A stretch of 64,000 nt of DNA from a virus: the IMG/VR virus record IMGVR_UViG_3300028394_000049, positions 43,345 through 107,344 of that record; one strand, written 5' to 3'. The first letter of the stretch is position 1, and each line of letters begins with the position of its first letter. Position numbers and translations under genes: made by a program. The notes below the pieces were generated by a model. The model ran no database searches. It worked only from the letters and a program-made list of their open reading frames with translations, and was not told where the DNA came from. Positions 1 to 64,000 of this stretch are shown piece by piece.

Positions 1-10
1 TTTTTTACCC

Positions 11-442
11 ATGATGCACGGCAAACCATATTCTGATTTACGTGACTTTGTGGAAAGTAAAGTTGGTAAACTTGTCGATGAAGATGCGTCTAGTAAGAAA
101 CTAAAAATCTCTATGAAGATTATATCACTCACTAAAGCAGCACTTAAAGGTACATCTGAGGGCGGCACATTCCAAGCAACGATTGAGAAGGCTAAGGGGT
201 TGACAGAACAGAAAAGATATTATATAAGCGACTATGGTTTTAAGAACATGGTTGATTATGTAAACTGTAAGACGGACGTACTTGTTCCTGGTGAAAACTA
301 TGAAAAACATAAAATGGTAAACTTGATTGAATGGTGGCGAAATAAAGCTTGCAATCGGTATGAAACACTATACAATGAAAACAGGTTAAGAAACGAACTT
401 GAAATCTGGACATCAGGAAAAGATATTCAGATTATCAGATAA
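11..442 (+). CDS. Conserved phage protein, unknown function; 5' end may lie outside the window
   Basis: The frame is open from the first bases of the window, so the ATGATG used here may be internal and the protein may be longer. The visible 143 residues are lysine-rich and end in WTSGKDIQIIR. I recognise no domain. It lies 21 bases before the next gene, and a late-promoter-like octamer overlaps its stop codon, so it probably ends one transcription unit. Confidence 0.6.
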   Translation: MMHGKPYSDLRDFVESKVGKLVDEDASSKKLKISMKIISLTKAALKGTSEGGTFQATIEKAKGLTEQKRYYISDYGFKNMVDYVNCKTDVLVPGENYEKHKMVNLIEWWRNKACNRYETLYNENRLRNELEIWTSGKDIQIIR

Positions 443-445
443 ATA
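438..445 (+). promoter_or_regulatory. Possible T4-type late promoter (GATAAATA)
   Basis: One mismatch from the T4 late -10 octamer TATAAATA, placed 19 bases before the ATG at 464. The spacing fits a short leader. The octamer is AT-rich and could occur by chance; the clearer copy at 8130 makes it more credible. Confidence 0.35.
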
Positions 446-463
446 CTTTCATTTGAGATTAAT

Positions 464-1720
464 ATGGCCACCAAAATCCATCCTGTCATTAAGGTGTTGA
501 ATAGTTTTCCTTCCGAGTTAAAGAAAAAGACTCGAAATAAGGAAGTTTATGTTGTTAAATCCAGCAACAGAGAACAAACACAAAAAGAAATTGAAGGCCT
601 TTTAACTAAAATTAAAATCTACAATTATAGAAAAAAAGATCCTTCTTTATCAGGCAGCACAGAAGTTACAGTCATCGATGATCCTGTAGTAAAAAATAAT
701 CAGATCGTTTTAGTGTTTAAACCTGCTGCCGGTGGTATGCAAGAAACAACTTTGAATTCTACTATAACTGAACTTGCGCCTGCGGTTGGATTCACACAAA
801 AAATAACACCAAAAGATTTCAAAGATTTTTATGATAAGGTCAAGGCAACCGATCCAAAGAAATTAACAGTATATGTTAATGACAAAGATAGAAAATCAGG
901 AACAGATTTCATCAATAATTTTCCAAAGTCATCCAAATTCGAAATTAAAATGAAAAATGCAATTGGTGTTTTGAATTGGTTAAAAGATGAAAATAAAAAA
1001 AATCCCATAGCAAATGTTATTTGGGGTTATCGTGCCAAACCTGAAGGTGTAGATTCAAAACATAAAGGTGATTTGTTTGTAGAATATAAAACTGGAAAAA
1101 TGTTAGGTGTGTCACTTAAAGCGGGTGATGAAAATACTAGTGAACCAAAATTAAATACTTATGTCAAACCTATTTTAGAAAAACTGAATGAATCAGAAAT
1201 ACAAAAATTAAGAAATAAATTGTATGATGAAATTTATTTCAAATTCAGTACATCAAAAGATGGTTACGATAAGATAGCCAAAAGGCAAACTATTTCTAAG
1301 TTGGCTGAGCTTGAAAAGGTTGACGTTAACGGATACAATGAACTTTACGATAAAAGTCTTGATATTATACGCAACGCCTTAGTTAAAATTTTTCCTAAAA
1401 ATACTACCAAAACAGTTAATTATCTAAGAGAAGCTATTACAGGACAAGCTGGAGATGTTCCTCTAATAGTTTTAAAAGCTTTCAACAGCTCAGTTAAAGT
1501 GTTGACTGATGAAGATGATGTTGAAGTATTTTTGAACAAAACCAAATCAATTAATTCTTATGCATCAACAACATCGAAACAAGATTTTTTTATTGAATTG
1601 GTTGCTAGTTCTTCAGATAAATTACTAATGAAATTTTCAGTACGTACAAACAAAACTGGAGATGAACATAAATTAGGACAATTTTTTAACTTGTCTGTAA
1701 AATTTAATGGAGTTAAATGA
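464..1720 (+). CDS. Conserved phage protein with possible PD-(D/E)XK-like core
   Basis: 418 residues with a clear ATG. The middle (about residues 190-225) reads GDLFVEY, a short glycine turn, then GVSLKAG. That acid-strand-turn-strand-lysine order resembles the core of PD-(D/E)XK nucleases, although the usual (D/E)xK is replaced by SLK. The C-terminal third is lysine- and serine-rich with no motif I can name. A nuclease role is a guess; a structural role is equally open. It overlaps the next gene by an ATGA junction, so the two are probably translated together. Confidence 0.6.
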   Translation: MATKIHPVIKVLNSFPSELKKKTRNKEVYVVKSSNREQTQKEIEGLLTKIKIYNYRKKDPSLSGSTEVTVIDDPVVKNNQIVLVFKPAAGGMQETTLNSTITELAPAVGFTQKITPKDFKDFYDKVKATDPKKLTVYVNDKDRKSGTDFINNFPKSSKFEIKMKNAIGVLNWLKDENKKNPIANVIWGYRAKPEGVDSKHKGDLFVEYKTGKMLGVSLKAGDENTSEPKLNTYVKPILEKLNESEIQKLRNKLYDEIYFKFSTSKDGYDKIAKRQTISKLAELEKVDVNGYNELYDKSLDIIRNALVKIFPKNTTKTVNYLREAITGQAGDVPLIVLKAFNSSVKVLTDEDDVEVFLNKTKSINSYASTTSKQDFFIELVASSSDKLLMKFSVRTNKTGDEHKLGQFFNLSVKFNGVK

Positions 1721-2001
1721 TGGCGTTAATAGACTTTGACAAACTTGCGAAAGAGTTTGAAACTAACGATAATGATTTTGGTTTTTCTGCTGTGTCTGAA
1801 GAAGAATATAATTCAATTATCAATAAGACAGCACAAACTGCCGATGATTATAAAGAAAGATTAACGGAATTAGAAAAAATTATTGTTCCGTTTCTCACCA
1901 AGTTACATTCGACCGGAGATAAAGAATACATATACTGGCCGAATAGAAAACCACTAATCGAAAAGCAGATAGAAAAAATACTTAAATTGACAAGGAATTA
2001 A
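1717..2001 (+). CDS. Small conserved phage protein, EYIYWPNR motif
   Basis: 94 residues, ATGA-coupled to the gene upstream. The C-terminal half has a helix followed by DKEYIYWPNR and a lysine-rich helix. From memory, this arrangement recurs in small proteins of marine T4-like phages whose function is unknown. No catalytic motif is visible. The next gene starts two bases after its stop, so it leads directly into the sugar cassette. Confidence 0.65.
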   Translation: MMALIDFDKLAKEFETNDNDFGFSAVSEEEYNSIINKTAQTADDYKERLTELEKIIVPFLTKLHSTGDKEYIYWPNRKPLIEKQIEKILKLTRN

Positions 2002-2003
2002 TT

Positions 2004-2717
2004 ATGAAAGCAACAGTGATTATACCCACCACGGGTGCATTTGAAGTACGTGATGCAATCGATTCTGTACTTGACCAAACAATAGAGACACAAGTTTATC
2101 TTGTTTGTGACGGTGATAACTTTAAAGGTAAAGTTAAAGTTATTTCTGATGACTACGCAGGAAATCCATTCGTAAAAGTTTGTTATCTGCCTATCAACGT
2201 TGGTGGTAATGGTTTTTACGGACACCGTATATATGCTTCCTTCACACATTTGATTAACACCGATTATGTTTTTTATTTGGACCAAGATTGTTGGTTTGAA
2301 ACTAATCACGTAGAAGAATGTATCAAAACAATAGAAGAAAATGATCTGAGTTGGTCTTATTCTTTGCGTAAAGTTACAAATAAAGAAGGCGAATACATTT
2401 GTAATGATGATTGTGAATCTTTAGGCAAATGGAAAACATATCACGGCATCAATCATATAGATACAAATTCGTATTGCCTTAAAACTGATGTTGCGATAAA
2501 ATTGGCTAGTGTATGGCATGGTGGTTGGGGTCAAGACCGTGTTTTCTTTGGGACCCTTGCTCAACACTTTGCAAGATTTCATTGCACAGGACAATATACA
2601 GTAAATTATCGTGTAGACGGGAATCCAGGTTCAGTTAACGCCGAATTCTTTTTGAATGGTAATAAAGTAATGAATGAAAAATATAATGGAGAATTCCCAT
2701 GGCGCAAAAAAATCTAA
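2004..2717 (+). CDS. Glycosyltransferase, GT2/GT-A-like
   Basis: 237 residues. The N-terminus (KATVIIPTTGAFEVRDAIDS) is the first strand and helix of a GT-A fold, followed by YLVCDGD. A DxD-like metal and nucleotide-sugar site is seen as FYLDQDCW near residue 93. The C-terminal half has a WGQDR stretch like the catalytic-base region of GT2 enzymes. Donor and acceptor cannot be read from sequence. It is the first of a run of sugar genes to 8057 and overlaps the next by 19 bases. Confidence 0.8.
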   Translation: MKATVIIPTTGAFEVRDAIDSVLDQTIETQVYLVCDGDNFKGKVKVISDDYAGNPFVKVCYLPINVGGNGFYGHRIYASFTHLINTDYVFYLDQDCWFETNHVEECIKTIEENDLSWSYSLRKVTNKEGEYICNDDCESLGKWKTYHGINHIDTNSYCLKTDVAIKLASVWHGGWGQDRVFFGTLAQHFARFHCTGQYTVNYRVDGNPGSVNAEFFLNGNKVMNEKYNGEFPWRKKI

Positions 2718-3556
2718 TTATCGGTGGTTACACAAACTACGGCATCAACCAACTTAAACCTTGGGTATTATCTGCAAAAGAAGTTTCAGGTGAAAACGAT
2801 GTTGTTTTAGTTGCTGGTAAAACATCAAAAGAAACGGTGGAGTGGTTACAGGAACAAGGTGTGGTTGTTGTTCCGATGATATCGGTCAACAATGTTCCTA
2901 TCCACGTATTGCGTTTTCTTTCCATTTATGATTACTTAAACAATCATTGGAAAGATTATGAATATGTTGTCACAACAGATGTGAAAGATGTTTACTTTCA
3001 AACAGACCCGTTTTATCCAATGACACGTTATCTTAAAGATGATTATAAACTTATTATTGCTTCTGAAGGATTGAAATACAAAGATGAATCTTGGGGCAAT
3101 GAGAATTTAATGCAGTCTTATGGACCTTATGTCTATGAGAAGTTTAAAGATAACGAAATCTTTAATGTTGGAACGTTCGGTGGTGTCTCTGAGTATGTGA
3201 AAGATATGGTGTTCAACATCTTCACTAATGCAATCAACAGGCCAATTCCTATCTGCGACCAAGCGGTCTTTAACGTACTAATAAATACACAACCATTTAA
3301 GAATATCGTTTTCAAGACATCAACTTGGGCATGTGAAGCGGGTACGGTTGCTGATCCATCAAAGATTGATAACTTTAGACCAAATCTATTATTTAAAGAA
3401 CCTATTGTAAAAAATGGTATTGTTTTAAGTGATGATGACTGCGAAATACCTTTTCCAATTGTTCACCAATATGATCGTGTACCTGATTGGAAAAAATTTG
3501 TCCAAGAAAAATATGGCCAAGAAGATGAATCGGAATATTTTATTTACAGGGCTTAA
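2699..3556 (+). CDS. Putative glycosyltransferase-like protein
   Basis: 285 residues. It opens with a hydrophobic strand (NLIIGGYTNYG) and carries YEYVVTTDVKDVYFQTDPF around residues 82-100. A TDVKDVYF block of this kind resembles the nucleotide-sugar/metal site of several GT-A enzymes, with D-x-x-D in place of DxD. Family placement is uncertain. It overlaps the gene upstream by 19 bases and lies 2 bases before the methyltransferase gene, so it is co-expressed with the cassette. Confidence 0.65.
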   Translation: MAQKNLIIGGYTNYGINQLKPWVLSAKEVSGENDVVLVAGKTSKETVEWLQEQGVVVVPMISVNNVPIHVLRFLSIYDYLNNHWKDYEYVVTTDVKDVYFQTDPFYPMTRYLKDDYKLIIASEGLKYKDESWGNENLMQSYGPYVYEKFKDNEIFNVGTFGGVSEYVKDMVFNIFTNAINRPIPICDQAVFNVLINTQPFKNIVFKTSTWACEAGTVADPSKIDNFRPNLLFKEPIVKNGIVLSDDDCEIPFPIVHQYDRVPDWKKFVQEKYGQEDESEYFIYRA

Positions 3557-3558
3557 TT

Positions 3559-4122
3559 ATGAAAACTTTAGTTGATATCATGGTCGAAAAAAATTTAAGA
3601 AACGACACACACTATGAATTTGGAACGGACAAAGAATTTAATCACAGATATTGCACCGCTTTTTACGATAAAGAGTTTCCGAAATATCGTGACAAGAGAA
3701 TTCGTTTATTGGAGATTGGAGTACACCGTGGCGGTGGTCTCGCAGTATTCCACGAATATTTTTCCGATGCTGACATCTATGGTGTAGATCCTTTTGAGTT
3801 TGGTGCTGCAAAGAATTGTTTGCCTTATCCTAGAGTTAGAGTATTTACTGCTGACGGGTATAGTAAAGAATTTGCAGACACACTTCCAAAATTTGATATC
3901 ATTATTGATGATGGTCCACATACAAAAGAGAGTCATCTAAAGTCATTACAAATTTACCTCAACAAATTGAATGATGGTGGCGTTTTTATTATTGAAGATA
4001 TTTCAGAAATGGAATGGACAGAAGAATATAAAGCTTTAGTTCCTCCTTGGATGACATATGAAATTATTGATGCTCGAGAAATCTCTGGCATGTCAGATTC
4101 TATTATGTTTGTAGTAAGATAA
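3559..4122 (+). CDS. SAM-dependent class I methyltransferase
   Basis: 187 residues. LLEIGVHRGGG (about residues 50-60) is the glycine-rich SAM motif I, IYGVDPF is the acidic motif II, and FDIIIDDGPH is motif IV. GGVFIIEDI follows at the next strand. The order matches small-molecule or sugar O-methyltransferases, including those related to cephalosporin hydroxylase-type folds, rather than DNA methylases (no DPPY/NPPY). Inside a sugar cassette it probably methylates a glycan or sugar nucleotide. Two bases separate it from the gene downstream. Confidence 0.8.
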   Translation: MKTLVDIMVEKNLRNDTHYEFGTDKEFNHRYCTAFYDKEFPKYRDKRIRLLEIGVHRGGGLAVFHEYFSDADIYGVDPFEFGAAKNCLPYPRVRVFTADGYSKEFADTLPKFDIIIDDGPHTKESHLKSLQIYLNKLNDGGVFIIEDISEMEWTEEYKALVPPWMTYEIIDAREISGMSDSIMFVVR

Positions 4123-4123
4123 A

Positions 4124-4852
4124 ATGTCATCACTATCTTTTTTACACCTAGCTTCTGCGAATAAAAAAATATCAACAGGCCATATTGTATCAAATATAAG
4201 GAAATATCATCCTGATGCATACTACTTTTTAGGTTCTGATGCAGCTGATGATTTATCTGAAATCGCTGCAACCAACAATTGTGACTATGTTTATTACACA
4301 AATAAAATAGGATATCCAAGTTACAAAATCGAAAAGGTTATTTTGTGGTTAGAGAGATTTCGTTATGCTTGCGAAAAATCAAATACTACACATATTATGA
4401 TGGTCGAAGATGATGTGTGGATCAAAAAGCCAGTAACAGTACTCGATGAATGGGAAATGTCCTGTCATCACATCACACACGGTAATGAAATGCCGCCTCA
4501 AGTTATTGATTTGATCGAAAACTTTTCCGGTAAAAGACCTCTCACAAATTATTATGGCGGCGGTGGAGGTTCAATATATAAAGTAGACACGTTTCTAAAC
4601 AACTATGAACGTGTATTGGATTGGTTTAAAACTCATCATAACGACATTCAAAGTTATTATGAACCGTTTGGTTTTATGGACTGTTATATGGTAGCATACT
4701 ACATGCTGTGTGGAAAAGATTACAACGTCAATCCATACATGACAGATACACACCATCACAGAAATAATGGTTTTGATTGGGATGAATTTGTTGAAACTAG
4801 AAAAGAAAATATTGAAATTGTAAATAACTATAAGAAATATTATTGGGTATGA
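4124..4852 (+). CDS. Putative glycosyltransferase
   Basis: 242 residues with a GT-A-like arrangement: FLHLASANKKIS at the N-terminus, HIMMVEDDVWI near residue 90 as a likely metal-binding acidic motif, and a glycine run (YYGGGGGSIY) after it as an acceptor-loop candidate. Histidine-rich near the C-terminus (DTHHHRNNG). No exact family assigned. It is coupled to the next gene by an ATGA overlap. Confidence 0.65.
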   Translation: MSSLSFLHLASANKKISTGHIVSNIRKYHPDAYYFLGSDAADDLSEIAATNNCDYVYYTNKIGYPSYKIEKVILWLERFRYACEKSNTTHIMMVEDDVWIKKPVTVLDEWEMSCHHITHGNEMPPQVIDLIENFSGKRPLTNYYGGGGGSIYKVDTFLNNYERVLDWFKTHHNDIQSYYEPFGFMDCYMVAYYMLCGKDYNVNPYMTDTHHHRNNGFDWDEFVETRKENIEIVNNYKKYYWV

Positions 4853-5643
4853 ATAACATAAGTATCGTTACTGCTTTCTTTGACATTGGTCGAGGTGATT
4901 GGACTCCAGACAAAGGATTACCACATTATCTACAAAGAAGTACAGACACCTATTTTCAAAGATTTGCACACTTAGCCAAATTAGAAAATCACATGGTAGT
5001 CTTTACCTCCGAAGAATTTGTTGACAAAATCAAAGAGCTACGTGGCAGTAGACCGACACAAATACTTCCTTTAGATTTCAAAAATTCTTTTGATAAACTA
5101 CGTGAAGAAATTTCTAGGGTACAAAAGTTACCGCAGTATCAATCAAAAATCAATCCAAGTCAGGTTAAAAATCCAGAGTATTGGAATGCCGATTACGTGC
5201 TTGTAAATTTATTAAAATCATCTTTTGTAACTAAGGCCATGGAGTTAGGTTATGTACCAACTGAATTGGTTGCATGGATCGATTTTGGTTATTGCAGAGA
5301 ACCTCTAAAAACTATAGAATGGTCTTACGACTTTAATCCAGAGAAGATACATTTCTTCAATATCAAAGATTGGGTTGAGGGTACATACATTCAAGATGTG
5401 ATTGCAAATAATGATGTTCACATTACAGGACCTTGTATTGTTGGTGGCAAAAAATGTTGGCCAATATTAGAACATCTTGTACACCACTCTGTAAATGAAT
5501 TATTGAAAAATGATTTAATTGATGATGATCAAACACTACTTTTAATGTCGTATCTATATAAACCACAGATGTTTGATTTACATAAAGTTTCGCCTGATAA
5601 TTGGTTTGTTGCATTTGAGGATTATAATGAAAGTATATCTTAG
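4849..5643 (+). CDS. HtrL/YibB-like putative glycosyltransferase
   Basis: 264 residues from the ATG at 4849, which overlaps the upstream stop as ATGA and is preferred over an upstream TTG. The N-terminus has the HtrL/YibB family signature: SIVTAFFDIGRGDW, then YLQRSTDTYFQRFAHLA and MVVFTSEEF. Further on, AWIDFGYCR resembles the sugar-nucleotide site of that family. HtrL/YibB and relatives such as WlaTC lie in LPS or glycan loci. The acceptor here is unknown. The next ORF starts inside its 3' end. Confidence 0.7.
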   Translation: MNNISIVTAFFDIGRGDWTPDKGLPHYLQRSTDTYFQRFAHLAKLENHMVVFTSEEFVDKIKELRGSRPTQILPLDFKNSFDKLREEISRVQKLPQYQSKINPSQVKNPEYWNADYVLVNLLKSSFVTKAMELGYVPTELVAWIDFGYCREPLKTIEWSYDFNPEKIHFFNIKDWVEGTYIQDVIANNDVHITGPCIVGGKKCWPILEHLVHHSVNELLKNDLIDDDQTLLLMSYLYKPQMFDLHKVSPDNWFVAFEDYNESIS

Positions 5644-6367
5644 TTCTACCGCCAATCTTGGTGACTTCATCAATGGCATGCCTGTACTTTCGGGCTTACG
5701 CAAATCTTATGGAAAATTTGAACTTGTCATTAAAGGTGAAATGAAAAAATTTAATGGTATAAAAGAATTTCTTATGTACCAAGATTTGTTTACTGAAGTT
5801 AATTTTGATTCTGATATATGGATGTATGGTTCAATCATCAACCTTAGTTCTTGGACCAGAGAAGATAAAAGACATCCTGATAGACCAATCGAGACATGCC
5901 GATATGAGAATTGGTTGAAAGAACAATATGGAATGGAATTTGATGTTGATGATGGTTTTATTGTAAAAACTCCAGAGTTTGACATTGAAATAAAAGATGA
6001 TTATTATGTTGGTGATCGTTGGGATGTAGGCAACATTGATGATCGTAGAGAAACACACATTCTATCGCATCTTGACAAATACGAATTTATTGATTACAAT
6101 AAAACGATGTTGGAGAACGCATACATTATTAAGAATCTAAAGAAACCTTTCATCACAAACTTTACTGGTGTTGGTATGCTTGCTGATATGTGTAATGTTC
6201 CTTTGTATTGTGTTTGGAAGGCAGAAGATTGGAAACCTGAATTCCGCAGAGGTGAGGATGTGTCTTGGGATGATGGTAAAAATATCAACAAAGTCTTTGA
6301 GAAACATTTCTATTTAAATCGTCAAGCAAAACTGGTTCATGCCAAAGACTTAGAAACATTATTATGA
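5627..6367 (+). CDS. GT9/heptosyltransferase-like protein
   Basis: 246 residues from the ATG at 5627, which overlaps the upstream gene by 17 bases; the longer in-frame start lies wholly inside that gene. The N-terminus (YLSSTANLGDFINGMPVLSG) matches the first Rossmann strand and GD-x-(I/L) loop of GT9 enzymes such as ADP-heptose transferases. The C-terminal half has FITNFTGVGMLADMCNVPLY, the place where GT9 proteins bind the nucleotide sugar. ATGA-coupled to the next gene, which also looks GT9-like. Confidence 0.65.
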   Translation: MKVYLSSTANLGDFINGMPVLSGLRKSYGKFELVIKGEMKKFNGIKEFLMYQDLFTEVNFDSDIWMYGSIINLSSWTREDKRHPDRPIETCRYENWLKEQYGMEFDVDDGFIVKTPEFDIEIKDDYYVGDRWDVGNIDDRRETHILSHLDKYEFIDYNKTMLENAYIIKNLKKPFITNFTGVGMLADMCNVPLYCVWKAEDWKPEFRRGEDVSWDDGKNINKVFEKHFYLNRQAKLVHAKDLETLL

Positions 6368-7053
6368 TTATTAATATTCAGCCAGATACATTTGGTACAA
6401 TTAGAAATGGTGATATGATTGCTGCAGCGAATGCTGTTGCTTATCTAAGAAAACAACAACAAAAAGATATCAAATTTTATTTTGAACCAGGATCAATCAG
6501 CCCAGCAAAACATTGCCAAGATTTTCACTCTTGGTTGATTGAACACACAGACTATTTTTCTGCACAAGAGGGTGTTGATAAGTTATTGTGGAAAAAAGTT
6601 AATCTTTGGGATTTCAGGGATATATCCGGTGATCTGGTCAAAATACCAAATCCACACGCAAGAGAAAAAAAGATTGTTATATGTCCAATTTTTGATGCAC
6701 CATATAACAAATATCGTAATTGGCCAACAGATTTATTTTTAGAAATAATTAAAAAGTATGATAAATTTGATGGTCAAAAAATTATAATCAGCGAAAAGAA
6801 TTTCAATATTGAAGGATGGACCGATAGTACCAATTTTATAGAGAGTCTGAAACATATCATGACTGCTGAACTATATGTCGGTGGTGATACAGGACTTTCA
6901 CATTTTGTTGGTGCTTTAGAGGGTGGTCCTGTTCCAATCTATTATACGTCTAGCCGAGGACTCCTACATACTACTCCATTTTATTGGATGACAGAAAAAA
7001 AAGGTATAATGAAAACATATTGGTTAGATTTTGAAGGGACAAGATGGCAATGA
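6364..7053 (+). CDS. GT9/heptosyltransferase-like protein
   Basis: 229 residues. Near residue 177 it has YVGGDTGLSHFVGALEGGP, close to the GGDTG-xx-H-xx-AAL signature of the GT9 C-terminal domain that binds the ADP-sugar. The N-terminus (TFGTIRNGDMIAAANAVAYL) is the matching first strand and loop. It forms a coupled pair with the gene upstream; the two may act as a heterodimer or in consecutive steps. Its 3' end overlaps the epimerase start by 10 bases. Confidence 0.65.
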   Translation: MIINIQPDTFGTIRNGDMIAAANAVAYLRKQQQKDIKFYFEPGSISPAKHCQDFHSWLIEHTDYFSAQEGVDKLLWKKVNLWDFRDISGDLVKIPNPHAREKKIVICPIFDAPYNKYRNWPTDLFLEIIKKYDKFDGQKIIISEKNFNIEGWTDSTNFIESLKHIMTAELYVGGDTGLSHFVGALEGGPVPIYYTSSRGLLHTTPFYWMTEKKGIMKTYWLDFEGTRWQ

Positions 7054-8057
7054 AAAAAGTATTCATAACAGGTGTTGCAGGATTTTTAGGTAGTCATTTA
7101 GCTGATGCATTTTTAGCTAAAGGATATAATGTTGCTGGTATTGATAATTTATTAGGGGGTTATCGTGATAATGTGCCTGATAGCGTTGAATTTTATGATT
7201 GCGATCTATTGCATTTCGACAAACTAAAAGAAATGATGAAAGGTTGTGATGTTGTATATCACACAGCCTGTACCGCCTACGAAGGCCTATCTGTATTCTC
7301 ACCTTCACTTATTGTTCAGAACACAACTCAAATTGCTGTTAATGCTATGACTGCGGCCATCCAAGCTGGCGTACCAAAGTTTGTACATTGCTCATCGATG
7401 GCAAGATATGGTACACAAGAAATTGTTCCGTTTACAGAAGATATGACTCCGAAACCGCAAGACCCTTATGGTATTGCCAAGTGGGGTACAGAACTTCTTT
7501 TAAAGAATCTGGCAGAAATTCACGGTGTTGAATTAGTAATTGCAGTACCACACAACATCATTGGTCCCCGTCAGAAGTATGATGACCCGTTCCGAAATGT
7601 TGCTAGTATTATGGTCAACCTGATGTTACAAGGCAGACAACCAATCATTTATGCTGACGGATCACAGACTAGGTGCTTCTCCGATATATCAGATGACGTA
7701 GATTGTCTTGTTGAATTTGCAGAGAATCCTAAGGCGGTTGGAGAGATTTTTAACATCGGTCCTGATGAGAATCCAGTAACTATTTTGGAACTTGCACAAG
7801 TAATTTCTGGTCTACTGAACTTCAAGTTGGATCCAGTATTCATGCCAGGACGACCACAAGAAGTTAAACATGCGAATTGTTCTGCCAATAAAATCAGAGA
7901 ATTTTTTGGTTACGAAACAAAAACCACTTTGGAACAGTCATTACAAAAGCAAATTGACTATATCCAAACACGGGGTACCAAACCTTTTCAGTACCACTTA
8001 GACATAGAAATCGTTTCCGATAAGACACCGAAAACTTGGACACAGAGATTGTTCTAA
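7044..8057 (+). CDS. NAD-dependent NDP-sugar epimerase/dehydratase (extended SDR)
   Basis: 337 residues. FITGVAGFLGSHLADAF is the NAD-binding GxxGxxG fold and IDNLLGG the following acidic strand. Catalytic residues are seen as CSSMARYG and PYGIAK (Tyr-x3-Lys). GPRQKYDDPF and SDISDDVDCLVEF match the substrate domain of GalE/RmlB-type enzymes. It likely makes the activated sugar used by the transferases just upstream. Starts at 7044 and 7050 are both possible; GGGAC lies upstream. It closes the cassette, with a 138-base gap after it. Confidence 0.88.
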   Translation: MAMKKVFITGVAGFLGSHLADAFLAKGYNVAGIDNLLGGYRDNVPDSVEFYDCDLLHFDKLKEMMKGCDVVYHTACTAYEGLSVFSPSLIVQNTTQIAVNAMTAAIQAGVPKFVHCSSMARYGTQEIVPFTEDMTPKPQDPYGIAKWGTELLLKNLAEIHGVELVIAVPHNIIGPRQKYDDPFRNVASIMVNLMLQGRQPIIYADGSQTRCFSDISDDVDCLVEFAENPKAVGEIFNIGPDENPVTILELAQVISGLLNFKLDPVFMPGRPQEVKHANCSANKIREFFGYETKTTLEQSLQKQIDYIQTRGTKPFQYHLDIEIVSDKTPKTWTQRLF

Positions 8058-8195
8058 AAACCCAACAATCGTGAGACTATGTATCTAACCCAATTTTTAC
8101 ACCTTTTAGGTGTGAAAATATGGATGTTGTATAAATAGTATGTCCATATAACATTTTGGTAACCATAGTGTGATACCAATTCAGTAAGGAAACCC
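8058..8195 (+). promoter_or_regulatory. Late-promoter region: TATAAATA at 8130-8137 and a hairpin
   Basis: A perfect T4 late octamer TATAAATA followed by G at 8130-8137, 58 bases upstream of the ATG at 8196. Before it, at about 8093-8118, an inverted repeat of ACACC and GGTGT with flanking T and A runs could fold as a short hairpin and separate the sugar cassette from the late block. T4 late transcription uses gp55 sigma and the sliding clamp; neither gene is in this window. Confidence 0.6.
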
Positions 8196-9386
8196 ATGTT
8201 AACATTCAAAACCTATTTAACGGAAGAAGCCGAAGAATCTTCCCAACTTAAACATATTCATCATGCTGAAGATAGGCCGTTGATGCATGGCCATGCTGGT
8301 TTTGAACACGCATATGGTGCTTTACAAAAAGCTCACGAACACATTAAGGCTGGTCAAAAAAGTTCCAACCTGACGATGAAATATGATGGTTCTCCATCAA
8401 TCGTTTTTGGTCATCATCCAAAAACCGGTAAATTCTTTGTTGCAACCAAATCAGCGTTCAATAAAAACCCAAAAATTAATTATACAGAAAAAGATGTTGA
8501 AAAGAATCACGGACATGCTCCTGGTCTTGCCAAAACTCTTAAACATGCTCTTAAACACTTACCAAAAGTGTCACCCAAATCTGGTGTTTATCAGGGTGAT
8601 TTGATGCATCACGCAGAAACAAAAACGCTTCACGAAGAATATATTGCGGAAGCAAAAGGTGACGTTTCGTTTACACCAAATACAATCACCTATACTGCTA
8701 AAGGTGAAAATGCAAAAAAAATTAAAAGATCAAAAGTTGGTGTTGTCGTACATCACAAGTATGATGATGAATTAAAACATGCTTCACCTCATGTTGATCA
8801 CCAGAATTTCAAAGAACATCCTGATGTTCATATTCATGGTGCAGAACATGACACAAGCAAAGTAAAACATTCAGCTGCCAACGAATCTGGTTTTAATAAA
8901 CATATGGCTGCAGCCAAAGAGATTCATGACACCCATGGACATAAGATGTATGATGCCGTTCACCCAAAACACTCTGGTGAACATGGACACTTATCTACCT
9001 ATATCAATAAGACTGTAAGAACCGATGAAGTTCCTTCTGTTAAAGGATTCAAAGAACATTTGAAATCTGAACACGATAAACAAGCTGCAAAAGTTAAAAC
9101 TGAAAAATCTAAAGCTGAAAAAACAAAAGAAGGTGAATCACAAATTGCTCATGTTGAAAAACACAAAGCGCAGTATGGCAATTTGTTGAGTATGCATCAC
9201 CATCTACACCAAGCAAAGAATCATTTGGTTAAATCATTAGAAACACATGAAGGTGATTATGAGCACCACATCGAAGGTAAGAAATCCAAGCCAGAAGGCT
9301 TTGTTGTACACCATGATAATGAACCAACTAAACTAGTTAATCGTGCAGAATTTGCCAAACAAAATCTGTTAAAGGTTAGGAAATGA
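8196..9386 (+). CDS. Ligase-like nucleotidyltransferase-fold protein with capsid-targeting-like N-terminus
   Basis: 396 residues. LTMKYDGSPSIVFG at 60-73 contains KYDG, the K-x-D-G motif I of ATP/NAD-dependent DNA and RNA ligases, where the Lys is adenylated. FFVATKSAF follows, and GVYQGDLMH near residue 134 fits a ligase motif III position. The rest is very rich in His and Lys with long helices (AAKVKTEKSKAEKTKE). From memory, homologues in marine T4-like phages are annotated only as conserved. The N-terminus MLTFKTYLTEEAEE resembles the T4 internal-protein targeting peptide. It is first behind the late promoter. Ligase activity is unproven. Confidence 0.6.
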   Translation: MLTFKTYLTEEAEESSQLKHIHHAEDRPLMHGHAGFEHAYGALQKAHEHIKAGQKSSNLTMKYDGSPSIVFGHHPKTGKFFVATKSAFNKNPKINYTEKDVEKNHGHAPGLAKTLKHALKHLPKVSPKSGVYQGDLMHHAETKTLHEEYIAEAKGDVSFTPNTITYTAKGENAKKIKRSKVGVVVHHKYDDELKHASPHVDHQNFKEHPDVHIHGAEHDTSKVKHSAANESGFNKHMAAAKEIHDTHGHKMYDAVHPKHSGEHGHLSTYINKTVRTDEVPSVKGFKEHLKSEHDKQAAKVKTEKSKAEKTKEGESQIAHVEKHKAQYGNLLSMHHHLHQAKNHLVKSLETHEGDYEHHIEGKKSKPEGFVVHHDNEPTKLVNRAEFAKQNLLKVRK

Positions 9387-11209
9387 AATCTTTTTTAGAT
9401 TTAATTAAAGAACAAGAAGAATATGAGAAACATCATGTGATAACCTTTGGTCGCATGAATCCGCCTACGACCGGTCATTTAAAATTAATTAATAAAGTTA
9501 AAGAGATTGCCAAAAAACACAAGGCATCATATGAAATTATCGTTTCTCATTCTCAAGACAGTAAGAAAAATCCATTAAGTTCTGAACAAAAAGTTAAACA
9601 TTTAACTAGGTACATGGCTTCTCCAAAAATAGAAGAAGCTGTTTCCATCAAATCGTCAGTACATAAAATTGCATCTAAACCAAAAATTACTGCTGCATCA
9701 AAAGAAAAACCAACTATATTACATCACGCAGTAGCATCATATAAGAATGGAGTAACGCATCTCCACGTTGTTGTTGGATCGGATCGTGTTAAGGAAATGC
9801 ATGATCTATTACATAAGTATAATGGCGTTAAAGCTGGTCATGGAGAATACCACTTTAAAAGTATAAAAATTCACTCAGCAGGTCATCGTGATCCTGATGC
9901 TGAAGGTACAGAGGGTATGTCCGGAAGTAAGATGCGTGAACATGCCAAAAATAAAGACTTTAAAGAATTTAGAAAAGGCGTTCCTTCCCATGTGTCGGAT
10001 GAACATGCCAAAGAATTGATGCATGATACACGCAAAGGTATGGGTTTACATGAGAGCCATTATCATGGAATGTTCAAAGCTGTTTTTGTAACTGGTGGTC
10101 CTGGCTCTGGAAAAGATGTTGTTATTCGTGAATCTATTCCACTATCAAACGCAGTTGAAATAAATTCAGTACAGGCTTTTGAATATCTTGCAGACAAACA
10201 TACTTTGTCACAAAGAACTTCTGATTTTCGTAGAGAATCGATTCGTAACCGTGGTCCATTAATTATCAACGGACCAGCAGATGATATCGAAAGAATTTCT
10301 CACATTAAAGAAGAACTAGAAGATTTAGGTTACGATACACTTATGGTGTTTGTTAACACAACGGATGAAGCCAGTAAAGAAAGAAATTCTAGACTAAAAA
10401 GAATGATGAGTGAGTCCATTAGACATGATAAATGGATAAAATCTCAGGAAAACAAAGATTTTTTCCTCGAAAGGTTCTCATTCTTCAAAGAAATCGATAA
10501 CAATCAAACAATACAACAGATTGAAGAAGATATTACTGACACATATCAATTTATAAATAGGTTCATAAATGATCAATTCTATAGTGATATAGCTACAGAT
10601 TGGTTTACAAGACGTAATAAATCAAATATATTTGAGGATAAAAATGTTAAAAGCTATAGTCAATTTTCTAAAATTAAAACCTCGGGTAACCGAGCAGAAG
10701 GACCTAGTGATATCCCAGCCGACAATCGAGCAGGAGCCACAGACACCGGTGACGACATCCGTGGAAACACCTTCCCAAGAAAAAACACAAACAAAACCTA
10801 CACGTTCAAAACCTACAGCGAAGAAAACAACCCCAAGCTCACCATCAACCCGAGCCCCAAGGAAACAAACTTCTCCAAGGACAAAGAAAAAAGTAGATTA
10901 AAGAATAAAAGATTCTCTGATTCTCCTACACAAAATCAGAGAATGAGAAATGCAACAGGTATAGGTCCAGAATTTGATACTCGCCAGCAGGGAACAGTAT
11001 ATCCCATGTCCGGTCTAGGCGATGTGACTTACCGAGAGCAAAAAGAAATTATTAGTTTTAGGAAATTTAGAGAAGCGATTGATGATCCAGGAGCTGTTGA
11101 CATGGGAGTTGGTGGAACACTTAATGGATCAACAAATAAAGAGCCTATGCAAACTTATAAAGACTCGGATAGAAATATTAACATTCAAATCAAAAAGAAA
11201 AAGAAATAA
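9383..11209 (+). CDS. Fusion: NMNAT/cytidylyltransferase-like domain, P-loop kinase-like domain, conserved tail
   Basis: 608 residues, ATGA-coupled to the gene upstream. Domain 1 (about 15-200): FGRMNPPTTGHLKLI carries the T-x-G-H nucleotidyltransferase signature, and GMSGSKMREH matches the ISSTxxR-like C-terminal motif of NMNAT-type enzymes. Domain 2 (about 230-390): VTGGPGSGKDVV is a Walker A loop (238-245). Domain 3 is a polar tail ending in MSGLGDVTYREQKE and a lysine run. NMNAT makes NAD from NMN and ATP; the P-loop part could be a kinase. The N-terminus MKSFLDLIKEQEE resembles a capsid-targeting peptide. A second frame at 10644-10901 lies inside the tail. Confidence 0.72.
   Translation: MKSFLDLIKEQEEYEKHHVITFGRMNPPTTGHLKLINKVKEIAKKHKASYEIIVSHSQDSKKNPLSSEQKVKHLTRYMASPKIEEAVSIKSSVHKIASKPKITAASKEKPTILHHAVASYKNGVTHLHVVVGSDRVKEMHDLLHKYNGVKAGHGEYHFKSIKIHSAGHRDPDAEGTEGMSGSKMREHAKNKDFKEFRKGVPSHVSDEHAKELMHDTRKGMGLHESHYHGMFKAVFVTGGPGSGKDVVIRESIPLSNAVEINSVQAFEYLADKHTLSQRTSDFRRESIRNRGPLIINGPADDIERISHIKEELEDLGYDTLMVFVNTTDEASKERNSRLKRMMSESIRHDKWIKSQENKDFFLERFSFFKEIDNNQTIQQIEEDITDTYQFINRFINDQFYSDIATDWFTRRNKSNIFEDKNVKSYSQFSKIKTSGNRAEGPSDIPADNRAGATDTGDDIRGNTFPRKNTNKTYTFKTYSEENNPKLTINPSPKETNFSKDKEKSRLKNKRFSDSPTQNQRMRNATGIGPEFDTRQQGTVYPMSGLGDVTYREQKEIISFRKFREAIDDPGAVDMGVGGTLNGSTNKEPMQTYKDSDRNINIQIKKKKK
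10552..10559 (+). promoter_or_regulatory. Internal late-promoter-like octamer (TATAAATA)
   Basis: Perfect TATAAATA followed by G inside the kinase-like domain, where the host frame reads INRF. It lies 84 bases before the ATG of the nested frame at 10644, a distance like that of the 8130 promoter. It may be coincidental because the codons are AT-rich. Confidence 0.25.
10644..10901 (+). CDS. Possible overlapping gene nested in the NMNAT/kinase fusion
   Basis: An 85-codon frame, +1 relative to the gene around it, with ATG preceded by GAGGA at good ribosome-site spacing. The peptide starts with a short hydrophobic stretch (MLKAIVNFLKLKP) and continues as a Pro/Thr/Ser/Lys-rich basic tail ending TRAPRKQTSPRTKKKVD. 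This stretch has higher GC than its flanks, which fits dual coding. Against it, the host frame here is rich in Asn, Lys, Thr and Pro codons, which by themselves avoid stops in +1. Function unknown; a small basic DNA-binding or head peptide is conceivable. Confidence 0.35.
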   Translation: MLKAIVNFLKLKPRVTEQKDLVISQPTIEQEPQTPVTTSVETPSQEKTQTKPTRSKPTAKKTTPSSPSTRAPRKQTSPRTKKKVD

Positions 11210-11221
11210 CGGGAGAAAATT

Positions 11222-13171
11222 ATGTTTGTCAAAAACACCAAAATCGAATCTATTGCTGAAGCAGTTAAACAAGTTGTTGAAGCTTCACCTGTAAAAATTC
11301 CTACTCCAACAGGAACAAGAGTTCTTGGTACAAGTTATGGAAATTCTGCAAAGACCCATCGTGATCAAATATCTGATCCTTTTGCTGCTGTTAAAGGTCC
11401 AGGTAAAAAAGATTTGGAAAATATTGAGAAACCAAAGAAAAAACAAGAGAGTTTTTCTGCCTTCACAAACAAATTGCTCAATAGTTTAGAAGAAGATAAA
11501 CAAATTCAGAAACAGATTGATGAAGTTCTTAAAAAAGATGCATCAGCTGGTGATTGGATTCACGATTTTGTACATTCAGACAATCCTAAATTTGCAGGTA
11601 AATCTAAAGCCGAGCGCAAGAAAATGGCTCTTGGTGCCTACTATGCAAAACAAAATGAAGAAGTTGAGCAATTTGACGAAGCCACAATGACACATATTAC
11701 TCTTGGTAAAAAAGTCAAAAATGATGATGGTGGCCATAACCAAGACGTTCATTACAAAGGTAAAAAAATAGGTTCTATCGAATCCTATAAACATAGAACA
11801 GGTTTACGTTATGGTGGCAAACATGATGCGACCGGCGATATGGAGGCAGGTTCTAGAAGTCCAGAAGAAGCAATCCATTTTGTTAGAACTTCACACGCTG
11901 ACCATTTAAAAAGCATGAAAGAAGAAGTTGAGCAATTTGACGAAGCAGCCAAGCCTAACGAACTTCATGTAGTCGATGATGGCGTCGGCAGGTATAAAGT
12001 CCGTGCCGTTGGATCTAACCACGCTCACGATATCAAGGTTGGTGAACATCTAACCAATAAACATCTGGATGATTTCCACGATAAGGGTGTTAGGGTGATG
12101 ATTCATGATTATTTTGATGATTCCGCCGAACGGTTGAAACATAAACAGGTTGGTGAAGCCAAAAAAGAATCTAAAAAAGATTTTGATGACCGCCAGAAAA
12201 GATTGGCTGCAGCTAGTAGTGAAACTGCAAAAGATCCAGAGCGTTTAAAAAAATTATCGAAGATTCCTGGTTATACTGCTGCAATGGATTTGGCTAAAAA
12301 AACAACAAAAGAAGAAGTTGAGCAGATCGATGAGATCGGTAATACACCAGCCGGTCAAAAAGCACTTCAAGCAGTAAATGCTAGAGGCACCAAAGCAATG
12401 GATACTTGGAATAAAAAACCAGAAAGTGGTTATAGTTCTGTACCTAAAAAGACCACACGACAATTTGCGGGGGCAATGAATGCCGACCGTAGACAGCGTG
12501 GATTTGGAATTGATGCCAGCGCCAAAGGTCGAGCTCAAAGACAGATTGATTATGCAAAAAGGATGCGTGGTGAGGAAGTTGAACAGGTTGATGAAGCAGT
12601 AACACGTAAACACTTCCAACAAGTTGCAGATTTAATTAAAGCACATGATAATCCAGGTAAACGTAAAGAGTTAGCACAACATCATGCTGAAATCTTTAAA
12701 CAACAAAATCCACGTTTTGACCATGGAAAATTCATGAAAGCTTGTAATGTAAATGAATGGAAAGAAGAAGTTGAACAACAAGACGAAGCTTTGATTGGTA
12801 ATCAGAAAAAAATTGATAAGAATCACAATGGTAAAATTGATGCACAAGATTTTAAGATTCTTCGTGGCAAAAAAGTTGATGAAGTTTTAAACCCTTCAAA
12901 TAAAACTATTGACACATTAGCGGGTCGTAGTAAAAAAGTTCCTGCTGAAGCCAAGTTGGATAATAGCCACACTTCAGCAAAAACTCAATTAAAAACTGAA
13001 GCAAAAACTCCAGAACATGACGATGTGCCTTTTGATCCTCCATACAGAAGAACATCCGATGACGATACAGTAACAGACAAGTCTGGTGCAAAGCATACAC
13101 CAATGTCCCGTGCTAAACACTTGGCTCAAACGGCATTACAACGTGTAAAGAGTGACCTAAAGGCAAAATAA
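11222..13171 (+). CDS. Modular scaffold-like or internal head protein with EEVEQxDE linkers
   Basis: 649 residues with AGGAG-like sites before the ATG. Five linkers of the form E-E-V-E-Q-x-D-E fall at about residues 147, 235, 364, 452 and 515, separating unrelated small modules: one with GDWIHDFVHSDNPKF, one with YKGKKIGSIESYK, a Lys/Arg-rich helix, a Gly/Arg-rich module, TRKHFQQVADLIKAHDNPG, and IDKNHNGKIDAQDF, an EF-hand-like calcium loop. Highly charged and without hydrophobic core blocks. The linkers resemble prohead-protease sites (hydrophobic-x-E before a small residue), so a core/scaffold protein cut into peptides is plausible. It sits in the late block next to structural genes. Confidence 0.65.
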   Translation: MFVKNTKIESIAEAVKQVVEASPVKIPTPTGTRVLGTSYGNSAKTHRDQISDPFAAVKGPGKKDLENIEKPKKKQESFSAFTNKLLNSLEEDKQIQKQIDEVLKKDASAGDWIHDFVHSDNPKFAGKSKAERKKMALGAYYAKQNEEVEQFDEATMTHITLGKKVKNDDGGHNQDVHYKGKKIGSIESYKHRTGLRYGGKHDATGDMEAGSRSPEEAIHFVRTSHADHLKSMKEEVEQFDEAAKPNELHVVDDGVGRYKVRAVGSNHAHDIKVGEHLTNKHLDDFHDKGVRVMIHDYFDDSAERLKHKQVGEAKKESKKDFDDRQKRLAAASSETAKDPERLKKLSKIPGYTAAMDLAKKTTKEEVEQIDEIGNTPAGQKALQAVNARGTKAMDTWNKKPESGYSSVPKKTTRQFAGAMNADRRQRGFGIDASAKGRAQRQIDYAKRMRGEEVEQVDEAVTRKHFQQVADLIKAHDNPGKRKELAQHHAEIFKQQNPRFDHGKFMKACNVNEWKEEVEQQDEALIGNQKKIDKNHNGKIDAQDFKILRGKKVDEVLNPSNKTIDTLAGRSKKVPAEAKLDNSHTSAKTQLKTEAKTPEHDDVPFDPPYRRTSDDDTVTDKSGAKHTPMSRAKHLAQTALQRVKSDLKAK

Positions 13172-14532
13172 TGTATAATACTGCCAAAAAACTTAAAGAG
13201 ATTGTCAAGGGACCTGCACCAAAATCAACTTTTGGTACAGACCCTAGAGATCCTTGGTCAGCTAAAGCCGGTATTACTGAAGGCGCCTTAGAACAATATT
13301 TGATGTCAAGAGGAATTAATCCAAACTTTGTTTCTAAAGATACTAAAATCTCTCATGCAAAATCATCATCTTTCCTGAAATGGAAACGTGATCATATGGT
13401 GGAAGAAACTGATAAAAAAGACACAGTAGTTTTGGACATTCCTCTTTTAATTCGTGTTCTAGAATTGGCCAGAGAAGATATTAAAACTGACATGGACTTA
13501 CACCGTGTAGTTGAGAAACTAATCTCAATACGTACTAAGGGTGTGTTGACCATGGACGATTACAATACTATTGCTGACATCAAAGAGAATCACATTGCAA
13601 TCGCTATGGGTAAGATGTTAGATGATGAAGGAAGTATGGTTCTTGATCAGATGGATCAATTGGAACGTGCTATCACAATGATTCGCAACCATATTGGCAA
13701 AGACTATGAGAAACAACTTCCAGCATGGGTTCAGTCCAAGATAACACTTGCAACAGATTATGTTGATACTGTTGGTAACTATTTGTCTACCAAAAATGAA
13801 GAAGTGGTTTCAGAAGTTAGTTCTGAACTATTGGATCGTTACAAAGAGAAAGCCAAGAAGTCTGCTGATGAGTTGACAGCTAAAGGCCAACATAAAAAGT
13901 CCACAGACCGTTGGATGAATGTTATGAAGGCAACTGGTAAACAAATTGAAAAAACTACCGGAAACATTAGAAAAGCTTTAAACAAAGAAGATAAGTTTCA
14001 AGATACCTATGCAGCTACACAGACAGTAGGTCCAGAAGTTGAAAGTGCTGATAATAATTCAAATAAAATGTCCAAATCAGCAAAAATTATCAAATCTTTA
14101 TATAAAAATAAAGGTGTGGAGGAAGGCTTGAAATCTATGTATCACAATGCTGTTGCTAAACATTATGGTCGTAAAGCAGACGATGCGTTTGACAATGGCG
14201 ATGAGGAGGGCTTCAAAAAGTCTATGGACAAAAACATCAGCCATAAACTGAAAGCAGGCGAAAAGATTCCTCAAGTCCGCGATCCTAAAAAGTTTCAGCA
14301 AGGCATGGCGGAAGATATGTATGATACCGAAAAAGAAGATAAGTCGGTCGCATCGTATGGTAGACCACCAAAAATGTCATCGATAAATCCAAATAAAAAT
14401 ATTGGTGACAAAGCTCAGGCTGCAGCAGTTTTAACTGGTGGAAAAACTTTGACAGGAAAAACCAGAGATACGTTAGAGATTGATCCTATAATGCGAAAAG
14501 CAGGACCTTTGGATCAGAATAAAAAAATATAA
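13171..14532 (+). CDS. Virion-associated protein, probably head or core
   Basis: 453 residues, starting at the last base of the upstream stop. An N-terminal basic segment with FGTDPRDPWSAKAGI is followed by GALEQYLMSRGINPNFVS and a helical domain ending LPAWVQSKITLATDYVDT, a stretch I associate with structural proteins of marine T4-like phages. The C-terminal 150 residues are Lys/Asp-rich with HYGRKADDAFDNGDEEGF, then a Gly/Thr tail with DTLEIDPIMRK. No enzyme motif. Position between the modular protein and a Thr/Asn-rich virion protein supports a particle role. Confidence 0.6.
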   Translation: MYNTAKKLKEIVKGPAPKSTFGTDPRDPWSAKAGITEGALEQYLMSRGINPNFVSKDTKISHAKSSSFLKWKRDHMVEETDKKDTVVLDIPLLIRVLELAREDIKTDMDLHRVVEKLISIRTKGVLTMDDYNTIADIKENHIAIAMGKMLDDEGSMVLDQMDQLERAITMIRNHIGKDYEKQLPAWVQSKITLATDYVDTVGNYLSTKNEEVVSEVSSELLDRYKEKAKKSADELTAKGQHKKSTDRWMNVMKATGKQIEKTTGNIRKALNKEDKFQDTYAATQTVGPEVESADNNSNKMSKSAKIIKSLYKNKGVEEGLKSMYHNAVAKHYGRKADDAFDNGDEEGFKKSMDKNISHKLKAGEKIPQVRDPKKFQQGMAEDMYDTEKEDKSVASYGRPPKMSSINPNKNIGDKAQAAAVLTGGKTLTGKTRDTLEIDPIMRKAGPLDQNKKI

Positions 14533-14533
14533 A

Positions 14534-14541
14534 CATAAATA
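14534..14541 (+). promoter_or_regulatory. Possible late promoter (CATAAATA)
   Basis: One mismatch from TATAAATA, followed by G as at 8130, and 34 bases upstream of the ATG at 14575. AAGGAG lies just before that ATG, giving a strong ribosome site. A dedicated late promoter would suit an abundant virion protein that ends at its own terminator. Confidence 0.45.
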
Positions 14542-14574
14542 GTACCATAACCAGAGGTTAACAAGGAGATTAAA

Positions 14575-15231
14575 ATGCCATCATGGGGAAATACAGATTC
14601 GGCGAATAACAAACCACATTTCTCATCATTGAGAGAAGTTGTTCCTGTTACATCGCTAGTAACAGCAAACGCAACGACTGGTGGTAACACAATCGTGTTC
14701 ACTTCCAATGCAAACTTTTCAGTATTAACAACTGGAATGTTTGTTTACTCAGCCGATGCCAACAATGCAGTTTCACGTAACCAAAAAGATTTATCTATTT
14801 TGGATGGAAATGAAGCAGCATTTTGGAAATCAAATAACACAATCGCTAGAATTGATACTGCAAACTCATTAATTCAGATTAGAAACGTTGTAATGGGAAC
14901 ACTTGCAACCGGTTCAACTGTTTGGGTTGGTAATAACATTTCTTATCAAGCCACTTCAGATGAAGCTGGTTTTGGTGCTGCAAACGATGTTATTTTAGTT
15001 ACAGCAACTCGGATGGCCAACACACAAGGCACAACTGGTGCTGGTGGTTCAAATGTATCAAACACCAAACTAGGTAGTGTAAATGCAGGTTGGAACCGTA
15101 TCACTCAGAAAATTAACAATGACGGTACAGTTCGTTTCTTAAAAGAAACATTGGTTGCTCTTGCTAATCCAGTAGCTTCCAATACAAGTTCTGCTAATAC
15201 TAGTGCTAACGCTATTTTTGGTGGTCTATAA
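14575..15231 (+). CDS. Virion surface or decoration-type structural protein
   Basis: 218 residues, Thr/Asn/Ala/Gly-rich, nearly without Cys and low in charge, with beta-strand periodicity (GNTIVFTSNANFSVLTTGMF; ASTVWVGNN-like strands). Such composition is typical of capsid decoration or fibre proteins. The C-terminus NDGTVRFLKETLVALANP followed by a Ser/Asn/Ala tail is, from memory, common in marine T4-like phages. It has its own promoter-like octamer, a strong ribosome site and a terminator, suggesting high late expression. Exact virion location unknown. Confidence 0.65.
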   Translation: MPSWGNTDSANNKPHFSSLREVVPVTSLVTANATTGGNTIVFTSNANFSVLTTGMFVYSADANNAVSRNQKDLSILDGNEAAFWKSNNTIARIDTANSLIQIRNVVMGTLATGSTVWVGNNISYQATSDEAGFGAANDVILVTATRMANTQGTTGAGGSNVSNTKLGSVNAGWNRITQKINNDGTVRFLKETLVALANPVASNTSSANTSANAIFGGL

Positions 15232-15244
15232 TTCACTATAAAGT

Positions 15245-15277
15245 AACCTTGCGGATTAAACTCCGCAAGGTTTTTTT
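15245..15277 (+). terminator. Rho-independent terminator
   Basis: CCTTGCGGA pairs with TCCGCAAGG (9 bp) across a 6-base loop, followed by seven T. AA before the stem can pair with the first two T. It lies 14 bases after the stop of the decoration-like protein and ends the late structural unit. Confidence 0.9.
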
Positions 15278-15297
15278 GAAACATAATAATAAAAATA

Positions 15298-15684
15298 ATG
15301 ATTGATGATTTGAATGAAGAAAATTTCATGATATATGCAATGAAGTGTTATAATTCACCTCATTGTATTATGTCTGAATTTGAAGGTGATATCAAAAGAA
15401 CAAAATATTTAAAGAGATTGTTCCGTAGATATAAAATCACCAAATCTCTAAAAGAGAGATTAATACTTAATCACATTATTTTATTGAATAATGTTTTTGG
15501 TCCGTTGGCGACATCGAGAATATTATTCTATAAAACCGATGAAAGAGACTACGATATACTTAAAACGTTTTTGTCGTACCTTGATATTATGCCGGAAGAA
15601 ATTAAGGGTATTAGAGGTATGAATTTGCATACATCCAGTATTCCTTTAGAACCTAATGTTGTAGAAATATTAAGACGCATATGA
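15298..15684 (+). CDS. Conserved T4-like phage protein, unknown function
   Basis: 128 residues. It opens MIDDLNEENFMIYAMKCYNS and has a basic segment RTKYLKRLFRRYK, then LKERLILNHIILLNNVFGP and KTFLSYLDIMPEEI. I have seen this arrangement in many marine T4-like phages beside late genes, always without a function. Mostly alpha-helical by composition. ATGA-coupled to the next gene. Confidence 0.65.
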   Translation: MIDDLNEENFMIYAMKCYNSPHCIMSEFEGDIKRTKYLKRLFRRYKITKSLKERLILNHIILLNNVFGPLATSRILFYKTDERDYDILKTFLSYLDIMPEEIKGIRGMNLHTSSIPLEPNVVEILRRI

Positions 15685-16124
15685 AAACCTTTAGACAATT
15701 CATCAATGAAAACTCTTATTGTGTTACAGCTTTAGAAAAAGGCTTAAAACAATTAGATAAACATGATTATGATTCAATTAATAAATTGATGATGGATATA
15801 TCTAAAAAAAACAACACTACCGGTAAAGATTTACACAACGATTTTGTATCCAAACACGGCAAAACTCCCGATGAATGGATTAAACAAGGTTTGAAAGAAG
15901 ATTTAAGAAAATGGTTTAAACAAAAGTGGGTTCGCATGGACACCAAAGGTAATATTAAAGGTGATTGTGCTAGAGAACCCGGTGAAGGTAAACCAAAATG
16001 TCTACCTCAAGCAAAAGCTCAGGCTATCGGTAAAGATGCTCGTGCTTCTGCTGCTCAAAGAAAACGTAGGGAAGATCCAAATCCAGAACGCCGTGGCGCA
16101 CCAATCAATGTTAGAACCAAATGA
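15681..16124 (+). CDS. Basic protein with capsid-targeting-like N-terminus
   Basis: 147 residues. It starts MKTFRQFINENS, close to the T4 internal-protein targeting peptide (MKTYQEFIAE-like). A helical middle is followed by a conserved-looking basic tail: WFKQKWVRMDTKGNIKG, CAREPGEGKPKCLPQAKA and RRKREDPNPERRG-like sequence rich in Arg, Lys and Pro. That tail suits nucleic-acid binding. An internal head protein injected with the DNA is my best reading. ATGA-coupled to the next gene, which has a related N-terminus and a similar basic tail. Confidence 0.6.
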   Translation: MKTFRQFINENSYCVTALEKGLKQLDKHDYDSINKLMMDISKKNNTTGKDLHNDFVSKHGKTPDEWIKQGLKEDLRKWFKQKWVRMDTKGNIKGDCAREPGEGKPKCLPQAKAQAIGKDARASAAQRKRREDPNPERRGAPINVRTK

Positions 16125-16720
16125 AAACTTTTAAAGAATTCCAAGACCATTTGTTTGAAAAAAATGTTCCAACCAGTCCAGAAAAGTGGGCTGCTGCAAA
16201 AGCTGCAGCTAAATCTAAATTTGCTGTTTATCCTTCTGCTTATGCGAACGGATGGGCTTCGAAGAAATATAAATCTATGGGTGGTGGATGGAAAAGTGTT
16301 AGTGAGGAATTTGAACAATCTGTATTGATAGATTTGGAAGAATTATTTGATTCTATTGAAGATATCGTTGAACATGTTGCCGAAAGACATGGAATGGATT
16401 CAGAAATGTTGTGGGAAGAACTCGAATCTATAACTGACGAAGAATTAATAGAAGCTACCGCAGCATGGCAAAGATCAGCAGGTAAAGACCCTAAGGGTGG
16501 ATTGAACCGTAAAGGAATTGCTTCTTATCGTAGAGAACATCCAGGTTCTAAGTTATCTATGGCTGTTACAACAAAACCATCAAAATTAAAACCTGGATCG
16601 AAGGCTGCTAAACGTAGAAAATCTTTCTGCGCTCGTATGGGCGGAATGCAAGGTGCGATGAAGAAACCAAATGGCAAACCAACCCGCAAAGCATTAGCTT
16701 TAAGGAAGTGGAACTGTTAA
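16121..16720 (+). CDS. Basic protein with capsid-targeting-like N-terminus
   Basis: 199 residues starting MKTFKEFQDHLFEKN. Next comes VPTSPEKWAAAKAAAKSKF and VYPSAYANGWASKKYK, a short domain recurring in phage proteins, then an acidic helix (about 65-110) and a basic tail with GKDPKGGLNRKGIASYRR, SKLKPGSKAAKRRKSFCAR and GKPTRKALALRKWNC. Acidic and basic halves suggest protein-protein plus DNA contacts. Probably an internal virion protein, by analogy and position. The next ATG overlaps its stop. Confidence 0.6.
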   Translation: MKTFKEFQDHLFEKNVPTSPEKWAAAKAAAKSKFAVYPSAYANGWASKKYKSMGGGWKSVSEEFEQSVLIDLEELFDSIEDIVEHVAERHGMDSEMLWEELESITDEELIEATAAWQRSAGKDPKGGLNRKGIASYRREHPGSKLSMAVTTKPSKLKPGSKAAKRRKSFCARMGGMQGAMKKPNGKPTRKALALRKWNC

Positions 16721-16962
16721 TGAAAACATTAAAACAATTTCGTGAAGCTTGTTGGTCAGGTTACAAACGCAAAAAAGGCACACAAGAATACGAAAAAGGC
16801 AGCTGCGTCAGAGAAGATGGTGTTGCTGTTGCTGGACCAACTAACGCAGTAAGTTCCGGTGCTATTGCTGGTTCTGGTGGTGCAGGTGGAGAACCTGGTG
16901 TTCATCTAAAGAAAAAGAATCCTATTATTTTGCCTATGGGTAAAAGAAAGTTGCCTGTCTAA
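16720..16962 (+). CDS. Small basic protein with capsid-targeting-like N-terminus
   Basis: 80 residues from the ATG overlapping the upstream stop (TAATG). It starts MKTLKQFREACW, then a Lys/Gly-rich stretch and AGPTNAVSSGAIAGSGG, a glycine-rich motif seen in other marine T4-like virion proteins, then GEPGVHLKKKNP. Third member of the MKT-F row. Role inferred only from composition and neighbours. Confidence 0.55.
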   Translation: MKTLKQFREACWSGYKRKKGTQEYEKGSCVREDGVAVAGPTNAVSSGAIAGSGGAGGEPGVHLKKKNPIILPMGKRKLPV

Positions 16963-17408
16963 TGTGGTTATTATCTTGGTTGCCTGATTGGTTATTCTAC
17001 ACAATATTTTTTGTTGGACTATTAGGTCTTTTGGTAACTTATGTTGTAAAATTTATACCTTTCATAAACACATTTCAAGAACCTATAAGATTAGTTTCGA
17101 TGGTTGCAATTATTTTTGCAACATACATGATTGGTGGAATATCAAATGAAGCTTCATGGAAAGAAAAAGTTGCTGAGATGGAAAAGAAAGCATCTATTGC
17201 ACAAGTAGAATCATCAAAGCAAAATGTAAAGATTGTTGAAAAAGTAGTTAAGAAAACAGAATATATTACACGCAGAGGTCAAGATATTGTTACGTATGTC
17301 GATAGAGAAGTAACAAAATATGATACAAAATTTGCACCAGGTGGTATATGTGAGATACCAAAAGAATTTATTAAAGCGCATAATGATGCAGCTGAGGCAC
17401 CAAAATGA
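16962..17408 (+). CDS. Putative inner-membrane spanin (i-spanin, Rz-like)
   Basis: 148 residues. Hydrophobic segments at about 5-30 and 42-62 are followed by a long Lys/Glu coiled coil (about 65-120), which would lie in the periplasm. It starts at the last base of the previous stop and overlaps a lipoprotein gene by ATGA, and the next gene is an endolysin; this order fits an i-spanin/o-spanin pair. Most i-spanins have one N-terminal membrane segment, so two is atypical. Confidence 0.6.
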   Translation: MWLLSWLPDWLFYTIFFVGLLGLLVTYVVKFIPFINTFQEPIRLVSMVAIIFATYMIGGISNEASWKEKVAEMEKKASIAQVESSKQNVKIVEKVVKKTEYITRRGQDIVTYVDREVTKYDTKFAPGGICEIPKEFIKAHNDAAEAPK

Positions 17409-17668
17409 AATACATTGCCTGTTTGTTTATTGTTCTGTTATCAGGTTGTTCTACGGTTGTTCCCGTTTCGATGAAATTTCCTGATGTACCCGAAAGGTTG
17501 TTACAAAAGTGTTCTACACTTGAGAAATTGGAAAATGAATCAAAACTTAGTGATATATCGAAAACGATTACAAATAACTATACAACATATTATGAATGTG
17601 CAGTAAAAACTGACGCATGGATTGAATGGTATAATATACAAAAAAATATATTCAATGGAGTAAAATAA
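17405..17668 (+). CDS. Putative outer-membrane spanin lipoprotein (o-spanin, Rz1-like)
   Basis: 87 residues. A short positive start, a hydrophobic run and the lipobox LLSGC (Cys at 15) mark a lipoprotein exported to the inner face of the outer membrane. The mature part is small, with two more Cys. Overlap with the i-spanin candidate and one-base overlap with the endolysin complete a lysis cassette. It is less proline-rich than lambda Rz1. Confidence 0.65.
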   Translation: MKYIACLFIVLLSGCSTVVPVSMKFPDVPERLLQKCSTLEKLENESKLSDISKTITNNYTTYYECAVKTDAWIEWYNIQKNIFNGVK

Positions 17669-18282
17669 TGGAATTAACATTAGACAAACTAAAAAAAATT
17701 ATGGGTAATAACCAATATATCGAATATTGGTACCAAGCTTTTGAGAAAATATTACCAGAGTATGAAATTGATTCTGCTCCACGGATAGCAGCTTTCTTAG
17801 CGCAATGTGGCCACGAATCTGGTAATTTCACAGCACTCCAAGAAAATTTAAATTACAAAGCAGAATCTTTGATGCGTGTTTGGCCTAAATACTTCCATGA
17901 TATTGATACTGCAAATCATTATGCACATAAACCAGAAATGATTGCAAACAGAGCATACGCAAATCGTATGGGTAATGGACCAGAAGAAACTGGTGATGGT
18001 TGGAAATTTTGCGGTAGAGGTCTAATTCAATTGACAGGTAAATCAAACTACCAAGCTTTTGCTGATAGTTTGGAGATGGATTTAGAAGAAGTTCCTGCAT
18101 ATCTTGGAACATTTGAGGGTGCAATTCAATCTGCTTGTTGGTTTTGGGAAGCCAATAACCTTAATAAGTTTGCAGACTCAGATGATATCAAAGGTATGAC
18201 AAAGGTCATCAATGGCGGATATCTAGGTCTGGAAGATCGTGAGAAACACTATCATCATGCAATCGAAATACTAAGTTCTTAA
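17668..18282 (+). CDS. Endolysin, GH19 chitinase-like lysozyme
   Basis: 204 residues. AAFLAQCGHESGNFTALQENLNY (41 onward) holds the GH19 pair of catalytic Glu (E50 and E59), and CGRGLIQLTGKSNY is the family's substrate-cleft signature. WPKYF and ANRAYANRMGNG also match phage GH19 lysozymes. It cleaves the glycan backbone of peptidoglycan. There is no signal peptide, so release needs a holin; the best candidate is about 5 kb downstream at 22978. Confidence 0.92.
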   Translation: MELTLDKLKKIMGNNQYIEYWYQAFEKILPEYEIDSAPRIAAFLAQCGHESGNFTALQENLNYKAESLMRVWPKYFHDIDTANHYAHKPEMIANRAYANRMGNGPEETGDGWKFCGRGLIQLTGKSNYQAFADSLEMDLEEVPAYLGTFEGAIQSACWFWEANNLNKFADSDDIKGMTKVINGGYLGLEDREKHYHHAIEILSS

Positions 18283-18301
18283 ATAAATTTTTTGCGAATT
18301 T

Positions 18302-18309
18302 TATAAATG
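18302..18309 (+). promoter_or_regulatory. Possible late promoter (TATAAATG)
   Basis: One mismatch from the T4 late octamer, followed by GG, 51 bases upstream of the ATG at 18360 and just after the endolysin stop. It would drive the secreted-protein block. Confidence 0.4.
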
Positions 18310-18359
18310 GCACCTTTGGAGTATGTTATGAACTATCTTACTAAGGGAAATTATAAAAA

Positions 18360-18854
18360 ATGCAATCAAAAAAGTACGGTAAAATATTCGCTGCCGCATT
18401 ATTAGTATTCTCAACATTCACATATGCTGATGCAATCGTAACAGATTCCACATCAAGAAGTTATAGTGATTCAAATTCAACAACAACGGTAAAATCTCCG
18501 CCTCCAACAGCAGTTGCGCCAACAATCACATCCATCAATAACGATTTATGTATTGTTGGCGCTTCAGGTGCAGTTCAGACACAAATCTTGGGTATGTCGT
18601 TCGGTTCGACCACAAGAGATATGAATTGTGAAAGAATCAAGCTATCTAAAAATCTATATGATATGGGTATGAAGGTAGCCGCAGTTGCAACTCTATGCCA
18701 AGACGAAAGAGTTTTCATTGCAATGATGAACGCAGGAACACCTTGCCCAATCGATGGCAAGATTGGTACTGAAGCAAGAGAATTGTGGGAACAAAATCCT
18801 TCCCGTCAGCCAAAAAATTCAGAAGAAAAATCTGTAGTAACAAATCGTAAATAA
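18360..18854 (+). CDS. Secreted or periplasmic conserved phage protein
   Basis: 164 residues. The signal peptide is KKYGKIFAAALLVFSTFTYADA with cleavage likely near residue 25. The mature protein has a Ser/Thr-rich linker with SPPPTAVAPTI, then CIVGASGAVQTQILGMSFG, NCERIKLSKNLYDMGMKVAA and four Cys likely to form disulfides. From memory the block recurs in marine T4-like phages with unknown function. The next gene starts at its final base and is also exported. Confidence 0.65.
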   Translation: MQSKKYGKIFAAALLVFSTFTYADAIVTDSTSRSYSDSNSTTTVKSPPPTAVAPTITSINNDLCIVGASGAVQTQILGMSFGSTTRDMNCERIKLSKNLYDMGMKVAAVATLCQDERVFIAMMNAGTPCPIDGKIGTEARELWEQNPSRQPKNSEEKSVVTNRK

Positions 18855-20548
18855 TGAAAAGCCTTTTGTTATGTCTGGCATTTTTTTGTGTTGGTGCTAA
18901 TGCTCAGATAGTTTCTATACCAATTCCTGGAAGTCCACTTTCTTTAAGTGTGCTTGCTAATCCTCAGCCTTTACAGGAACTAAAAAACAATCCATTAGCA
19001 ACTGCTCACTATCTAGGAGATGATGGTTGGGCAAATGTACCGCTGCCATTTGCTTTCCCCTTCTACGGACAATCATTCAATGCATCCACCATGTATAGTA
19101 ATGGTGCAGTACAGTTTGGTGCAAATCGTTCCGCTTCTAACAATAGTTTTTGTTGTGCGGGGTTGCAACTCTCCTCATCAATGGGTCCACAATATAACTA
19201 TTCCATAATGCCATTATGGACCGACTTGATTGGTGCTGAGGGAAACAATCACTACACACTAGGAACAACTAACTCTATGACCTATGGATGGTATGGGGTT
19301 CAACAGTACGGCAGACCTGACAGTAGAAGCAGTTTTGAATTGAAGGTTGATTCCTCTGGTGGTATCGATATGCGATGGTCTGGTGCTATGGTAACTGCAC
19401 ATCCTGTGACCATCGGAACGATTGGTAATTCTGCACTGGGTGAATTCACACAAAACTATTTCAGTCCATCAGGTATCAACATTACTAATCCCACTCAGCT
19501 TAGTACCGGCGGCATCGATATGTGTCTTTTGAGTCCTTTAAGTTCACCAACTTGTCCTAGTTATCAAGAAGCGTACAGAACACAACAATGTACAATTAAT
19601 GTGTTATATGACCAGTCTTGTCCTGGTTATCAAATGGCATATTTCAATCAACAATGTTCAATCAATCCTCTGTATAATATAGACTGTCTAGGTTATGCAC
19701 CAGCATATCTAAATGCACAATGCAGGTCAAATCCATTATATTCAACTACGTGTGAAGGATATGAACAAGCATATTTAAATGCTGAATGTATTAAAGATTC
19801 TTTGTATAGTAAATTATGTTCTGGTTATGCAACAGCTTATGCAATTAAGTATCTTGTTCCAAATATTGATTCAACAGCAGTAAACTCATCTTTATCCTCT
19901 ACAGCTGCAACCAGAGCGAGTGATCCAACTAGCATCAATACAAACGGTAGAGTATCAACTACCATGGCATCCACAACAATAAACAATGATGGTTCAATAA
20001 CGACCGGTGTATCACCAACAGGTAATAGTAACGTTGATTCTGTCATACAGAATAGAGCAACCTCAGCAACAGGAACATCTCCTGCCGCAGCAGTTCAATT
20101 ATCTCCACAACCACCACAAAACACACCTACAACTCAGAGACAAGAACAAAAACCTGAAGGTGGCCAACAAAATGCTCAAGGCGGATCTCAACAAGATAAA
20201 AAAGATCAACCTAAAAGTGCGAGACAAGAATTACAAGAACGTAGAGAAGCTGCAGCTAAAAAAGAGGCTGTTGAAAAATCGAAAGACTTAGCTAATCAAA
20301 TGTCCCAAGCTGAAAGTATGCAACAACAGGTTGCTGTTCAAAATATTGTAATACAAGCGATGGGATTTACTCCAGGTTTCGATGTGTACAACAGAACAAT
20401 TGTTCCTGATGGAAAAATGTATCGACCATACACCGTTTACAATAATCAACAAAACGTTGACAATCGTAGAGCAAATATTGGTTTGTTTGGAACAACAAAT
20501 TCAAAATATGAAGAATTGTTAAATTCGCAGTATGAGGTAGGAAAATAA
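18854..20548 (+). CDS. Large secreted protein with Cys-Tyr repeats
   Basis: 564 residues with a signal peptide (LLLCLAFFCVGANAQ). Residues 45-225 form a beta-rich domain with DDGWANVPLPFAFPFYG and YSNGAVQFG, resembling nidogen-like extracellular domains. Then come five tandem repeats of about 20-22 residues in the form C-x-x-Y-x-x-A-Y-x-x-x-x-C (from 234 to about 325). A Ser/Thr/Asn and Gln/Pro linker and a Lys/Glu coiled coil follow. The repeats look like a disulfide-linked stalk. Candidate surface, fibre-associated or lysis-related factor; no function known to me. Confidence 0.65.
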   Translation: MKSLLLCLAFFCVGANAQIVSIPIPGSPLSLSVLANPQPLQELKNNPLATAHYLGDDGWANVPLPFAFPFYGQSFNASTMYSNGAVQFGANRSASNNSFCCAGLQLSSSMGPQYNYSIMPLWTDLIGAEGNNHYTLGTTNSMTYGWYGVQQYGRPDSRSSFELKVDSSGGIDMRWSGAMVTAHPVTIGTIGNSALGEFTQNYFSPSGINITNPTQLSTGGIDMCLLSPLSSPTCPSYQEAYRTQQCTINVLYDQSCPGYQMAYFNQQCSINPLYNIDCLGYAPAYLNAQCRSNPLYSTTCEGYEQAYLNAECIKDSLYSKLCSGYATAYAIKYLVPNIDSTAVNSSLSSTAATRASDPTSINTNGRVSTTMASTTINNDGSITTGVSPTGNSNVDSVIQNRATSATGTSPAAAVQLSPQPPQNTPTTQRQEQKPEGGQQNAQGGSQQDKKDQPKSARQELQERREAAAKKEAVEKSKDLANQMSQAESMQQQVAVQNIVIQAMGFTPGFDVYNRTIVPDGKMYRPYTVYNNQQNVDNRRANIGLFGTTNSKYEELLNSQYEVGK

Positions 20549-20549
20549 A

Positions 20550-20675
20550 ATGGCAGCAACAGCTTTTGTTATTGGTTTTTTTACAGCATTAGGTTGGTGG
20601 TCTGCTGGAAAAATAACCAAAACGATTGACACTCCACCAGCAATAGTTAAACAAGAAAATGAAAAGGAAAAATAA
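20550..20675 (+). CDS. 41-residue membrane peptide
   Basis: ATG to TAA in the gap between two larger genes. It has one hydrophobic helix (TAFVIGFFTALGWWSAGK) and a charged tail ending KQENEKEK. Its stop lies one base before the next ATG. Size and topology would suit a small accessory membrane protein, but nothing specific can be said. Confidence 0.5.
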   Translation: MAATAFVIGFFTALGWWSAGKITKTIDTPPAIVKQENEKEK

Positions 20676-20676
20676 A

Positions 20677-21024
20677 ATGTCAGATGAAAATAAACAAGAT
20701 GCAAAAGGTGCATTTATAGAAAAACTATTATTTGCTTTGTTGCCGTTATTAATTGGTAGTACAGGATATTTGATTTCAGCACTGGGATCATTACAACACG
20801 ATGTAACTATTCTTAACCAAAAAGTAAGTTTAGTTGTTACAACTGACAATAAACAAGCAACAAATAGCGGCGCAGAATTAGCTCGTGAAAAATTAAGACA
20901 AGATTTGGAAAAAGAAATTCAAAAGAATCGTGATACAATTATGGAAAATCGTATGCATATTGCAATTCTTGAAGAAAAACTTGCTGTAGAAAAAAAGATT
21001 AAAACTAAAACCGTAAAGGAATAA
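20677..21024 (+). CDS. Membrane protein with coiled coil
   Basis: 115 residues from the ATG at 20677. One membrane helix (LLFALLPLLIGSTGYLISAL, about 20-40) is followed by a heptad-rich segment (about 55-110, rich in Lys, Glu, Gln). This N-in topology with a long coiled coil resembles i-spanins or membrane anchors. Five bases separate it from a related gene. Confidence 0.6.
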   Translation: MSDENKQDAKGAFIEKLLFALLPLLIGSTGYLISALGSLQHDVTILNQKVSLVVTTDNKQATNSGAELAREKLRQDLEKEIQKNRDTIMENRMHIAILEEKLAVEKKIKTKTVKE

Positions 21025-21029
21025 AAAAA

Positions 21030-21629
21030 ATGTCAGAAGAAATCAAAGACGTTAATGCAAAAATTGATGAATTGGAAGCTGCAACTAAAAAGTATGCTAG
21101 CAAAGATACAGTCATCAGCATTGGTGGCTATGAATTTACCCCTGCAAAATTAATGGTTGCATTTACTATTGTATCATCAACACTTGGTGGTCTCTATGGT
21201 GCATTTGAAGTCTATAAAGATTATCAAAGTATGAAAAAGAAAATTGCTGAATATGTTTCTCCAGATTTAACAGAAATCTACAAAAAGATGGAAGTATTGG
21301 ATGCAAACACAAGCAAAATGACTGAATATACTAATAACATCAAGAACGATCTTAAACAAGATGTTCGTAGAGTTGAATCTGTAGTTGAAAACATCGAGAG
21401 ATCCACAAAATCTAATCAAAGAGATACTGACCAAACAATCAAAGAAATAAAAAAAGACTCTGATGCAACTTTAAAAGAAGTTAGAAGATATAGTGATCAG
21501 AGTGTTAAAGAAGTTACACAAGAATTGGTTAAGAATCAAAAAGAAACAACGGCAGAAATTCGTGCTTTGAGAAATGAAGTTGATATGAAGATTAAAAGAG
21601 CTTTAGACAATCCACTCTCAAAAGACTGA
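21030..21629 (+). CDS. Membrane-anchored long coiled-coil protein
   Basis: 199 residues. A short N-terminal helix is followed by SIGGYEFTPAKLMVAF and a membrane helix (about 40-62), then a coiled coil of more than 100 residues with regular Lys/Glu/Val spacing (TIKEIKKDSDATLKEVRR). Likely spans the periplasm or tethers a complex at the membrane. No homologous function known to me. An AU-rich hairpin with a T run follows. Confidence 0.6.
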   Translation: MSEEIKDVNAKIDELEAATKKYASKDTVISIGGYEFTPAKLMVAFTIVSSTLGGLYGAFEVYKDYQSMKKKIAEYVSPDLTEIYKKMEVLDANTSKMTEYTNNIKNDLKQDVRRVESVVENIERSTKSNQRDTDQTIKEIKKDSDATLKEVRRYSDQSVKEVTQELVKNQKETTAEIRALRNEVDMKIKRALDNPLSKD

Positions 21630-21648
21630 AATAACACTTCAAATAAAT

Positions 21649-21672
21649 AATGTATAGTCCATACATTTTTTT
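21649..21672 (+). terminator. Weak AU-rich terminator
   Basis: AATGTAT pairs with ATACATT (7 bp) around AGTCC, followed by six T. The stem is AT-rich, so termination is probably partial. It lies 20 bases after the coiled-coil gene. Confidence 0.5.
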
Positions 21673-21737
21673 CGATATGTGGATACAATATTCACTAGAA
21701 ATATATTTTTTACCATATAAAATAATTGGAATTCAAA

Positions 21738-22277
21738 ATGGCAGATAGTAAACCATTATCCCGCTCAGAGCGGGAAGCACTAATAAAAGATAAAGCTGGT
21801 TGGGTTATCACGGTACTAGCAGCATTACTTGCTATCAACACCCTAATGGGTGGAAGTAATTCAAGTAAGGTATTGAATAACACCATTGAAGCAAATAACA
21901 CTTGGGCATTTTACCAGGCAAAATCTATCAAACAAACCCTCGCAGAAATGGCATATGATGATGCTACTAGAGCCAAAGATACAAAAAAGGCAGAATTTCT
22001 AAAGGCTAAGATTGATCGTTACGATAATGAGCCGAATGAAGGCAAAAAAGATTTAATGGCAAAAGCCAGAAAATTAGAATCCGAAAGAGCTGTTGCCAAA
22101 TCACGTAGTCCGTGGTATACTTATGCGGGCAGCTTATTTCAAATTGCTATCGTGTTGCTTACCGCTAGTATTTTGGCAGTTAATAATAGACTATACCACG
22201 CAAGTATTGGTGTTGGTATTTTAGGTGCAGTATTAATGAGTCAAGCCGTTTGGCTTTGGATACCTATCGTAATATAA
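21738..22277 (+). CDS. DUF4337-like integral membrane protein
   Basis: 179 residues from the ATG at 21738; an upstream TTG in frame is less likely. It has an N-terminal membrane helix (about 27-43), a soluble helical region with NNTWAFYQAKSIKQTLAEMA, and two C-terminal membrane helices (about 130-175). That layout matches DUF4337 proteins, which are bacterial and of unknown function. A holin-like or envelope role is possible but not shown. Confidence 0.65.
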   Translation: MADSKPLSRSEREALIKDKAGWVITVLAALLAINTLMGGSNSSKVLNNTIEANNTWAFYQAKSIKQTLAEMAYDDATRAKDTKKAEFLKAKIDRYDNEPNEGKKDLMAKARKLESERAVAKSRSPWYTYAGSLFQIAIVLLTASILAVNNRLYHASIGVGILGAVLMSQAVWLWIPIVI

Positions 22278-22292
22278 AAAAAGGATTTTATT

Positions 22293-22985
22293 ATGGAAAG
22301 AAGATTGATTTTTTTTAGTGGTGGACTGGATAGTACTGCTCTTTTAACAATGTCCACACCTGATGATATTATCGTTACGATTGTTGATGTGCCGGATCAG
22401 AAGTATAACTGGTTTCACGATGTCGATGTTGAAAAAGTTAAAAAAATAGCTAAACATTTTAATAGATTTATTTATTTTAATCCTGTTCATATACCAGCTG
22501 TTGAGATTGAACAGGGTGTTGGCGTAGATCAGACTAATATATTTTTTTCAGTTGCGAATAATTGGGCAAGAATAAAAGGAAAAAGTTTAAAGGAAGTTTG
22601 GTGGGGTGTGTACGATTTAGAATATCAAAATAATGTTGTGAATCAAAAATTAAGAAATGATTGGTTCAAAGCTTGGGAGATATTACATCCAAATATTAAG
22701 TTTCATAACCCTTTAGGTAGTTCGACTAAAGTTGAAGGATGGAAAATGATTCCTGATGAGGTTAAACCTCTTGTTACTCCATGTAGAGCGATACCAAAAG
22801 GTGATCCCGAAACATGTATTTGTCATAAATGTATACAACACCGAAAAGGAATATCTGGAATGTATTCCGGTGCATGGAAAAGGGCTCTTATACCAGAAGG
22901 AAAAAATGTTGGGAATTATATTCTTTATGATCCATCTGGTGAAAGTGAAGTAGTGTTTCTCATAAAAGGAAATTCAAATGGCTGA
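22293..22985 (+). CDS. QueC-like PP-loop ATPase (7-cyano-7-deazaguanine synthase family?)
   Basis: 230 residues. FFSGGLDSTAL (SGGLDS at 9-14) is the ATP-pyrophosphatase PP-loop of QueC and relatives. Near residue 167, TPCRAIPKGDPETCICHKC supplies four Cys spaced like the QueC zinc site (C-x8-9-C-x-C-x-x-C). QueC turns 7-carboxy-7-deazaguanine into preQ0, used for tRNA queuosine or DNA 7-deazaguanine. No QueD, QueE, FolE or transglycosylase partner is in this window, so the substrate is open. It is a soluble enzyme gene between membrane-protein genes. AAGGA precedes the ATG. Confidence 0.7.
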   Translation: MERRLIFFSGGLDSTALLTMSTPDDIIVTIVDVPDQKYNWFHDVDVEKVKKIAKHFNRFIYFNPVHIPAVEIEQGVGVDQTNIFFSVANNWARIKGKSLKEVWWGVYDLEYQNNVVNQKLRNDWFKAWEILHPNIKFHNPLGSSTKVEGWKMIPDEVKPLVTPCRAIPKGDPETCICHKCIQHRKGISGMYSGAWKRALIPEGKNVGNYILYDPSGESEVVFLIKGNSNG

Positions 22986-23355
22986 AATAAAAAAAGAAGA
23001 AGATTGGATGCAAAAGAAGTGGCGTCCAGCCATGGGTTGGATGTACATGATTATTTGTACATTGGACATGGGTGTATTTCCAATATTGTGGAGTTTGTTG
23101 CAGGTGTTTACACACCAATCCATCACACAATGGAGTCCACTAACGTTACAAGGTGCTGGACTGTTTCACCTTGCTATGGGTGCTGTTCTTGGTATCGCTG
23201 CTTGGGGTAGAACCCAAGAAAAATTAGGTGGTGCAACAACTGTTTCGACAGCTGTACCTGAATCAATACCGTCACCGGCAGCAAAGCCAATCAGTATGCC
23301 AATGAGTTCACCTACACCACTAGGACCAACTCCATCAAATCAACCTGCTATCTGA
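22978..23355 (+). CDS. Holin candidate, 3TM family
   Basis: 125 residues. WRPAMGWMYMIICTLDMGVF, then PILWSLLQVF and LFHLAMGAVLGIAAWGRTQE match the holin-of-3TMs family known from gene transfer agents and phages. Hydrophobic helices lie at about 18-42 and 57-78, followed by a Pro/Ser tail. Holins open the inner membrane so the cytoplasmic endolysin reaches the wall; the GH19 endolysin at 17668 needs one. The gene overlaps the PP-loop gene by 8 bases. Confidence 0.72.
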   Translation: MAEIKKEEDWMQKKWRPAMGWMYMIICTLDMGVFPILWSLLQVFTHQSITQWSPLTLQGAGLFHLAMGAVLGIAAWGRTQEKLGGATTVSTAVPESIPSPAAKPISMPMSSPTPLGPTPSNQPAI

Positions 23356-23365
23356 AAGTAGAACA

Positions 23366-23557
23366 ATGAAAAAATTCTTAATCGTTTTAAACATCTTAAT
23401 CTGGTCTTTAGTTGGTTGCCAAACATCCGTTTATGCTGCCGAAACAAAAAAGGTATGTAAGACTAATGCAAAAGGTAAAGAAGTTTGCAAAAATGTAAAA
23501 ATCCACAAGAAATTTGATGGTACCAAAGTACCCGATAAAAAAGACAAGAAGAAATAA
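23366..23557 (+). CDS. Small exported Cys/Lys protein
   Basis: 63 residues with a signal-like N-terminus (KKFLIVLNILIWSLVGC then QTSVYAA). Cleavage after VYA or lipidation at the Cys of LVGC are both possible. The mature part has VCKTNAKGKEVCKNVKIHK and a very basic tail. The next gene begins one base after its stop. Confidence 0.55.
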   Translation: MKKFLIVLNILIWSLVGCQTSVYAAETKKVCKTNAKGKEVCKNVKIHKKFDGTKVPDKKDKKK

Positions 23558-23558
23558 A

Positions 23559-23966
23559 ATGGCAGACGAAGATGTTAAAGTGGACATTGGTGTTTTAAAG
23601 ACTCAAGTGTTGACATTATCAGCATTATGTAATAAAATGGATCAAGTTATTGAAAAACTTGTGGATCAACACGACAGACACATATCGAAAGTATATACCG
23701 ACATGGACATCAGAAGAAGGGAAACGGACGCAGACATCAAAGAACTACATAGCAGGATTGATACCGTTATAGAAAAACTATCCGAACAAAATGAAAAAAT
23801 TATGGAAGAATTTAAATTTCTTAGAAAAGAAATGTCTAACCATAACTCGCAAGAAAAAGAACAACTAGATAAACTTCTACAATGGAAGTGGATGATTGCC
23901 GGTGGTGTACTTGTTCTGTCTTGGTTGGTTTCCCATGTAAAATTGGACACAGTATTTTTTAAATAA
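23559..23966 (+). CDS. Coiled-coil protein with C-terminal membrane anchor
   Basis: 135 residues from the ATG at 23559. A helical region (about 5-100) with LKTQVLTLSALCNKMDQVIE and regular heptads is followed by LQWKWMIAGGVLVLSWLVSHV, a single C-terminal membrane helix. From memory this shape recurs in marine T4-like phages beside lysis genes. Possibly a membrane-tethered lysis or assembly factor. Confidence 0.6.
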   Translation: MADEDVKVDIGVLKTQVLTLSALCNKMDQVIEKLVDQHDRHISKVYTDMDIRRRETDADIKELHSRIDTVIEKLSEQNEKIMEEFKFLRKEMSNHNSQEKEQLDKLLQWKWMIAGGVLVLSWLVSHVKLDTVFFK

Positions 23967-23991
23967 TTTTCTCCGTTTGAATTAATATATT

Positions 23992-25008
23992 ATGAGTGTT
24001 TTCATCGACAGGAATTTCCTGTTACAACTTTCACCCAAATTGCCGAGATTTTCTCAAAAAAAGGATGATCTCTACAATTTCAGGTGTCCGCTCTGTGGCG
24101 ACTCACAGAAAAATAAAACCAAATGCCGTGGATACGTGTATCGCAAAAAGAATGATTATTTCTATATGTGTCATAATTGCGGCGTGTCTACCACATTCTT
24201 CAATTTTCTGAAGCAAGTGGATCCTTCCCTTGTGCAAGAATATCAACTAGAGAGATACAAAAACGGTGAATCTGGCCATAGTAACTTTGAGAAGCCTGAA
24301 TTCGAAGAAGTTAAAACATCCAAACCAGTATTCAAAGAATCTTTACAGCTTCCGTCAATTGATTCTCTACCAGAAGCACATTTCGCCAAGGTCTATGTGC
24401 AGCAAAGAAAGATTCCGGAAAACCTACAAACACAGTTATACTACGCAGAAGATTTTGCGGACTTTGTGCAGGGTTTGGGAATTGAAAAAGACAATCTACA
24501 TAAAAATGATAAACGTCTTGTAATACCATTCTACGATAAAGACAAAAAACTTATAGCGATTCAAGGCAGATCATTGGGTGAATCCAAACTCAGATATATA
24601 ACAATTAAATTACATGATGATAACAAAAAGATTTATGGATTAGACAGACTGAATCCAGAAATTTCTAGAATTTATGTAGTTGAAGGTCCTATCGATTCTA
24701 TGTTTTTGGAAAACGCCGTTGCAACAGCAGACTCTAATTTGGAATCGATTGCGGACACACTGGATAAGTCTAAGGTAGTTTTAATCTTTGATAACGAACC
24801 CCGCAACAAGGAAATAGTGAAACAGATGGAACATGCCATCGACAATCACTTTAATGTTGTTATTTGGCCAGAAATGATTGTTGAAAAAGATATTAATGAT
24901 ATGGTATTGAATGGATTCTCACCAGACGAAATTCAAGATATTATAGATAAAAATACCTTCATTAATTTGAGAGCAAAATTTGAATTTATTAATTGGAAGA
25001 AGGTGTAA
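23992..25008 (+). CDS. DNA primase, CHC2 zinc finger plus TOPRIM (T4 gp61-like)
   Basis: 338 residues. The zinc ribbon has C32-P-L-C35 and C60-H-N-C63. RLVIPFYDKDKKLIAIQGR begins the catalytic core, and IYVVEGPIDSMF (about 228-240) with LIFDNEPRN gives the TOPRIM Glu and the acidic metal site. T4 gp61 makes RNA primers for the lagging strand together with the gp41 helicase; length and domain order agree. It opens the DNA-metabolism block. No helicase gene is in the window. Confidence 0.88.
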   Translation: MSVFIDRNFLLQLSPKLPRFSQKKDDLYNFRCPLCGDSQKNKTKCRGYVYRKKNDYFYMCHNCGVSTTFFNFLKQVDPSLVQEYQLERYKNGESGHSNFEKPEFEEVKTSKPVFKESLQLPSIDSLPEAHFAKVYVQQRKIPENLQTQLYYAEDFADFVQGLGIEKDNLHKNDKRLVIPFYDKDKKLIAIQGRSLGESKLRYITIKLHDDNKKIYGLDRLNPEISRIYVVEGPIDSMFLENAVATADSNLESIADTLDKSKVVLIFDNEPRNKEIVKQMEHAIDNHFNVVIWPEMIVEKDINDMVLNGFSPDEIQDIIDKNTFINLRAKFEFINWKKV

Positions 25009-25009
25009 T

Positions 25010-25936
25010 ATGGAAACTACAGTATATGATTTACCAGAGTTGGAATACTTGGTTAGAGAATTTGATAGAAAATATGTTGAGAGTGGATTGACTTATGGTT
25101 GGAAATCCGAAACAAAAAAAGAATATGATTTTGGCCACTGGAATAAAGTTGTATTGAAATCCAATAAACAATTTGTATTTGATAATGCAAAATTGCCTTT
25201 TATTAAAAAACATCCTGAAGTTGAAACAATTTGGAATATTGTTCAGTCAAAAATTGGTCGTAGAAAATTATTAAGAGCCTATGTCAACGGTTACACTTAT
25301 GGAACTGATGCCTATTTTCATAGAGATGATGGATGGATTTCGGAAAGATACGGTCAAGGAATTTTGACAGAAACAGTTATAGTTTATTTGAACGATAAAT
25401 GGGATGCTGATTGGGCAGGAGAGACTGTTATACTAGATGAATCTGGAGAAATCGAAAAATCTGTATTGCCTAAGAAGAATAGAGTATTAATTTTTGATTC
25501 GAATAAACTTCATGCTGCAAGACCACTCACAAGAGCTTGTGCTGAACTAAGAAAGGTTTTAGTGTTTAAAACTATCGATTATAATATTCAAACTAAAGAA
25601 GTTGATTTTATTCATAAGTTGACATTAAATGATCCTAGACTATTTTATGTTTCATTTAAAATGTCTATTGCTTTGGATGAAAGATTACAGAGTAAAGATG
25701 TATGTCTAGCTGCACTATATCATGCTGTGTACACTTATCCAAATATTGAGCGCCAGACCGTTAAAGATTTAATTGGTGAATCTGCTGAACAATTAGTATA
25801 TGAATATCACAACAAATTAAATATGGAAAATAAAGATTTAATGTATATTGAATTTGCAAAACTTATGCGTACAAATAAAGATGGTGTTCACAATGAGACT
25901 TTGAATACATTATGGAGAAAACTAAATGAAAGTTGA
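25010..25936 (+). CDS. 2-oxoglutarate/Fe(II) oxygenase with extra C-terminal domain
   Basis: 308 residues from the ATG at 25010. Residues 85-190 form the double-stranded beta-helix core: YFHRDD gives the H104-x-D106 iron ligands, LHAARPLTR the distal His168, and RKVLVFK the Arg that holds 2-oxoglutarate, as in prolyl-4-hydroxylase-type enzymes. Residues 195-308 are a separate helical domain with DVCLAALYHAVYTYP and IGESAEQLVYEY, somewhat HD-like. Substrate unknown; DNA bases, proteins or small molecules are possible. It sits between primase and ThyX with one base to its left and an overlap to its right. Confidence 0.8.
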   Translation: METTVYDLPELEYLVREFDRKYVESGLTYGWKSETKKEYDFGHWNKVVLKSNKQFVFDNAKLPFIKKHPEVETIWNIVQSKIGRRKLLRAYVNGYTYGTDAYFHRDDGWISERYGQGILTETVIVYLNDKWDADWAGETVILDESGEIEKSVLPKKNRVLIFDSNKLHAARPLTRACAELRKVLVFKTIDYNIQTKEVDFIHKLTLNDPRLFYVSFKMSIALDERLQSKDVCLAALYHAVYTYPNIERQTVKDLIGESAEQLVYEYHNKLNMENKDLMYIEFAKLMRTNKDGVHNETLNTLWRKLNES

Positions 25937-26588
25937 ACTGTTTAGTTATTCAAATACACAAAACGGAATGACCGTATTGGAACAAATTGCATATGCAGCT
26001 CGAGTTTCAAATCCATCGAATCAAAATAACAATGACACAGCTGAAAAGTTGGTTCGTTATTTGATTAAACACGAACATTGGTCACCACTTGAAATGGTGA
26101 ATGTGTGTTTAGAGATAGAAACTACCCGTGATATTGCAAGACAAATTTTAAGACACCGTTCTTTTTCTTTTCAGGAATTTTCACAACGTTATGCTGATCC
26201 GACATCCGAACTTTCTTTTGTGATGAGAGAAGCACGTTTGCAAGATACCAAAAATAGACAAAATTCTATTGAAATTCCTGGTACTACAATAAAAGAACAA
26301 ACATTGTTAGAAGAATGGAAATGGCACCAACAAGATGTACTTAGAACAATAGATCACGCTTATAATTGGGCAATTTCAAATGGCATTGCTAAGGAACAAG
26401 CAAGAGCTGTATTGCCAGAAGGTATGACAGTATCTAGAATGTATATGAACGGAACGCTTCGGTCATGGGTTCACTATATACAACTACGGAGTGGAATTGA
26501 AACACAAAAAGAACATCGTAAAGTAGCTCTTGCCTGCGCTGATGCGATTGAGCCAATTTTTCCGATGATTAAAGAATTTTTAAAATAA
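25926..26588 (+). CDS. thyX: FAD-dependent thymidylate synthase
   Basis: 220 residues. RHRSFSFQEFSQRY (76-89) is the ThyX signature RHRxxSxxxxSxR(Y) that binds FAD and dUMP. SPLEMVNVCLEIE and ARAVLPEGM also match. ThyX methylates dUMP to dTMP using methylene-tetrahydrofolate and NADPH, without making dihydrofolate. It starts 11 bases inside the oxygenase gene and precedes the ribonucleotide reductase genes, forming a dNTP supply unit. Confidence 0.96.
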   Translation: MKVELFSYSNTQNGMTVLEQIAYAARVSNPSNQNNNDTAEKLVRYLIKHEHWSPLEMVNVCLEIETTRDIARQILRHRSFSFQEFSQRYADPTSELSFVMREARLQDTKNRQNSIEIPGTTIKEQTLLEEWKWHQQDVLRTIDHAYNWAISNGIAKEQARAVLPEGMTVSRMYMNGTLRSWVHYIQLRSGIETQKEHRKVALACADAIEPIFPMIKEFLK

Positions 26589-26605
26589 CAATAAGGCAAA
26601 AAAGT

Positions 26606-28411
26606 ATGATGGATTATCTAGGTATAAAAATCGATTTGGAGAGAGACAAACTCTTTGACGATCTGGGAATTAAAAGATTAAAAGAAAGTTACATGAGGGA
26701 TGATGAAGAAAGTCCACAACACAGGTTCGCATTTGTATCAAAAACATTTTCAACAGATGAACAACACGCACAAAGACTGTACGAATATTCTAGTAAGCAT
26801 TGGTTATCTTACAGTACTCCCATTCTTTCTTTTGGTCGCTCTAAGCGTGGTATGCCTATATCATGTTTCCTTAATTATATCGAAGATACTGCTGAAGGTC
26901 TAGTTGATAATCTATCTGAAACAAATTGGCTTAGCATGTTGGGTGGCGGTGTTGGCATTGGCTTTGGTATTCGTTCGGCTGACGATAAATCTACTGGCGT
27001 TATGCCTCACCTCAAAATTTATGACGCATCTAGTTTGGCATATCGTCAGGGTCGCACCCGCCGTGGCAGTTATGCTGCTTACTTGTCTATAGACCATCCA
27101 GATATTATCTCCTTTCTAGAAATGCGTAAGCCTACGGGCGATCCAAATGTTCGTTGCTTGAATCTCCATCATGGTATCAATATCACCGATGACTTCATGC
27201 AAATAATTGAAAAATGTATGTTGGATCCGGAAGCAAATGATGATTGGCAATTAAAAGATCCACATTCAGGCGAACTTAGGGAAGTTGTTTCAGCCAAACG
27301 TCTATGGCAAGAGATTTTAGAATTACGTATGCATACAGGTGAACCGTACATACACTATATTGATACGAGCAATAAAAAACTTCCGTATTGGTTAAAAGAA
27401 AAAGGATTAAAAGTCAATCAATCAAATCTTTGTTCGGAAATAATTTTACCGACAAATGAGGAAAGAACAGCTGTTTGCTGCCTATCTTCATTAAATTTGG
27501 AGAAGTATGATGAGTGGGAATCTAACAATTTATTTCTCAAAGACGTTGCCGAAATGCTTGATAATGTCCTCAATTACTTCATTGCTAATGCTCCTAATGT
27601 TATCAGTCGTGCAAAGTATAGTGCCGAAAGAGAACGTTCTATTGGTGTCGGTGCTCTTGGGTTCCATGCTTATCTACAACGTAACAATATTCCTTTTGAA
27701 GGTGTTATGGCCAAAGTCGTCAATAATAGAATTTTTAAACACATAAGAAAAGGTCTAGATGATGCAAATAAAATATTGGGGACGGAGAGAGGTGAAGCTC
27801 CTGATGCAACCGGTACTGGTTTCCGTTTTAGTCATCTTATGGCTGTTGCTCCCAATGCTTCTTCTTCCATTATCATGGGCAATACTTCTCCTAGCGTTGA
27901 ACCTTATCGTGCCAATGCTTATCGCCAAGATACTTTATCGGGTTCTCACCTAAACAAGAATCGTTGGTTGGATAGAGTTATTCAAAAACATCTTGCTGGG
28001 GATGGCGAAACAATATCACAAGATGAATATAATGCTATTTGGTCATCTATCATTGCTAATGATGGTTCGGTACAACACTTGACTTGGATGGACGAAAACA
28101 CCAAAGCTGTGTTTAAAACATCAATGGAAATTGATCAGCGTTGGGTAATTGATTTGGCCGCAGACAGACAAGAATATATTGATCAAGCACAATCATTGAA
28201 CTTGTTTTTCAGACCAGATTCGAATATTAAATATATACATGCAATTCATTTTATGGCATGGAAAAAAGGATTAAAAACCTTATATTATTGCCGTAGCGAG
28301 AAATTAGCTAAAGCTGATAAAGTATCTAAGAGAGTTGAAAGAGAAATTATTAAAGAATTAGATATGACACAAATTGCTCAGGGAAATGACTGTATAGCTT
28401 GCGAAGGATAA
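26606..28411 (+). CDS. nrdA: Ribonucleoside-diphosphate reductase, large subunit
   Basis: 601 residues, shorter than E. coli NrdA (761) because the N-terminal ATP-cone is missing. Key residues are present: C87 (PISCFLN) and C292 (AVCCLSS) as the redox pair, NLCSE with C276 the radical Cys and N274/E278 beside it, and LYYCRS near the C-terminus. The tail CIACEG supplies the C-x-x-C that passes reducing power. Lack of the ATP-cone suggests loss of dATP inhibition, as in other phage enzymes. Partner NrdB is at 29285 with a thioredoxin between. Confidence 0.95.
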   Translation: MMDYLGIKIDLERDKLFDDLGIKRLKESYMRDDEESPQHRFAFVSKTFSTDEQHAQRLYEYSSKHWLSYSTPILSFGRSKRGMPISCFLNYIEDTAEGLVDNLSETNWLSMLGGGVGIGFGIRSADDKSTGVMPHLKIYDASSLAYRQGRTRRGSYAAYLSIDHPDIISFLEMRKPTGDPNVRCLNLHHGINITDDFMQIIEKCMLDPEANDDWQLKDPHSGELREVVSAKRLWQEILELRMHTGEPYIHYIDTSNKKLPYWLKEKGLKVNQSNLCSEIILPTNEERTAVCCLSSLNLEKYDEWESNNLFLKDVAEMLDNVLNYFIANAPNVISRAKYSAERERSIGVGALGFHAYLQRNNIPFEGVMAKVVNNRIFKHIRKGLDDANKILGTERGEAPDATGTGFRFSHLMAVAPNASSSIIMGNTSPSVEPYRANAYRQDTLSGSHLNKNRWLDRVIQKHLAGDGETISQDEYNAIWSSIIANDGSVQHLTWMDENTKAVFKTSMEIDQRWVIDLAADRQEYIDQAQSLNLFFRPDSNIKYIHAIHFMAWKKGLKTLYYCRSEKLAKADKVSKRVEREIIKELDMTQIAQGNDCIACEG

Positions 28412-28413
28412 AG

Positions 28414-29046
28414 ATGTTTAAAGAAATTACAGAAACGTTAAGACAACAAAGATGGGACGACCATCGATATTACCATCACAGTAGAATCAATCAATTTCTA
28501 CATTTAATTAGTGCAACATCATTTTTGGTTGCATATGTTTATTTGTTTATTGATCCTATTGTAAGTGCTTATATTGCTTGGTTAATTTCAATGACATCAC
28601 GGCAAATTGGCCATTTTGTTTTTGAACCCAAAAGTTATGATGAATATAATAAAGTTACACAAGAATACAAAGAAGAAATTAAAATAGGTTATAATTTAAA
28701 TCGTAAACGAGTTTTGATGAGTCTGTTTGTTTTGATACCCATTCTTGCATATTTTGATTTTGCATTTATGAATTATATGGTTCCAGATCAAAACACAGAA
28801 ACATTTTTAAATCGACTTGGTATTGGTTGGTTTTGGTTGGGCATTTCTGCTATCTTATTCAGAATGATCCAACTAACGATATTTCAAAGTTTTAAAGTTG
28901 CATTTGTTTGGTGTTTGAAAATTGTTACGGATCCAATACATGATCTATGGATTTATAGAAAATCGCCATACTACTTGATGCGTGGTGAGTTAATAGATAA
29001 AGATTTAAAACAAGATTACGAATTAGAAATAGGAATTAAAAAATGA
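28414..29046 (+). CDS. Integral membrane protein, Mpo1/DUF962-like
   Basis: 210 residues from the ATG two bases after the nrdA stop. HHSRINQFLHLISATSF and RQIGHFVFEPKS match the H-x3-N-x3-H and GH-FE elements of Mpo1-like (DUF962) proteins, whose yeast member is an iron-dependent dioxygenase in 2-hydroxy fatty-acid alpha-oxidation. At least four hydrophobic segments. A membrane lipid-type enzyme between nrdA and nrdB is unexpected; it could be cargo or alter host lipids. ATGA-coupled to the thioredoxin gene. Confidence 0.55.
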   Translation: MFKEITETLRQQRWDDHRYYHHSRINQFLHLISATSFLVAYVYLFIDPIVSAYIAWLISMTSRQIGHFVFEPKSYDEYNKVTQEYKEEIKIGYNLNRKRVLMSLFVLIPILAYFDFAFMNYMVPDQNTETFLNRLGIGWFWLGISAILFRMIQLTIFQSFKVAFVWCLKIVTDPIHDLWIYRKSPYYLMRGELIDKDLKQDYELEIGIKK

Positions 29047-29288
29047 AACAATTACTAAAATTTTCAGCAACATGGTGTGGTCCTTGTAAATCATTGGCCA
29101 ACAATTTTAAACATGTCAATCTTGGTGATGTTGAATTGATTAACATTGATATTGAAGAAGAAAGTGCAAAGACGATTAGTTATGGTGTACGTGGAGTACC
29201 TACTATGGTTTTATTGGAAGATGGTGTCGAAATCAAACGTAAAACTGGTGTACTTATGGCCGACCAAATCGAGGAATTCATTAAATGA
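29043..29288 (+). CDS. Thioredoxin-like protein
   Basis: 81 residues, shorter than E. coli thioredoxin (109). FSATWCGPCKS has the classical W-C-G-P-C active site and GVRGVPTMVLLEDG carries the cis-Pro. Located between nrdA and nrdB, so it is the likely electron donor to the C-terminal Cys pair of NrdA. ATGA overlaps link it to both neighbours. Confidence 0.92.
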   Translation: MKQLLKFSATWCGPCKSLANNFKHVNLGDVELINIDIEEESAKTISYGVRGVPTMVLLEDGVEIKRKTGVLMADQIEEFIK

Positions 29289-30271
29289 TAAGCAAAACAA
29301 AATCAATTTTAACTGATGAACGCACATACTTTAAACCCTTTAACTATCCATGGGCCTACGATGCTTGGTTGAAACATGAACAATCACATTGGCTTCACAC
29401 GGAAGTTCCAATGGCTGAAGATGTTAAAGATTGGAAAAAGAAGTTAACAAACGAAGAAAAACAATTTTTAACAAACATCTTTCGTTTCTTTACACAGGGT
29501 GATATTGACGTTGCTGGTGGTTACGTCAATAATTACTTGCCTTATTTTCCCCAACCAGAAATACGGATGATGTTGGCTGGTTTTGCTGCTCGTGAAGCTT
29601 TACATATTGCTGCATATTCACATTTGATTGAAACACTTGGTTTACCTGAAACAACATACAACGAATTCATGGAGTATGCTGAAATGAAGGAGAAACATGA
29701 TTATGTTATGGACATTGCCAGCAAAAATACAACAAAAGAAAACACCGCAACACACATTGCTGTGTTCTCAGCCTTCACCGAAGGTATGCAATTATTCTCA
29801 TCATTCATTATGTTATTGAATTTTCCTCGTACAGGAAAGATGAAAGGTATGGGTCAGATTGTAACATGGTCAATTGTTGATGAGACAATGCACGCCGAAT
29901 CAATGATTAAGTTATTCAGAACCTACATAGAAGAAAATAAAGAAATTTGGAATGATGAATTGAAAAGTAGAATATATACAATAGCTGAAAAAATGGTTCA
30001 GCTTGAAGATAAATTTATTGATCTAGCATTCGGTATGGGTGAAATGGAAGGTTTGAGTTCTGCTGACGTTAAGCAATACATTCGTTACATTGCTGACCGC
30101 CGACTCATTAGCCTTGGACTAAAAGGTATTAACAAAGTAAAACGCAATCCATTGCCATGGGTTGAAGAAATGATTAACGCACCAACACACACTAATTTCT
30201 TTGAGAATAGAGCAACCGACTATGCAAAAGGTGCTTTATCCGGAAATTGGGGAGATGTTTGGGCTAACTAA
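29285..30271 (+). CDS. nrdB: Ribonucleoside-diphosphate reductase, small (radical) subunit
   Basis: 328 residues. Diiron ligands fit class Ia R2: D73 (TQGDIDV), E104 and H107 in AREALHIAAYSHL, EGMQLFSSF, and VDETMHAES near residue 200. Y111 lies four residues after H107, exactly where the radical Tyr122 lies in E. coli R2. It supplies the tyrosyl radical to NrdA in an aerobic enzyme. The end NWGDVWAN would carry the NrdA-binding tail. Confidence 0.96.
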   Translation: MISKTKSILTDERTYFKPFNYPWAYDAWLKHEQSHWLHTEVPMAEDVKDWKKKLTNEEKQFLTNIFRFFTQGDIDVAGGYVNNYLPYFPQPEIRMMLAGFAAREALHIAAYSHLIETLGLPETTYNEFMEYAEMKEKHDYVMDIASKNTTKENTATHIAVFSAFTEGMQLFSSFIMLLNFPRTGKMKGMGQIVTWSIVDETMHAESMIKLFRTYIEENKEIWNDELKSRIYTIAEKMVQLEDKFIDLAFGMGEMEGLSSADVKQYIRYIADRRLISLGLKGINKVKRNPLPWVEEMINAPTHTNFFENRATDYAKGALSGNWGDVWAN

Positions 30272-30285
30272 AAAGAAAGAAAAAA

Positions 30286-30474
30286 ATGACAAACAAATCT
30301 ATGACTGGAGACTGTTCTAGCTGTGAATCAACCTACAGCATAGAATTTACGGAAGAACTTGTATCAGAAGAATTTCCGGAATATTGTCCATTTTGTGGTG
30401 AGACTATCGATGAATTATCAGAAGAATATGTAGAAGAAGATGATGATCCAGAAGATGAAAACCGATGGGATTAA
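30286..30474 (+). CDS. Small zinc-ribbon protein
   Basis: 62 residues: GDCSSCESTYSI and YCPFCGETI make a C-x2-C ... C-x2-C zinc ribbon, followed by an acidic tail. Such ribbons in phages often bind RNA polymerase or nucleic acid, but nothing here shows a target. The next gene overlaps its 3' end. Confidence 0.65.
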   Translation: MTNKSMTGDCSSCESTYSIEFTEELVSEEFPEYCPFCGETIDELSEEYVEEDDDPEDENRWD

Positions 30475-30902
30475 ACTGGACATATAACGATAAAGAATTT
30501 ACGGAAGACTTGATTGGTGACAATTTAGGATTTGTATATGAAATAACAAATCTTGAAAATAATAGAAAATACATTGGTAAAAAACTATTTCATTCATCCA
30601 AAACAAAACAAGTAAAAGGTAAAAAGAAGCGTATTAAAGTTCCAAGTGATTGGCAAACTTATTACGGAAGTAGTGCCGATCTTGCTAAAGATGTGTTATC
30701 ATTAGGACAAGAAAAATTCCAGAGAAAAATAATACACCTTTGTAAATCTAGAGGTGAGTGTAGTTATCTCGAAGCCAAAGAACAATTTTTAAATTGTGTT
30801 ATGGAAAGAGATGATTATTATAATACGTGGATTATGGTTAGAGTTAGAAAATCGCATATTAAGGATTATAATGCTAGACTTCTTAGTGGAACTAAAGAAT
30901 GA
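30465..30902 (+). CDS. GIY-YIG-like nuclease-fold protein (Seg-like)
   Basis: 145 residues. LGFVYEITNLENNRKYIGKK (about 23-42) is the GIY-YIG core in the variant form F-V-Y...Y-I-G, and TYYGSSADLAKDVLSLG with EAKEQFLNCV matches helices and the Glu metal site of that fold. T4 seg genes with this fold are free-standing homing endonucleases. Here it lies within a normal operon, overlapping genes on both sides, so it may be domesticated. Confidence 0.68.
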   Translation: MGLNWTYNDKEFTEDLIGDNLGFVYEITNLENNRKYIGKKLFHSSKTKQVKGKKKRIKVPSDWQTYYGSSADLAKDVLSLGQEKFQRKIIHLCKSRGECSYLEAKEQFLNCVMERDDYYNTWIMVRVRKSHIKDYNARLLSGTKE

Positions 30903-31227
30903 TAATCAGGATTTTGATTTCCTGAGTTTCACTTCAAACGATAATGGTGAGTCATTATCTATTACAGGTGAAAAATATAAAGATCCAGGAACACCAGTCG
31001 GAGGCAGCGCTATTGGTCCACAGTATCATATAGTCTTGTACAAGGATCATCCAACAGATAAGAAAAGATTCTGTGATGTGGAATGTTTTAATGGTATACT
31101 TGCTGATCCTTGGGAATATATTTCCGGACTAATTCCTGTAGGTTTCTATGGCGTAATCGCAAGAACAACTACCACTTCCGAACCAATCATAGGCAGGCTG
31201 GTTGACACAATCAAAAAAGTGTGTTAG
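30871..31227 (+). CDS. Conserved phage protein, unknown function
   Basis: 118 residues from the ATG at 30871, which overlaps the GIY-YIG gene by 32 bases; longer starts in frame are less convincing. Beta-rich with GTPVGGSAIGPQYHIVLY and LIPVGFYGVIART. No motif I can name. The promoter of the flap-nuclease gene overlaps its last codons. Confidence 0.5.
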   Translation: MLDFLVELKNDNQDFDFLSFTSNDNGESLSITGEKYKDPGTPVGGSAIGPQYHIVLYKDHPTDKKRFCDVECFNGILADPWEYISGLIPVGFYGVIARTTTTSEPIIGRLVDTIKKVC

Positions 31228-31230
31228 AAT
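31202..31230 (+). promoter_or_regulatory. Sigma70-like promoter
   Basis: TTGACA, 17 bases, TAGAAT. It ends 30 bases before the ATG at 31261 and overlaps the 3' end of the upstream gene. Would give early expression of the flap-nuclease operon. Confidence 0.6.
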
Positions 31231-31260
31231 TGAGTCTTTAGAAACTATTGAAAGTTTGTT

Positions 31261-32112
31261 ATGATTCTGGTAGATTTAAATCAGGTACTATTGTCTGGCC
31301 TGATGGCACAGATTTCGAATCAAAAAGGTGTGAAGCTTGAAGAAAGCTTAGTTCGCCATATGATTCTAAACATTATTCGGATGCATGTTAGAAATTTCCG
31401 CAAGGACTATGGTGATATAGTTCTTTGTTGTGACAACAGAAAATACTGGCGCAAAGAATTCTTTCCTTTCTATAAAGCAAGCCGAAAGAAGAACCGTGAA
31501 AAATCCGACCTAGACTGGCATATGATTTTTGATATGTTGGCAAAATTCAAGTTGGAACTGAAAGAAAATTTTCCCTACAAGGTTATCGATGTTGAAGGTG
31601 CAGAAGCTGATGATATCATTGGCACATTAGTACCAATCTATGCACCACACGAAAAGATTTTAATTCTTTCTAGTGACGGTGACTTCCTACAACTACAGAT
31701 GTATGGTGAAAATGTTAAACAATACAATCCATCACAGAAGAAGTACATTAAGTCTATCGAGCCTCTTTTAGAATTAAAAGAGAAGATTATTCGTGGTGAT
31801 AAAGGTGACGGTATACCAAACATCTTTTCACCATCAGATTGTTTTGTGCGTGAACTTAGACAAAAACCAATCACACAAAAAATAATTGAAAAATACCTAA
31901 ATGAGTCAACCGACAAATGGAGTGATGAATCAGCAATCACAGGATTCTCACGAAACGAAACCTTAATTGATCTAAGGATGATTCCATCTGAAATTAAACA
32001 GAAAATTATAAATAACTATAATGAAGTTAAACCTGCATCTAAACAACGGATGTTAAATTACTTTATCGAAAACAAACTAAAAAACCTAATGGAAGTGATT
32101 GAGGAATTCTAA
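31261..32112 (+). CDS. rnh: T4 RnaseH-like 5'-3' exonuclease/flap nuclease
   Basis: 283 residues. Acidic metal-site blocks of the FEN/RnaseH family are MILVDLN at the N-terminus, IVLCCDNRKYWRKEFFPFYK, VEGAEADDIIGTL and LILSSDGDF, and RGDKGDGIPN is the helix-hairpin-like DNA site. T4 RnaseH removes RNA primers and flaps from Okazaki fragments, working with the primase product encoded upstream. It follows a good sigma70-like promoter and is contiguous with the next gene. Confidence 0.92.
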   Translation: MILVDLNQVLLSGLMAQISNQKGVKLEESLVRHMILNIIRMHVRNFRKDYGDIVLCCDNRKYWRKEFFPFYKASRKKNREKSDLDWHMIFDMLAKFKLELKENFPYKVIDVEGAEADDIIGTLVPIYAPHEKILILSSDGDFLQLQMYGENVKQYNPSQKKYIKSIEPLLELKEKIIRGDKGDGIPNIFSPSDCFVRELRQKPITQKIIEKYLNESTDKWSDESAITGFSRNETLIDLRMIPSEIKQKIINNYNEVKPASKQRMLNYFIENKLKNLMEVIEEF

Positions 32113-32537
32113 TGAAAAATATCTATGAAGTGTTTGATGAATTTGAAGAAGCAAAAAATAAAAAAGAAAGATTGACAGTAATTGAAAAAAACCTGTCAAA
32201 AACTTTAGTTGAAGTACTACAATACACATTTCATCCAGATTACAAATGGAAAATAAATGAAATGCCGGAAAACTATAAGATTCCTATGGACGTAGCTCCT
32301 GGGTTATCACGTTGCCAACTATCCACAGAAATTAGGAAACTATATTTGTTTCAAAGTGGAAACGAAGTTGCAGAATCTTTATCTCCCAAGAAACAAAATG
32401 AGTTATTAATACAACTATTGGAATCAATCGAACCTAGAGAAGCTGAAGTGATTATTGGTATCTTCAAAAAAGACCAAAGTGTTAAAGGTCTGGATTATAA
32501 ATTTGTCAAAGAGGCCTTTTCAAATCTTTTACCTTAA
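32112..32537 (+). CDS. Conserved T4-like phage protein, unknown function
   Basis: 141 residues, starting at the last base of the previous stop. The pattern KERLTVIEKNLSKTLVEVLQ, YKWKINEMPENYKIP and a C-terminal LDYKFVKEAFSNLLP is, from memory, conserved next to the RnaseH gene in T4-like phages. Mostly helical, no catalytic residues visible. Position suggests a replication-linked role. Confidence 0.65.
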   Translation: MKNIYEVFDEFEEAKNKKERLTVIEKNLSKTLVEVLQYTFHPDYKWKINEMPENYKIPMDVAPGLSRCQLSTEIRKLYLFQSGNEVAESLSPKKQNELLIQLLESIEPREAEVIIGIFKKDQSVKGLDYKFVKEAFSNLLP

Positions 32538-32908
32538 TGGCTAACAAAGATAAATTAATAGTAACAAGTGGTGAATTTGATCCTTTAACATATGATGAAT
32601 TACGTTATCTACAAAGATGCCGTGAGAAAGGCAATTGGTTAATTGTGGGCATACACTCAAATTGGTGGATGACCTATGCCCGTGGCGGATTCACTCAAAA
32701 CTATTTTGAACGCAGTCAAATAGTCAGTAATTTAAAATGTGTCGATGAAGTATTCCAATTCAATGATTCTGATGGAACGGTCTGTCAGTTACTCAAATTA
32801 GTAAAATTCTGTTATCCGAATGCTGATATAACTTATATATCGCAAGACGATATGTTCAACATGCCCGAAACAAAAATACGTGGCATCAATTTCGAAACCA
32901 TGAAGTAG
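32537..32908 (+). CDS. Cytidylyltransferase-fold protein with degenerate active site
   Basis: 123 residues. IVTSGEFDPLTYDELRYLQ occupies the place of the family's G-x-F-D-x-x-H-x-G-H loop, but both His are absent (TYDE instead of HxGH). NWLIVGIHSNWW and the C-terminal ETKIRGI (ISSTxxR-like) keep the rest of the fold. Catalysis is therefore doubtful; it may bind a nucleotide or serve as a scaffold. It starts at the final base of the upstream gene. Confidence 0.65.
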   Translation: MANKDKLIVTSGEFDPLTYDELRYLQRCREKGNWLIVGIHSNWWMTYARGGFTQNYFERSQIVSNLKCVDEVFQFNDSDGTVCQLLKLVKFCYPNADITYISQDDMFNMPETKIRGINFETMK

Positions 32909-32919
32909 GAGAAAAGAAA

Positions 32920-33114
32920 GTGACAAAGTTTGTCGGTAAATTCCGTAAACAAAAAGATTACAACGATGATTACGAATTTAGTAGGAATGCGTTGAATAAC
33001 CGTAAACGCAAAGGTGAGCACGCCGAAGTTAAAAAACTATTAAAAATGTATGAAGAAGAAGAATACATGTATGGATCTTCATACGACACAAAATCCAAAA
33101 AAAGAAGTCATTAA
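32920..33114 (+). CDS. Small basic conserved protein, GTG start
   Basis: 64 residues with a GTG start preceded by AGGAGAAAAG; no ATG is available in frame. The sequence KFVGKFRKQKDYNDDYEFS with a Lys/Arg-rich middle and acidic helix is, from memory, conserved in marine T4-like phages. RNA or ribosome contact is plausible from charge only. Confidence 0.6.
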   Translation: MTKFVGKFRKQKDYNDDYEFSRNALNNRKRKGEHAEVKKLLKMYEEEEYMYGSSYDTKSKKRSH

Positions 33115-33127
33115 GAAAGATTAAATT

Positions 33128-33856
33128 ATGTTTGATATTTTTATAAAACCAACTACCTTACATATAGATTGTTTTACTTCAAGTAAAAAGGTATATGACT
33201 TTGCTCCTATTCAATATTCAAGTAAATTTTTTCCGGAGTGGTGGAAAAAATTACCTAAAGAAACATTTTCGGAAAACAAAGATAAACTTTACTCAACAAT
33301 GAAAACTTGCACGGGATTTTTATCATTATATAAAAATTCAATTATAATTCCATGTTGGGAAGATATTTTGTTTAATGTAAACGAAACGGAATTAAAATGT
33401 TCATCCGTAAGTAGGTCTGTTAAATTTGAAGCACATAATTATAAACAAAGGGAAGGTTATTTAAAAAACTTTCATCACACAAAAATAATTTCTCCTTGGC
33501 ACTTTAAATGTAAACATGACGTTAATTTTTCTTGGCAAAAGCCAATGTACAATTTTGAAAATCCTATAGATTTTATTCTTATGGACGGTGTACTTTCTTT
33601 CAAATATCAAAACGCAACAAATATAAATTTATTATTTCGAAAATCACCAAAAACGGTCATGATTGAATTTCTTCAACCTTTGGTGTTATTAACACCACAT
33701 ACAGAAAAAAGATTGATATTTAAAAATCATTTAGTATCCGAACAAGATTTTGTGCAACAATTTAATGATAAAACGATAAAATATATTAATTCACATAATA
33801 CAGTAAAAAACTTGATTGATGAAAAAGATCGTAAAAAATGTCCTTTTCATTTTTAA
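33128..33856 (+). CDS. Conserved phage protein, unknown function
   Basis: 242 residues, rich in Phe, Lys and Asn. It has YSSKFFPEWWKKLPKET, TMKTCTGFLSLYKNSIIIPCW and ends DRKKCPFHF. The Cys/His pairs might bind metal. No family I recognise. A terminator follows directly, so this gene ends the replication block. Confidence 0.55.
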   Translation: MFDIFIKPTTLHIDCFTSSKKVYDFAPIQYSSKFFPEWWKKLPKETFSENKDKLYSTMKTCTGFLSLYKNSIIIPCWEDILFNVNETELKCSSVSRSVKFEAHNYKQREGYLKNFHHTKIISPWHFKCKHDVNFSWQKPMYNFENPIDFILMDGVLSFKYQNATNINLLFRKSPKTVMIEFLQPLVLLTPHTEKRLIFKNHLVSEQDFVQQFNDKTIKYINSHNTVKNLIDEKDRKKCPFHF

Positions 33857-33876
33857 TTTAATTTTCAAAAAAAATG

Positions 33877-33908
33877 ACGCACCAGGATCAACGGTGGTGC
33901 GTTTTTTT
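33877..33908 (+). terminator. Rho-independent terminator
   Basis: ACGCACCA pairs with TGGTGCGT (8 bp) over a 10-base loop, followed by a run of seven T (the first is the last base of the stem). It separates the metabolism block from the early small-gene region. Confidence 0.88.
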
Positions 33909-33937
33909 CAACTAGTCAATAGTCCGATATGGTACGA

Positions 33938-34002
33938 ATTTGTTGTTTTTTCGCAACAAATACCAAAATCTGCTTGACAAAGCTCAAAATGTGTGTCATA
34001 AT
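33938..34002 (+). promoter_or_regulatory. Stem-loop plus sigma70-like promoter cassette
   Basis: ATTTGTTG and CAACAAAT (8 bp, 8-base loop, 33938-33961) form a hairpin, followed after 12 bases by TTGACA (33974), a 17-base spacer and CATAAT (33997). First of several such hairpin/promoter units, here opening the early region. Confidence 0.72.
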
Positions 34003-34029
34003 TATATCTCTTGACTGGAGAATCAAAAT

Positions 34030-34416
34030 ATGATTGTTTATGGACACATTCAAAAATCCAAAAAACGTAAAGTTCCAAAAGCTGTTAAAAAACAGCACGA
34101 TGAGTGGTTGGCTTCTGTTATGAACATGTCTACCAACTTTTCAAAAACCAAACCTAAAACAAATTCTAAAGTAATTCCTTCACCTAGTACGTTTGTACGT
34201 CGTGAAACGCCTCATTATCCGTCTTTGGATACAGGATATACAGGAACACTAACGAAAGTTGGAATTATGAAGGATTATCACAAAATGTCAAAAGAAGAAA
34301 GAGCGAAAATTGATGAAATTAACGCTTGTGTGGCGCCTTTACATAAAAGTAACTATGTTTATGTTTCTCCTGGTATGAATCCTGCCGGTTTTGGCAGAAA
34401 AAATGAAATTCTTTGA
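34030..34416 (+). CDS. Small conserved phage protein, unknown function
   Basis: 128 residues, basic N-terminus (KSKKRKVPKAVKKQHDEW), a Ser/Pro linker, then DYHKMSKEERAKIDEINACV and a Gly-rich end. First gene behind the strong promoter at 33974. No motif assigned; early host-takeover factors often look like this. Confidence 0.55.
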   Translation: MIVYGHIQKSKKRKVPKAVKKQHDEWLASVMNMSTNFSKTKPKTNSKVIPSPSTFVRRETPHYPSLDTGYTGTLTKVGIMKDYHKMSKEERAKIDEINACVAPLHKSNYVYVSPGMNPAGFGRKNEIL

Positions 34417-34431
34417 AAGGAATATTTAAAA

Positions 34432-34620
34432 ATGTACGCTCCGCACGAAGAAACTCAAATTCTACGTGGTATTGATGAAATTATGTTCAATTTACGTCAT
34501 GTTCCAGTTGATGATGTTGCTCATTTCCTAGTAAAATTTAACCCCGAACTTGCCAGTGAGTTGGCAAATTCAATTTCTTTTCATTTTTTCGATAAAACAG
34601 AAGGTCAAACACATGAATAA
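34432..34620 (+). CDS. Small acidic protein, unknown function
   Basis: 62 residues with a good ribosome site (AAAGGAA). Predicted helical, with EIMFNLRHVPVDDVAHFLV. It overlaps the next gene by 8 bases, suggesting translational coupling. Confidence 0.5.
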   Translation: MYAPHEETQILRGIDEIMFNLRHVPVDDVAHFLVKFNPELASELANSISFHFFDKTEGQTHE

Positions 34621-34795
34621 TCAACAAACTAACACAAAAGTAGAAAAATACAATCTTTGGTTGAATGCCAAATCTGATGATAGTGAAATTCCTGATTGGA
34701 AACGCCTAGATATCGTTATGAGACAATGGGCAGTCATGTCACAATTTGAAAGTGATCAGTCCGAATACTTAAAAATGAAAGAACTGTACCAATGA
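34613..34795 (+). CDS. Small conserved protein, unknown function
   Basis: 60 residues from the ATG at 34613 rather than an upstream frame-shared start. It contains YNLWLNAKSDDSEIPDWKRL and an acidic C-terminus. ATGA-coupled to an AbrB-like gene, so it may be its functional partner. Confidence 0.5.
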   Translation: MNNQQTNTKVEKYNLWLNAKSDDSEIPDWKRLDIVMRQWAVMSQFESDQSEYLKMKELYQ

Positions 34796-34986
34796 CAGAA
34801 CAAATTTTCTATTCAAAAATAGAAGATGCTGATGACGGAAGCGGAGACGGCATTTTAACGATACCTCCAGAAATTTTAGAATTTTATGGATGGAAAGAAG
34901 GCACAAAACTGGATATTTCCGTTATGGAAAATGGCAGCATTTTAATTAAAGAAGTTCGGGATGTTGTAGAAAAACAACAGCCTTAA
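34792..34986 (+). CDS. SpoVT/AbrB-type small DNA-binding or antitoxin-like protein
   Basis: 64 residues. GILTIPPEILEFYGWKEGTKLDI and ILIKE match the swapped-hairpin AbrB fold of MazE/VapB antitoxins and transcription regulators. No toxin gene is obvious next to it; the 60-residue ORF upstream does not resemble MazF or VapC. A regulator is the more likely reading. Confidence 0.7.
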   Translation: MTEQIFYSKIEDADDGSGDGILTIPPEILEFYGWKEGTKLDISVMENGSILIKEVRDVVEKQQP

Positions 34987-34995
34987 AAAAAACAC

Positions 34996-35024
34996 TTGAC
35001 CTTGATCTGGAACTATGAGATAAT
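34996..35024 (+). promoter_or_regulatory. Sigma70-like promoter
   Basis: TTGACC, 17 bases, GATAAT, ending 23 bases before the ATG at 35048. No hairpin precedes it, unlike several other promoters here. Confidence 0.65.
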
Positions 35025-35047
35025 ACTTGTATTACCTCGGAGAAAAC

Positions 35048-37162
35048 ATGGAAATTATTCAATCTAAATCGCTTCTTGCAAAATTAATGGCAACCGAAAA
35101 TCTGGTTGTAGAACAAAGAAAAGTAAATACAGCTTCATTTGATGTTGTAAAGCGTGTTTTGACTGTTCCGATCTTAGATAAAAATATTTCTGGTTATTTG
35201 TATGACCTATTCATGGGTCACGAAGTTGGCCACGCCCTAGAAACTCCTGCCGAAGGCATGAAAAGGGCTTGGGAAATGAAAATCCCAATGTCAATTATGA
35301 ACGTTCTAGAAGATGTTCGTATTGAGAGGAAAATCAAAAACAAATATCCTGGACTCCGACTATCGTTTGTCAAAGGTTATCGTGAATTGATTGAAAAAGA
35401 TTTCTTTGGTACAAAAGATATCGACTTAAATGATCTGAATTTCCTTGACCGCATAAACCTCTACACTAAAGGTGGTGCTGCACAAGGTATTAAATTCAAC
35501 GAAGAAGAAAAAGTTCTTCTTGAAAAAATCGAGTCAACAGAAACATATGATGATGTGATCGATTTGGCTAAAGAAATCATGGAATACATGAAGAAAGAAA
35601 AAGAAGAAAAAAAGAAAAACACTTCTAATGATCCAGATGAAGATTATGATGAAATAGATGATGGTGATGATGACTGGTCGCCACAGGATTCCGATACTGA
35701 TATGTTTGATGATTTAGATGAAATGGACGAAACCGAAGATGATAGCAATCATCCAGATGAGGCTAAAGAATCTAAACAAAAAGATCAGGAAAAATCTCAA
35801 AACGATGATTATGTATCACATACTGATGAATCTTATCGTAAAAACGAAACCAAATTATTTGCTAGTGATCCTGTAAATTATTATTACGGAAATATTCCAG
35901 ATATGGATCTGGATAAATTGATCATTAATCATAAAACTATTTGGAAAAAATATCGTTTGTGGGTTGAAGGACAAGAACTTGACCACAGAGGCATAGATAC
36001 AAAAGAATTTTTAAAAATTCGTAATGATGCAAAAAAAGTTGTTGGTTATTTGGCCAAAGAATTTGAATTACGTAAAAATGCCGAACAACTAAAACGTGCT
36101 TCAGAATCCAAAACCGGTGAGTTGAACATGAATAAAATCTATTCATATAAATTTGCTGAAGATATCTTTAAAAAGATGACGATTGTTCCTGATGGTAAAT
36201 CACACGGATTGATTATGTTCCTTGATTGGTCTGGTTCCATGCACGACCATATGGGAAACACAATTAAACAATTAATCAATTTGGTTATGTTCTGTAAGAA
36301 AGTAAATATTCCTTTCGAAGTATATGCTTTTAGTTCAGACTATGACCGTGTGTACCGACCAAATGAAGTTGCTGGCGACTTACAAGTTTGTCCTTTTAAT
36401 TTGATGAATCTTTTTTCAAGTAAAATGAGTGCTTCAGAATTCACTTATGCTGGTTCAGCATTGGTTCGGATGTTTATATCTCACCGAGGTTACAGACCAT
36501 TTTGGTTAAATTTGGGTGGAACTCCATTGACCGAAGCAATCATTGCCGCTTTGAAGGTTGTTCCTGCTTTTCAGAAACAATACAAATTGCAGATTGTAAA
36601 CACAGTTTTCTTAACTGATGGTGATGGCCATTCGGTGTCACAAGTTTATGTAAAACATCCAAATGATCCAAGCCGGATGATGGCGGTATGGGGTGATGAA
36701 TATTCGGAAGTTACAAGTATCTATAGAAGTAGTACCAAAAAATTAGTTATTGTTGATCCTGTAACTAAGCAACAAGAATTCTGTACACATGATACAGGAC
36801 GACCTTTAACATCGCACTATATCAAAATGTTAAAAGCCAGAACAGGATGTAATGTTGTTGGATTCTATATCATGTCCGGTCGTGAATTTGGTAGAGAATC
36901 TAGACACTTTTTTCCAAACGTTTTTGATGTGTCTAGGTTAAAACAAACATTTCGAAAAGAAAAGTGTATGGTAGTTACTTCTGCTGGATATGATGAATAC
37001 TATTTGCTCCGTGCAGATGGCCTAGATACAGAAGATGAGGTTGCATTTGAAGTGAAAGAAAATGCAACAACTAGAGGTCTTGTGTCGGCCTTCAGTAAAT
37101 ATACAGAAGGTCGCTTGGCCAATCGTACAGTTTTGAATAGATTTATAGGAATGATAGCATGA
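35048..37162 (+). CDS. HExxH metalloprotease-like domain fused to a VWA domain (CobT-like)
   Basis: 704 residues from the ATG at 35048 (site CGGAGA). HEVGHALETP puts H58-E59-x-x-H62 in a zincin-like motif. Residues 185-265 are an Asp/Glu-rich linker, as in CobT. The C-terminal VWA domain has DWSGSM (D393) as the MIDAS metal site plus a later GGTPLTEAI Thr and VFLTDGDG. VWA proteins of this type pair with MoxR/CobS AAA+ ATPases to remodel or insert metal into targets; a CobS-like gene lies at 50504. Cobalamin synthesis itself is unlikely since no other cob gene is present. Confidence 0.8.
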   Translation: MEIIQSKSLLAKLMATENLVVEQRKVNTASFDVVKRVLTVPILDKNISGYLYDLFMGHEVGHALETPAEGMKRAWEMKIPMSIMNVLEDVRIERKIKNKYPGLRLSFVKGYRELIEKDFFGTKDIDLNDLNFLDRINLYTKGGAAQGIKFNEEEKVLLEKIESTETYDDVIDLAKEIMEYMKKEKEEKKKNTSNDPDEDYDEIDDGDDDWSPQDSDTDMFDDLDEMDETEDDSNHPDEAKESKQKDQEKSQNDDYVSHTDESYRKNETKLFASDPVNYYYGNIPDMDLDKLIINHKTIWKKYRLWVEGQELDHRGIDTKEFLKIRNDAKKVVGYLAKEFELRKNAEQLKRASESKTGELNMNKIYSYKFAEDIFKKMTIVPDGKSHGLIMFLDWSGSMHDHMGNTIKQLINLVMFCKKVNIPFEVYAFSSDYDRVYRPNEVAGDLQVCPFNLMNLFSSKMSASEFTYAGSALVRMFISHRGYRPFWLNLGGTPLTEAIIAALKVVPAFQKQYKLQIVNTVFLTDGDGHSVSQVYVKHPNDPSRMMAVWGDEYSEVTSIYRSSTKKLVIVDPVTKQQEFCTHDTGRPLTSHYIKMLKARTGCNVVGFYIMSGREFGRESRHFFPNVFDVSRLKQTFRKEKCMVVTSAGYDEYYLLRADGLDTEDEVAFEVKENATTRGLVSAFSKYTEGRLANRTVLNRFIGMIA

Positions 37163-37356
37163 AAGAGTTAGCAACTTTCTTTGGTAAAGGTGGAGAAACC
37201 GTAGCTTTTCTTTTTGAAGGTGACAATATTTGGAAAGTAAATTATGGTGAAGTCAAAGTAATTCCCAATCTTCCGGGAATTCCTTTATCAACCAAAACTT
37301 TTGCAACAGAACAAGAAGCCACAGAATTTATTTCTGGTTTTATAAACGGAGAATAA
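37159..37356 (+). CDS. Small protein, unknown function
   Basis: 65 residues, ATGA-coupled to the VWA gene. Strand-rich start (ATFFGKGGETVAFLFEGDN) and an acidic C-terminal helix (TEQEATEFISGFI). May assist the VWA protein, by position only. Confidence 0.5.
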   Translation: MKELATFFGKGGETVAFLFEGDNIWKVNYGEVKVIPNLPGIPLSTKTFATEQEATEFISGFINGE

Positions 37357-37357
37357 A

Positions 37358-37579
37358 ATGGAAATTTCGAAATTTATGAACGGTGATAAAGAAGCCGTTG
37401 TGATGCGTGGTTACGATATCATGCGAGAACAATACATATACACAGTACATTATTACTTGGACAAAAAAGTGTTGCGTAAAGAGTCCGTATCAGTATATGA
37501 AGAAGCAGCAGTCTTGGCAGAAAAATATATTTTCGAGGGCAAAGATTCTGGTCCAACTCTACTGATGGAAAATGTCTGA
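37358..37579 (+). CDS. Small protein, unknown function
   Basis: 73 residues with MEISKFMNGDKEAVVMRGYD and YTVHYYLDKKVLRKES, a short beta-hairpin pattern, then an acidic helix. It starts one base after the previous stop and overlaps the next gene by 8 bases. Confidence 0.5.
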   Translation: MEISKFMNGDKEAVVMRGYDIMREQYIYTVHYYLDKKVLRKESVSVYEEAAVLAEKYIFEGKDSGPTLLMENV

Positions 37580-37838
37580 TACATTTGATGAGTTTTTAGA
37601 TCCTAAAAGGATTTTCGATAACTTAATGAAAAGTTGTCGTGAACTTAAATTTTGGAATATAAGATGCATCGTTGATGAAGCCTATTGTGTTGCTTTAGGA
37701 GAACTTCCTTTTAAAGTTATCATTATAGATGGAATTTACTATTGTACGGTTATTTCAGAAAAGAGAACCGAAGCAATGAAAAAGATTTGTGATCATTTAC
37801 CCGTTATTAAATTTTTAGACAATGAACAAGAAGATTAA
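37572..37838 (+). CDS. Small protein, unknown function
   Basis: 88 residues. Acidic N-terminus (DTFDEFLDPKRIFDNLMKSC), then strands with FKVIIIDGIYYCTVI. No recognised fold. Overlaps the MazG-like gene by 17 bases. Confidence 0.5.
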   Translation: MSDTFDEFLDPKRIFDNLMKSCRELKFWNIRCIVDEAYCVALGELPFKVIIIDGIYYCTVISEKRTEAMKKICDHLPVIKFLDNEQED

Positions 37839-38211
37839 TGAAATCCTTTTGATTACTCAAGAGGAATGTGCAGAAGTTACACAAGCCATCAGTAAAGTTT
37901 TTAGGTTTGGCATGGACGATTCACACAAAGGTGAAACGAACCGTGAACGACTAGAAGAAGAAGTTGGTGACTTAATGTGTATGATTGACCTTTTGATAGA
38001 ATCTGGTATCGTTAGTGAGTCTGCTGTAATGACTGCCAAAGACGAAAAGATGATGAAATTGAAAACATGGTCAAGCATCTTTAAAGAAGAAGGTGAACAA
38101 GTTGTTGTTCCTAGGTGTTCAACTTATCCAGCCTGTTTACTTAAAGGTGCAGAAGGACAACTTACCATAATTAACAGACCGGAGATTCCATATCCAAATG
38201 ACGAATTCTGA
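37822..38211 (+). CDS. MazG-like NTP pyrophosphohydrolase
   Basis: 129 residues. TQEECAEVTQAISKVFRFG and ERLEEEVGDLMCMIDLLIES give the two E-x-x-E / E-x-x-D helices of the all-alpha MazG superfamily that coordinate Mg2+. The family hydrolyses (d)NTPs to monophosphates; in phages it may edit modified nucleotides or affect ppGpp signalling. The C-terminal 45 residues (VPRCSTYPACLLKG) are an extra tail. It overlaps genes on both sides. Confidence 0.82.
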   Translation: MNKKINEILLITQEECAEVTQAISKVFRFGMDDSHKGETNRERLEEEVGDLMCMIDLLIESGIVSESAVMTAKDEKMMKLKTWSSIFKEEGEQVVVPRCSTYPACLLKGAEGQLTIINRPEIPYPNDEF

Positions 38212-38785
38212 TAAAAACCAACACATAGACAAAATTAATGAAATGTTGCCAAAGCTTGGCAAGAGAGTGCCATCATTTGTAATGATGTTGCAACACATCG
38301 GTCAAATTGACAATCCTTTGATTGTTGAAACTGGTTGTGCCAGAATGGAGAACAACTTTGAAGGTGATGGTATGTCAACACTCATCTTTAATGAATTTTC
38401 AAAGATCAAAGGTGAGTTCTGGTCCGTTGACATCAATCCGGACAATATTGAATTTGCTAAGAAGTACTGTGACAATTCAAACCTGGTTTGTTCCGATTCT
38501 GTGGCCTTTCTACACCAGAAGAACAAAGAATGGACAGAAACAGGACGAAAGATTGATTTGTTGTATCTAGATTCTTATGACTTTGATATGAACGATCCAC
38601 ATCCTTCTTCACTACACCATATCCTAGAATTGACTGCCATCATGCCATCGCTCCGAGAAGGCACCATGATTTGTGTTGATGACAACTTTGGTGATATCGG
38701 TAAAGGTGGTTATGTACACCAATTTATGCTTGCTCTAGGCAAAGAACGTGTGTATAATGGATATCAATGGGTGTGGGTTCTATGA
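38198..38785 (+). CDS. SAM-dependent methyltransferase-like protein
   Basis: 195 residues. LIVETGCARMENNFEGDGMST is motif I with an unusual insertion, FWSVDINPDNIEFAK is motif II, and IDLLYLDSYDFD fits motif IV. It resembles class I methyltransferases acting on small molecules or peptides. No DNA-methylase motif. Early-region context, ATGA overlap with the next small gene. Substrate unknown. Confidence 0.72.
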   Translation: MTNSDKNQHIDKINEMLPKLGKRVPSFVMMLQHIGQIDNPLIVETGCARMENNFEGDGMSTLIFNEFSKIKGEFWSVDINPDNIEFAKKYCDNSNLVCSDSVAFLHQKNKEWTETGRKIDLLYLDSYDFDMNDPHPSSLHHILELTAIMPSLREGTMICVDDNFGDIGKGGYVHQFMLALGKERVYNGYQWVWVL

Positions 38786-38970
38786 AGCTGATAATCGATG
38801 AAAAGAAAGGTTCATATTACTATGTGGACGAACTTGATGAATCGATTAGGTTGTCACCAAGATTTGACTATCTTGAGGACGCCGAGCAATGGAAATCCCG
38901 TATGACCTATATTATGAACAAACTACTTGATGAGGACAAATATCATGAACAACCAAAACCAAATCTCTAA
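38782..38970 (+). CDS. Small acidic protein, unknown function
   Basis: 62 residues from the ATGA-coupled start at 38782. Pattern KLIIDEKKGSYYYVDELDES then a helical end. Overlaps the following ORF by 26 bases. Confidence 0.5.
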   Translation: MKLIIDEKKGSYYYVDELDESIRLSPRFDYLEDAEQWKSRMTYIMNKLLDEDKYHEQPKPNL

Positions 38971-39160
38971 TATTATTGAAGTACTAGAGAACGAACGAAA
39001 CGTACTACTTACCGAGTTCTACAGACCCGAAACAGAAGGCACCGGTCATTTCAACACCGCAGCCTCGGTTCTCGAAATGCGTATCAACGAATACAAAAAA
39101 GTTCTTTCATGCTATCATTCCTATAAATCTAATCTAAAGCTTCCTTTTCTTTTCAGTTAA
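38945..39160 (+). CDS. Small helical protein, unknown function
   Basis: 71 residues. IIEVLENERNVLLTEFYRPETEG and AASVLEMRINEYKKVL suggest two helices. The start at 38945 is chosen because it overlaps least; ATG 38927 is possible. No function assigned. Confidence 0.45.
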   Translation: MNNQNQISNIIEVLENERNVLLTEFYRPETEGTGHFNTAASVLEMRINEYKKVLSCYHSYKSNLKLPFLFS

Positions 39161-39202
39161 GCTAAGGCGTTTTCAGCGATTTCCGGCGCTTCCTAGAACA
39201 CC

Positions 39203-39562
39203 ATGAATACTTCAAACATACTCAACGAATCCAGTATATTTCCGGTTTGGCCAGAGCAATCAAGAGCTGATCCAAAGCAAATCGAAATAGAATTCTTTTG
39301 GCCTCTAACCGAGCAACTTAAATTGGATTTAGACTTCACGCCTTGCGAGAAACCTAAGACTTATTATTATGGTGTCGGTTCCATCGGATCGGTAACATAC
39401 ACACCTAATGCCTTACTCACAACCAATTTCACAAATCTCACAAATACGGTAGAGTTGAACTTAAACTTAGACCGTACAAATATTGTGATTTCAGGAAAGC
39501 CACCCCTGATTCGTAGGTGGTTATACAAACTCTTAGGGTTTAAAATTAAAAATGGGAATTAA
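39203..39562 (+). CDS. Conserved small protein, unknown function
   Basis: 119 residues, with FPVWPEQSRADPKQIEIEFF, a Tyr/Gly strand region and IRRWLYKLLGFKIKNGN at the end. No signal peptide. A 42-base gap separates it from the upstream gene. Nothing indicates a function. Confidence 0.5.
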   Translation: MNTSNILNESSIFPVWPEQSRADPKQIEIEFFWPLTEQLKLDLDFTPCEKPKTYYYGVGSIGSVTYTPNALLTTNFTNLTNTVELNLNLDRTNIVISGKPPLIRRWLYKLLGFKIKNGN

Positions 39563-39566
39563 AATA

Positions 39567-39806
39567 ATGGATATGGACTCAGCAGCATACTTTCTATCTG
39601 GTGCAATTTTGACCATGTTAGGCTTTATCATCGTTGCAATGGGTATCGTTGCAATCAATAACATCTTCGCACACTACTGGCAACCAGTAAAGTTCTTTCT
39701 GTATAACAATTACAATCCAACGTTTGTCACAGAAGAAGAATACAAAAAGACTATCGAACCTACTATGGAACCTGCAAAGACCACTAAAAGTAATACCACC
39801 AAGTAA
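39567..39806 (+). CDS. Single-span membrane protein
   Basis: 79 residues from ATG 39567 (ATG 39552 also possible). One long hydrophobic helix (AAYFLSGAILTMLGFIIVAM onward) and a Thr/Lys/Glu-rich cytoplasmic-type tail. Role unknown. Confidence 0.5.
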   Translation: MDMDSAAYFLSGAILTMLGFIIVAMGIVAINNIFAHYWQPVKFFLYNNYNPTFVTEEEYKKTIEPTMEPAKTTKSNTTK

Positions 39807-39871
39807 TTACTGTAGATAGTACTGTATATGGAATATCAGAGCACTCGAACGATACTCTCTAAGGTTACAAC

Positions 39872-40072
39872 ATGAGCTACGTTATATTCAAACACAACAC
39901 AGAATATACTGCACGTAAGGGTCTAGAAGGACCCTTTCACTATCCTAACGGACAGGTTCTCTACTACGACCCTGTTGCCGGTGAGTATTGGGATCCACGC
40001 ACAGACTTCTATGTGCCTAGTGAAGATGTTCATCGCCTTCAGAATTCGATCTTTGGTACCATCAAAGACTGA
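39872..40072 (+). CDS. Small conserved protein, unknown function
   Basis: 66 residues, aromatic-rich: GPFHYPNGQVLYYDPVAGEY and WDPRTDFYVPSEDVHR. A repeat of Tyr-Asp-Pro and Trp-Asp-Pro turns gives a compact beta domain appearance. Last gene before a 448-base non-coding stretch. Confidence 0.55.
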   Translation: MSYVIFKHNTEYTARKGLEGPFHYPNGQVLYYDPVAGEYWDPRTDFYVPSEDVHRLQNSIFGTIKD

Positions 40073-40283
40073 GATACGTTCCATATACAGAAAAAGTCTT
40101 TCTCACTAAAACCGGTCCAGAAAAAATTTTTAGGACCTCGAAAAGCAAAAATTCGAAATCCTCTGGTGGGGCTGGAAAAATAAATTTTGCGCTTAATCAG
40201 TTTGGGCCACCATAGTTTTTTTTAATATACACTGCTCGGCCCATAAATTTCCCCTATCCCTCAGAGCAGCTCCCCAGCAATAC

Positions 40284-40299
40284 TTGACCAATCCGGTCA
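40284..40299 (+). repeat. Palindromic repeat, copy 1
   Basis: TTGACC-AATCC-GGTCA; with flanking bases CTTGACC and GGTCAAG form 7-bp arms around a 5-base loop. An exact copy occurs at 43060 and its reverse complement at 40418. Confidence 0.8.
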
Positions 40300-40348
40300 A
40301 GCATTATCCCCAATAAAATCAACAGCTTACCGGCGCCAAACCTAACGC

Positions 40349-40376
40349 TTGCCACTTTCGCCAAAAAGTGTATAAT
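40349..40376 (+). promoter_or_regulatory. Promoter of the TTGCCA class
   Basis: TTGCCA, 16 bases, TATAAT. Preceded by GC as in the other members of this class. The only frame directly after it is a 35-codon ORF from 40384, which contains palindrome copy 2; the promoter may serve a leader RNA. Confidence 0.6.
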
Positions 40377-40417
40377 TGGCAACATGAAAACAAAAAACGG
40401 TGCAAAATTTACAAAGC

Positions 40418-40433
40418 TGACCGGATTGGTCAA
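40418..40433 (-). repeat. Palindromic repeat, copy 2 (inverted)
   Basis: Exact reverse complement of the copy at 40284 (TGACCGGATTGGTCAA on the + strand), 134 bases downstream of it. It lies between the two TTGCCA-class promoters. Confidence 0.8.
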
Positions 40434-40448
40434 GTATTATTTAAATGC

Positions 40449-40476
40449 TTGCCATTTCCACCAGCTCCTGTATCCT
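40449..40476 (+). promoter_or_regulatory. Weak promoter of the TTGCCA class
   Basis: TTGCCA, 16 bases, TATCCT, ending 44 bases before the ATG of the histone-like protein. AGGAGA precedes that ATG. Confidence 0.45.
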
Positions 40477-40520
40477 TGCACCATTGTTTGAGATTTTAAC
40501 GTCATTTTATAGGAGATTAT

Positions 40521-40901
40521 ATGACAACCAACTACACCTTCCCTTGCGGTTCCGTTAACGGACTCACCCTTAGCCAAAAGCGTGAAGCACTTGCTGCTTT
40601 ACGTGCTTCCATTAAAGCTGACCGTGAGCTACGTGCTGCTCACCGTACAGCTACTAAAATTGCTAAAGTTGCAGCTGCTAATGCTAAAGCCGATGCTCTT
40701 GCTCAGAAGCGTGCTGCTGCTATTGCTAAGGCTCAGGCTCGCTTGCAGAAGCTGCTGGATAAGCAGAGCGCTCCAGTAGGTGCTAAAGCTGCTAAAGCTG
40801 CACGTAAACCTGGTCCCGTCACCGTGACAAAATTCCAGTCCGAAGCTCGTGCTGCTAACGATATCGCAGCAGCACTGGTTGCAAAGCGCAAAAACGCTTA
40901 A
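40521..40901 (+). CDS. Ala/Lys-rich histone-like basic protein
   Basis: 126 residues, about a third Ala with many Lys and Arg. Long amphipathic helix segments (KIAKVAAANAKADALAQKRA, AKAQARLQKLLDKQ) then AKAAKAARKPGPVTVTKFQS. The pattern resembles histone H1-like tails and alanine-rich nucleoid proteins. Codon use stands out from its neighbours: repeated GCT, GCA, CGT and CTG, as in highly expressed genes. It has its own promoter, a strong ribosome site and a following hairpin. Likely coats or condenses DNA; an RNA role is possible. Confidence 0.6.
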   Translation: MTTNYTFPCGSVNGLTLSQKREALAALRASIKADRELRAAHRTATKIAKVAAANAKADALAQKRAAAIAKAQARLQKLLDKQSAPVGAKAAKAARKPGPVTVTKFQSEARAANDIAAALVAKRKNA

Positions 40902-40904
40902 TTA

Positions 40905-40935
40905 ATAATAGTTGACCTCCACGGTCAGCTATTAT
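40905..40935 (+). terminator. 13-bp hairpin after the histone-like gene
   Basis: ATAATAGTTGACC pairs with GGTCAGCTATTAT around TCCAC with one mismatch. No T run follows, so termination would be weak. Its centre TTGACC-N5-GGTCA has the same layout as the palindromic repeats at 40284, 40418 and 43060, so it may be an operator or processing site instead. Confidence 0.5.
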
Positions 40936-40943
40936 CTCAAAGC

Positions 40944-40971
40944 TTGCCATTTTGGTTGGTTTTGAGATAAT
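40944..40971 (+). promoter_or_regulatory. Promoter of the TTGCCA class
   Basis: TTGCCA, 16 bases, GATAAT, 22 bases before the ATG at 40994. Shares the GCTTGCCATTT start with the promoter at 42093. Confidence 0.6.
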
Positions 40972-40993
40972 GGTTGAAATGAAAGGATATAGA

Positions 40994-41092
40994 ATGTTAA
41001 GTAAATTTGAGAGTATTGTTTTTCCTATAGTGTATGCTATAGCTCTGGTTGTGATTGTTTTGGATATTTTTGTTTTTAGGAGTGTAGTATGA
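40994..41092 (+). CDS. 32-residue membrane peptide
   Basis: Single hydrophobic helix: SIVFPIVYAIALVVIVLDIF. AAAGGATAT before the ATG and an ATGA overlap with the next peptide support translation. No function known. Confidence 0.45.
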   Translation: MLSKFESIVFPIVYAIALVVIVLDIFVFRSVV

Positions 41093-41226
41093 TTCAAACG
41101 TTTGCTACTTTGACGATTATATCAGCTGCAATGGTTGTAGCTACGGTTCTGGTTTCATTGCCGTTAGCTGTCGTAGCTACAGTAGCTACAGGTTTCAGTT
41201 TGTTTGGTTTTATTGTTGCAGGTTAA
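41089..41226 (+). CDS. 45-residue membrane peptide
   Basis: Almost fully hydrophobic: TLTIISAAMVVATVLVSLPL followed by a second Ala/Val/Gly segment. ATGA-coupled to the previous peptide; the pair may form a small membrane complex. Function unknown. Confidence 0.45.
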   Translation: MIQTFATLTIISAAMVVATVLVSLPLAVVATVATGFSLFGFIVAG

Positions 41227-41233
41227 TTAATAT

Positions 41234-41983
41234 ATGAAATTGCTATCTACAGGTAACCCGAAAGTGCTCAAAGGCCTTTCACAAGGTTACAACACTTATA
41301 TTCTACACTTGGCACCTGCTAATATTTCAGGTTACGAGGTTTGCCCAAAACGTACTAAAGGTTGCACCGATGCTTGCTTGAATTTAGCTGGTCGAGGTGG
41401 AATGTTTAAGCGTGGTGAGGTTACCAATGTAATTCAAGAAGCACGTAAGCGTAAAACCAAAATGTTTTTCGAAAATCGTGCCGAATTCATGAGGTTGCTA
41501 GTTGCTGATATTGAATTAGGTATTAAGCAAAGCAAGAGGTTAGGTCTTACGCCAGTTTTTCGCCTGAACGGTACTAGCGATTTGTCATGGGAAAAGTATT
41601 CCGTGATTCGCAACGGTCAGGAATTCTCCAACATTTTCGAAGCTTTCTCTGAGGTACAATTTTATGACTATACTAAAATTCTTGGTCGCCGTGTTGCTAG
41701 TATTGATAATTATTCACTTACTTTTTCCGCTGCTGATGGTAATGAGCTTGACGTTTATCGTGCTATTAGCCAAGGTTATAATGTTGCCGTTGTTTTTGGT
41801 ATAAAGAAAACTGAACCGATGCCAGAATATTATCTCGGTCGTCCTGTGTTTAACGGTGATGAGTCAGATTTGAGATTCTTGGATCCAAAAGGTGTAGTTG
41901 TCGGGTTGTATGCTAAAGGTAAAGCTAAAAAAGATACCACTGGCTTTGTGAAATATCCTAATATTATATTAAAGGTTGCTTAA
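41234..41983 (+). CDS. GP88-like phage protein (mycobacteriophage gp88 family)
   Basis: 249 residues. YILHLAPANISGYEVCPKRT, GCTDACLNLAGRGGMF and VFRLNGTSDLSWEKY match the gp88 family found in mycobacteriophages, plasmids and other phages. Three conserved Cys near residue 37-48 could bind metal. No biochemical role is established to my knowledge. It follows two membrane peptides behind one promoter. Confidence 0.72.
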   Translation: MKLLSTGNPKVLKGLSQGYNTYILHLAPANISGYEVCPKRTKGCTDACLNLAGRGGMFKRGEVTNVIQEARKRKTKMFFENRAEFMRLLVADIELGIKQSKRLGLTPVFRLNGTSDLSWEKYSVIRNGQEFSNIFEAFSEVQFYDYTKILGRRVASIDNYSLTFSAADGNELDVYRAISQGYNVAVVFGIKKTEPMPEYYLGRPVFNGDESDLRFLDPKGVVVGLYAKGKAKKDTTGFVKYPNIILKVA

Positions 41984-41984
41984 G

Positions 41985-42047
41985 ATGGATATACTATCTA
42001 AAATGTTGCTTTGTATTGTTGTGATTGCTTTTTTGATGGTCACATAA
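41985..42047 (+). CDS. 20-residue hydrophobic peptide (tentative)
   Basis: ATG two bases after the gp88-like stop; encodes MDILSKMLLCIVVIAFLMVT. Very short, kept because several neighbours are likewise small membrane peptides. Confidence 0.25.
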   Translation: MDILSKMLLCIVVIAFLMVT

Positions 42048-42055
42048 TATTAAGT

Positions 42056-42121
42056 TGATGTTGCGTAAAAACAACATCATTCTAAAGGTTGCTTGCCATT
42101 TTGTCGAGTCTCCTTTAGAAT
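42056..42121 (+). promoter_or_regulatory. Stem-loop plus TTGCCA-class promoter cassette
   Basis: TGATGTTG and CAACATCA (8 bp, 8-base loop, 42056-42079), then TTGCCA at 42093, a 17-base spacer and TAGAAT at 42116. Same order as the other hairpin/promoter cassettes. 27 bases before the ATG at 42148. Confidence 0.62.
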
Positions 42122-42147
42122 GGTAGTTTAAATTGTGAAAGGTAATT

Positions 42148-42384
42148 ATGACAGAATTTGAAAAACGTTGTTATGGTATGACCGAACAGGAAATACGTGA
42201 AGAATATATGCAAAGTATCACCGCAAAATTCTCAGGTCTCGAAATGGTCGTGATGGGTATTTTGTCTGATTGTCAACACCTGATGGAATTAGGTGATAAT
42301 CGTGAAATGATCCGTAAAAATCTGAATGTCGCCAAGTTTATTCTAGGTGAAATGATGGAAGAAAAACGTGAGGTAGAAATTTGA
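42148..42384 (+). CDS. Small helical conserved protein, unknown function
   Basis: 78 residues with a good ribosome site (GAAAGGTAA). ATG-rich helical sequence: RCYGMTEQEIREEYM, LEMVVMGILSDCQHLMELG. No motif. The next gene starts within its stop codon. Confidence 0.55.
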   Translation: MTEFEKRCYGMTEQEIREEYMQSITAKFSGLEMVVMGILSDCQHLMELGDNREMIRKNLNVAKFILGEMMEEKREVEI

Positions 42385-42623
42385 TAGTATTCAATGATAG
42401 TTTCAGTAAGTATTCTAAGAGAGGTGCAACAGCTATCTTTACTAGAATACCAATAAGCGAGTTAGAATGCTTTAAGAAATGGATAGGAGTGAGAGGTGTC
42501 GTTAAGATAAGGTACAGAGGTCCAAGATTCAATGTGCCGTCCGCTAGAAGTCGCTCAGGTCTCTCAAAGCAATCAACGTGCTTAAAACAGGATGCGACAC
42601 ACTTCTCAGTTTATCGGATATAG
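42381..42623 (+). CDS. Small conserved protein with TTG start
   Basis: 80 residues; the frame has no internal ATG, and TTG overlaps the upstream TGA. The content argues for a real gene: RGATAIFTRIPISELECFKK, VKIRYRGPRFNVPSARS and STCLKQDATHFSVY read as an ordered alpha/beta domain that I associate with small phage proteins. Translation probably depends on coupling. Confidence 0.5.
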   Translation: MIVFNDSFSKYSKRGATAIFTRIPISELECFKKWIGVRGVVKIRYRGPRFNVPSARSRSGLSKQSTCLKQDATHFSVYRI

Positions 42624-42711
42624 CTTTGAGGTTGCTCTGGAATGACTAGGAGAAGGTAGGAAAACGTTTTTGGATCGCATCCACAAACTAAGAGCCGCTA
42701 AGCAGCACCAG

Positions 42712-42765
42712 ATTGCGACAGGTTTGCGACACTTTTTTGCACTTTTTGACACTTTTTGACACTTG
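42712..42765 (+). repeat. Short direct repeats (iteron-like)
   Basis: TTGCGACA, GCGACACTTTT, GCACTTTTT, GACACTTTTT and GACACTTGA follow one another at 9-13 base steps. T-rich spacing on one strand. Upstream of a long stem-loop and a small gene. Confidence 0.6.
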
Positions 42766-42780
42766 ATGAGGTAACTGATT

Positions 42781-42846
42781 ATATACTGAAGCACATTTAA
42801 CTAAATTCGGGTTTCATCCGTGAGATTTAAGTGTGTTTCAGTATAT
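42781..42846 (+). promoter_or_regulatory. Long stem-loop in the leader of the 42865 gene
   Basis: ATATACTGAAGCACATTTAA pairs with a copy at 42827-42846 through 18 of 20 positions; the 26-base loop contains a small inner CGG/CCG hairpin. Stable for an AT-rich genome. It ends 18 bases before the ATG at 42865, so it could control translation, be a small RNA or form part of an origin. Confidence 0.65.
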
Positions 42847-42864
42847 TTGTGGAGGTATTATATT

Positions 42865-43059
42865 ATGACTGTAATTGCTAAGGTTAATAATAGGGTGGTT
42901 GAGATTGTAAAGACTGCTGGTAATGTACCTTTTTCGAATCGTTTTGGTTGGGTTATGATCTGTATGGACTTTCATCAGCCTGAACGGATGAAAAGTCAAT
43001 TCAAGTGGGTACCTGCGGATACTCGGTTTGAATGGGTGAGAGAGTTTTGTTTTGAGTAG
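42865..43059 (+). CDS. Small conserved protein, unknown function
   Basis: 64 residues from the ATG with GGAGG upstream. VIAKVNNRVVEIVKTAGNVPF, GWVMICMDFHQPERM and WVPADTRFEWVRE. Compact beta-rich look. The palindromic repeat at 43060 begins right after its stop codon. Confidence 0.55.
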   Translation: MTVIAKVNNRVVEIVKTAGNVPFSNRFGWVMICMDFHQPERMKSQFKWVPADTRFEWVREFCFE

Positions 43060-43075
43060 TTGACCAATCCGGTCA
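43060..43075 (+). repeat. Palindromic repeat, copy 3
   Basis: Exact TTGACCAATCCGGTCA, directly after a stop codon and 8 bases before the -35 element of the next promoter. Confidence 0.8.
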
Positions 43076-43083
43076 GGTATTGG

Positions 43084-43112
43084 TTGACTATTCCTAGGAT
43101 TTGTTGTATAAT
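43084..43112 (+). promoter_or_regulatory. Sigma70-like promoter
   Basis: TTGACT, 17 bases, TATAAT; 26 bases before the chosen ATG at 43139. The palindromic repeat next to the -35 could be its operator. Confidence 0.68.
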
Positions 43113-43138
43113 TTAGTCTTTATTGTTTGGAGTACATG

Positions 43139-43426
43139 ATGTTTGGTGGTAAAATTCTGGTAAAAACACGTAAAACCGTTGAAGGTTCTTATAGGCAGGA
43201 ATCATATTCTGATTCATGGCAGGATTCTATCGATATTGCCTATGATGGTGAATTGACACATGAAGTTTGTGAGGCAATTAAGAATGCTTTTTTCAAGTCA
43301 AAGGCACGGCAGAAGCCAGAATCTGGTTACGGCCAATTGCGTTGGTCGGCTGGTGATTATGTCTCCCATATCGATGTTGCCAAAAAGCAGTTGATTTTGT
43401 CTTGTTCCGTGAATATTTGTGATTGA
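43139..43426 (+). CDS. Small conserved protein, unknown function
   Basis: 95 residues; ATG 43139 is preferred over 43136 because GGAG lies 6 bases before it. Content: GGKILVKTRKTVEGSYRQES, a Ser/Asp stretch, GYGQLRWSAGDYVSHIDVAK and ILSCSVNIC. No domain assigned. First gene of a small operon behind the promoter at 43084. Confidence 0.5.
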   Translation: MFGGKILVKTRKTVEGSYRQESYSDSWQDSIDIAYDGELTHEVCEAIKNAFFKSKARQKPESGYGQLRWSAGDYVSHIDVAKKQLILSCSVNICD

Positions 43427-43429
43427 TAT

Positions 43430-43657
43430 ATGATGAATGAATTTTTGCAAAAACTATACGATGCGTCTGTGGAATATGTTGCAGACCAAGATGATGGTAC
43501 GATAAGTCAATTGGAATTGAATCATATTTGTGCTGAAACATTTGCCGATTCAATTACCTATATGTGTTTGGATATATGTGAGAAAATTGGTGACCAAGGA
43601 CTCGATGCACATTATGCTGCCGATGAAATTTGCAGAATCTTTGGAATGAGAAAATGA
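43430..43657 (+). CDS. Small acidic protein, unknown function
   Basis: 75 residues with tandem ATGATG. Acidic with many Cys/Met: YDASVEYVADQDDGTI, LNHICAETFADSITYMCLDI, AHYAADEICRIFGM. Could bind metal through the Cys, but the pattern is not a known zinc site. ATGA-coupled to the next gene. Confidence 0.5.
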   Translation: MMNEFLQKLYDASVEYVADQDDGTISQLELNHICAETFADSITYMCLDICEKIGDQGLDAHYAADEICRIFGMRK

Positions 43658-44100
43658 TAGTAAACAATCACAAACCTAATCGCTCTGGCGTTTATCTGGT
43701 CGACCGTACTTCCGAGAAACTAGGCACACCTTTTCGTTTCTATAATGCAGAAACGGACACCTGGGGCCTTTGCTCTTATGATTACGACACGGCACTACAA
43801 AACAAAACCAATACCACGCTCGGTGTGTTGCCTTGGGTCGGTCCTGCAAAACCGTCCAAACCACCGGTTGAACAACCAGAAAGCGTGACAACAAAAACTA
43901 AATTGGCTCGGTTGGCTCGGTCACCAAAAACTGTAGAACCAACCAAAAACCTATTGATTGATGGTTCTGTATTCTTCCGTGAAGATCGTAAAAAATGGGT
44001 TGTAGTCATTGACGGCAAACAACCTTGTGCCCGTGATACCAAAGACGGCGTACTTAAATGGTTATCGAAAAATTTCCCTAGTGTTCGACCTATTCTTTAA
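43654..44100 (+). CDS. Conserved phage protein, unknown function
   Basis: 148 residues from the ATGA-coupled start. NRSGVYLVDRTSEKLGTPFRF and WGLCSYDYDTALQNK, then a Lys/Pro linker and FFREDRKKWVVVIDGKQP followed by AVLKWL-like helix. Two small beta domains around a basic linker. Function unknown. Confidence 0.55.
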   Translation: MIVNNHKPNRSGVYLVDRTSEKLGTPFRFYNAETDTWGLCSYDYDTALQNKTNTTLGVLPWVGPAKPSKPPVEQPESVTTKTKLARLARSPKTVEPTKNLLIDGSVFFREDRKKWVVVIDGKQPCARDTKDGVLKWLSKNFPSVRPIL

Positions 44101-44118
44101 AGAAAGTTTAAATTAAAA

Positions 44119-44304
44119 ATGGATATTAAAAAATCATATATTCTGTCCTGTACTATTGCGTTTTTGTCAGGATTAATCACGGCCTACATTTTTGCAAATT
44201 TGCTCAATGATTGGAAAACAACCAATAACATCAAAACTTGCCTAAAAGTCGAAGGCACGGATTTGGATTATTGCAAAAAGTTAATAGAAAGAATGTACAA
44301 ATGA
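44119..44304 (+). CDS. Single-span membrane protein
   Basis: 61 residues; one helix ILSCTIAFLSGLITAYIFAN, then a soluble tail with two Cys (KTCLKVEG, LDYCKKL). ATGA-coupled to the next gene. Confidence 0.5.
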   Translation: MDIKKSYILSCTIAFLSGLITAYIFANLLNDWKTTNNIKTCLKVEGTDLDYCKKLIERMYK

Positions 44305-44615
44305 ATTTCGAAATCTTAAAAAATACCGAAAAGTTAAATTTTAGTTCCTACCAAGGCTACGTTATTACCAATTATAACGATTTAGTCGAAAAGTTTGGTT
44401 TACCGCTTTACGGCCCCCATGCCGATATCGATGGGAAAGTGACCTGTGAATGGTGTATCGAATTTGAAGACGGTTCCGTAGCGTCCATCTATGACTGGAA
44501 GACTGGAGGAACGCCCCTAGGCGAGTATGACTGGCACATAGGCGGTTTCACGGATGAAGTCGTGGAGCACGTCCAATCTTTGCTTCACAAATCTGTCACA
44601 ATGAAGGAAGTCTAG
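44301..44615 (+). CDS. Conserved small protein, unknown function
   Basis: 104 residues. YVITNYNDLVEKFGLPLYGP, VTCEWCIEFEDGSVASIYDW and GEYDWHIGGFTDE. The pattern of a Trp/Asp-rich beta domain appears in several phage small proteins. Role unknown. Confidence 0.55.
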   Translation: MNFEILKNTEKLNFSSYQGYVITNYNDLVEKFGLPLYGPHADIDGKVTCEWCIEFEDGSVASIYDWKTGGTPLGEYDWHIGGFTDEVVEHVQSLLHKSVTMKEV

Positions 44616-44619
44616 GACT

Positions 44620-44696
44620 GTTGTATAAAAACAACGTTGTTCCTGTACAACAAACCACCATCTTTTGCTTGACGGACCGTCCTGGAAGTGTATAAT
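44620..44696 (+). promoter_or_regulatory. Double stem-loop plus sigma70-like promoter cassette
   Basis: Two back-to-back hairpins, GTTGT/ACAAC at 44620-44635 and again at 44636-44651, could also pair alternately. Then TTGACG at 44669, 16 bases and TATAAT at 44691. The -35 overlaps GACGGACCGTC, a small palindrome reminiscent of the TTGACC elements. Confidence 0.72.
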
Positions 44697-44721
44697 AACC
44701 ATTTTAATCAAGAGAAAATCT

Positions 44722-45615
44722 ATGTCTAATTTGAACCCTAACATTAAACTGGTCAACGGAAAATATACGGCCGTTATCAACGGAAAAGTTGTAAAACGTA
44801 CAAAACTGGAACATATGGAATACGTATTGCGTAAAGCTGGCATGGCACCAGAGTCTAAGTCTGCACCTGTCAAAGAATCCAAATTCACCATCAACCAACG
44901 CTTTGGTTTCCTGTCAGATATGATCACCATGCTTGCCAAAGGCGACCAACCGTCCGTTGTTGTGACTGGTCCAGGCGGTCTTGGCAAGTCCCATACCGTG
45001 ACTGCATCATTGACCAAAGCCGGTTTGCGTGATATGTCCGTGCTCGATGAGTTTGATGTTGGTGCTGGTGTACCAAAAAGTGCGTTTGTTGTAATCAAAG
45101 GCTATTCTACACCTAAAGGTCTGTACCGCACCTTGTATGAGAATCGTAATTCTACCATTGTTTTTGATGATTGTGATTCCGTTTTGCGTGATCCTGTCAG
45201 CTTAAACTTGTTGAAAGGTGCTCTCGATTCTTATTCTAAGCGTGTGATCAGCTGGCGTGCAGATATCAAAGATGAAGATTTGCCTACATCTTTTGAGTTC
45301 AAAGGTCGTGTTGTGTTTATCTCTAACATGAGTTCTTCCAGTTTAGATCAAGCAATCATTACTCGCTCTTTGGCTGTTGACTTGTCAATGACAGCAGAAC
45401 AGAAAATCGAGCGCATGAGTTTCTTGTTGTCTGAAGGTTCATTTATGCCTGAGTATGATATGCAACACAAACGTGATGCTCTTAATTTGATTTCAGAGCT
45501 CAAAGATGATGTAAAAGAATTGTCCTTGCGTACCTTGATTCAAGTTACCAAGATTCGTAAATCCAATCCTAACGGTGCTTGGAAAAACTTGGCAGAATAT
45601 GCCATCTGCGGTTAA
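44722..45615 (+). CDS. AAA+ ATPase
   Basis: 297 residues from ATG 44722. A 60-residue N-terminal region with LVNGKYTAVINGKVVKRTK precedes VTGPGGLGKSHTV (Walker A, 83-90) and STIVFDDCDSV (Walker B, 146-150). RVVFISNMSS fits sensor 1, and IITRSLAVDLSM the arginine finger zone. It is distinct from the MoxR-like ATPase at 50504. Substrate unknown; DNA or protein remodelling are both open. It has its own strong promoter and precedes a short operon. Confidence 0.8.
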   Translation: MSNLNPNIKLVNGKYTAVINGKVVKRTKLEHMEYVLRKAGMAPESKSAPVKESKFTINQRFGFLSDMITMLAKGDQPSVVVTGPGGLGKSHTVTASLTKAGLRDMSVLDEFDVGAGVPKSAFVVIKGYSTPKGLYRTLYENRNSTIVFDDCDSVLRDPVSLNLLKGALDSYSKRVISWRADIKDEDLPTSFEFKGRVVFISNMSSSSLDQAIITRSLAVDLSMTAEQKIERMSFLLSEGSFMPEYDMQHKRDALNLISELKDDVKELSLRTLIQVTKIRKSNPNGAWKNLAEYAICG

Positions 45616-45626
45616 TAGGAGAAATT

Positions 45627-45854
45627 ATGACTAATGCAGAGTTGATTAGTAAATTGGAACAGGCACAACGCCTATTGTCGGACGTATATCATTGGGCGGA
45701 TACACCAATGACCTTGGTACGCACAACAACGTCTAATGGTTTTGAAGGTAAGACAATTAGAACAAATTCCGAAGTTGCCAGCCAAATGAGTATGGCAGAC
45801 TCTTGTATTATTGATGCGCTTGAAGCATTGGATTGGAATAGGGGAATTGATTAA
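45627..45854 (+). CDS. Small conserved protein, unknown function
   Basis: 75 residues after a good ribosome site (AGGAGA). Helical start ELISKLEQAQRLLSDVYHWA then a Thr/Ser stretch and acidic end. Probably co-transcribed with the AAA+ gene. No motif. Confidence 0.5.
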   Translation: MTNAELISKLEQAQRLLSDVYHWADTPMTLVRTTTSNGFEGKTIRTNSEVASQMSMADSCIIDALEALDWNRGID

Positions 45855-45913
45855 TGTCTAGAATGTCTGATTTGGTTGTTGATGTTAATGGTATACACAA
45901 TGAAAGTTATTAA
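45854..45913 (+). CDS. 19-residue ORF (tentative)
   Basis: ATG overlaps the previous stop and encodes MSRMSDLVVDVNGIHNESY. The HNH gene start lies inside it. It may be only a coupling leader. Confidence 0.2.
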   Translation: MSRMSDLVVDVNGIHNESY

Positions 45914-46340
45914 ACATGACTTTGGCGTTCGTCCAATTTGTATCACACCAAGATGCAAAAACGAATGCCAATTTATGGGAACATACCGTGTTGACGGTAG
46001 TCCAATATACCGGAGATTTTGTGGGAGTTGCCATATTGAAAAACAAGCGACTAAAAAAGGACAAACAAAAGCGGAATGGGTAAATGCAATGCACCCATAC
46101 AGAAAATACCGCAAAGATTATTGTGAGAATATAGACGGCAGATTCGGATTCAAGTGCAATTACAAAATAAGATTCTCTGGCCAATTGCAGGTTGACCATA
46201 AAAATGGAAATCCAACCGATGATAGGTCAAAGAACTTGCAAACATTGTGTGCCAATTGTCATATTTTCAAAACCTTCAGTAAAGGTGATAATAAGACACA
46301 TGGCAGGAAGTATTTTACAGAATTGTTAAAGGCGGCTTAA
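45900..46340 (+). CDS. HNH endonuclease
   Basis: 146 residues from ATG 45900. LQVDHKNGNPTDD with LQTLCANCH gives the H-N-H beta-beta-alpha metal site and its zinc-type C-x-x-C. An extra Cys pair (FCGSCHI) and CITPRCKNEC form a second ribbon. Free-standing HNH genes in T4-type phages are usually homing endonucleases; no intron is visible beside it. GGAGA follows for the next gene. Confidence 0.85.
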   Translation: MKVIKHDFGVRPICITPRCKNECQFMGTYRVDGSPIYRRFCGSCHIEKQATKKGQTKAEWVNAMHPYRKYRKDYCENIDGRFGFKCNYKIRFSGQLQVDHKNGNPTDDRSKNLQTLCANCHIFKTFSKGDNKTHGRKYFTELLKAA

Positions 46341-46352
46341 GGAGAAAAAAAT

Positions 46353-46745
46353 ATGGGTTTAGATATGTATGCTTTTTCAGTTGCAAAAGAAAATGCAATT
46401 GATGATTTCAAAATTGCTTTAGGCACAGATGGTTTCATGATTCAAAAAGAAGAATTGTTCTATTGGCGAAAGCACCACGATCTGCACGGTTGGATGGAAC
46501 GTTTGTATCGTTCAAAAGGCGGCAGTAAAGAATCTTTTAATTGTGAGGCACTAAAACTTACCAGTAGAGATTTGGATGCTCTAGAGTTAGATGTGACGAC
46601 CAATTCTTTACCGGAAACAAAAGGTTTCTTTTTTGGTGTTAATGTACCAGATGAAGAATCTATCGAATCAGATTTGGAATTTATTTCAAAAGCAAGAGAA
46701 GCTATTGAAATGGGTGATTGTGTTTATTATTATTCTTGGTGGTAA
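46353..46745 (+). CDS. Conserved phage protein, MGLDMYA family
   Basis: 130 residues. MGLDMYAFSVAKE, FYWRKHHDLHGWMERLYRS, GFFFGVNVPDEES and CVYYYSWW form a signature I know from many phages and some bacteria, always without assigned function. Aromatic-rich, compact. GGAGA before the ATG. Confidence 0.7.
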   Translation: MGLDMYAFSVAKENAIDDFKIALGTDGFMIQKEELFYWRKHHDLHGWMERLYRSKGGSKESFNCEALKLTSRDLDALELDVTTNSLPETKGFFFGVNVPDEESIESDLEFISKAREAIEMGDCVYYYSWW

Positions 46746-46747
46746 TT

Positions 46748-46924
46748 ATGAGTAGAATGTCTGAATTGCATATGGAAATTTGTGAATTGTCTAATCAGGG
46801 ATACAAACCTACCAGTATTGCTACTATGCTGGGTTTGCCATTAGATACCGTTAATAACGTTCTGTTTGATGATGTAGAAGAGCCGTATGAACCGGAAGAT
46901 TACCGATACTATGATGGTGAGTAA
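46748..46924 (+). CDS. Small helix-turn-helix-like protein
   Basis: 58 residues. MEICELSNQGYKPTSIATML followed by GLPLDTVNNVLFDD is a helix-turn-helix pattern like those of small sigma-4 or resolvase C-domains, followed by an acidic tail. Probably binds DNA. Confidence 0.6.
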   Translation: MSRMSELHMEICELSNQGYKPTSIATMLGLPLDTVNNVLFDDVEEPYEPEDYRYYDGE

Positions 46925-46951
46925 ATCAGTCAGTCTTTACATTTTAAGTAA

Positions 46952-47056
46952 ATGATTGTTTTTTGGATAATTGTTGGAATTTTTGTTTTTGAATTTGTTT
47001 TAGGATTCATTGTTACCCTATGTATTAGAAAATGGGGAATTTATGGTCGTCATTAA
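46952..47056 (+). CDS. 34-residue membrane peptide
   Basis: MIVFWIIVGIFVFEFVLGFI and a basic end RKWGIYGRH. No clear ribosome site. Typical of small phage membrane peptides. Confidence 0.4.
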   Translation: MIVFWIIVGIFVFEFVLGFIVTLCIRKWGIYGRH

Positions 47057-47074
47057 TTTGTTAAGGAATTGGAT

Positions 47075-47287
47075 ATGATTACAATAGATGGTTTGACCAA
47101 AGCACAAACTAAATTGCTCGATACAATGTGGAGTATCGATGGTTATGATGATTATTTGAAATGGAAATCGGAACTTTCCGAATCCAAACAATTAGAAGTA
47201 GAATTGTTGGAAGAAATGTTGATGTTGGCCGATATAGATGATATTGAAGATGTTTCTCAAGCTCGAAACATACTTGCAAAGTTTTAA
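47075..47287 (+). CDS. Small acidic protein, unknown function
   Basis: 70 residues from ATG 47075 with AAGGAA upstream. IDGLTKAQTKLLDTMWSIDG and a Glu/Leu helix. Looks like a small all-helical regulator; no family named with confidence. Confidence 0.55.
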   Translation: MITIDGLTKAQTKLLDTMWSIDGYDDYLKWKSELSESKQLEVELLEEMLMLADIDDIEDVSQARNILAKF

Positions 47288-47290
47288 GGA

Positions 47291-47521
47291 ATGAAAATGA
47301 AAGTATCAGAATTAATCGAATATTTGGAAGGTATGAATCAGGACGCTGAGGTCCATTTTTCATACAATTACGGTGATCATTGGCGGACAAAAGTAACATC
47401 TTCAGTTGATGAAGTATTCGATGGTCGTGTTGAATATTCTGATTACCACCGGATGCATAAACTAGTTGATGAATATAGTGATGATGTAGGCGATGCACGT
47501 AAAGTGGTCGTTTTAAGTTAA
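47291..47521 (+). CDS. Small conserved protein, unknown function
   Basis: 76 residues; ATG 47291 or 47297 possible. MKVSELIEYLEGMNQDAEV at the start matches a phage motif I know from other genomes (MKVSELIEYLxxLPQDAEV). No function known to me. Confidence 0.6.
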   Translation: MKMKVSELIEYLEGMNQDAEVHFSYNYGDHWRTKVTSSVDEVFDGRVEYSDYHRMHKLVDEYSDDVGDARKVVVLS

Positions 47522-47522
47522 T

Positions 47523-47750
47523 ATGAACGAACGAATTCGAGAACTTGTTAGACAGGCTGGCTTAGATGATGCTGACTTTCCTATTGAGAATTGGGATAAT
47601 GTTCCCTTGGCAAAGTTCGCCGAGTTGATTGTAGAAGAATGTTTAGAGGCTTGTAGTAGAGCAAATGAGATTAGACATTTTGTACCACCTACACAACAGC
47701 AAGTGGTATTGAGTTGTATAGATGAGATTGAAAGAACATTTAGGAGTTGA
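47523..47750 (+). CDS. MNERI/KFAELIV paralogue 1
   Basis: 75 residues. MNERIRELVRQAGLDDAD, AKFAELIVEECLEACSRANE and a helical end. Helical small protein of unknown function, first of four paralogues (47523, 47754, 47969, 52946). It lacks the EHFGVEE C-terminus of the others, although GAGTTGAAGAATGA, the same DNA block, follows its stop region. Confidence 0.6.
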   Translation: MNERIRELVRQAGLDDADFPIENWDNVPLAKFAELIVEECLEACSRANEIRHFVPPTQQQVVLSCIDEIERTFRS

Positions 47751-47753
47751 AGA

Positions 47754-47972
47754 ATGAACGAACGGATTAAACAACTTGCTGAACAGGCTGGTTTGAATGA
47801 TGCTTATATGAATTTTGACCACAAATACTTCGCCCAGTTGATTGTGAGGGAATGTCTATCTCAAGTTGATAAGATCCGTGATGGTTTAGAAGCAGATGGT
47901 GAAGATCAACAAGCACTTGGGGCCGATTGGGCAGGATTAGCAGTAGCAAGACATTTCGGAGTTGAAGAATGA
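47754..47972 (+). CDS. MNERI/KFAELIV paralogue 2
   Basis: 72 residues: MNERIKQLAEQAGLNDAYMN, FAQLIVRECLSQVDKIRDG, ending ARHFGVEE. Ends with the DNA block ACATTTCGGAGTTGAAGAAT, which also creates the next start. Unknown function. Confidence 0.6.
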   Translation: MNERIKQLAEQAGLNDAYMNFDHKYFAQLIVRECLSQVDKIRDGLEADGEDQQALGADWAGLAVARHFGVEE

Positions 47973-48301
47973 ACGATTATGATGCCACTGGTGGCGAACA
48001 AGGATGGATTATGAAAAGCAAATTGAATGAATTGAGATTGGATGCTGGTATTGCCAGAATTGAGAACCAACAATGGTTATGTGTGCTGGACAAAGAAACT
48101 GGCATGATGGTTGACCCCTTGATTGGTCTAGAAAAGTTCGCCGAGTTGATTGTGCGGGAATGCATGAATCAAGTAAGAGAACAATATCTGCCCGTGCTAG
48201 AAGATGAACTTATGATGAAGGACACGCATTGGAAGGGTTATGTCCAGTGCGGGGTTGATAGTTATGTAGCGATTAAAGAACATTTTGGAGTTGAAGAATG
48301 A
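47969..48301 (+). CDS. MNERI/KFAELIV paralogue 3 (long form)
   Basis: 110 residues. An extra N-terminal 40 residues precede EKFAELIVRECMNQVREQYL and IKEHFGVEE. A 34-base stretch at 48129-48162 is identical to 53022-53055 in paralogue 4, so conversion or recent duplication is likely. Confidence 0.6.
   Translation: MNDYDATGGEQGWIMKSKLNELRLDAGIARIENQQWLCVLDKETGMMVDPLIGLEKFAELIVRECMNQVREQYLPVLEDELMMKDTHWKGYVQCGVDSYVAIKEHFGVEE
48129..48162 (+). repeat. 34-base exact repeat with 53022-53055, copy A
   Basis: Encodes EKFAELIVREC in paralogue 3; identical DNA at 53022. A 21-base part (AAAGTTCGCCGAGTTGATTG plus T) also occurs at 47612. Confidence 0.85.
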
Positions 48302-48450
48302 CTATTAATAGTGATATAAAACAAAAACAAAAAGAAGCCAATCGTTTGTATGAAAAAAAATGGCAACGTCAACAGACCATCGAAGTAATCAAAGGACTAG
48401 TATTTTTAGTAATTTTTATGGGTGCTATTGTGGTGCTGTCTTTGTTATAA
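48298..48450 (+). CDS. 50-residue single-span membrane protein
   Basis: Overlaps the previous stop. Charged helix (KQKQKEANRLYEKKWQRQQ) then a membrane segment (LVFLVIFMGAIVVLSLL). Function unknown. Confidence 0.5.
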   Translation: MTINSDIKQKQKEANRLYEKKWQRQQTIEVIKGLVFLVIFMGAIVVLSLL

Positions 48451-48460
48451 GGATTGAAGA

Positions 48461-48796
48461 ATGATTGACTATACACCGGACAAATGGATCATGATTAAAT
48501 TAACCAATCAAGAAAACGAATCACACTATAGGATTTTTGCTTGTTGGTATGGTGGTTATCTTGGTAGTGATAGTTGGCGGATGAATTCTGGTGTTACCGA
48601 AGTATCCGAAGATGAACAAGGATATCATTTTAAAGGGTCATCTGGTTCGGTGTATCATTGTAATAAGCGTATGTATGGAACTAGTGGATATGGCCAATCA
48701 GTATTAATTGATATGATTGAAAAAAGCAAAGAAAAAGTTATAATGAAAATTATGCCAGAAGATGTTAATTTTATGGAGTTAGATTATGGGAACTAA
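48461..48796 (+). CDS. Conserved phage protein, unknown function
   Basis: 111 residues. YTPDKWIMIKLTNQENESHY, RIFACWYGGYLGSDSWRMNS and SSGSVYHCNKRMYGTSGYG look like a compact beta domain with conserved Gly/Trp/Tyr. Known from phages with unknown role. Overlaps the next gene by 11 bases. Confidence 0.6.
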   Translation: MIDYTPDKWIMIKLTNQENESHYRIFACWYGGYLGSDSWRMNSGVTEVSEDEQGYHFKGSSGSVYHCNKRMYGTSGYGQSVLIDMIEKSKEKVIMKIMPEDVNFMELDYGN

Positions 48797-49172
48797 TTAT
48801 TACGTTGCAAAGAACAAGTGTGATTGCTGTAAGCGAGTTGATCATGAGTATCATATCGGCAAGTCATCATATGGCTGGGCATTTTCATTTCAGGGTTATA
48901 AATGGAATAAACTCACTTCATGGAAACAATGGAAAGAGTTTCTGAAAAGTCAGCAGATTATCGATGAATATGGTGATGATATCTCATATGAAGAATTTGT
49001 TAATATGGTTGAGACATATAAAGCTCCAGGTTTTGTCCGTGAAGATGGTCATGTCAATCTTCAGCACAACAACTATGTGCGTGAGAACAGCAGATTTCCC
49101 TCCGACTACAATCCTGAATATAACTGGGATGATGAGGACGGGTATTCTTTTACTACTCATGAATTTTCGTAA
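48786..49172 (+). CDS. Conserved phage protein with MGTNYY motif
   Basis: 128 residues. MGTNYYVAKNKCDCCKRVDH (Cys ribbon), then IGKSSYGWAFSFQGY and YSFTTHEFS at the end. The family is frequent in phages; function unknown. The CDCC pair may bind zinc. Confidence 0.65.
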   Translation: MGTNYYVAKNKCDCCKRVDHEYHIGKSSYGWAFSFQGYKWNKLTSWKQWKEFLKSQQIIDEYGDDISYEEFVNMVETYKAPGFVREDGHVNLQHNNYVRENSRFPSDYNPEYNWDDEDGYSFTTHEFS

Positions 49173-49193
49173 TATTAATGGAATACATAGAAG

Positions 49194-49376
49194 GTGTGGA
49201 CACTTGTAATAATTACATTAATAAACGGTGGTAAATCTCCACCAAAAATACAGGAACTACCATATAAAACAAAACAAGAATGCCTTGTTTCGAAAAGAAA
49301 AATGGAAGTTCCTGGAACTATCTTTGGTTACTGTGAACAAAGAAATGGAGAAAAAAATGAGCAACGAACAAGATAA
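49194..49376 (+). CDS. Small protein with GTG start
   Basis: 60 residues. GTG start after GAAGG; MWTLVIITLINGGKSPPKIQ then TKQECLVSKRKMEVPGTIFG and YCEQRNGE. Similar small ORFs with a WTLV start and YCEQ-like end occur in other phages. Overlaps the next gene by 20 bases. Confidence 0.45.
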   Translation: MWTLVIITLINGGKSPPKIQELPYKTKQECLVSKRKMEVPGTIFGYCEQRNGEKNEQRTR

Positions 49377-49614
49377 ATTTAAACACTCTAAAAGATTATA
49401 TCGTGATGAAACAGCAATCGCAAAACAAACTAGGATTGCCAAAGAATATGGAATCGATGTAAAAGAACCAAATCGTTTTAATAAACATCACCCAACAAAC
49501 TGCGGTAATCCAAAATGTGTAATGTGTGCAAATCCCCGAAAAGTATTTAAAGAAAAAACAGTCAAAGAAAAGTCGTTTGAGCAAAAAGGTTTAATTCCAC
49601 CTTGGGAATGTTGA
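49357..49614 (+). CDS. Conserved phage protein with Cys ribbon
   Basis: 85 residues from the ATG with GGAG upstream. RLYRDETAIAKQTRIAKEYG then CGNPKCVMCANPRK, a C-x4-C-x2-C metal site, and LIPPWEC. The basic HKHH/RYHKHH-type stretch supports nucleic-acid binding. Frequently seen near early genes of T4-like phages. A hairpin and promoter follow. Confidence 0.6.
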   Translation: MSNEQDKFKHSKRLYRDETAIAKQTRIAKEYGIDVKEPNRFNKHHPTNCGNPKCVMCANPRKVFKEKTVKEKSFEQKGLIPPWEC

Positions 49615-49675
49615 TGTTGTTTTAAAACAACAAACTTAAAATACTGCTTGACTATCTCCATTGGTATGATACAAT
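49615..49675 (+). promoter_or_regulatory. Stem-loop plus sigma70-like promoter cassette
   Basis: Perfect palindrome TGTTGTTTTAAAACAACA (49615-49632), then TTGACT at 49648, 16 bases, TACAAT at 49670. The ATG of the SWIM protein is 29 bases further. Confidence 0.72.
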
Positions 49676-49704
49676 GGTATCTTTAAATTGATGGAGAAGT
49701 CATC

Positions 49705-50094
49705 ATGGAAATTCTTAAAGAAGTTACTGTTTGGGATTCTGAATTTCAACCCAACCACACATATTTGCTTTCTGGCAAAGGCAATATTATTGCGTATGCA
49801 AAAAATCACGGAGATGAAGTGTTTGTATCACCGTCAGGTAAAATCACACTTAATAAAAGTCGCCGTAAATTCATAACATCTAAACATACTGGTTTGTTGA
49901 AAGTTATGAAATCTGTCTCCAAACCAATACATACCAATCCACAATGGAGTATTCTCTCCGACTCTGGTAAGACTTATACCGTAGAACTGGATAGCGGTAA
50001 ATACACCTGCAGCTGTCCTGGTCATACCTATCGTGGAAAATGCAAGCATACCGAACTTGTTGCGAAAAAACAACAAGAAGGAAATAATGCTTGA
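49705..50094 (+). CDS. SWIM zinc-finger protein
   Basis: 129 residues. CSCPGHTYRGKCKHTE near the C-terminus is a C-x-C-x9-C-x-H SWIM finger, a DNA or protein contact module. Upstream, a beta domain with YLLSGKGNIIAYAKNHGDE precedes an SKPIHTNPQW linker. Early promoter, and a second promoter overlaps its end. Likely DNA-binding regulator. Confidence 0.78.
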   Translation: MEILKEVTVWDSEFQPNHTYLLSGKGNIIAYAKNHGDEVFVSPSGKITLNKSRRKFITSKHTGLLKVMKSVSKPIHTNPQWSILSDSGKTYTVELDSGKYTCSCPGHTYRGKCKHTELVAKKQQEGNNA

Positions 50095-50118
50095 CTTTTG
50101 CCGTGGTACCTGTACAAT
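50091..50118 (+). promoter_or_regulatory. Sigma70-like promoter
   Basis: TTGACT, 16 bases, TACAAT, overlapping the SWIM stop codon, 29 bases before the ATG at 50148. TGCTTGAC start as in five other promoters. Confidence 0.65.
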
Positions 50119-50147
50119 TACATACATCTTAACTTAAAGAGTAAACT

Positions 50148-50363
50148 ATGAAATTGCCTTTTGATTGCACCGTTATTGACAAAGAACCTCAATACATTAC
50201 CAACCCATTTTCTGGTGAAGGTTGTATGTTGTCTCCTGAAGCAGTTGCTGTGTATGATACAATGCGTGGTTGTGAAATGTTTGGTGATTACAAAACTTTG
50301 CGTAAAGGCCTCGATTGGTTTCGTAAATACTTTCCTCAAGAATATATGATTTTATTGGATTAA
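50148..50363 (+). CDS. Small conserved protein, unknown function
   Basis: 71 residues. ITNPFSGEGCMLSPEAVAVY then DTMRGCEMFGDYKTL and YFPQEYMILLD. The NPFSGE start recurs in small T4-like early proteins, without function. First of a three-gene unit that ends with the CobS-like ATPase. Confidence 0.6.
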   Translation: MKLPFDCTVIDKEPQYITNPFSGEGCMLSPEAVAVYDTMRGCEMFGDYKTLRKGLDWFRKYFPQEYMILLD

Positions 50364-50364
50364 C

Positions 50365-50511
50365 ATGGAAAAATCTACTAGAAAAAAAACTAGAGCGCAC
50401 TATGTTCTTTTTTGTATGAATACACCTTACAAACCAAAACAAGTGCAATCTAAAATTGCTTACAATCGAAAAGATAAACACAAATTGAAAGAAAGTTTAA
50501 ATCATGAATAA
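50365..50511 (+). CDS. Small basic protein
   Basis: 48 residues, strongly Lys/Arg-rich (STRKKTRAHYVLFCMNTPYK then KQVQSKIAYNRKDKHKLKES). Overlaps the ATPase gene by 8 bases. Might bind nucleic acid. Confidence 0.45.
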   Translation: MEKSTRKKTRAHYVLFCMNTPYKPKQVQSKIAYNRKDKHKLKESLNHE

Positions 50512-51664
50512 AAATGCAAAATCATTTATTGTTGCAGCAGAAACAATTTTTGGTAAAAATTCACTTTTGACCCGTGACGGCATTGATGAAGTTTGCAAAG
50601 AATCAGGCGCACCTTATCCATATTGGCTTGTAACAAAAACAGAATACCGAGCAGGCCGTGGCATGTATCGTGTTCCAGATTCCGGTGAAAATATTAAACA
50701 AGTGAAACAAAGTGAAACTCAACATGAAAGCGAAGAAATGCAAACAGAAGTAGCCTATGCTCAAGTCGTACAACTACGACAACCAAAACTGATTGATGAA
50801 TCTGATTCTGCTATTCCAGAAAAATATCCAGATTATGTTCCTTTTGGTTTCTTTAAAGAACTAAAAACTATCATTAGTTCAAATCGTTTTTATCCAGTCT
50901 TTGTTACTGGACTTTCAGGCAACGGCAAAACCTTGATGGTCGAACAAGTGTGTGCCGAGTTGCAACGTGAATGTATCCGTGTGAATATTTCCATCGAAAC
51001 TGATGAAACTGACCTGCTTGGTGGTCCTACACTAGTTAACGGTAACGTAGTTAATCGTGATGGTCCTGTTCTCCAAGCAATGAAGCGTGGTGCTGTACTG
51101 TTGATTGACGAAGTTGATCGTGGATCAAACAAACTTATGTGTTTGCAAGGTATCATGGAAGGCAAACCACACTACAACAAAAAATCTGGTGAAATGGTTT
51201 TTCCTAAGAAAGGATTTACCGTAATTGCAACAGCAAACACCAAAGGTCGTGGTTCAGATGAAGGTAAGTACCTTTCACAAATTCTTGATGATGCTTTTCT
51301 AGAACGTTTCCCAATTACTGTCGAACAGGAATATCCTGATGCTAAGACAGAAAAGAAAATTCTGAAACCCCTGATCAAAGATGAAGATTTTGTGGAAAAC
51401 TTAATCCAATGGGCTGATGTTGTTCGTAAATCATATCAAGAAGGTGCTACTGATGAAATTATTTCAACACGCCGTCTTGTACACATTGCTACTGCCTTTG
51501 AAATTTTCAAAGATCGCATGAAAGCAATTACATTATGTGTCAATCGTTTTGATGAAGAAACGAAAATGGCATTTCTAGATTTGTATTCCAAAGTAGATGC
51601 TTCCGTTGCATCGCCAGCGAATACAAGTACCACTACCGTTAGCACGGAAGAAACACCGTTCTAA
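50504..51664 (+). CDS. MoxR/CobS-like AAA+ ATPase
   Basis: 386 residues. An N-terminal 60-residue helical region (KNAKSFIVAAETIFGKN) precedes the ATPase: GLSGNGKTLM (Walker A, about 135-142), GAVLLIDEVDRGSN (Walker B, about 197) and VIATANTKGRG (sensor). EEYPDAK-type and STRRLVHI elements match MoxR/CobS. In T4-like cyanophages and relatives it is annotated as porphyrin/cobalamin related, but MoxR partners with VWA proteins; the 704-residue VWA protein at 35048 is the obvious candidate. Expression depends on the 50091 promoter. Confidence 0.82.
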   Translation: MNKNAKSFIVAAETIFGKNSLLTRDGIDEVCKESGAPYPYWLVTKTEYRAGRGMYRVPDSGENIKQVKQSETQHESEEMQTEVAYAQVVQLRQPKLIDESDSAIPEKYPDYVPFGFFKELKTIISSNRFYPVFVTGLSGNGKTLMVEQVCAELQRECIRVNISIETDETDLLGGPTLVNGNVVNRDGPVLQAMKRGAVLLIDEVDRGSNKLMCLQGIMEGKPHYNKKSGEMVFPKKGFTVIATANTKGRGSDEGKYLSQILDDAFLERFPITVEQEYPDAKTEKKILKPLIKDEDFVENLIQWADVVRKSYQEGATDEIISTRRLVHIATAFEIFKDRMKAITLCVNRFDEETKMAFLDLYSKVDASVASPANTSTTTVSTEETPF

Positions 51665-51691
51665 TACTAGTGGTAAACAACCGAATGGGGC

Positions 51692-51720
51692 TTGCCAACC
51701 TAGTTTCATTCGTGTATAAT
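51692..51720 (+). promoter_or_regulatory. Promoter of the TTGCCA class
   Basis: TTGCCA, 17 bases, TATAAT, with GCTTGCCA start and TATAATGG end, 56 bases before the ATG at 51776. No preceding hairpin. Confidence 0.62.
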
Positions 51721-51775
51721 GGTACTGTAGCTGTATTATGCTATATTATGTTTAATTTGAATAGGAAATATTAAA

Positions 51776-52105
51776 ATGAGTTTGACAATTCGCAAAGGTA
51801 AAGTTAATCGTCACGAAAAAATCACACAGGTAATGCTTACAGGCAAACCAGTGTCTCCCGAAGAAATCAAAACCGTATTTGAGGGTACCGACCAAGAAGC
51901 AGTTTTGTATCGCCTTTCTACAAATATCTATAACATCCGTAAAGATGGTGGTATTGTAAAAGTTATCAAGAATGGTCGCAAAGTTCAGGCTTACCAATTG
52001 GTTAACTTTGATCAGTTTGATGCTAATGGTCGTTACAAAGGCACAGTTAAAACTGCACCAGTTGTTGTTGCAACTGAAAAAGTTGAAGCTGCTGCAGAAG
52101 TTTAA
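51776..52105 (+). CDS. Small conserved protein, possible winged-helix DNA-binding
   Basis: 109 residues. TIRKGKVNRHEKITQVMLTG then PVSPEEIKTVFEGTDQEAVL and YRLSTNIYNIRKDGGIVKVI read like a winged helix (two helices and a wing strand). Basic N-terminus, acidic Ala/Glu tail. Strong promoter before it suggests early abundance. Regulator is a guess. Confidence 0.55.
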   Translation: MSLTIRKGKVNRHEKITQVMLTGKPVSPEEIKTVFEGTDQEAVLYRLSTNIYNIRKDGGIVKVIKNGRKVQAYQLVNFDQFDANGRYKGTVKTAPVVVATEKVEAAAEV

Positions 52106-52115
52106 TTAATTCAAA

Positions 52116-52421
52116 ATGAAAAAGATTGTAATTAATGCCTGCCATGGTGGTTTTGGTTTATCTGAATTGGCTATTGAAAAGTACAAGAAGTTAACCAATA
52201 ACACCAATCCATATTTTCATGACCTTACGATTCCCCGTGATTGTTTTCTATTAATCAAATTAGTAGAAGAACTCGGTGAAGATGTTAACAGCAGATTTTC
52301 CAATTTAAAAATTGTGGAAATTCCCGATGATGTTGATTGGGAAATTGCTGAGTATGATGGTTTCGAATGGGTCGCTGAAATGCATAGAACTTGGAGTTGG
52401 CATGAACCAGAAGCTAATTGA
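52116..52421 (+). CDS. Conserved phage protein, CHGGFGLS family
   Basis: 101 residues. VINACHGGFGLSELAIEKYK, then VEELGEDVNSRFSNLKIVEI and EIAEYDGFEWVAEMHRTWSW form a family I know well from T4-like and other phages, of unknown function. The CHGGFG loop could bind a ligand. Confidence 0.72.
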   Translation: MKKIVINACHGGFGLSELAIEKYKKLTNNTNPYFHDLTIPRDCFLLIKLVEELGEDVNSRFSNLKIVEIPDDVDWEIAEYDGFEWVAEMHRTWSWHEPEAN

Positions 52422-52710
52422 TTTGGTCCGAAAACTGAAAGATCATGAAACAAGGATGAACCAATATTTGAATTCCATTCCTTCAGATTTAAATTCAGTA
52501 TTTTTTGATAATGCTTACGTAAACAATCTAGCAATGCAACGTGATGCGTTAATCGAGGAATTATTTGGTGATATGGCCGAAGATGTCTATTGGTTTCTGT
52601 ATGAGTTTGAAGCAGGAAAATCTCCTGGTCCACATTTGATACTCGCTGATGGTACTAAGTACACATTTGTTACTAATGAATCTTATTATGAATATTTAAA
52701 AAGTCTATAA
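52402..52710 (+). CDS. Small protein, unknown function
   Basis: 102 residues from ATG 52402, overlapping the previous gene by 20 bases. LIDLVRKLKDHETRMNQYLN, a helical middle, then FEAGKSPGPHLILADGTKYT. No motif. Starts one base-overlap before the next gene. Confidence 0.5.
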   Translation: MNQKLIDLVRKLKDHETRMNQYLNSIPSDLNSVFFDNAYVNNLAMQRDALIEELFGDMAEDVYWFLYEFEAGKSPGPHLILADGTKYTFVTNESYYEYLKSL

Positions 52711-52946
52711 TGAACGAACAAAAAACTCAACGAGGTTTATCTATAGATAATATTGCAACAGATCCAGTTAGAATGAGAAAACGATGCGAATCATTAGTTG
52801 TTGCCATGGTGGGTAAAGAGTTAGAACAACAATGGTGGAACGGTCCAAACAAGGCATTCTGTGGTGATACACCAGAACAGATGTATAGTGTTGCACCTTC
52901 AGTAGTGTATGCTTATCTGATGAAATCAGCAGAAGGAGAATGGTAA
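52710..52946 (+). CDS. MbcA/ParS (DUF2384)-like small protein
   Basis: 78 residues. LEQQWWNGPNKAFCGDTPEQ and MYSVAPSVVYAYLMK resemble the C-terminal core of DUF2384 antitoxins (WxxxPNxAFGGxTPxE). No RES toxin is encoded beside it, so an antitoxin role is not supported. Overlaps the next ORF start. Confidence 0.5.
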   Translation: MNEQKTQRGLSIDNIATDPVRMRKRCESLVVAMVGKELEQQWWNGPNKAFCGDTPEQMYSVAPSVVYAYLMKSAEGEW

Positions 52947-53161
52947 TGAACGAACGAATTGTTGAATTGATTAAACAATCCGGTACCGATGTTTCTGGTA
53001 AGTGGATGAGTATGTATCAGGTAGAAAAGTTCGCCGAGTTGATTGTGCGGGAATGTGTCGCTATTTGTCAAGATGTGGATGGCGAGGATAACATTGATGC
53101 TAAGTCAGGCAGACAGGATTGTGCGGTGGAGATTAGAGAACATTTCGGAGTTGAAGAATGA
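52946..53161 (+). CDS. MNERI/KFAELIV paralogue 4
   Basis: 71 residues: MNERIVELIKQSGTDVSGKW, EKFAELIVRECVAICQDVDG, ending IREHFGVEE. Located about 4.6 kb from paralogue 3 but sharing a 34-base identical block with it, and its last 22 bases match the end of paralogue 2. ATGA-coupled to the next gene. Confidence 0.6.
   Translation: MNERIVELIKQSGTDVSGKWMSMYQVEKFAELIVRECVAICQDVDGEDNIDAKSGRQDCAVEIREHFGVEE
53022..53055 (+). repeat. 34-base exact repeat with 48129-48162, copy B
   Basis: Identical to copy A; encodes EKFAELIVREC. The 22 bases at 53140-53161 also equal 47951-47972. Confidence 0.85.
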
Positions 53162-53472
53162 ATAAATGGGCTGAAATGAAAGATAGATTTGATTTTGAAC
53201 AGGCTTTGCTTGAGTGTTGGAAAATTACCGATGAAATTGGTTTACTTAACAAAAATGTTTTAGAAGGAAAAATCGGCGGAGACGAAATGTCTCAAGACGA
53301 AATTTCCAACTTTCTGTTAGGACTAGAAACCATCTATGAACACAAATTTGATGTTTTGTGGAATGGGTTCGAAACAGTAGTTATGAATATTGTTAGAGAA
53401 AATTCAATTCTTAAAGAAGAAGTCTCGGCTCTCCGTACACAATTGGTAGAAATTCAAAAAGGCGAAAAATGA
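53158..53472 (+). CDS. Helical protein, unknown function
   Basis: 104 residues. An N-terminal helix with WAEMKDRFDFEQALLECWKI, then GGDEMSQDEISNFLLGLETI and a C-terminal coiled coil (ENSILKEEVSALRTQLVEIQ). Possibly dimeric. ATGA junctions at both ends. Confidence 0.5.
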   Translation: MNKWAEMKDRFDFEQALLECWKITDEIGLLNKNVLEGKIGGDEMSQDEISNFLLGLETIYEHKFDVLWNGFETVVMNIVRENSILKEEVSALRTQLVEIQKGEK

Positions 53473-53687
53473 AATATATTGCAAAACCTCGGATGTCCAA
53501 TAGTCTAGGAATGAAAGAATTCGACAACCAACTTGACGCGGTGATGTACTTAAACAGCGTATTGAGTGCGAAGGATGGCGATGGGGAGCGATTTGATTAC
53601 ACCTACGTAGTACCGTCAGCATCTCCTAAGAACCTGCGTAGGACAGTCGAGGAATACGTCTGGATAGGCAAATTAATTGTTGTTTAA
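53469..53687 (+). CDS. Small protein, unknown function
   Basis: 72 residues: IAKPRMSNSLGMKEFDNQLD, AVMYLNSVLSAKDGDGERFD and VEEYVWIGKLIVV. No motif. The hairpin of the next promoter cassette overlaps its last codons. Confidence 0.5.
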   Translation: MKYIAKPRMSNSLGMKEFDNQLDAVMYLNSVLSAKDGDGERFDYTYVVPSASPKNLRRTVEEYVWIGKLIVV

Positions 53688-53739
53688 TTACAACAAAATG
53701 GCAGAAAATGCTTGACTTATTTTGTGGTTGTGATACAGT
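53677..53739 (+). promoter_or_regulatory. Stem-loop plus sigma70-like promoter cassette
   Basis: TTGTTGT pairs with ACAACAA (7 bp, TTAATT loop, 53677-53696); then TTGACT at 53712, 16 bases, TACAGT at 53734. The ATG of the small membrane peptide is 33 bases on. Confidence 0.7.
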
Positions 53740-53772
53740 ATTACTTCTTAACTTTTAAAAAGACTTTACACT

Positions 53773-53904
53773 ATGATTAATTTTATGGCCGGATGTGTTC
53801 TTGGTTTTTTTGTTGCAACGATAGGTTTTACTGGAATTGCAACGTCCTTGGATAAAGGAATCGAAACAATTAAAAACACCTCAATTACTGTGGATAAAAA
53901 ATGA
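53773..53904 (+). CDS. 43-residue single-span membrane peptide
   Basis: FMAGCVLGFFVATIGFTGIA is a membrane helix; the tail has LDKGIETIKNTSITV. Overlaps the lipoprotein gene by ATGA. Similar peptides lie in front of lipoproteins in other T4-like early regions. Confidence 0.55.
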   Translation: MINFMAGCVLGFFVATIGFTGIATSLDKGIETIKNTSITVDKK

Positions 53905-54128
53905 AAAAACTTTTACTGATTTCTTTATTGTTTGTAACTGCTTGTAGTAGCACTCCTACAATTAAAGGTTACGAAGGGCCAAAAGCAATGCAACGTAATG
54001 ATGTAATTGAAGGTGCTAGATCATGTGTCAACACTCGCATGAAACCGCAAATCATTTATTTACCACAAAAAACAGAATTTGGTTCAATTTTAGTTCCCGT
54101 TGATGTACATTGCGAAGTCTATAGATAA
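53901..54128 (+). CDS. Small lipoprotein
   Basis: 75 residues. Lipobox LLFVTAC (Cys at 15) after a signal helix. Mature part: TIKGYEGPKAMQRNDVIEGA, three Cys, ending PVDVHCEVYR. Could interfere with host surface or block superinfection, as small phage lipoproteins do; no direct evidence. Confidence 0.65.
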   Translation: MKKLLLISLLFVTACSSTPTIKGYEGPKAMQRNDVIEGARSCVNTRMKPQIIYLPQKTEFGSILVPVDVHCEVYR

Positions 54129-54139
54129 CAGGTAAACTT

Positions 54140-54463
54140 ATGGAAATGTTTTATCAGTTTGGCTTGACACAAAGAGCATTAGAAGGTATTATTATATTTG
54201 GTGGTGCAGCAGCTTTGTTGGCCATCTTTTGGCGTTTGATTGTGATTGGTGGCGGCATTATTTTAGTTGCCTATATCTTTATGCATCATCAACTTGAACC
54301 TGTTGATCCTGTTGTACAAGCACAATCACAAAAACAAGAATTTATGCAAGATTGTATGGGTATTGCTATGAACGATAAAGATCATTGCGAACTTATTTGG
54401 AATGAAAGAATGATCGAAGAAAGGAAACTAAATGGCTCTGTGGAAAATCGAACCTCAATTTAA
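54140..54463 (+). CDS. Membrane protein, unknown function
   Basis: 107 residues; hydrophobic segments at about 15-55 (IIIFGGAAALLAIFWRLIVI, then a Gly/Ile run), followed by a soluble tail with Cys/Asp (DCMGIAMNDKDHCELIWNER). Possibly two helices. Overlaps the next gene by 32 bases. Confidence 0.5.
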   Translation: MEMFYQFGLTQRALEGIIIFGGAAALLAIFWRLIVIGGGIILVAYIFMHHQLEPVDPVVQAQSQKQEFMQDCMGIAMNDKDHCELIWNERMIEERKLNGSVENRTSI

Positions 54464-54824
54464 AAAATCTATTATTGACCGTAACTATTGGTCAAACGAC
54501 CTTGGCCAAAACATTGTACACGAAACAGGTTGGCGCTGGGGTGAATTCTTTATTGTAACTGAAGATGATAATCCTCCAGATTTACCGGCAGATGGTAACT
54601 TTGATATTCTGGATTGTGGATATGAACTTCAAGACTTTTCAACTGACGATGGATGTTGGGAAGATTATGAATATGATGGATTTATCGAAGAAGAGCAACA
54701 AATCATGGAATCTTGGATTGAAGAAAATTCAATTTTTGATTTAGAGAATGAAGAAGGCGGATGGACTTGTAATGAATCCGAAATGTTTATTAATTGTCCA
54801 ATTACAATCGAAAAAGTAGAATGA
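54432..54824 (+). CDS. Acidic conserved phage protein
   Basis: 130 residues, strongly acidic. LWKIEPQFKKSIIDRNYWSN, ETGWRWGEFFIVTEDDNPPD and the Asp/Glu-rich middle (DDGCWEDYEYDGFIEEE) form a family common in T4-like phages. The W/D/E pattern resembles DNA-mimic or protein-binding surfaces. Function unknown. Confidence 0.62.
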   Translation: MALWKIEPQFKKSIIDRNYWSNDLGQNIVHETGWRWGEFFIVTEDDNPPDLPADGNFDILDCGYELQDFSTDDGCWEDYEYDGFIEEEQQIMESWIEENSIFDLENEEGGWTCNESEMFINCPITIEKVE

Positions 54825-55057
54825 TCGATGATGAAAAGCTGCTGAGCTTTGTTACAGAAGTCGATGAATTTATTATGCACGCTTGCGTTAAAGAGAATTT
54901 ACCTCCACTAAACGTAACGGCAATTATATTGGCTCGATTAATTTCTTTGAACAAAAGATTTGGCCATGCTGAAGAAATGGTTAAATTGCTAGAAGAAGTT
55001 TGTAGTAAAATTGAAAGCCGTGAAATTGACATGGATGAATATAAGGTGATACATTAA
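54821..55057 (+). CDS. Small helical protein, unknown function
   Basis: 78 residues from the ATGA-coupled start at 54821. EKLLSFVTEVDEFIMHACVK, NVTAIILARLISLNKRFGHA. No motif. It ends exactly at the start base of the next gene. Confidence 0.5.
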   Translation: MIDDEKLLSFVTEVDEFIMHACVKENLPPLNVTAIILARLISLNKRFGHAEEMVKLLEEVCSKIESREIDMDEYKVIH

Positions 55058-55701
55058 TGAGTGTAAAATTCCCAACAACCATCATTAACAACTTTTTGGA
55101 TGATCCAATGGGTGTGAGAGAATTCGCTCTAACTTTACCCTATAAAGAAGGACCAAATTATCCTGGAGTCAGGAGTGATTTGTTAAAGAACATTTCACCA
55201 AGTTTTGATCACGAAGTTGTAAATAGATTTTTGAAAGTCTTTTACAATTTAAAAGGCAAAAGATATTATTGGAATTGTGATGTTGTTTTTCAAAGAATAA
55301 ACAAAGGTAATGCCCCAAGAGGTTGGATTCACCGTGATCCTGGGACTGTAACGTGTGTTCTATATTTGAATCCGGAAGAAAACAAAGAATCTGGTACAAT
55401 CATATATGAACCAAAAAATCCAGTTTTACTTGATCCGTTCAAAAATAGAAACACAAAACACCTGAGTATTGAAGAACGGGAACCTTTTAGAAAAGAACAT
55501 CAAGAACAATTTGAAGAAACTGTTATTTTAAAAAATAAATTTAACAGACTTATTGCTTTTGATGGACAAATGTATCATTCAGCGAACGATTTGATTAGAT
55601 CGGATTCCGAAGGCGATAGATTGACGATGGTTATGTTTCTTTATGATTTTATGATTCAGGGTGAAAATGTGCCTCTTGTCAGAATGAAAAATTTTGGTTA
55701 A
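55057..55701 (+). CDS. 2-oxoglutarate/Fe(II) oxygenase-like protein
   Basis: 214 residues. FPTTIINNFLDDPMGVREFA and YPGVRSDLL at the start and WIHRDPGTVTCVLYLNPE give H92-x-D94 as iron ligands; LIAFDGQMYHSANDL carries the distal His; RLTMVMFLYDF matches the closing Arg strand. Second such oxygenase in the window (first at 25010). Substrate unknown; a peptide or nucleic-acid target is possible. Start at the last base of the previous stop. Confidence 0.78.
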   Translation: MSVKFPTTIINNFLDDPMGVREFALTLPYKEGPNYPGVRSDLLKNISPSFDHEVVNRFLKVFYNLKGKRYYWNCDVVFQRINKGNAPRGWIHRDPGTVTCVLYLNPEENKESGTIIYEPKNPVLLDPFKNRNTKHLSIEEREPFRKEHQEQFEETVILKNKFNRLIAFDGQMYHSANDLIRSDSEGDRLTMVMFLYDFMIQGENVPLVRMKNFG

Positions 55702-55708
55702 ATTTAAC

Positions 55709-55769
55709 TGTTGTTAATTTACAACACTTCAAATTATTTGCTTGACATTATTGTTGCTTGTGATATAAT
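55709..55769 (+). promoter_or_regulatory. Stem-loop plus sigma70-like promoter cassette
   Basis: TGTTGT pairs with ACAACA (6 bp, TAATTT loop, 55709-55726); then TTGACA at 55742, 16 bases, TATAAT at 55764: near-consensus. 26 bases to the ATG at 55796. Confidence 0.76.
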
Positions 55770-55795
55770 ATTGTTTTAAGTTGGTAAGGATAAAA

Positions 55796-56725
55796 ATGAA
55801 AATAGCTCTTGCATCTGACATTCATTTAGAATTCGGAGATATTAATTTACAAAACACCGAAAACGCTGATGTATTGATTCTTGGCGGAGACATCTGTGTA
55901 GCTAAGGATATTGGTCGACCAGATCCTCATAGTTTTATGGAAGGCAGCCGTAGTAGCCGAATTGTTGACTTCTTCAAGCGTTGTTCATTTCAGTTTCCTC
56001 ATGTGGTTTATATCATGGGTAACCATGAGCATTATCACGGCGACTTTGCTACAAGTGCAAACATAATCAAATCAATGTTAGAATCTAATATGTTAAGCAA
56101 TGTGTATTTGCTTGATAAAGAGATTAAAAAAATCAGTGATGTGACATTTATTGGTGGCACTCTTTGGACTGACATGAACAAAGAAGATGAAATGACATTA
56201 CATTCTATGTCTCGAATGATGAATGACTTCCGTTGTGTTGAAAATAGCAACCGTGTTGTTAACTATAAAGCACCAATCTATAAAAAAGATGCGGATGGTA
56301 AATACATCATGCAAAAGATTGGTGAAATAAATTCTATGATTGAAGATGGTTTCGAATTCAAAACCCGTGCTGCAACATTTTCACCAGAAGATGCTGTTGA
56401 AGATCACAAAAAAATGCTTGGTTACATTCAAAACATAATTGAAGGTAAACATGATGAAAAATTTGTTGTTGTGGGTCATCATGCTCCTAGTAGAGCGTCA
56501 ACACATCCACGTTACAAAAATGAAACTTTAATGAATGGTGGTTATAGTTCTTCATTGGATGATTACATCATAGACCATCCGCAAATTAAATTGTGGACTC
56601 ATGGTCACACACATGAAGATTTTGATTACATGATTGGTTCAACTAGAGTTGTTTGCAATCCTAGAGGTTACATTCATTACGAAGAACGTGCTGACAGATT
56701 TGAATTGAAATATATGGAAGTATGA
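55796..56725 (+). CDS. Calcineurin-like metallophosphoesterase
   Basis: 309 residues from ATG 55796 (AAGGA upstream). Metal ligands: SDIHLE (D8, H10), LGGDIC (D32), MGNHEHYHG, VVGHHAPS and WTHGHTHEDFD: all five family blocks. Cuts phosphodiesters or phosphomonoesters; NinH- or lambda-phosphatase-like roles are options. Strong early promoter. Length is normal for the family. Confidence 0.9.
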   Translation: MKIALASDIHLEFGDINLQNTENADVLILGGDICVAKDIGRPDPHSFMEGSRSSRIVDFFKRCSFQFPHVVYIMGNHEHYHGDFATSANIIKSMLESNMLSNVYLLDKEIKKISDVTFIGGTLWTDMNKEDEMTLHSMSRMMNDFRCVENSNRVVNYKAPIYKKDADGKYIMQKIGEINSMIEDGFEFKTRAATFSPEDAVEDHKKMLGYIQNIIEGKHDEKFVVVGHHAPSRASTHPRYKNETLMNGGYSSSLDDYIIDHPQIKLWTHGHTHEDFDYMIGSTRVVCNPRGYIHYEERADRFELKYMEV

Positions 56726-56922
56726 TGATTGCTTTGAATCGTAAACAAATGGAAAAGTTGGTCAAAATCACCGAACACTTCAAAGAGGTCGAATGGTTTA
56801 CTATCGAAGAAGTCGAAGAAAACGGAATCGGACCTGAAGTACAGGTTCGGTTCAATCTTTTTGGTGATTTTGATAAAGATGATGATGTGAAGGTAGATAT
56901 TACCGATCTATCGACTTGGTGA
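56722..56922 (+). CDS. Small acidic protein, unknown function
   Basis: 66 residues, tandem ATGATG overlapping the upstream stop. EWFTIEEVEENGIGPEVQVR then FDKDDDVKVDITD. No motif. Confidence 0.5.
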   Translation: MMIALNRKQMEKLVKITEHFKEVEWFTIEEVEENGIGPEVQVRFNLFGDFDKDDDVKVDITDLSTW

Positions 56923-56926
56923 TAAT

Positions 56927-57529
56927 ATGGATACAAATCAAAAATTTCTGTCGTTAGACCTTGAGCTAAACAACGCTCAAGACAATTCAACACCCAACCC
57001 AAAAATTATTCAGGTGGGTGTTGCTGTTGGAAATTATGAAATGTATTGCAATGATGAAATTATCACAGAGAAATGGTATTTGGATCCACACGAACCAATC
57101 TATCCTTTCATTACAGAATTAACCGGCATCACCGATGAAGATATACAAACCAAATCGGTGACGCATGGTGTGCTTGCTGAAGAACTTGGTAAATTTATTA
57201 AACAACACAATGTGTTTGTAAATCCGGTAACTTGGGGTGGCGGAGATAGTACAGAATTAAAACAGGAATTTGTTGATAGGAATATTTCTTTTCAATTTTT
57301 TGGTCGCCGTTGGATTGATGTTAAAACTTGGCACATATTACACCTTTTAACGAATGGTAAAAGACCTTCTGGAGGCTTGCGTTCTTCTTTGAATATACAT
57401 AGAATGAAATTCTTAGGAACTCCGCATCGTGCTGATGATGATGCATTTAACACGTTAAGATTATTTTTTAAGTTGTTAGAAAACCAAAGAAAATTGTATA
57501 ACATAAAAGAAATCACGGATTCATTATGA
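56927..57529 (+). CDS. DnaQ-like 3'-5' exonuclease (DEDDh)
   Basis: 200 residues. FLSLDLELN gives the first Asp/Glu pair (D11, E13), and HRADDDAFNTLRL the His/Asp pair of the DEDDh family. ELTGITDEDIQ is the usual helix between. Proofreading-type or RNA-end exonuclease; a free-standing phage enzyme may degrade host nucleic acid or process RNA. Five bases after the previous gene and overlapping the next by 4. Confidence 0.83.
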   Translation: MDTNQKFLSLDLELNNAQDNSTPNPKIIQVGVAVGNYEMYCNDEIITEKWYLDPHEPIYPFITELTGITDEDIQTKSVTHGVLAEELGKFIKQHNVFVNPVTWGGGDSTELKQEFVDRNISFQFFGRRWIDVKTWHILHLLTNGKRPSGGLRSSLNIHRMKFLGTPHRADDDAFNTLRLFFKLLENQRKLYNIKEITDSL

Positions 57530-58374
57530 AAAAAATCTTAGTAACTGGTTCTAGTGGATACATTGGCCAACATCTTTGTAAGTTGTTGAAACAAAAAGGT
57601 ACACATAAGGTATATGGATTAGACAACGTAGTTAATAAAAAAAACGTTGATGTATTCCTTCATCGTTCCATTTCTGAAATGGATTACTACGATCACGAAG
57701 GAATTTATGAAATCGATACACATTTCGACACCGTTATTCACTTAGCAGCACTAGTAAGAGTAAATGAAAGTGTGAAGTTTCCTGCAAACTATTATAAGAC
57801 TAATTTGTTTGGTACTATAAATGTTTTGGAACAAATTTATTTTGATAATTTCATATTTGCTTCTACTGGTGCTGCATCCAATCCTTCAAGCCCTTATGGT
57901 CTATCTAAACTTTGCGCTGAAGATGTGGTTAAGAGTTATTGTAAGAAGATGGATAAACCCTTTACAATATTCAGGTTCTATAATGTAATAGGTTCAGATG
58001 GAATTGCTCCAACCAATCCTGACGGGTTGTTTTATAACCTGATTAACGCAGAGAAAACAGGTGAATTTAATCTGTTTGGTGACGATTATAACACACCTGA
58101 TGGTTCGCCTATTCGTGATTATGTGCATGTCATGGAAATTTGTAATGCACTCGAAACTGCGATTAAAATGCCTGCACATGGATTGGAAAATTTAGGTCAT
58201 GGTCATGGATTTTCTGTAAAAGAAATTGTTGATATTTACAAAAAAGTAAATGATTGTGATTTTAAAGTTAATATGTTACCTCGGCGTGAAGGTGACTTGG
58301 AAAGAACTGTACTAGATAAGCCTTCTAGTTATTTGAAGTCTATGTATACTATTGAGGAGTTATTGAAAAAATGA
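57526..58374 (+). CDS. GalE-like NAD-dependent sugar epimerase
   Basis: 282 residues. ILVTGSSGYIGQHLCKLL is the NAD fold, FDTVIHLAALVRVNESVK and SSPYGLSKLCAED give the Tyr-x3-Lys pair, and DGSPIRDYVHVMEICNAL the substrate region. Short relative to E. coli GalE (338). Converts UDP-glucose/galactose or a related sugar. It is far from the sugar cassette at 2-8 kb, so may supply substrate to a different step. Confidence 0.86.
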   Translation: MKKILVTGSSGYIGQHLCKLLKQKGTHKVYGLDNVVNKKNVDVFLHRSISEMDYYDHEGIYEIDTHFDTVIHLAALVRVNESVKFPANYYKTNLFGTINVLEQIYFDNFIFASTGAASNPSSPYGLSKLCAEDVVKSYCKKMDKPFTIFRFYNVIGSDGIAPTNPDGLFYNLINAEKTGEFNLFGDDYNTPDGSPIRDYVHVMEICNALETAIKMPAHGLENLGHGHGFSVKEIVDIYKKVNDCDFKVNMLPRREGDLERTVLDKPSSYLKSMYTIEELLKK

Positions 58375-58559
58375 AAGAAGGATATTCTGACATAGAACTC
58401 GAGCTCGAAAAAGAGTTGTTGTTTGATTTGATGTTTTTGGCTCATGAACGTGACATAACATTGAATCAATTAGTTGAAAATATTTTACGTGAATACCTTG
58501 AAAAAAATAAAGCTATTTCAACATGGGAAAATTGGAAAATGAATAAGGATATTGTATGA
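58371..58559 (+). CDS. Ribbon-helix-helix-like small protein
   Basis: 62 residues. ELELEKELLFDLMFLAHERD then ITLNQLVENILREYLEK follows the strand-helix-helix order of CopG/MetJ regulators. Possibly autoregulatory for the operon with the next gene. ATGA overlaps at both ends. Confidence 0.6.
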   Translation: MKEGYSDIELELEKELLFDLMFLAHERDITLNQLVENILREYLEKNKAISTWENWKMNKDIV

Positions 58560-59509
58560 AAATTAAATTGTTAGTGATTTCGTTGATGATTGGTTTAACA
58601 TCGGCTTACGCTCAAGAATGGCCTCAGAAACAGGTAAAAGTTATCATTGCCGGAACTCCAGGCAGCGTTTTAGATAATATCTCTAGAACCGTTTTTGAAC
58701 AAGTATCAAAACAAACCGGTAAAACATTTACAATGGAAAATAAAGCTGGTGCTGGCGGCACCATTGCTTCAACAATTGTTGCTAAATCTTTATCTGACGG
58801 TCATACATTACTTGTCAATACTGTTACACATACTGTTGTTCCTTCAGCATATAAAAATTTGCCTTATAGTGTAGAAGAAGATTTTACAAACATATCTGGA
58901 CTTATTTCTCAACCTTTTGCTGTTGCGACAAGTTTAAAATGGAAAACTGTAGGCGAAATTGTAAAATATGGAAAAGAAAATCCAGGTAAATTGAATTATG
59001 GAATTCCAGGAGTAGGAAGTTCGGGCCACCTTTTTATGGAAAAATTTTCACATTCAGCAAACTTTAAAATGGAAAATATTCCGTTTCGTGGTTCTCCTGA
59101 AGCTATGATTGAATTAGCAGCTGGAAGAATAGATATCTTTCCGGCACCCGTTAGCCAAGCATTACCTTTTCAAAAAGATGGACGTATTAATATTGTCGCT
59201 GTAACATCACCGAAGCGTTCAGTAATTGTACCAGATGTGCCCACGATGTCTGACTCAGGTGTTTTGGGTGCTACATATCTATATTGGATTGGAGTGTTTG
59301 GTCCATCTAAAATGGATACGAAGCAAACCTCAATCATTAATTCGGAGATACAACGTGCTCTATCTTCACCTGAAGTTAAATCAAAATTAAATGATTTAGG
59401 TATAACAGACACATTTAAAATGACTCCAAAAGAATTCGATACTTTTGTTCGAAGTGAAATTAAACACAATGCAGAGATTGTAACCCGTTCTAAAATAACA
59501 ATGGAGTAA
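58556..59509 (+). CDS. TctC/Bug-family periplasmic substrate-binding protein
   Basis: 317 residues. Signal peptide ends AYA-Q at 19/20. WPQKQVKVIIAGTPGSVLDN is the family N-terminus (usually VPFAPGGxxD), and ENKAGAGGTIASTIVAKSLSDGH, NVGIPGVGSSGHL-like and FRGSPEAMIELAAGRID are Bug/TctC signatures. The family captures carboxylates or amino acids for tripartite tricarboxylate transporters and is massively expanded in Burkholderiales. No TctA/TctB is encoded. Likely acquired from a host; in a phage it might feed host transport, bind a signal or block receptor use. Expression is from the early operon at 55742. Confidence 0.9.
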   Translation: MKIKLLVISLMIGLTSAYAQEWPQKQVKVIIAGTPGSVLDNISRTVFEQVSKQTGKTFTMENKAGAGGTIASTIVAKSLSDGHTLLVNTVTHTVVPSAYKNLPYSVEEDFTNISGLISQPFAVATSLKWKTVGEIVKYGKENPGKLNYGIPGVGSSGHLFMEKFSHSANFKMENIPFRGSPEAMIELAAGRIDIFPAPVSQALPFQKDGRINIVAVTSPKRSVIVPDVPTMSDSGVLGATYLYWIGVFGPSKMDTKQTSIINSEIQRALSSPEVKSKLNDLGITDTFKMTPKEFDTFVRSEIKHNAEIVTRSKITME

Positions 59510-59511
59510 TT

Positions 59512-60144
59512 ATGAAAGTCTATTTTAACGGTTACCAAAACACTTGGGTTTCACCTTATACCATTCTAGAAAAGGTATTGTTCTGGAAAGATTGGGAAAA
59601 TATTGACTATGACACACCTTGGGTTGAAAAATGGTCGAATCGTTTACAACCTTTCTGCAAGGCCTTACAAAAAGTACTCCAAGTTTTTAGGCCACATATT
59701 CGTTATGTGAAGATTGATGCTTATGATACTTGGTCAATGGACCATACATTGGCGTATATTATTGTTCCTATGTTGAAGCAACTTCATGCAACTAAACATG
59801 GCGCTCCATTAGTTGATGATGAAGATGTGCCTGATGAATTGAAATCGACCAATGCACCACCAAAAGAAAATGAATATGATACTGATGGTAATCATTTCAA
59901 GCGTTGGGATTGGGTTATGGAAGAAATGATTTGGTCTTTTGAACAAGAACTCAAAGACGATGATGAGTCTCAATTTTTTGATCATTCAGCATATGATAGT
60001 GACGATACCAAAGCATGGTTTAAAGATATGTCCAACGGTGTAAGTAAAATCAAAATTGACCGTGAAGGATTGGAAGCACACCAAAAGAGAAAACAAAATG
60101 GTTTCAATCTTTTTGGTAAATACTATCAGGCACTTTGGGATTAA
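59512..60144 (+). CDS. Conserved phage protein, unknown function
   Basis: 210 residues. YFNGYQNTWVSPYTILEKVL, VKIDAYDTWSMDHTLAYIIV and HFKRWDWVMEEMIWSFEQEL form a family widespread in phages with no assigned role. Trp-rich, acidic centre. The ATG follows the previous stop by two bases. Confidence 0.7.
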   Translation: MKVYFNGYQNTWVSPYTILEKVLFWKDWENIDYDTPWVEKWSNRLQPFCKALQKVLQVFRPHIRYVKIDAYDTWSMDHTLAYIIVPMLKQLHATKHGAPLVDDEDVPDELKSTNAPPKENEYDTDGNHFKRWDWVMEEMIWSFEQELKDDDESQFFDHSAYDSDDTKAWFKDMSNGVSKIKIDREGLEAHQKRKQNGFNLFGKYYQALWD

Positions 60145-60146
60145 TT

Positions 60147-60389
60147 TTGAGATCATATTACTATCTCCATGAAGCCAAATTGCGTTTGGAGAACGCCAAG
60201 CAGGCCATTGACATGATGGGTGGTGAGGATGAATGCCAACCAATGTTGCTTGGCCAAAGAGACATGTTGGAACTAGAGGTTGATTATTACCGAAAAGAAT
60301 CTCGGAAGTTTACCATATTTCTATTGACTTTCGTTTTATTTTTGTGTACAATTGGATGTCTTTACTTGAAAGGGTTGATTGATGTTTGA
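60147..60389 (+). CDS. Small membrane protein with TTG start
   Basis: 80 residues assuming TTG at 60147, as no ATG occurs before residue 24. YYYLHEAKLRLENAKQAIDM, then KFTIFLLTFVLFLCTIGCLY as a membrane helix. An alternative start at ATT cannot be excluded. Overlaps the next gene by 8 bases. Confidence 0.5.
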   Translation: MRSYYYLHEAKLRLENAKQAIDMMGGEDECQPMLLGQRDMLELEVDYYRKESRKFTIFLLTFVLFLCTIGCLYLKGLIDV

Positions 60390-60651
60390 TAAAATCTGTG
60401 CGTGGGTTAACAACCACACAATCGGTTTGTTTGTAATTGCTTTGGTGGGTACCTGTCTCGCAACTATTATTTCTTTAGTTGAAGTGGTACGTAAACCTCC
60501 TCAACTTGTTTCATTTAACGAAAGCAGCATACAAAATAAATTAGTTTGGTCGGTAAAAAATGAATGTTATTTTGTTCGACCATATAGTGCTGATGTTGTA
60601 TATTTGATTCGTGTGCAAGATTGTGATAAAAGTGAGAAAATTACCAAATGA
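60382..60651 (+). CDS. Small single-span membrane protein
   Basis: 89 residues. HTIGLFVIALVGTCLATIIS as membrane segment, then SSIQNKLVWSVKNECYFVRP and VQDCDKSEKITK. Role unknown. ATGA overlap with the next gene. Confidence 0.5.
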   Translation: MFDKICAWVNNHTIGLFVIALVGTCLATIISLVEVVRKPPQLVSFNESSIQNKLVWSVKNECYFVRPYSADVVYLIRVQDCDKSEKITK

Positions 60652-60824
60652 AACCAGGCAAAGATTTTAGACTAAGCAAAACAACCAAACGTATGTTGGC
60701 TTTGATGAAAGTATCGGAAGAAAAACGCAATTTGTGGAAATCTCTGATGATATCCGGTGAGTTGGCCGAAAAATTGGCCAAAAATTCAAAATTTAATGTT
60801 AAATCTAACCAAGGAGATGAGTGA
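60648..60824 (+). CDS. 58-residue basic protein
   Basis: ATGA-coupled start. DFRLSKTTKRMLALMKVSEE then KRNLWKSLMISGELAEKLAK. A family of this form (FRMSKxTKRMLA) occurs in marine T4-like phages. Helical, basic; unknown. Confidence 0.55.
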   Translation: MKPGKDFRLSKTTKRMLALMKVSEEKRNLWKSLMISGELAEKLAKNSKFNVKSNQGDE

Positions 60825-61102
60825 TGAGTTTATTTGTAGAAGTTGAAAGTGTTGATAAAAATTGTAAAGTCATCATCAATTTAGATGAAGTAGTTGAAAT
60901 TGCTCCTCTTATTGAAGGCGGTTGTGCTCTATTCTTTACCGATAATGCAGGTACCAACTCAAAAAGTACCATCAAAGTAAAAGACAGTTATGATCAATTC
61001 AAACAATTCGTAATGCAAACCGTGACAGCTGAAGATATCAGCAAAAAAGTCAAATCAATTAAATCACAAACAAGTCAGCCAATGGAAATTCCTAAACTAT
61101 GA
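60824..61102 (+). CDS. Small conserved protein, unknown function
   Basis: 92 residues. AAGGAG before the ATG that overlaps the previous stop. VEVESVDKNCKVIINLDEVV then IAPLIEGGCALFFTDNAG and a Ser/Lys tail. The beta hairpin reads like a flagellar-type FlbD/YhaI fold (small strand-strand-helix), not strong enough to assign. Confidence 0.5.
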   Translation: MSLFVEVESVDKNCKVIINLDEVVEIAPLIEGGCALFFTDNAGTNSKSTIKVKDSYDQFKQFVMQTVTAEDISKKVKSIKSQTSQPMEIPKL

Positions 61103-61281
61103 CAAAATTTACATTCATTTGCGAAGATGATCCTTTTCCATTTTGCGATCAAGTTATGTCTAAAAAGACAGTTGAATTTTCAGCTGAATCTTTACGCAAT
61201 GTAATTCAAGAATTCGAATTGTTTTTAAAAGCTGCCGGTTTTCACTTCAACGGAAACCTGGATTTTGTAAATGATGAATGA
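61099..61281 (+). CDS. Small protein, unknown function
   Basis: 60 residues, ATGA-coupled. FTFICEDDPFPFCDQVMSKK and NVIQEFELFLKAAGFHFNG. Acidic; overlaps the next gene by 11 bases. Confidence 0.5.
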   Translation: MTKFTFICEDDPFPFCDQVMSKKTVEFSAESLRNVIQEFELFLKAAGFHFNGNLDFVNDE

Positions 61282-61558
61282 TGTATTTCTTTCTACACTT
61301 CAATGGATAAAAAATGATTGGAACTCTAATCGTGTTCGCTTTATTGCCGAGCTTGCTGCTTGGGCTATTAGTATTGGGTGTAGCATTACAATGGCACTTA
61401 CCGTACCAAATCCTCCCCTCTTGGTTCTTTATCCTGTGTGGATTGCTGGCTGCGCTATCTATGCTTGGGCTGCTCATACTCGGAAATCTTTTGGCATGTT
61501 GGCTAACTACCTGCTTCTCGTAACAATTGATACTGTCGGTTTAATTAGGATGTTATGA
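61271..61558 (+). CDS. Conserved phage membrane protein
   Basis: 95 residues (ATG 61271 or 61274). LQWIKNDWNSNRVRFIAELA, then WAISIGCSITMALTVPNPPL and VWIAGCAIYAWAAHTRKSFG with LVTIDTVGLIRML: three hydrophobic segments. From memory it is common in marine T4-like phages; possibly related to small transporter half-domains. ATGA overlap with the next gene. Confidence 0.65.
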   Translation: MMNDVFLSTLQWIKNDWNSNRVRFIAELAAWAISIGCSITMALTVPNPPLLVLYPVWIAGCAIYAWAAHTRKSFGMLANYLLLVTIDTVGLIRML

Positions 61559-62163
61559 ACATTTTTTATTTGTCACATGATGTTGAAGAATGTGCTCGTA
61601 TGCACATAGACAAACATTGTGTAAAAATGATACTTGAATATGCACAATTACTCTCAACTGCTCATCGTGTTCTTGATGGCACTCTTATCAACCGCCTCAG
61701 TGATTCTGGTCGTAAACAAAAAGCATATGTACTTGCCGATAACCGTGAGTCCACTCTTTACTCTGCTACTCATATCAACCACCCATCGGCAGTTTGGGTA
61801 AGGCAATCCCGTGACAATTATGTGTGGTTATGGAAATTATTGGAATCATTATGTAAAGAATATACATACCGTTATGGTAAAGTACATAAAGTTGAACGGG
61901 ATGGACTACTTGAAGAATTAAGATTCGTTCCTTCAGGAATCAAAGAACATCCTAAATTTACAGAACCAACACCAGCAATGCCTGATGAGTGTAAGGTTGA
62001 GAATGATTCTATTTCTTCTTATCGTAACTACTACTTCTTAAAGAAGAAACACATCATATCTTGGAAAGGTAAGATAAATAGTAGGATGCAACCTAAATGG
62101 TACAGTGAATTGGCCTTAAAAGCCTTACATGAAGAAAATATAAAACTTGGACTGGAGTATTAA
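61555..62163 (+). CDS. Conserved phage protein, unknown function
   Basis: 202 residues. HDVEECARMHIDKHCVKMIL, LEYAQLLSTAHRVLDG, NHPSAVWVRQSRDNYVWLWK and EYTYRYGKVHKVE belong to a family seen in very many tailed phages, without known activity. The His/Asp/Lys/Trp conservation suggests an enzyme. A one-base overlap with the next gene. Confidence 0.72.
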   Translation: MNIFYLSHDVEECARMHIDKHCVKMILEYAQLLSTAHRVLDGTLINRLSDSGRKQKAYVLADNRESTLYSATHINHPSAVWVRQSRDNYVWLWKLLESLCKEYTYRYGKVHKVERDGLLEELRFVPSGIKEHPKFTEPTPAMPDECKVENDSISSYRNYYFLKKKHIISWKGKINSRMQPKWYSELALKALHEENIKLGLEY

Positions 62164-62444
62164 TGCCAACATATGATTTCTTGAATAGTGAAACAAACGA
62201 AGTTGAAGAACATCGTATGTCATATACAGAATATGACGATTTCATAAAAAATAATACACATCTAACAAGGCATTTCTCAGCAGAAAATCTACCTATTCTT
62301 GGTGATGGTATGCGAATGAATACTCCTGGTGTAGGAAAACCAGATTCCACGTTTGAAAAATACGTCATTAATCGTATGAAGGAAACTATTCCCGGAAATA
62401 CAATTAAAGACGGACACAAAACGAAAGCACCGAGAGAATGGTAA
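62163..62444 (+). CDS. FmdB-like N-terminus protein without zinc Cys
   Basis: 93 residues. MPTYDFLNSETNEVEEHRMS and YTEYDDFIKNNTHLTRHFSA follow the layout of FmdB-type zinc-ribbon proteins, but the Cys pairs are absent. Remaining sequence ends PREW. Function unknown. Confidence 0.55.
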   Translation: MPTYDFLNSETNEVEEHRMSYTEYDDFIKNNTHLTRHFSAENLPILGDGMRMNTPGVGKPDSTFEKYVINRMKETIPGNTIKDGHKTKAPREW

Positions 62445-62644
62445 TGAGTCAAATTCCAGCACTATTCAGACCTTTCAAAGGAGAACAATTTGAGAATAAA
62501 GTTCCCCCCGTAGAAAAAATCCCCCGCCTGTTGAACGATAACAAAAAGAGGGAGTCCTATGAGCAAAAAAAGAATGATGTCAAAAGCACAGCGGCTTTAC
62601 TACGAATCTCAGAAGAAGGAAAAAATAAGGCAAGCACTAGATGA
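62444..62644 (+). CDS. Small protein, overlapping the next gene
   Basis: 66 residues from the TAATG overlap. ALFRPFKGEQFENKVPPVEK, IPRLLNDNKKRESYEQKKND. Its last 28 codons run inside the next ORF in another frame; either both are translated or this one is not real past 62559. Confidence 0.4.
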   Translation: MSQIPALFRPFKGEQFENKVPPVEKIPRLLNDNKKRESYEQKKNDVKSTAALLRISEEGKNKASTR

Positions 62645-62726
62645 GTGGGCCAAACAGGAAAAAGAATCCAATAGGATAGAAAAATACAAATCATATAATC
62701 CACACGACTTATCATACTTTACATAA
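62559..62726 (+). CDS. 55-residue basic protein
   Basis: GGGAG lies 5 bases before the ATG, and the stop overlaps the next ATG as TAATG. MSKKRMMSKAQRLYYESQKK then EKIRQALDEWAKQEKES and NPHDLSYFT. Both junctions favour a real gene over the alternative frame. Confidence 0.55.
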   Translation: MSKKRMMSKAQRLYYESQKKEKIRQALDEWAKQEKESNRIEKYKSYNPHDLSYFT

Positions 62727-63382
62727 TGTTTAATTATTGCCCACCCAAAGATTTACCTGACTTATTCTCTGAAACATTTCCTGATGGAAAAAGATATTAC
62801 AAATTGGCTGATGGTACGAAATTGCCATCAGTCACTACTGTACTAGGTGCCATGAAAAAGGAAGCAATCAGTTTATGGCGTAAACGGGTGGGTGAAGTTG
62901 AAGCGAATAAGATAACCAAAAAGGCCACAGGTCGTGGCACGAACGTTCACACTCTTTGTGAACGATATCTCAACAACGAAGATATGGGCCCAATGATGCC
63001 TGATGCTTTGGAGATGTTCTATTCATTGAAACCACTACTCAATAGAATAAATAACATACATTACCAAGAACAGGCATTATGGTCAACACAACTAGGTCTT
63101 GCTGGTCGTGTAGATTGTATTGGTGAGTTTGATGGTTCTTTGTCCGTTATTGATTTTAAAACTTCCAGAAAAATAAAAACAAAAGGACAGATTGAAGATT
63201 ATTTTTGGCAAACCGCAGCATACGCTTTGATGTATGAAGAACTCATCGGTAAACCAATTGATAATCTAGTTGTTATCATGGCTGTAGAGGATGAACAACC
63301 TATATTATTCCAAGAAAAAACAGAAGATCATATTGATGGCCTTGTGAAGGCTATTAAATACTATAAGGACCAATATAAATGA
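62726..63382 (+). CDS. RecB/Cas4-like PD-(D/E)XK exonuclease
   Basis: 218 residues. GRVDCIGEFDGSLSVIDFKT gives D and D-F-K (the D...(D/E)xK site); GTNVHTLCERYL and TAAYALMYEEL provide the helical His and the QxxxY-type motif. Similar phage proteins are exonucleases for recombination or host DNA turnover. KLADGTKLPSVTTVLGA at the start is also usual. ATGA overlap with the secreted nuclease gene. Confidence 0.85.
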   Translation: MFNYCPPKDLPDLFSETFPDGKRYYKLADGTKLPSVTTVLGAMKKEAISLWRKRVGEVEANKITKKATGRGTNVHTLCERYLNNEDMGPMMPDALEMFYSLKPLLNRINNIHYQEQALWSTQLGLAGRVDCIGEFDGSLSVIDFKTSRKIKTKGQIEDYFWQTAAYALMYEELIGKPIDNLVVIMAVEDEQPILFQEKTEDHIDGLVKAIKYYKDQYK

Positions 63383-63816
63383 AAAAATTCTTAATTGCCT
63401 TGAGCATTTGTTGTGCGTTGCCAGTATTTGCTCAACAACAAAAAGCAGGTGTAACATACAACGCAACTTTAACTAGAGTTATCGATGGTGATACAGTAGC
63501 GTTTCAAGCATTATGGTTGCCTGAACCTTTGAAGAAAGAATTATCTATTCGTGTCTATGGTGTCGATACACCAGAAAAAGGATTTCGTGCTAAGTGTCCG
63601 CAAGAAGATGCTAAAGGTCAAGCTGCATCACAGTTCACCAAAAAGATGGTAGAACAATCAACTACTCGCCAAGTGGTACTAATGGATTGGGACAAATATG
63701 GTGGTCGTGTACTGGGTGATGTATTACTCAACGGTCAATCCTTACGTTCCATGTTGATCCAACAAGGTTACGCAAGAGAATATTATGGTGAGGCAAAACA
63801 ATCTTGGTGTGACTGA
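63379..63816 (+). CDS. Secreted thermonuclease (SNase-like)
   Basis: 145 residues. Signal peptide (cleaved near VFA-Q, 18/19). The SNase fold is complete: RVIDGDT (D36), IRVYGVDTPEKG (R58, E66) and DKYGGRVLGDV (R110), matching Asp21, Arg35, Glu43 and Arg87 of staphylococcal nuclease. Ca2+-dependent, cuts DNA and RNA. Exported to the periplasm or outside; it could attack competing DNA or recover nucleotides. It is immediately upstream of the tmRNA promoter. Confidence 0.9.
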   Translation: MKKFLIALSICCALPVFAQQQKAGVTYNATLTRVIDGDTVAFQALWLPEPLKKELSIRVYGVDTPEKGFRAKCPQEDAKGQAASQFTKKMVEQSTTRQVVLMDWDKYGGRVLGDVLLNGQSLRSMLIQQGYAREYYGEAKQSWCD

Positions 63817-63823
63817 TTGGCTG

Positions 63824-63852
63824 TTGACAAACTATAAATAATCCTGTATACT
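63824..63852 (+). promoter_or_regulatory. Sigma70-like promoter, overlapping TATAAATA
   Basis: TTGACA, 17 bases, TATACT. The late octamer TATAAATA (63833-63840) lies inside the spacer, so early and late transcription could both start here. No ORF of note follows; the RNA gene does. Confidence 0.72.
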
Positions 63853-63858
63853 TAATAG

Positions 63859-64000
63859 GTATACAAGTTATTGCTGTATGAAGCAAAGAGAAAAGTGTTC
63901 TGGACGGGGGTGCGAATCCCCCCAGGTCCACCAATTATCTATTTTTATCCTAAACGGATAATTATCTGGATTAAATAAAATTGGATAATTGATGGGCCTG
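63859..64000 (+). ncRNA. ssrA: Circularly permuted (two-piece) tmRNA, acceptor half and start of the coding half; truncated by window end
   Basis: A T-arm at 63906-63922 (GGGGG, loop TGCGAAT, CCCCC) is followed by the acceptor 3' strand CAGGTCC, discriminator A and encoded CCA at 63931-63933. No matching 5' acceptor lies upstream. It lies downstream: GGGCCTG at 63994-64000 pairs with CAGGTCC in seven positions (one G-U). Between them CAATTATC (63932) and GATAATTG (63984) pair perfectly, making a longer stem across the intervening loop. This is the order of permuted ssrA genes. The tag-coding part lies beyond the window. The 63859 start is estimated from the promoter. Confidence 0.78.

Follow-up and report, generated by a model that had tools for sequence, protein, structure and literature searches.

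What kind of gene lies at the end of this viral contig? The window, the whole stretch of 64,000 nucleotides that was analysed (positions 43,345 to 107,344 of IMG/VR record IMGVR_UViG_3300028394_000049), ends with 177 bases in which the first-pass annotation saw an apparent circularly permuted tmRNA gene. It described a promoter, a T-arm with encoded CCA, an AT-rich intervening loop of 60 bases, and a 5′ acceptor strand that pairs with the upstream 3′ strand. All of these elements are present. The feature is very probably a circularly permuted tmRNA (ssrA) gene of the betaproteobacterial type, carried by a T4-like aquatic phage, of which the contig end leaves only the 5′ part; its presumed role would be ribosome rescue.

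Anatomy of the gene at the contig end

The following features are located on the plus strand of the window.

63824–63852, + strand: σ70-type promoter, TTGACA-17 nt-TATACT (−35 at 63824–63829, −10 at 63847–63852), from the sequence
63869–64000, + strand: permuted tmRNA gene body, cut by the contig end (RF04321, 50.3 bits; complete in contig L125 at 3079–3378)
63869–63933, + strand: acceptor piece, the 3′ portion of the tRNA-like domain and the first to be encoded (ARAGORN layout on L125, Rfam alignment)
63897–63902, + strand: 3′ strand of helix P2, GUUCUG (covarying six-pair helix, RF04321 structure)
63906–63922, + strand: T-arm, 5-bp stem and 7-nt loop (GGGGG at 63906–63910, CCCCC at 63918–63922)
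63923–63933, + strand: acceptor 3′ strand CAGGTCC (63923–63929), discriminator A73 (63930) and encoded CCA (63931–63933), from the sequence
63934–63993, + strand: AT-rich intervening segment of 60 nt, from the sequence, with predicted removal from the mature RNA
63994–64000, + strand: 5′ acceptor strand G1–G7 of the coding piece, GGGCCTG, pairing with 63923–63929

The gene order is promoter, acceptor piece with encoded CCA, intervening segment, and coding piece. The acceptor stem (63994–64000 with 63923–63929) has 7 bp with a single G-U at pair 3, formed by G3 (63996) and U70 (63927). It is separated by a symmetric 2×2 mismatch (63930–63931 with 63992–63993) from an 8-bp stem, CAATTATC (63932–63939) with GATAATTG (63984–63991), which closes the intervening segment in both the sequence and the fold. 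These pairings, described in the first-pass annotation as well, are above chance: the RF04321 model, run on the whole window, matches 63872–64000 with 50.3 bits (cut-off 47, E 6.5e-7). The partner of the P2 strand, CAGGGC, is located in the coding piece past the end of the window and is seen in L125 (see below). The promoter string TTGACA-17-TATACT has no other exact match in the window, its −10 part having been derived from the site itself.

Position 64000 is the physical end of the 107,344-bp viral contig, and the tmRNA gene is truncated in the window for this reason. The remainder of the gene was looked for at the start of the same contig and is absent there. ARAGORN makes no call anywhere in the window, because the gene is cut.

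Other assignments at this site were tried and rejected. A T4-type late promoter, TATAAATA at 63833–63840, belongs to a motif that is no commoner in the window than in shuffled sequence (4 versus 6.3 expected). A match of mir-4662 to the intervening stem reaches only about 25–29 bits against a family cut-off of 97 and reflects the length and AT-rich composition of the hairpin. The standard tmRNA model, RF00023, scores 30.4 bits on the window, below its cut-off of 47, and this score is driven by the shared T-arm.

The complete gene in a near-identical contig

With the protein sequence of the upstream exonuclease as query, L125 was retrieved, an 8-kb viral contig that is 97.6% identical to the window contig over about 2.4 kb. 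Within 63824–64000 there is one difference in 177 bases, located in the promoter spacer and outside the RNA. L125 continues beyond the window end with GGGCCTG CATAGTTTCGACAGGGC..., followed by the resume codon GCA. The tag frame, GCA AAC GAC TCA CAG TTC GCA TTA GCA GCC TAA, encodes ANDSQFALAA and a stop; it is absent from the truncated contig of the window, so that the tag and the coding piece are read here in a very close relative.

The RNA of L125 matches RF04321 over its full length with 122.1 bits (cut-off 47) and the beta_tmRNA model RF01850, also over its full length, with 106.3 bits (cut-off 84). ARAGORN calls a permuted tmRNA with the tag ANDSQFALAA. The prediction that this phage carries a permuted tmRNA gene is thereby borne out, as is the expectation that a tag frame and a pairing partner would lie within about 400 bases downstream: both are found within about 120 bases. 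Helix P2 (CAGGGC with GUUCUG) would join the two pieces. L125 has hairpins that match the pseudoknot regions of the Rfam models, a comparison made at the level of the hairpins.

Conservation and covariation among related tmRNAs

The loci used for this comparison gave 137 permuted tmRNA calls, 114 of them with distinct cores. A DNA pattern in which most of the 3′ acceptor strand is fixed and positions 68 and 69 are free had yielded the first 120 viral loci. Counts of acceptor pairs come straight from the ARAGORN annotation, since RNAalifold placed the acceptor stem one base out of register in the pooled alignment.

The pairs G1-C72, G2-C71 and G3-U70, together with ACCA, are kept in 113 of the 114 distinct permuted tmRNAs, an invariance that is partly built into the 3′ acceptor strand by the search pattern. 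Pair 4-69 is G-C, C-G or U-A in this set, and pair 5-68 is G-C, C-G, A-U or U-A. The same picture is given by 29 distinct sequences that were retrieved by way of neighbouring proteins and not by an RNA pattern, with G3-U70 and CCA present in 29 of 29. The G-U at pair 3 is the identity element for alanyl-tRNA synthetase.

In an alignment of 78 permuted tmRNAs, P2 is a covarying helix of six pairs, and the T-stem covaries too, with all five of its pairs varying on both sides and the second showing four pair types. The hairpin on the 3′ side of the tag carries a conserved 15-nt loop, UCCUCGUAACAGAAU, on stems of differing sequence. The two arms of this hairpin pair with each other (at least 5 bp) in 89% of 37 sequences, as compared to 4.6% when arms are swapped between sequences. 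The intervening segments have a mean of 9.2 terminal pairs versus 2.7 in shuffles, with a stem in most distinct segments. In addition, the codons for one and the same tag peptide differ synonymously between relatives, and variation in the conserved tag codons is mostly at third positions. Taken together, the covariation, the hairpin, the pairing of the intervening segment and the synonymous variation of the tag point to selection on both RNA structure and tag peptide.

The tags assigned by ARAGORN are unusually long, 23–31 residues, in eight of the phage permuted tmRNAs (L021, L041, L066, L070, L073, L088, L090 and L107). Some of these loci have a second resume-like motif inside the tag, such as ...GAANDSRFALAA in L066. 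Either these are true long tags or the resume codons have been misplaced.

Phage setting

The window contig belongs to a T4-like phage, with portal, major head protein, tail sheath, terminase, DNA polymerase and helicase families. Among isolates, Methylophilales phage Melnitz has the most similar capsid protein (65.9%). The contig also has 20 tRNA genes in a cluster outside the window (L003:11625–14730) that covers most amino acids; SmpB was not found in it. At the start of the contig (L002:1–180), short tandem repeats (accaatatcagtattatacaaggtgta...) are present in an apparent tail-type gene. Two conserved genes precede the tmRNA.

62726–63382, + strand: PHROG 298 exonuclease, conserved upstream neighbour (PHROG match)
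63379–63816, + strand: PHROG 452 endonuclease, its N-terminus resembling a signal peptide; upstream gene conserved among the closest phages

The exonuclease has close relatives in 67 loci with at least 1.6 kb of downstream sequence. These loci are partly redundant, so that the counts are not independent events. ARAGORN finds a permuted tmRNA downstream on the same strand in 41 of them, mostly 0.1–0.9 kb away. The Rfam models were run on 15 of the other 26 loci and detected, in nine of the 15, a tmRNA missed by ARAGORN (92–103 bits). A permuted tmRNA is therefore located near the exonuclease in at least 50 of the 67 related loci of this redundant set.

Seven loci with a permuted tmRNA at the same post-exonuclease site that ARAGORN misses (L135, L137, L140, L148, L149, L158 and L160) pass the alphaproteobacterial Rfam model and not the beta model, whereas L125 fits the beta model. 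An abiF RNA (RF03085) is above its cut-off in two of these loci (L137:6673–6710 and L140:11087–11124), about 3.5 kb downstream of the tmRNA.

Comparison with known tmRNAs

L125 is similar to the betaproteobacterial permuted tmRNA (RF01850; also RF04321, a merger of three bacterial permuted families, PMC11915505) in its gene order, acceptor piece with encoded CCA, intervening segment, P2 and terminal hairpin. The likeness extends to the D-loop region TTTCGAC, the resume codon GCA and the AND...ALAA tag, and both models are above cut-off. In comparison, the gene described here is phage-borne, its 60-nt intervening segment is AT-rich, and L125 is without stretches of RF01850 near the model end.

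The one-piece tmRNAs of Bxz1, Wildcat and phage G are likewise phage-borne and have the standard, unpermuted gene order. Phage-borne tmRNAs have been described for the mycobacteriophages Bxz1 and Wildcat and for Bacillus phage G (PMC4131195). A 2022 study of the T4-like phage Melnitz reported two-piece tmRNAs in aquatic phages and described the tmRNA of Melnitz itself as alphaproteobacterial-like; 53 of 133 unique phage tmRNAs were two-piece, and 50 of these 53 were marine or aquatic (PMC9004378). Permuted tmRNA in phages, the frequency of which the first-pass annotation left open, is thus neither rare nor new.

Melnitz shares with the present phage its T4-like nature, a permuted tmRNA, and a gene order of a PDDEXK nuclease, two small genes and then the permuted tmRNA. 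However, the RNAs are not close (no blastn match), the Melnitz tag is ANDNYVPVDYALAA, and the RNA of L125 scores best with the beta model. A blastn search of isolates at E 1e-5 gave no close tmRNA.

The permuted tmRNA of phages is already known, and this gene is a further example. What is added here is the presence of a tmRNA in at least 50 of 67 exonuclease loci, a 300-bp gene body that is identical despite diverged flanks (see below), and the observation that some carriers infect Xanthomonas or Stenotrophomonas.

Host lineages

Permuted two-piece tmRNAs had been taken to place the host in one of three bacterial lineages that have them. This conclusion is unsafe, since phage isolates that infect Stenotrophomonas, Xanthomonas or Synechococcus elongatus also have permuted tmRNAs, which are unannotated. 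The bacteria Xanthomonas and Stenotrophomonas are generally described as having a one-piece tmRNA. For S. elongatus there is a permuted-model signal, but only one, unspecified, of the 14 control genomes was above the cut-off. Four of the unannotated genes, as called by ARAGORN, are as follows.

L315:1299–1717: permuted tmRNA of BUCT-ZZ01
L316:1382–1725: permuted tmRNA of vB_SmaS-DLP_6
L317:1477–1927: permuted tmRNA of Xanthomonas X1
L318:1472–1889: permuted tmRNA of vB_Sm_QDWS359

All four are locally similar in sequence to L125, but they belong to other phages with other hosts and have other tags.

A pattern scan of bacterial genomes found only two MAG contigs, and no host can be named from it because each of the two comes with an additional tmRNA of the standard form, in the same contig or genome. 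The beta_tmRNA cut-off is passed by only two of 274 genomes of the class that holds one of these MAGs. L281:1803–2456 (same contig as L321, G002:C55, MAG UBP17_UBA6191) contains a standard tmRNA with the tag ADEDYALAA as well as a permuted tmRNA with the tag ANDDTYLLAANA. The two share one T-arm and CCA, with bacterial-looking genes upstream and phage-like genes downstream. This arrangement reflects either integration of a phage at ssrA or a chimeric assembly joined through the shared stretch of about 35 bp.

Proposed function and alternative explanations

A single precursor transcript would be made from the gene. Host tRNA-processing enzymes would excise the intervening segment, with RNase P acting at G1 and a 3′ nuclease after the CCA, and pairing in the acceptor stem and in P2 would keep the two pieces together. 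Host AlaRS would charge the tmRNA, and host SmpB would deliver it to ribosomes stalled on broken mRNAs during infection. The tag ANDSQFALAA would then be added, and may be recognised by host proteases of the ClpXP type.

The main rival is that a real permuted tmRNA acts as a decoy or competitor for host SmpB or AlaRS and damps host rescue and tagging, a role already proposed for the TLD-only tmRNA of mycobacteriophage DS6A. DS6A-like molecules are reported to inhibit endogenous tmRNA (PMC4131195; PMC11915505), and SmpB was not found in the phage contig. We regard such a role as unlikely: a decoy could dispense with the tag frame, its stop codon and the degron-like ending, yet all three are maintained, with synonymous variation.

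It is highly improbable that the feature is a functionless tmRNA remnant or an att-site fragment left by imprecise excision. The truncation that leaves the first part alone in the window is the contig end itself, and complete genes with intact pairing and tag are present in L125 and many relatives. These observations stand against the facts that ssrA is a common integration site (PMC9004378) and that in the MAG contig L281 a permuted gene directly adjoins an ssrA of host type. An ordinary tRNA gene or a chance hairpin, which would account for a T-arm and CCA and nothing else, is already refuted by the full-length match of L125, and in the window ARAGORN calls no tRNA there and Rfam favours a permuted tmRNA.

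Probable exchange of the gene body between phages

The permuted tmRNA genes of L125 and a second phage contig, L205, are exactly identical over 300 bases (L125:3079–3378, starting from window position 63869), a stretch that coincides with the RNA gene body. The identity spans the intervening segment, a part that is otherwise variable in sequence. In contrast, the upstream endonuclease genes are about 80% identical, most of the downstream DNA is about 50–70% identical, and the promoter-like site of L205 differs (TTGCCA-17-TATAAT). The simplest reading of these sequences is a recent recombination of the tmRNA gene body. Sequence common to different phages could also be a cause of the assembly stop at 64000.

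A broader and more tentative proposal, which we consider somewhat less probable than its opposite, is that permuted tmRNAs constitute a mobile lineage carried by phages. Gene bodies without a promoter might be swapped among T4-like aquatic phages at a fixed post-exonuclease site, independent of whether the tmRNA of the host is permuted or one-piece, and the phages might thus bring their own rescue RNA and tag.

The phage-borne permuted tmRNA is a regular feature of a large T4-like group, and at least one gene body appears to have moved as a unit between diverged phages. It can now be asked what need a lytic phage has for a rescue RNA and tag of its own, and whether phages are vehicles for permuted tmRNAs.
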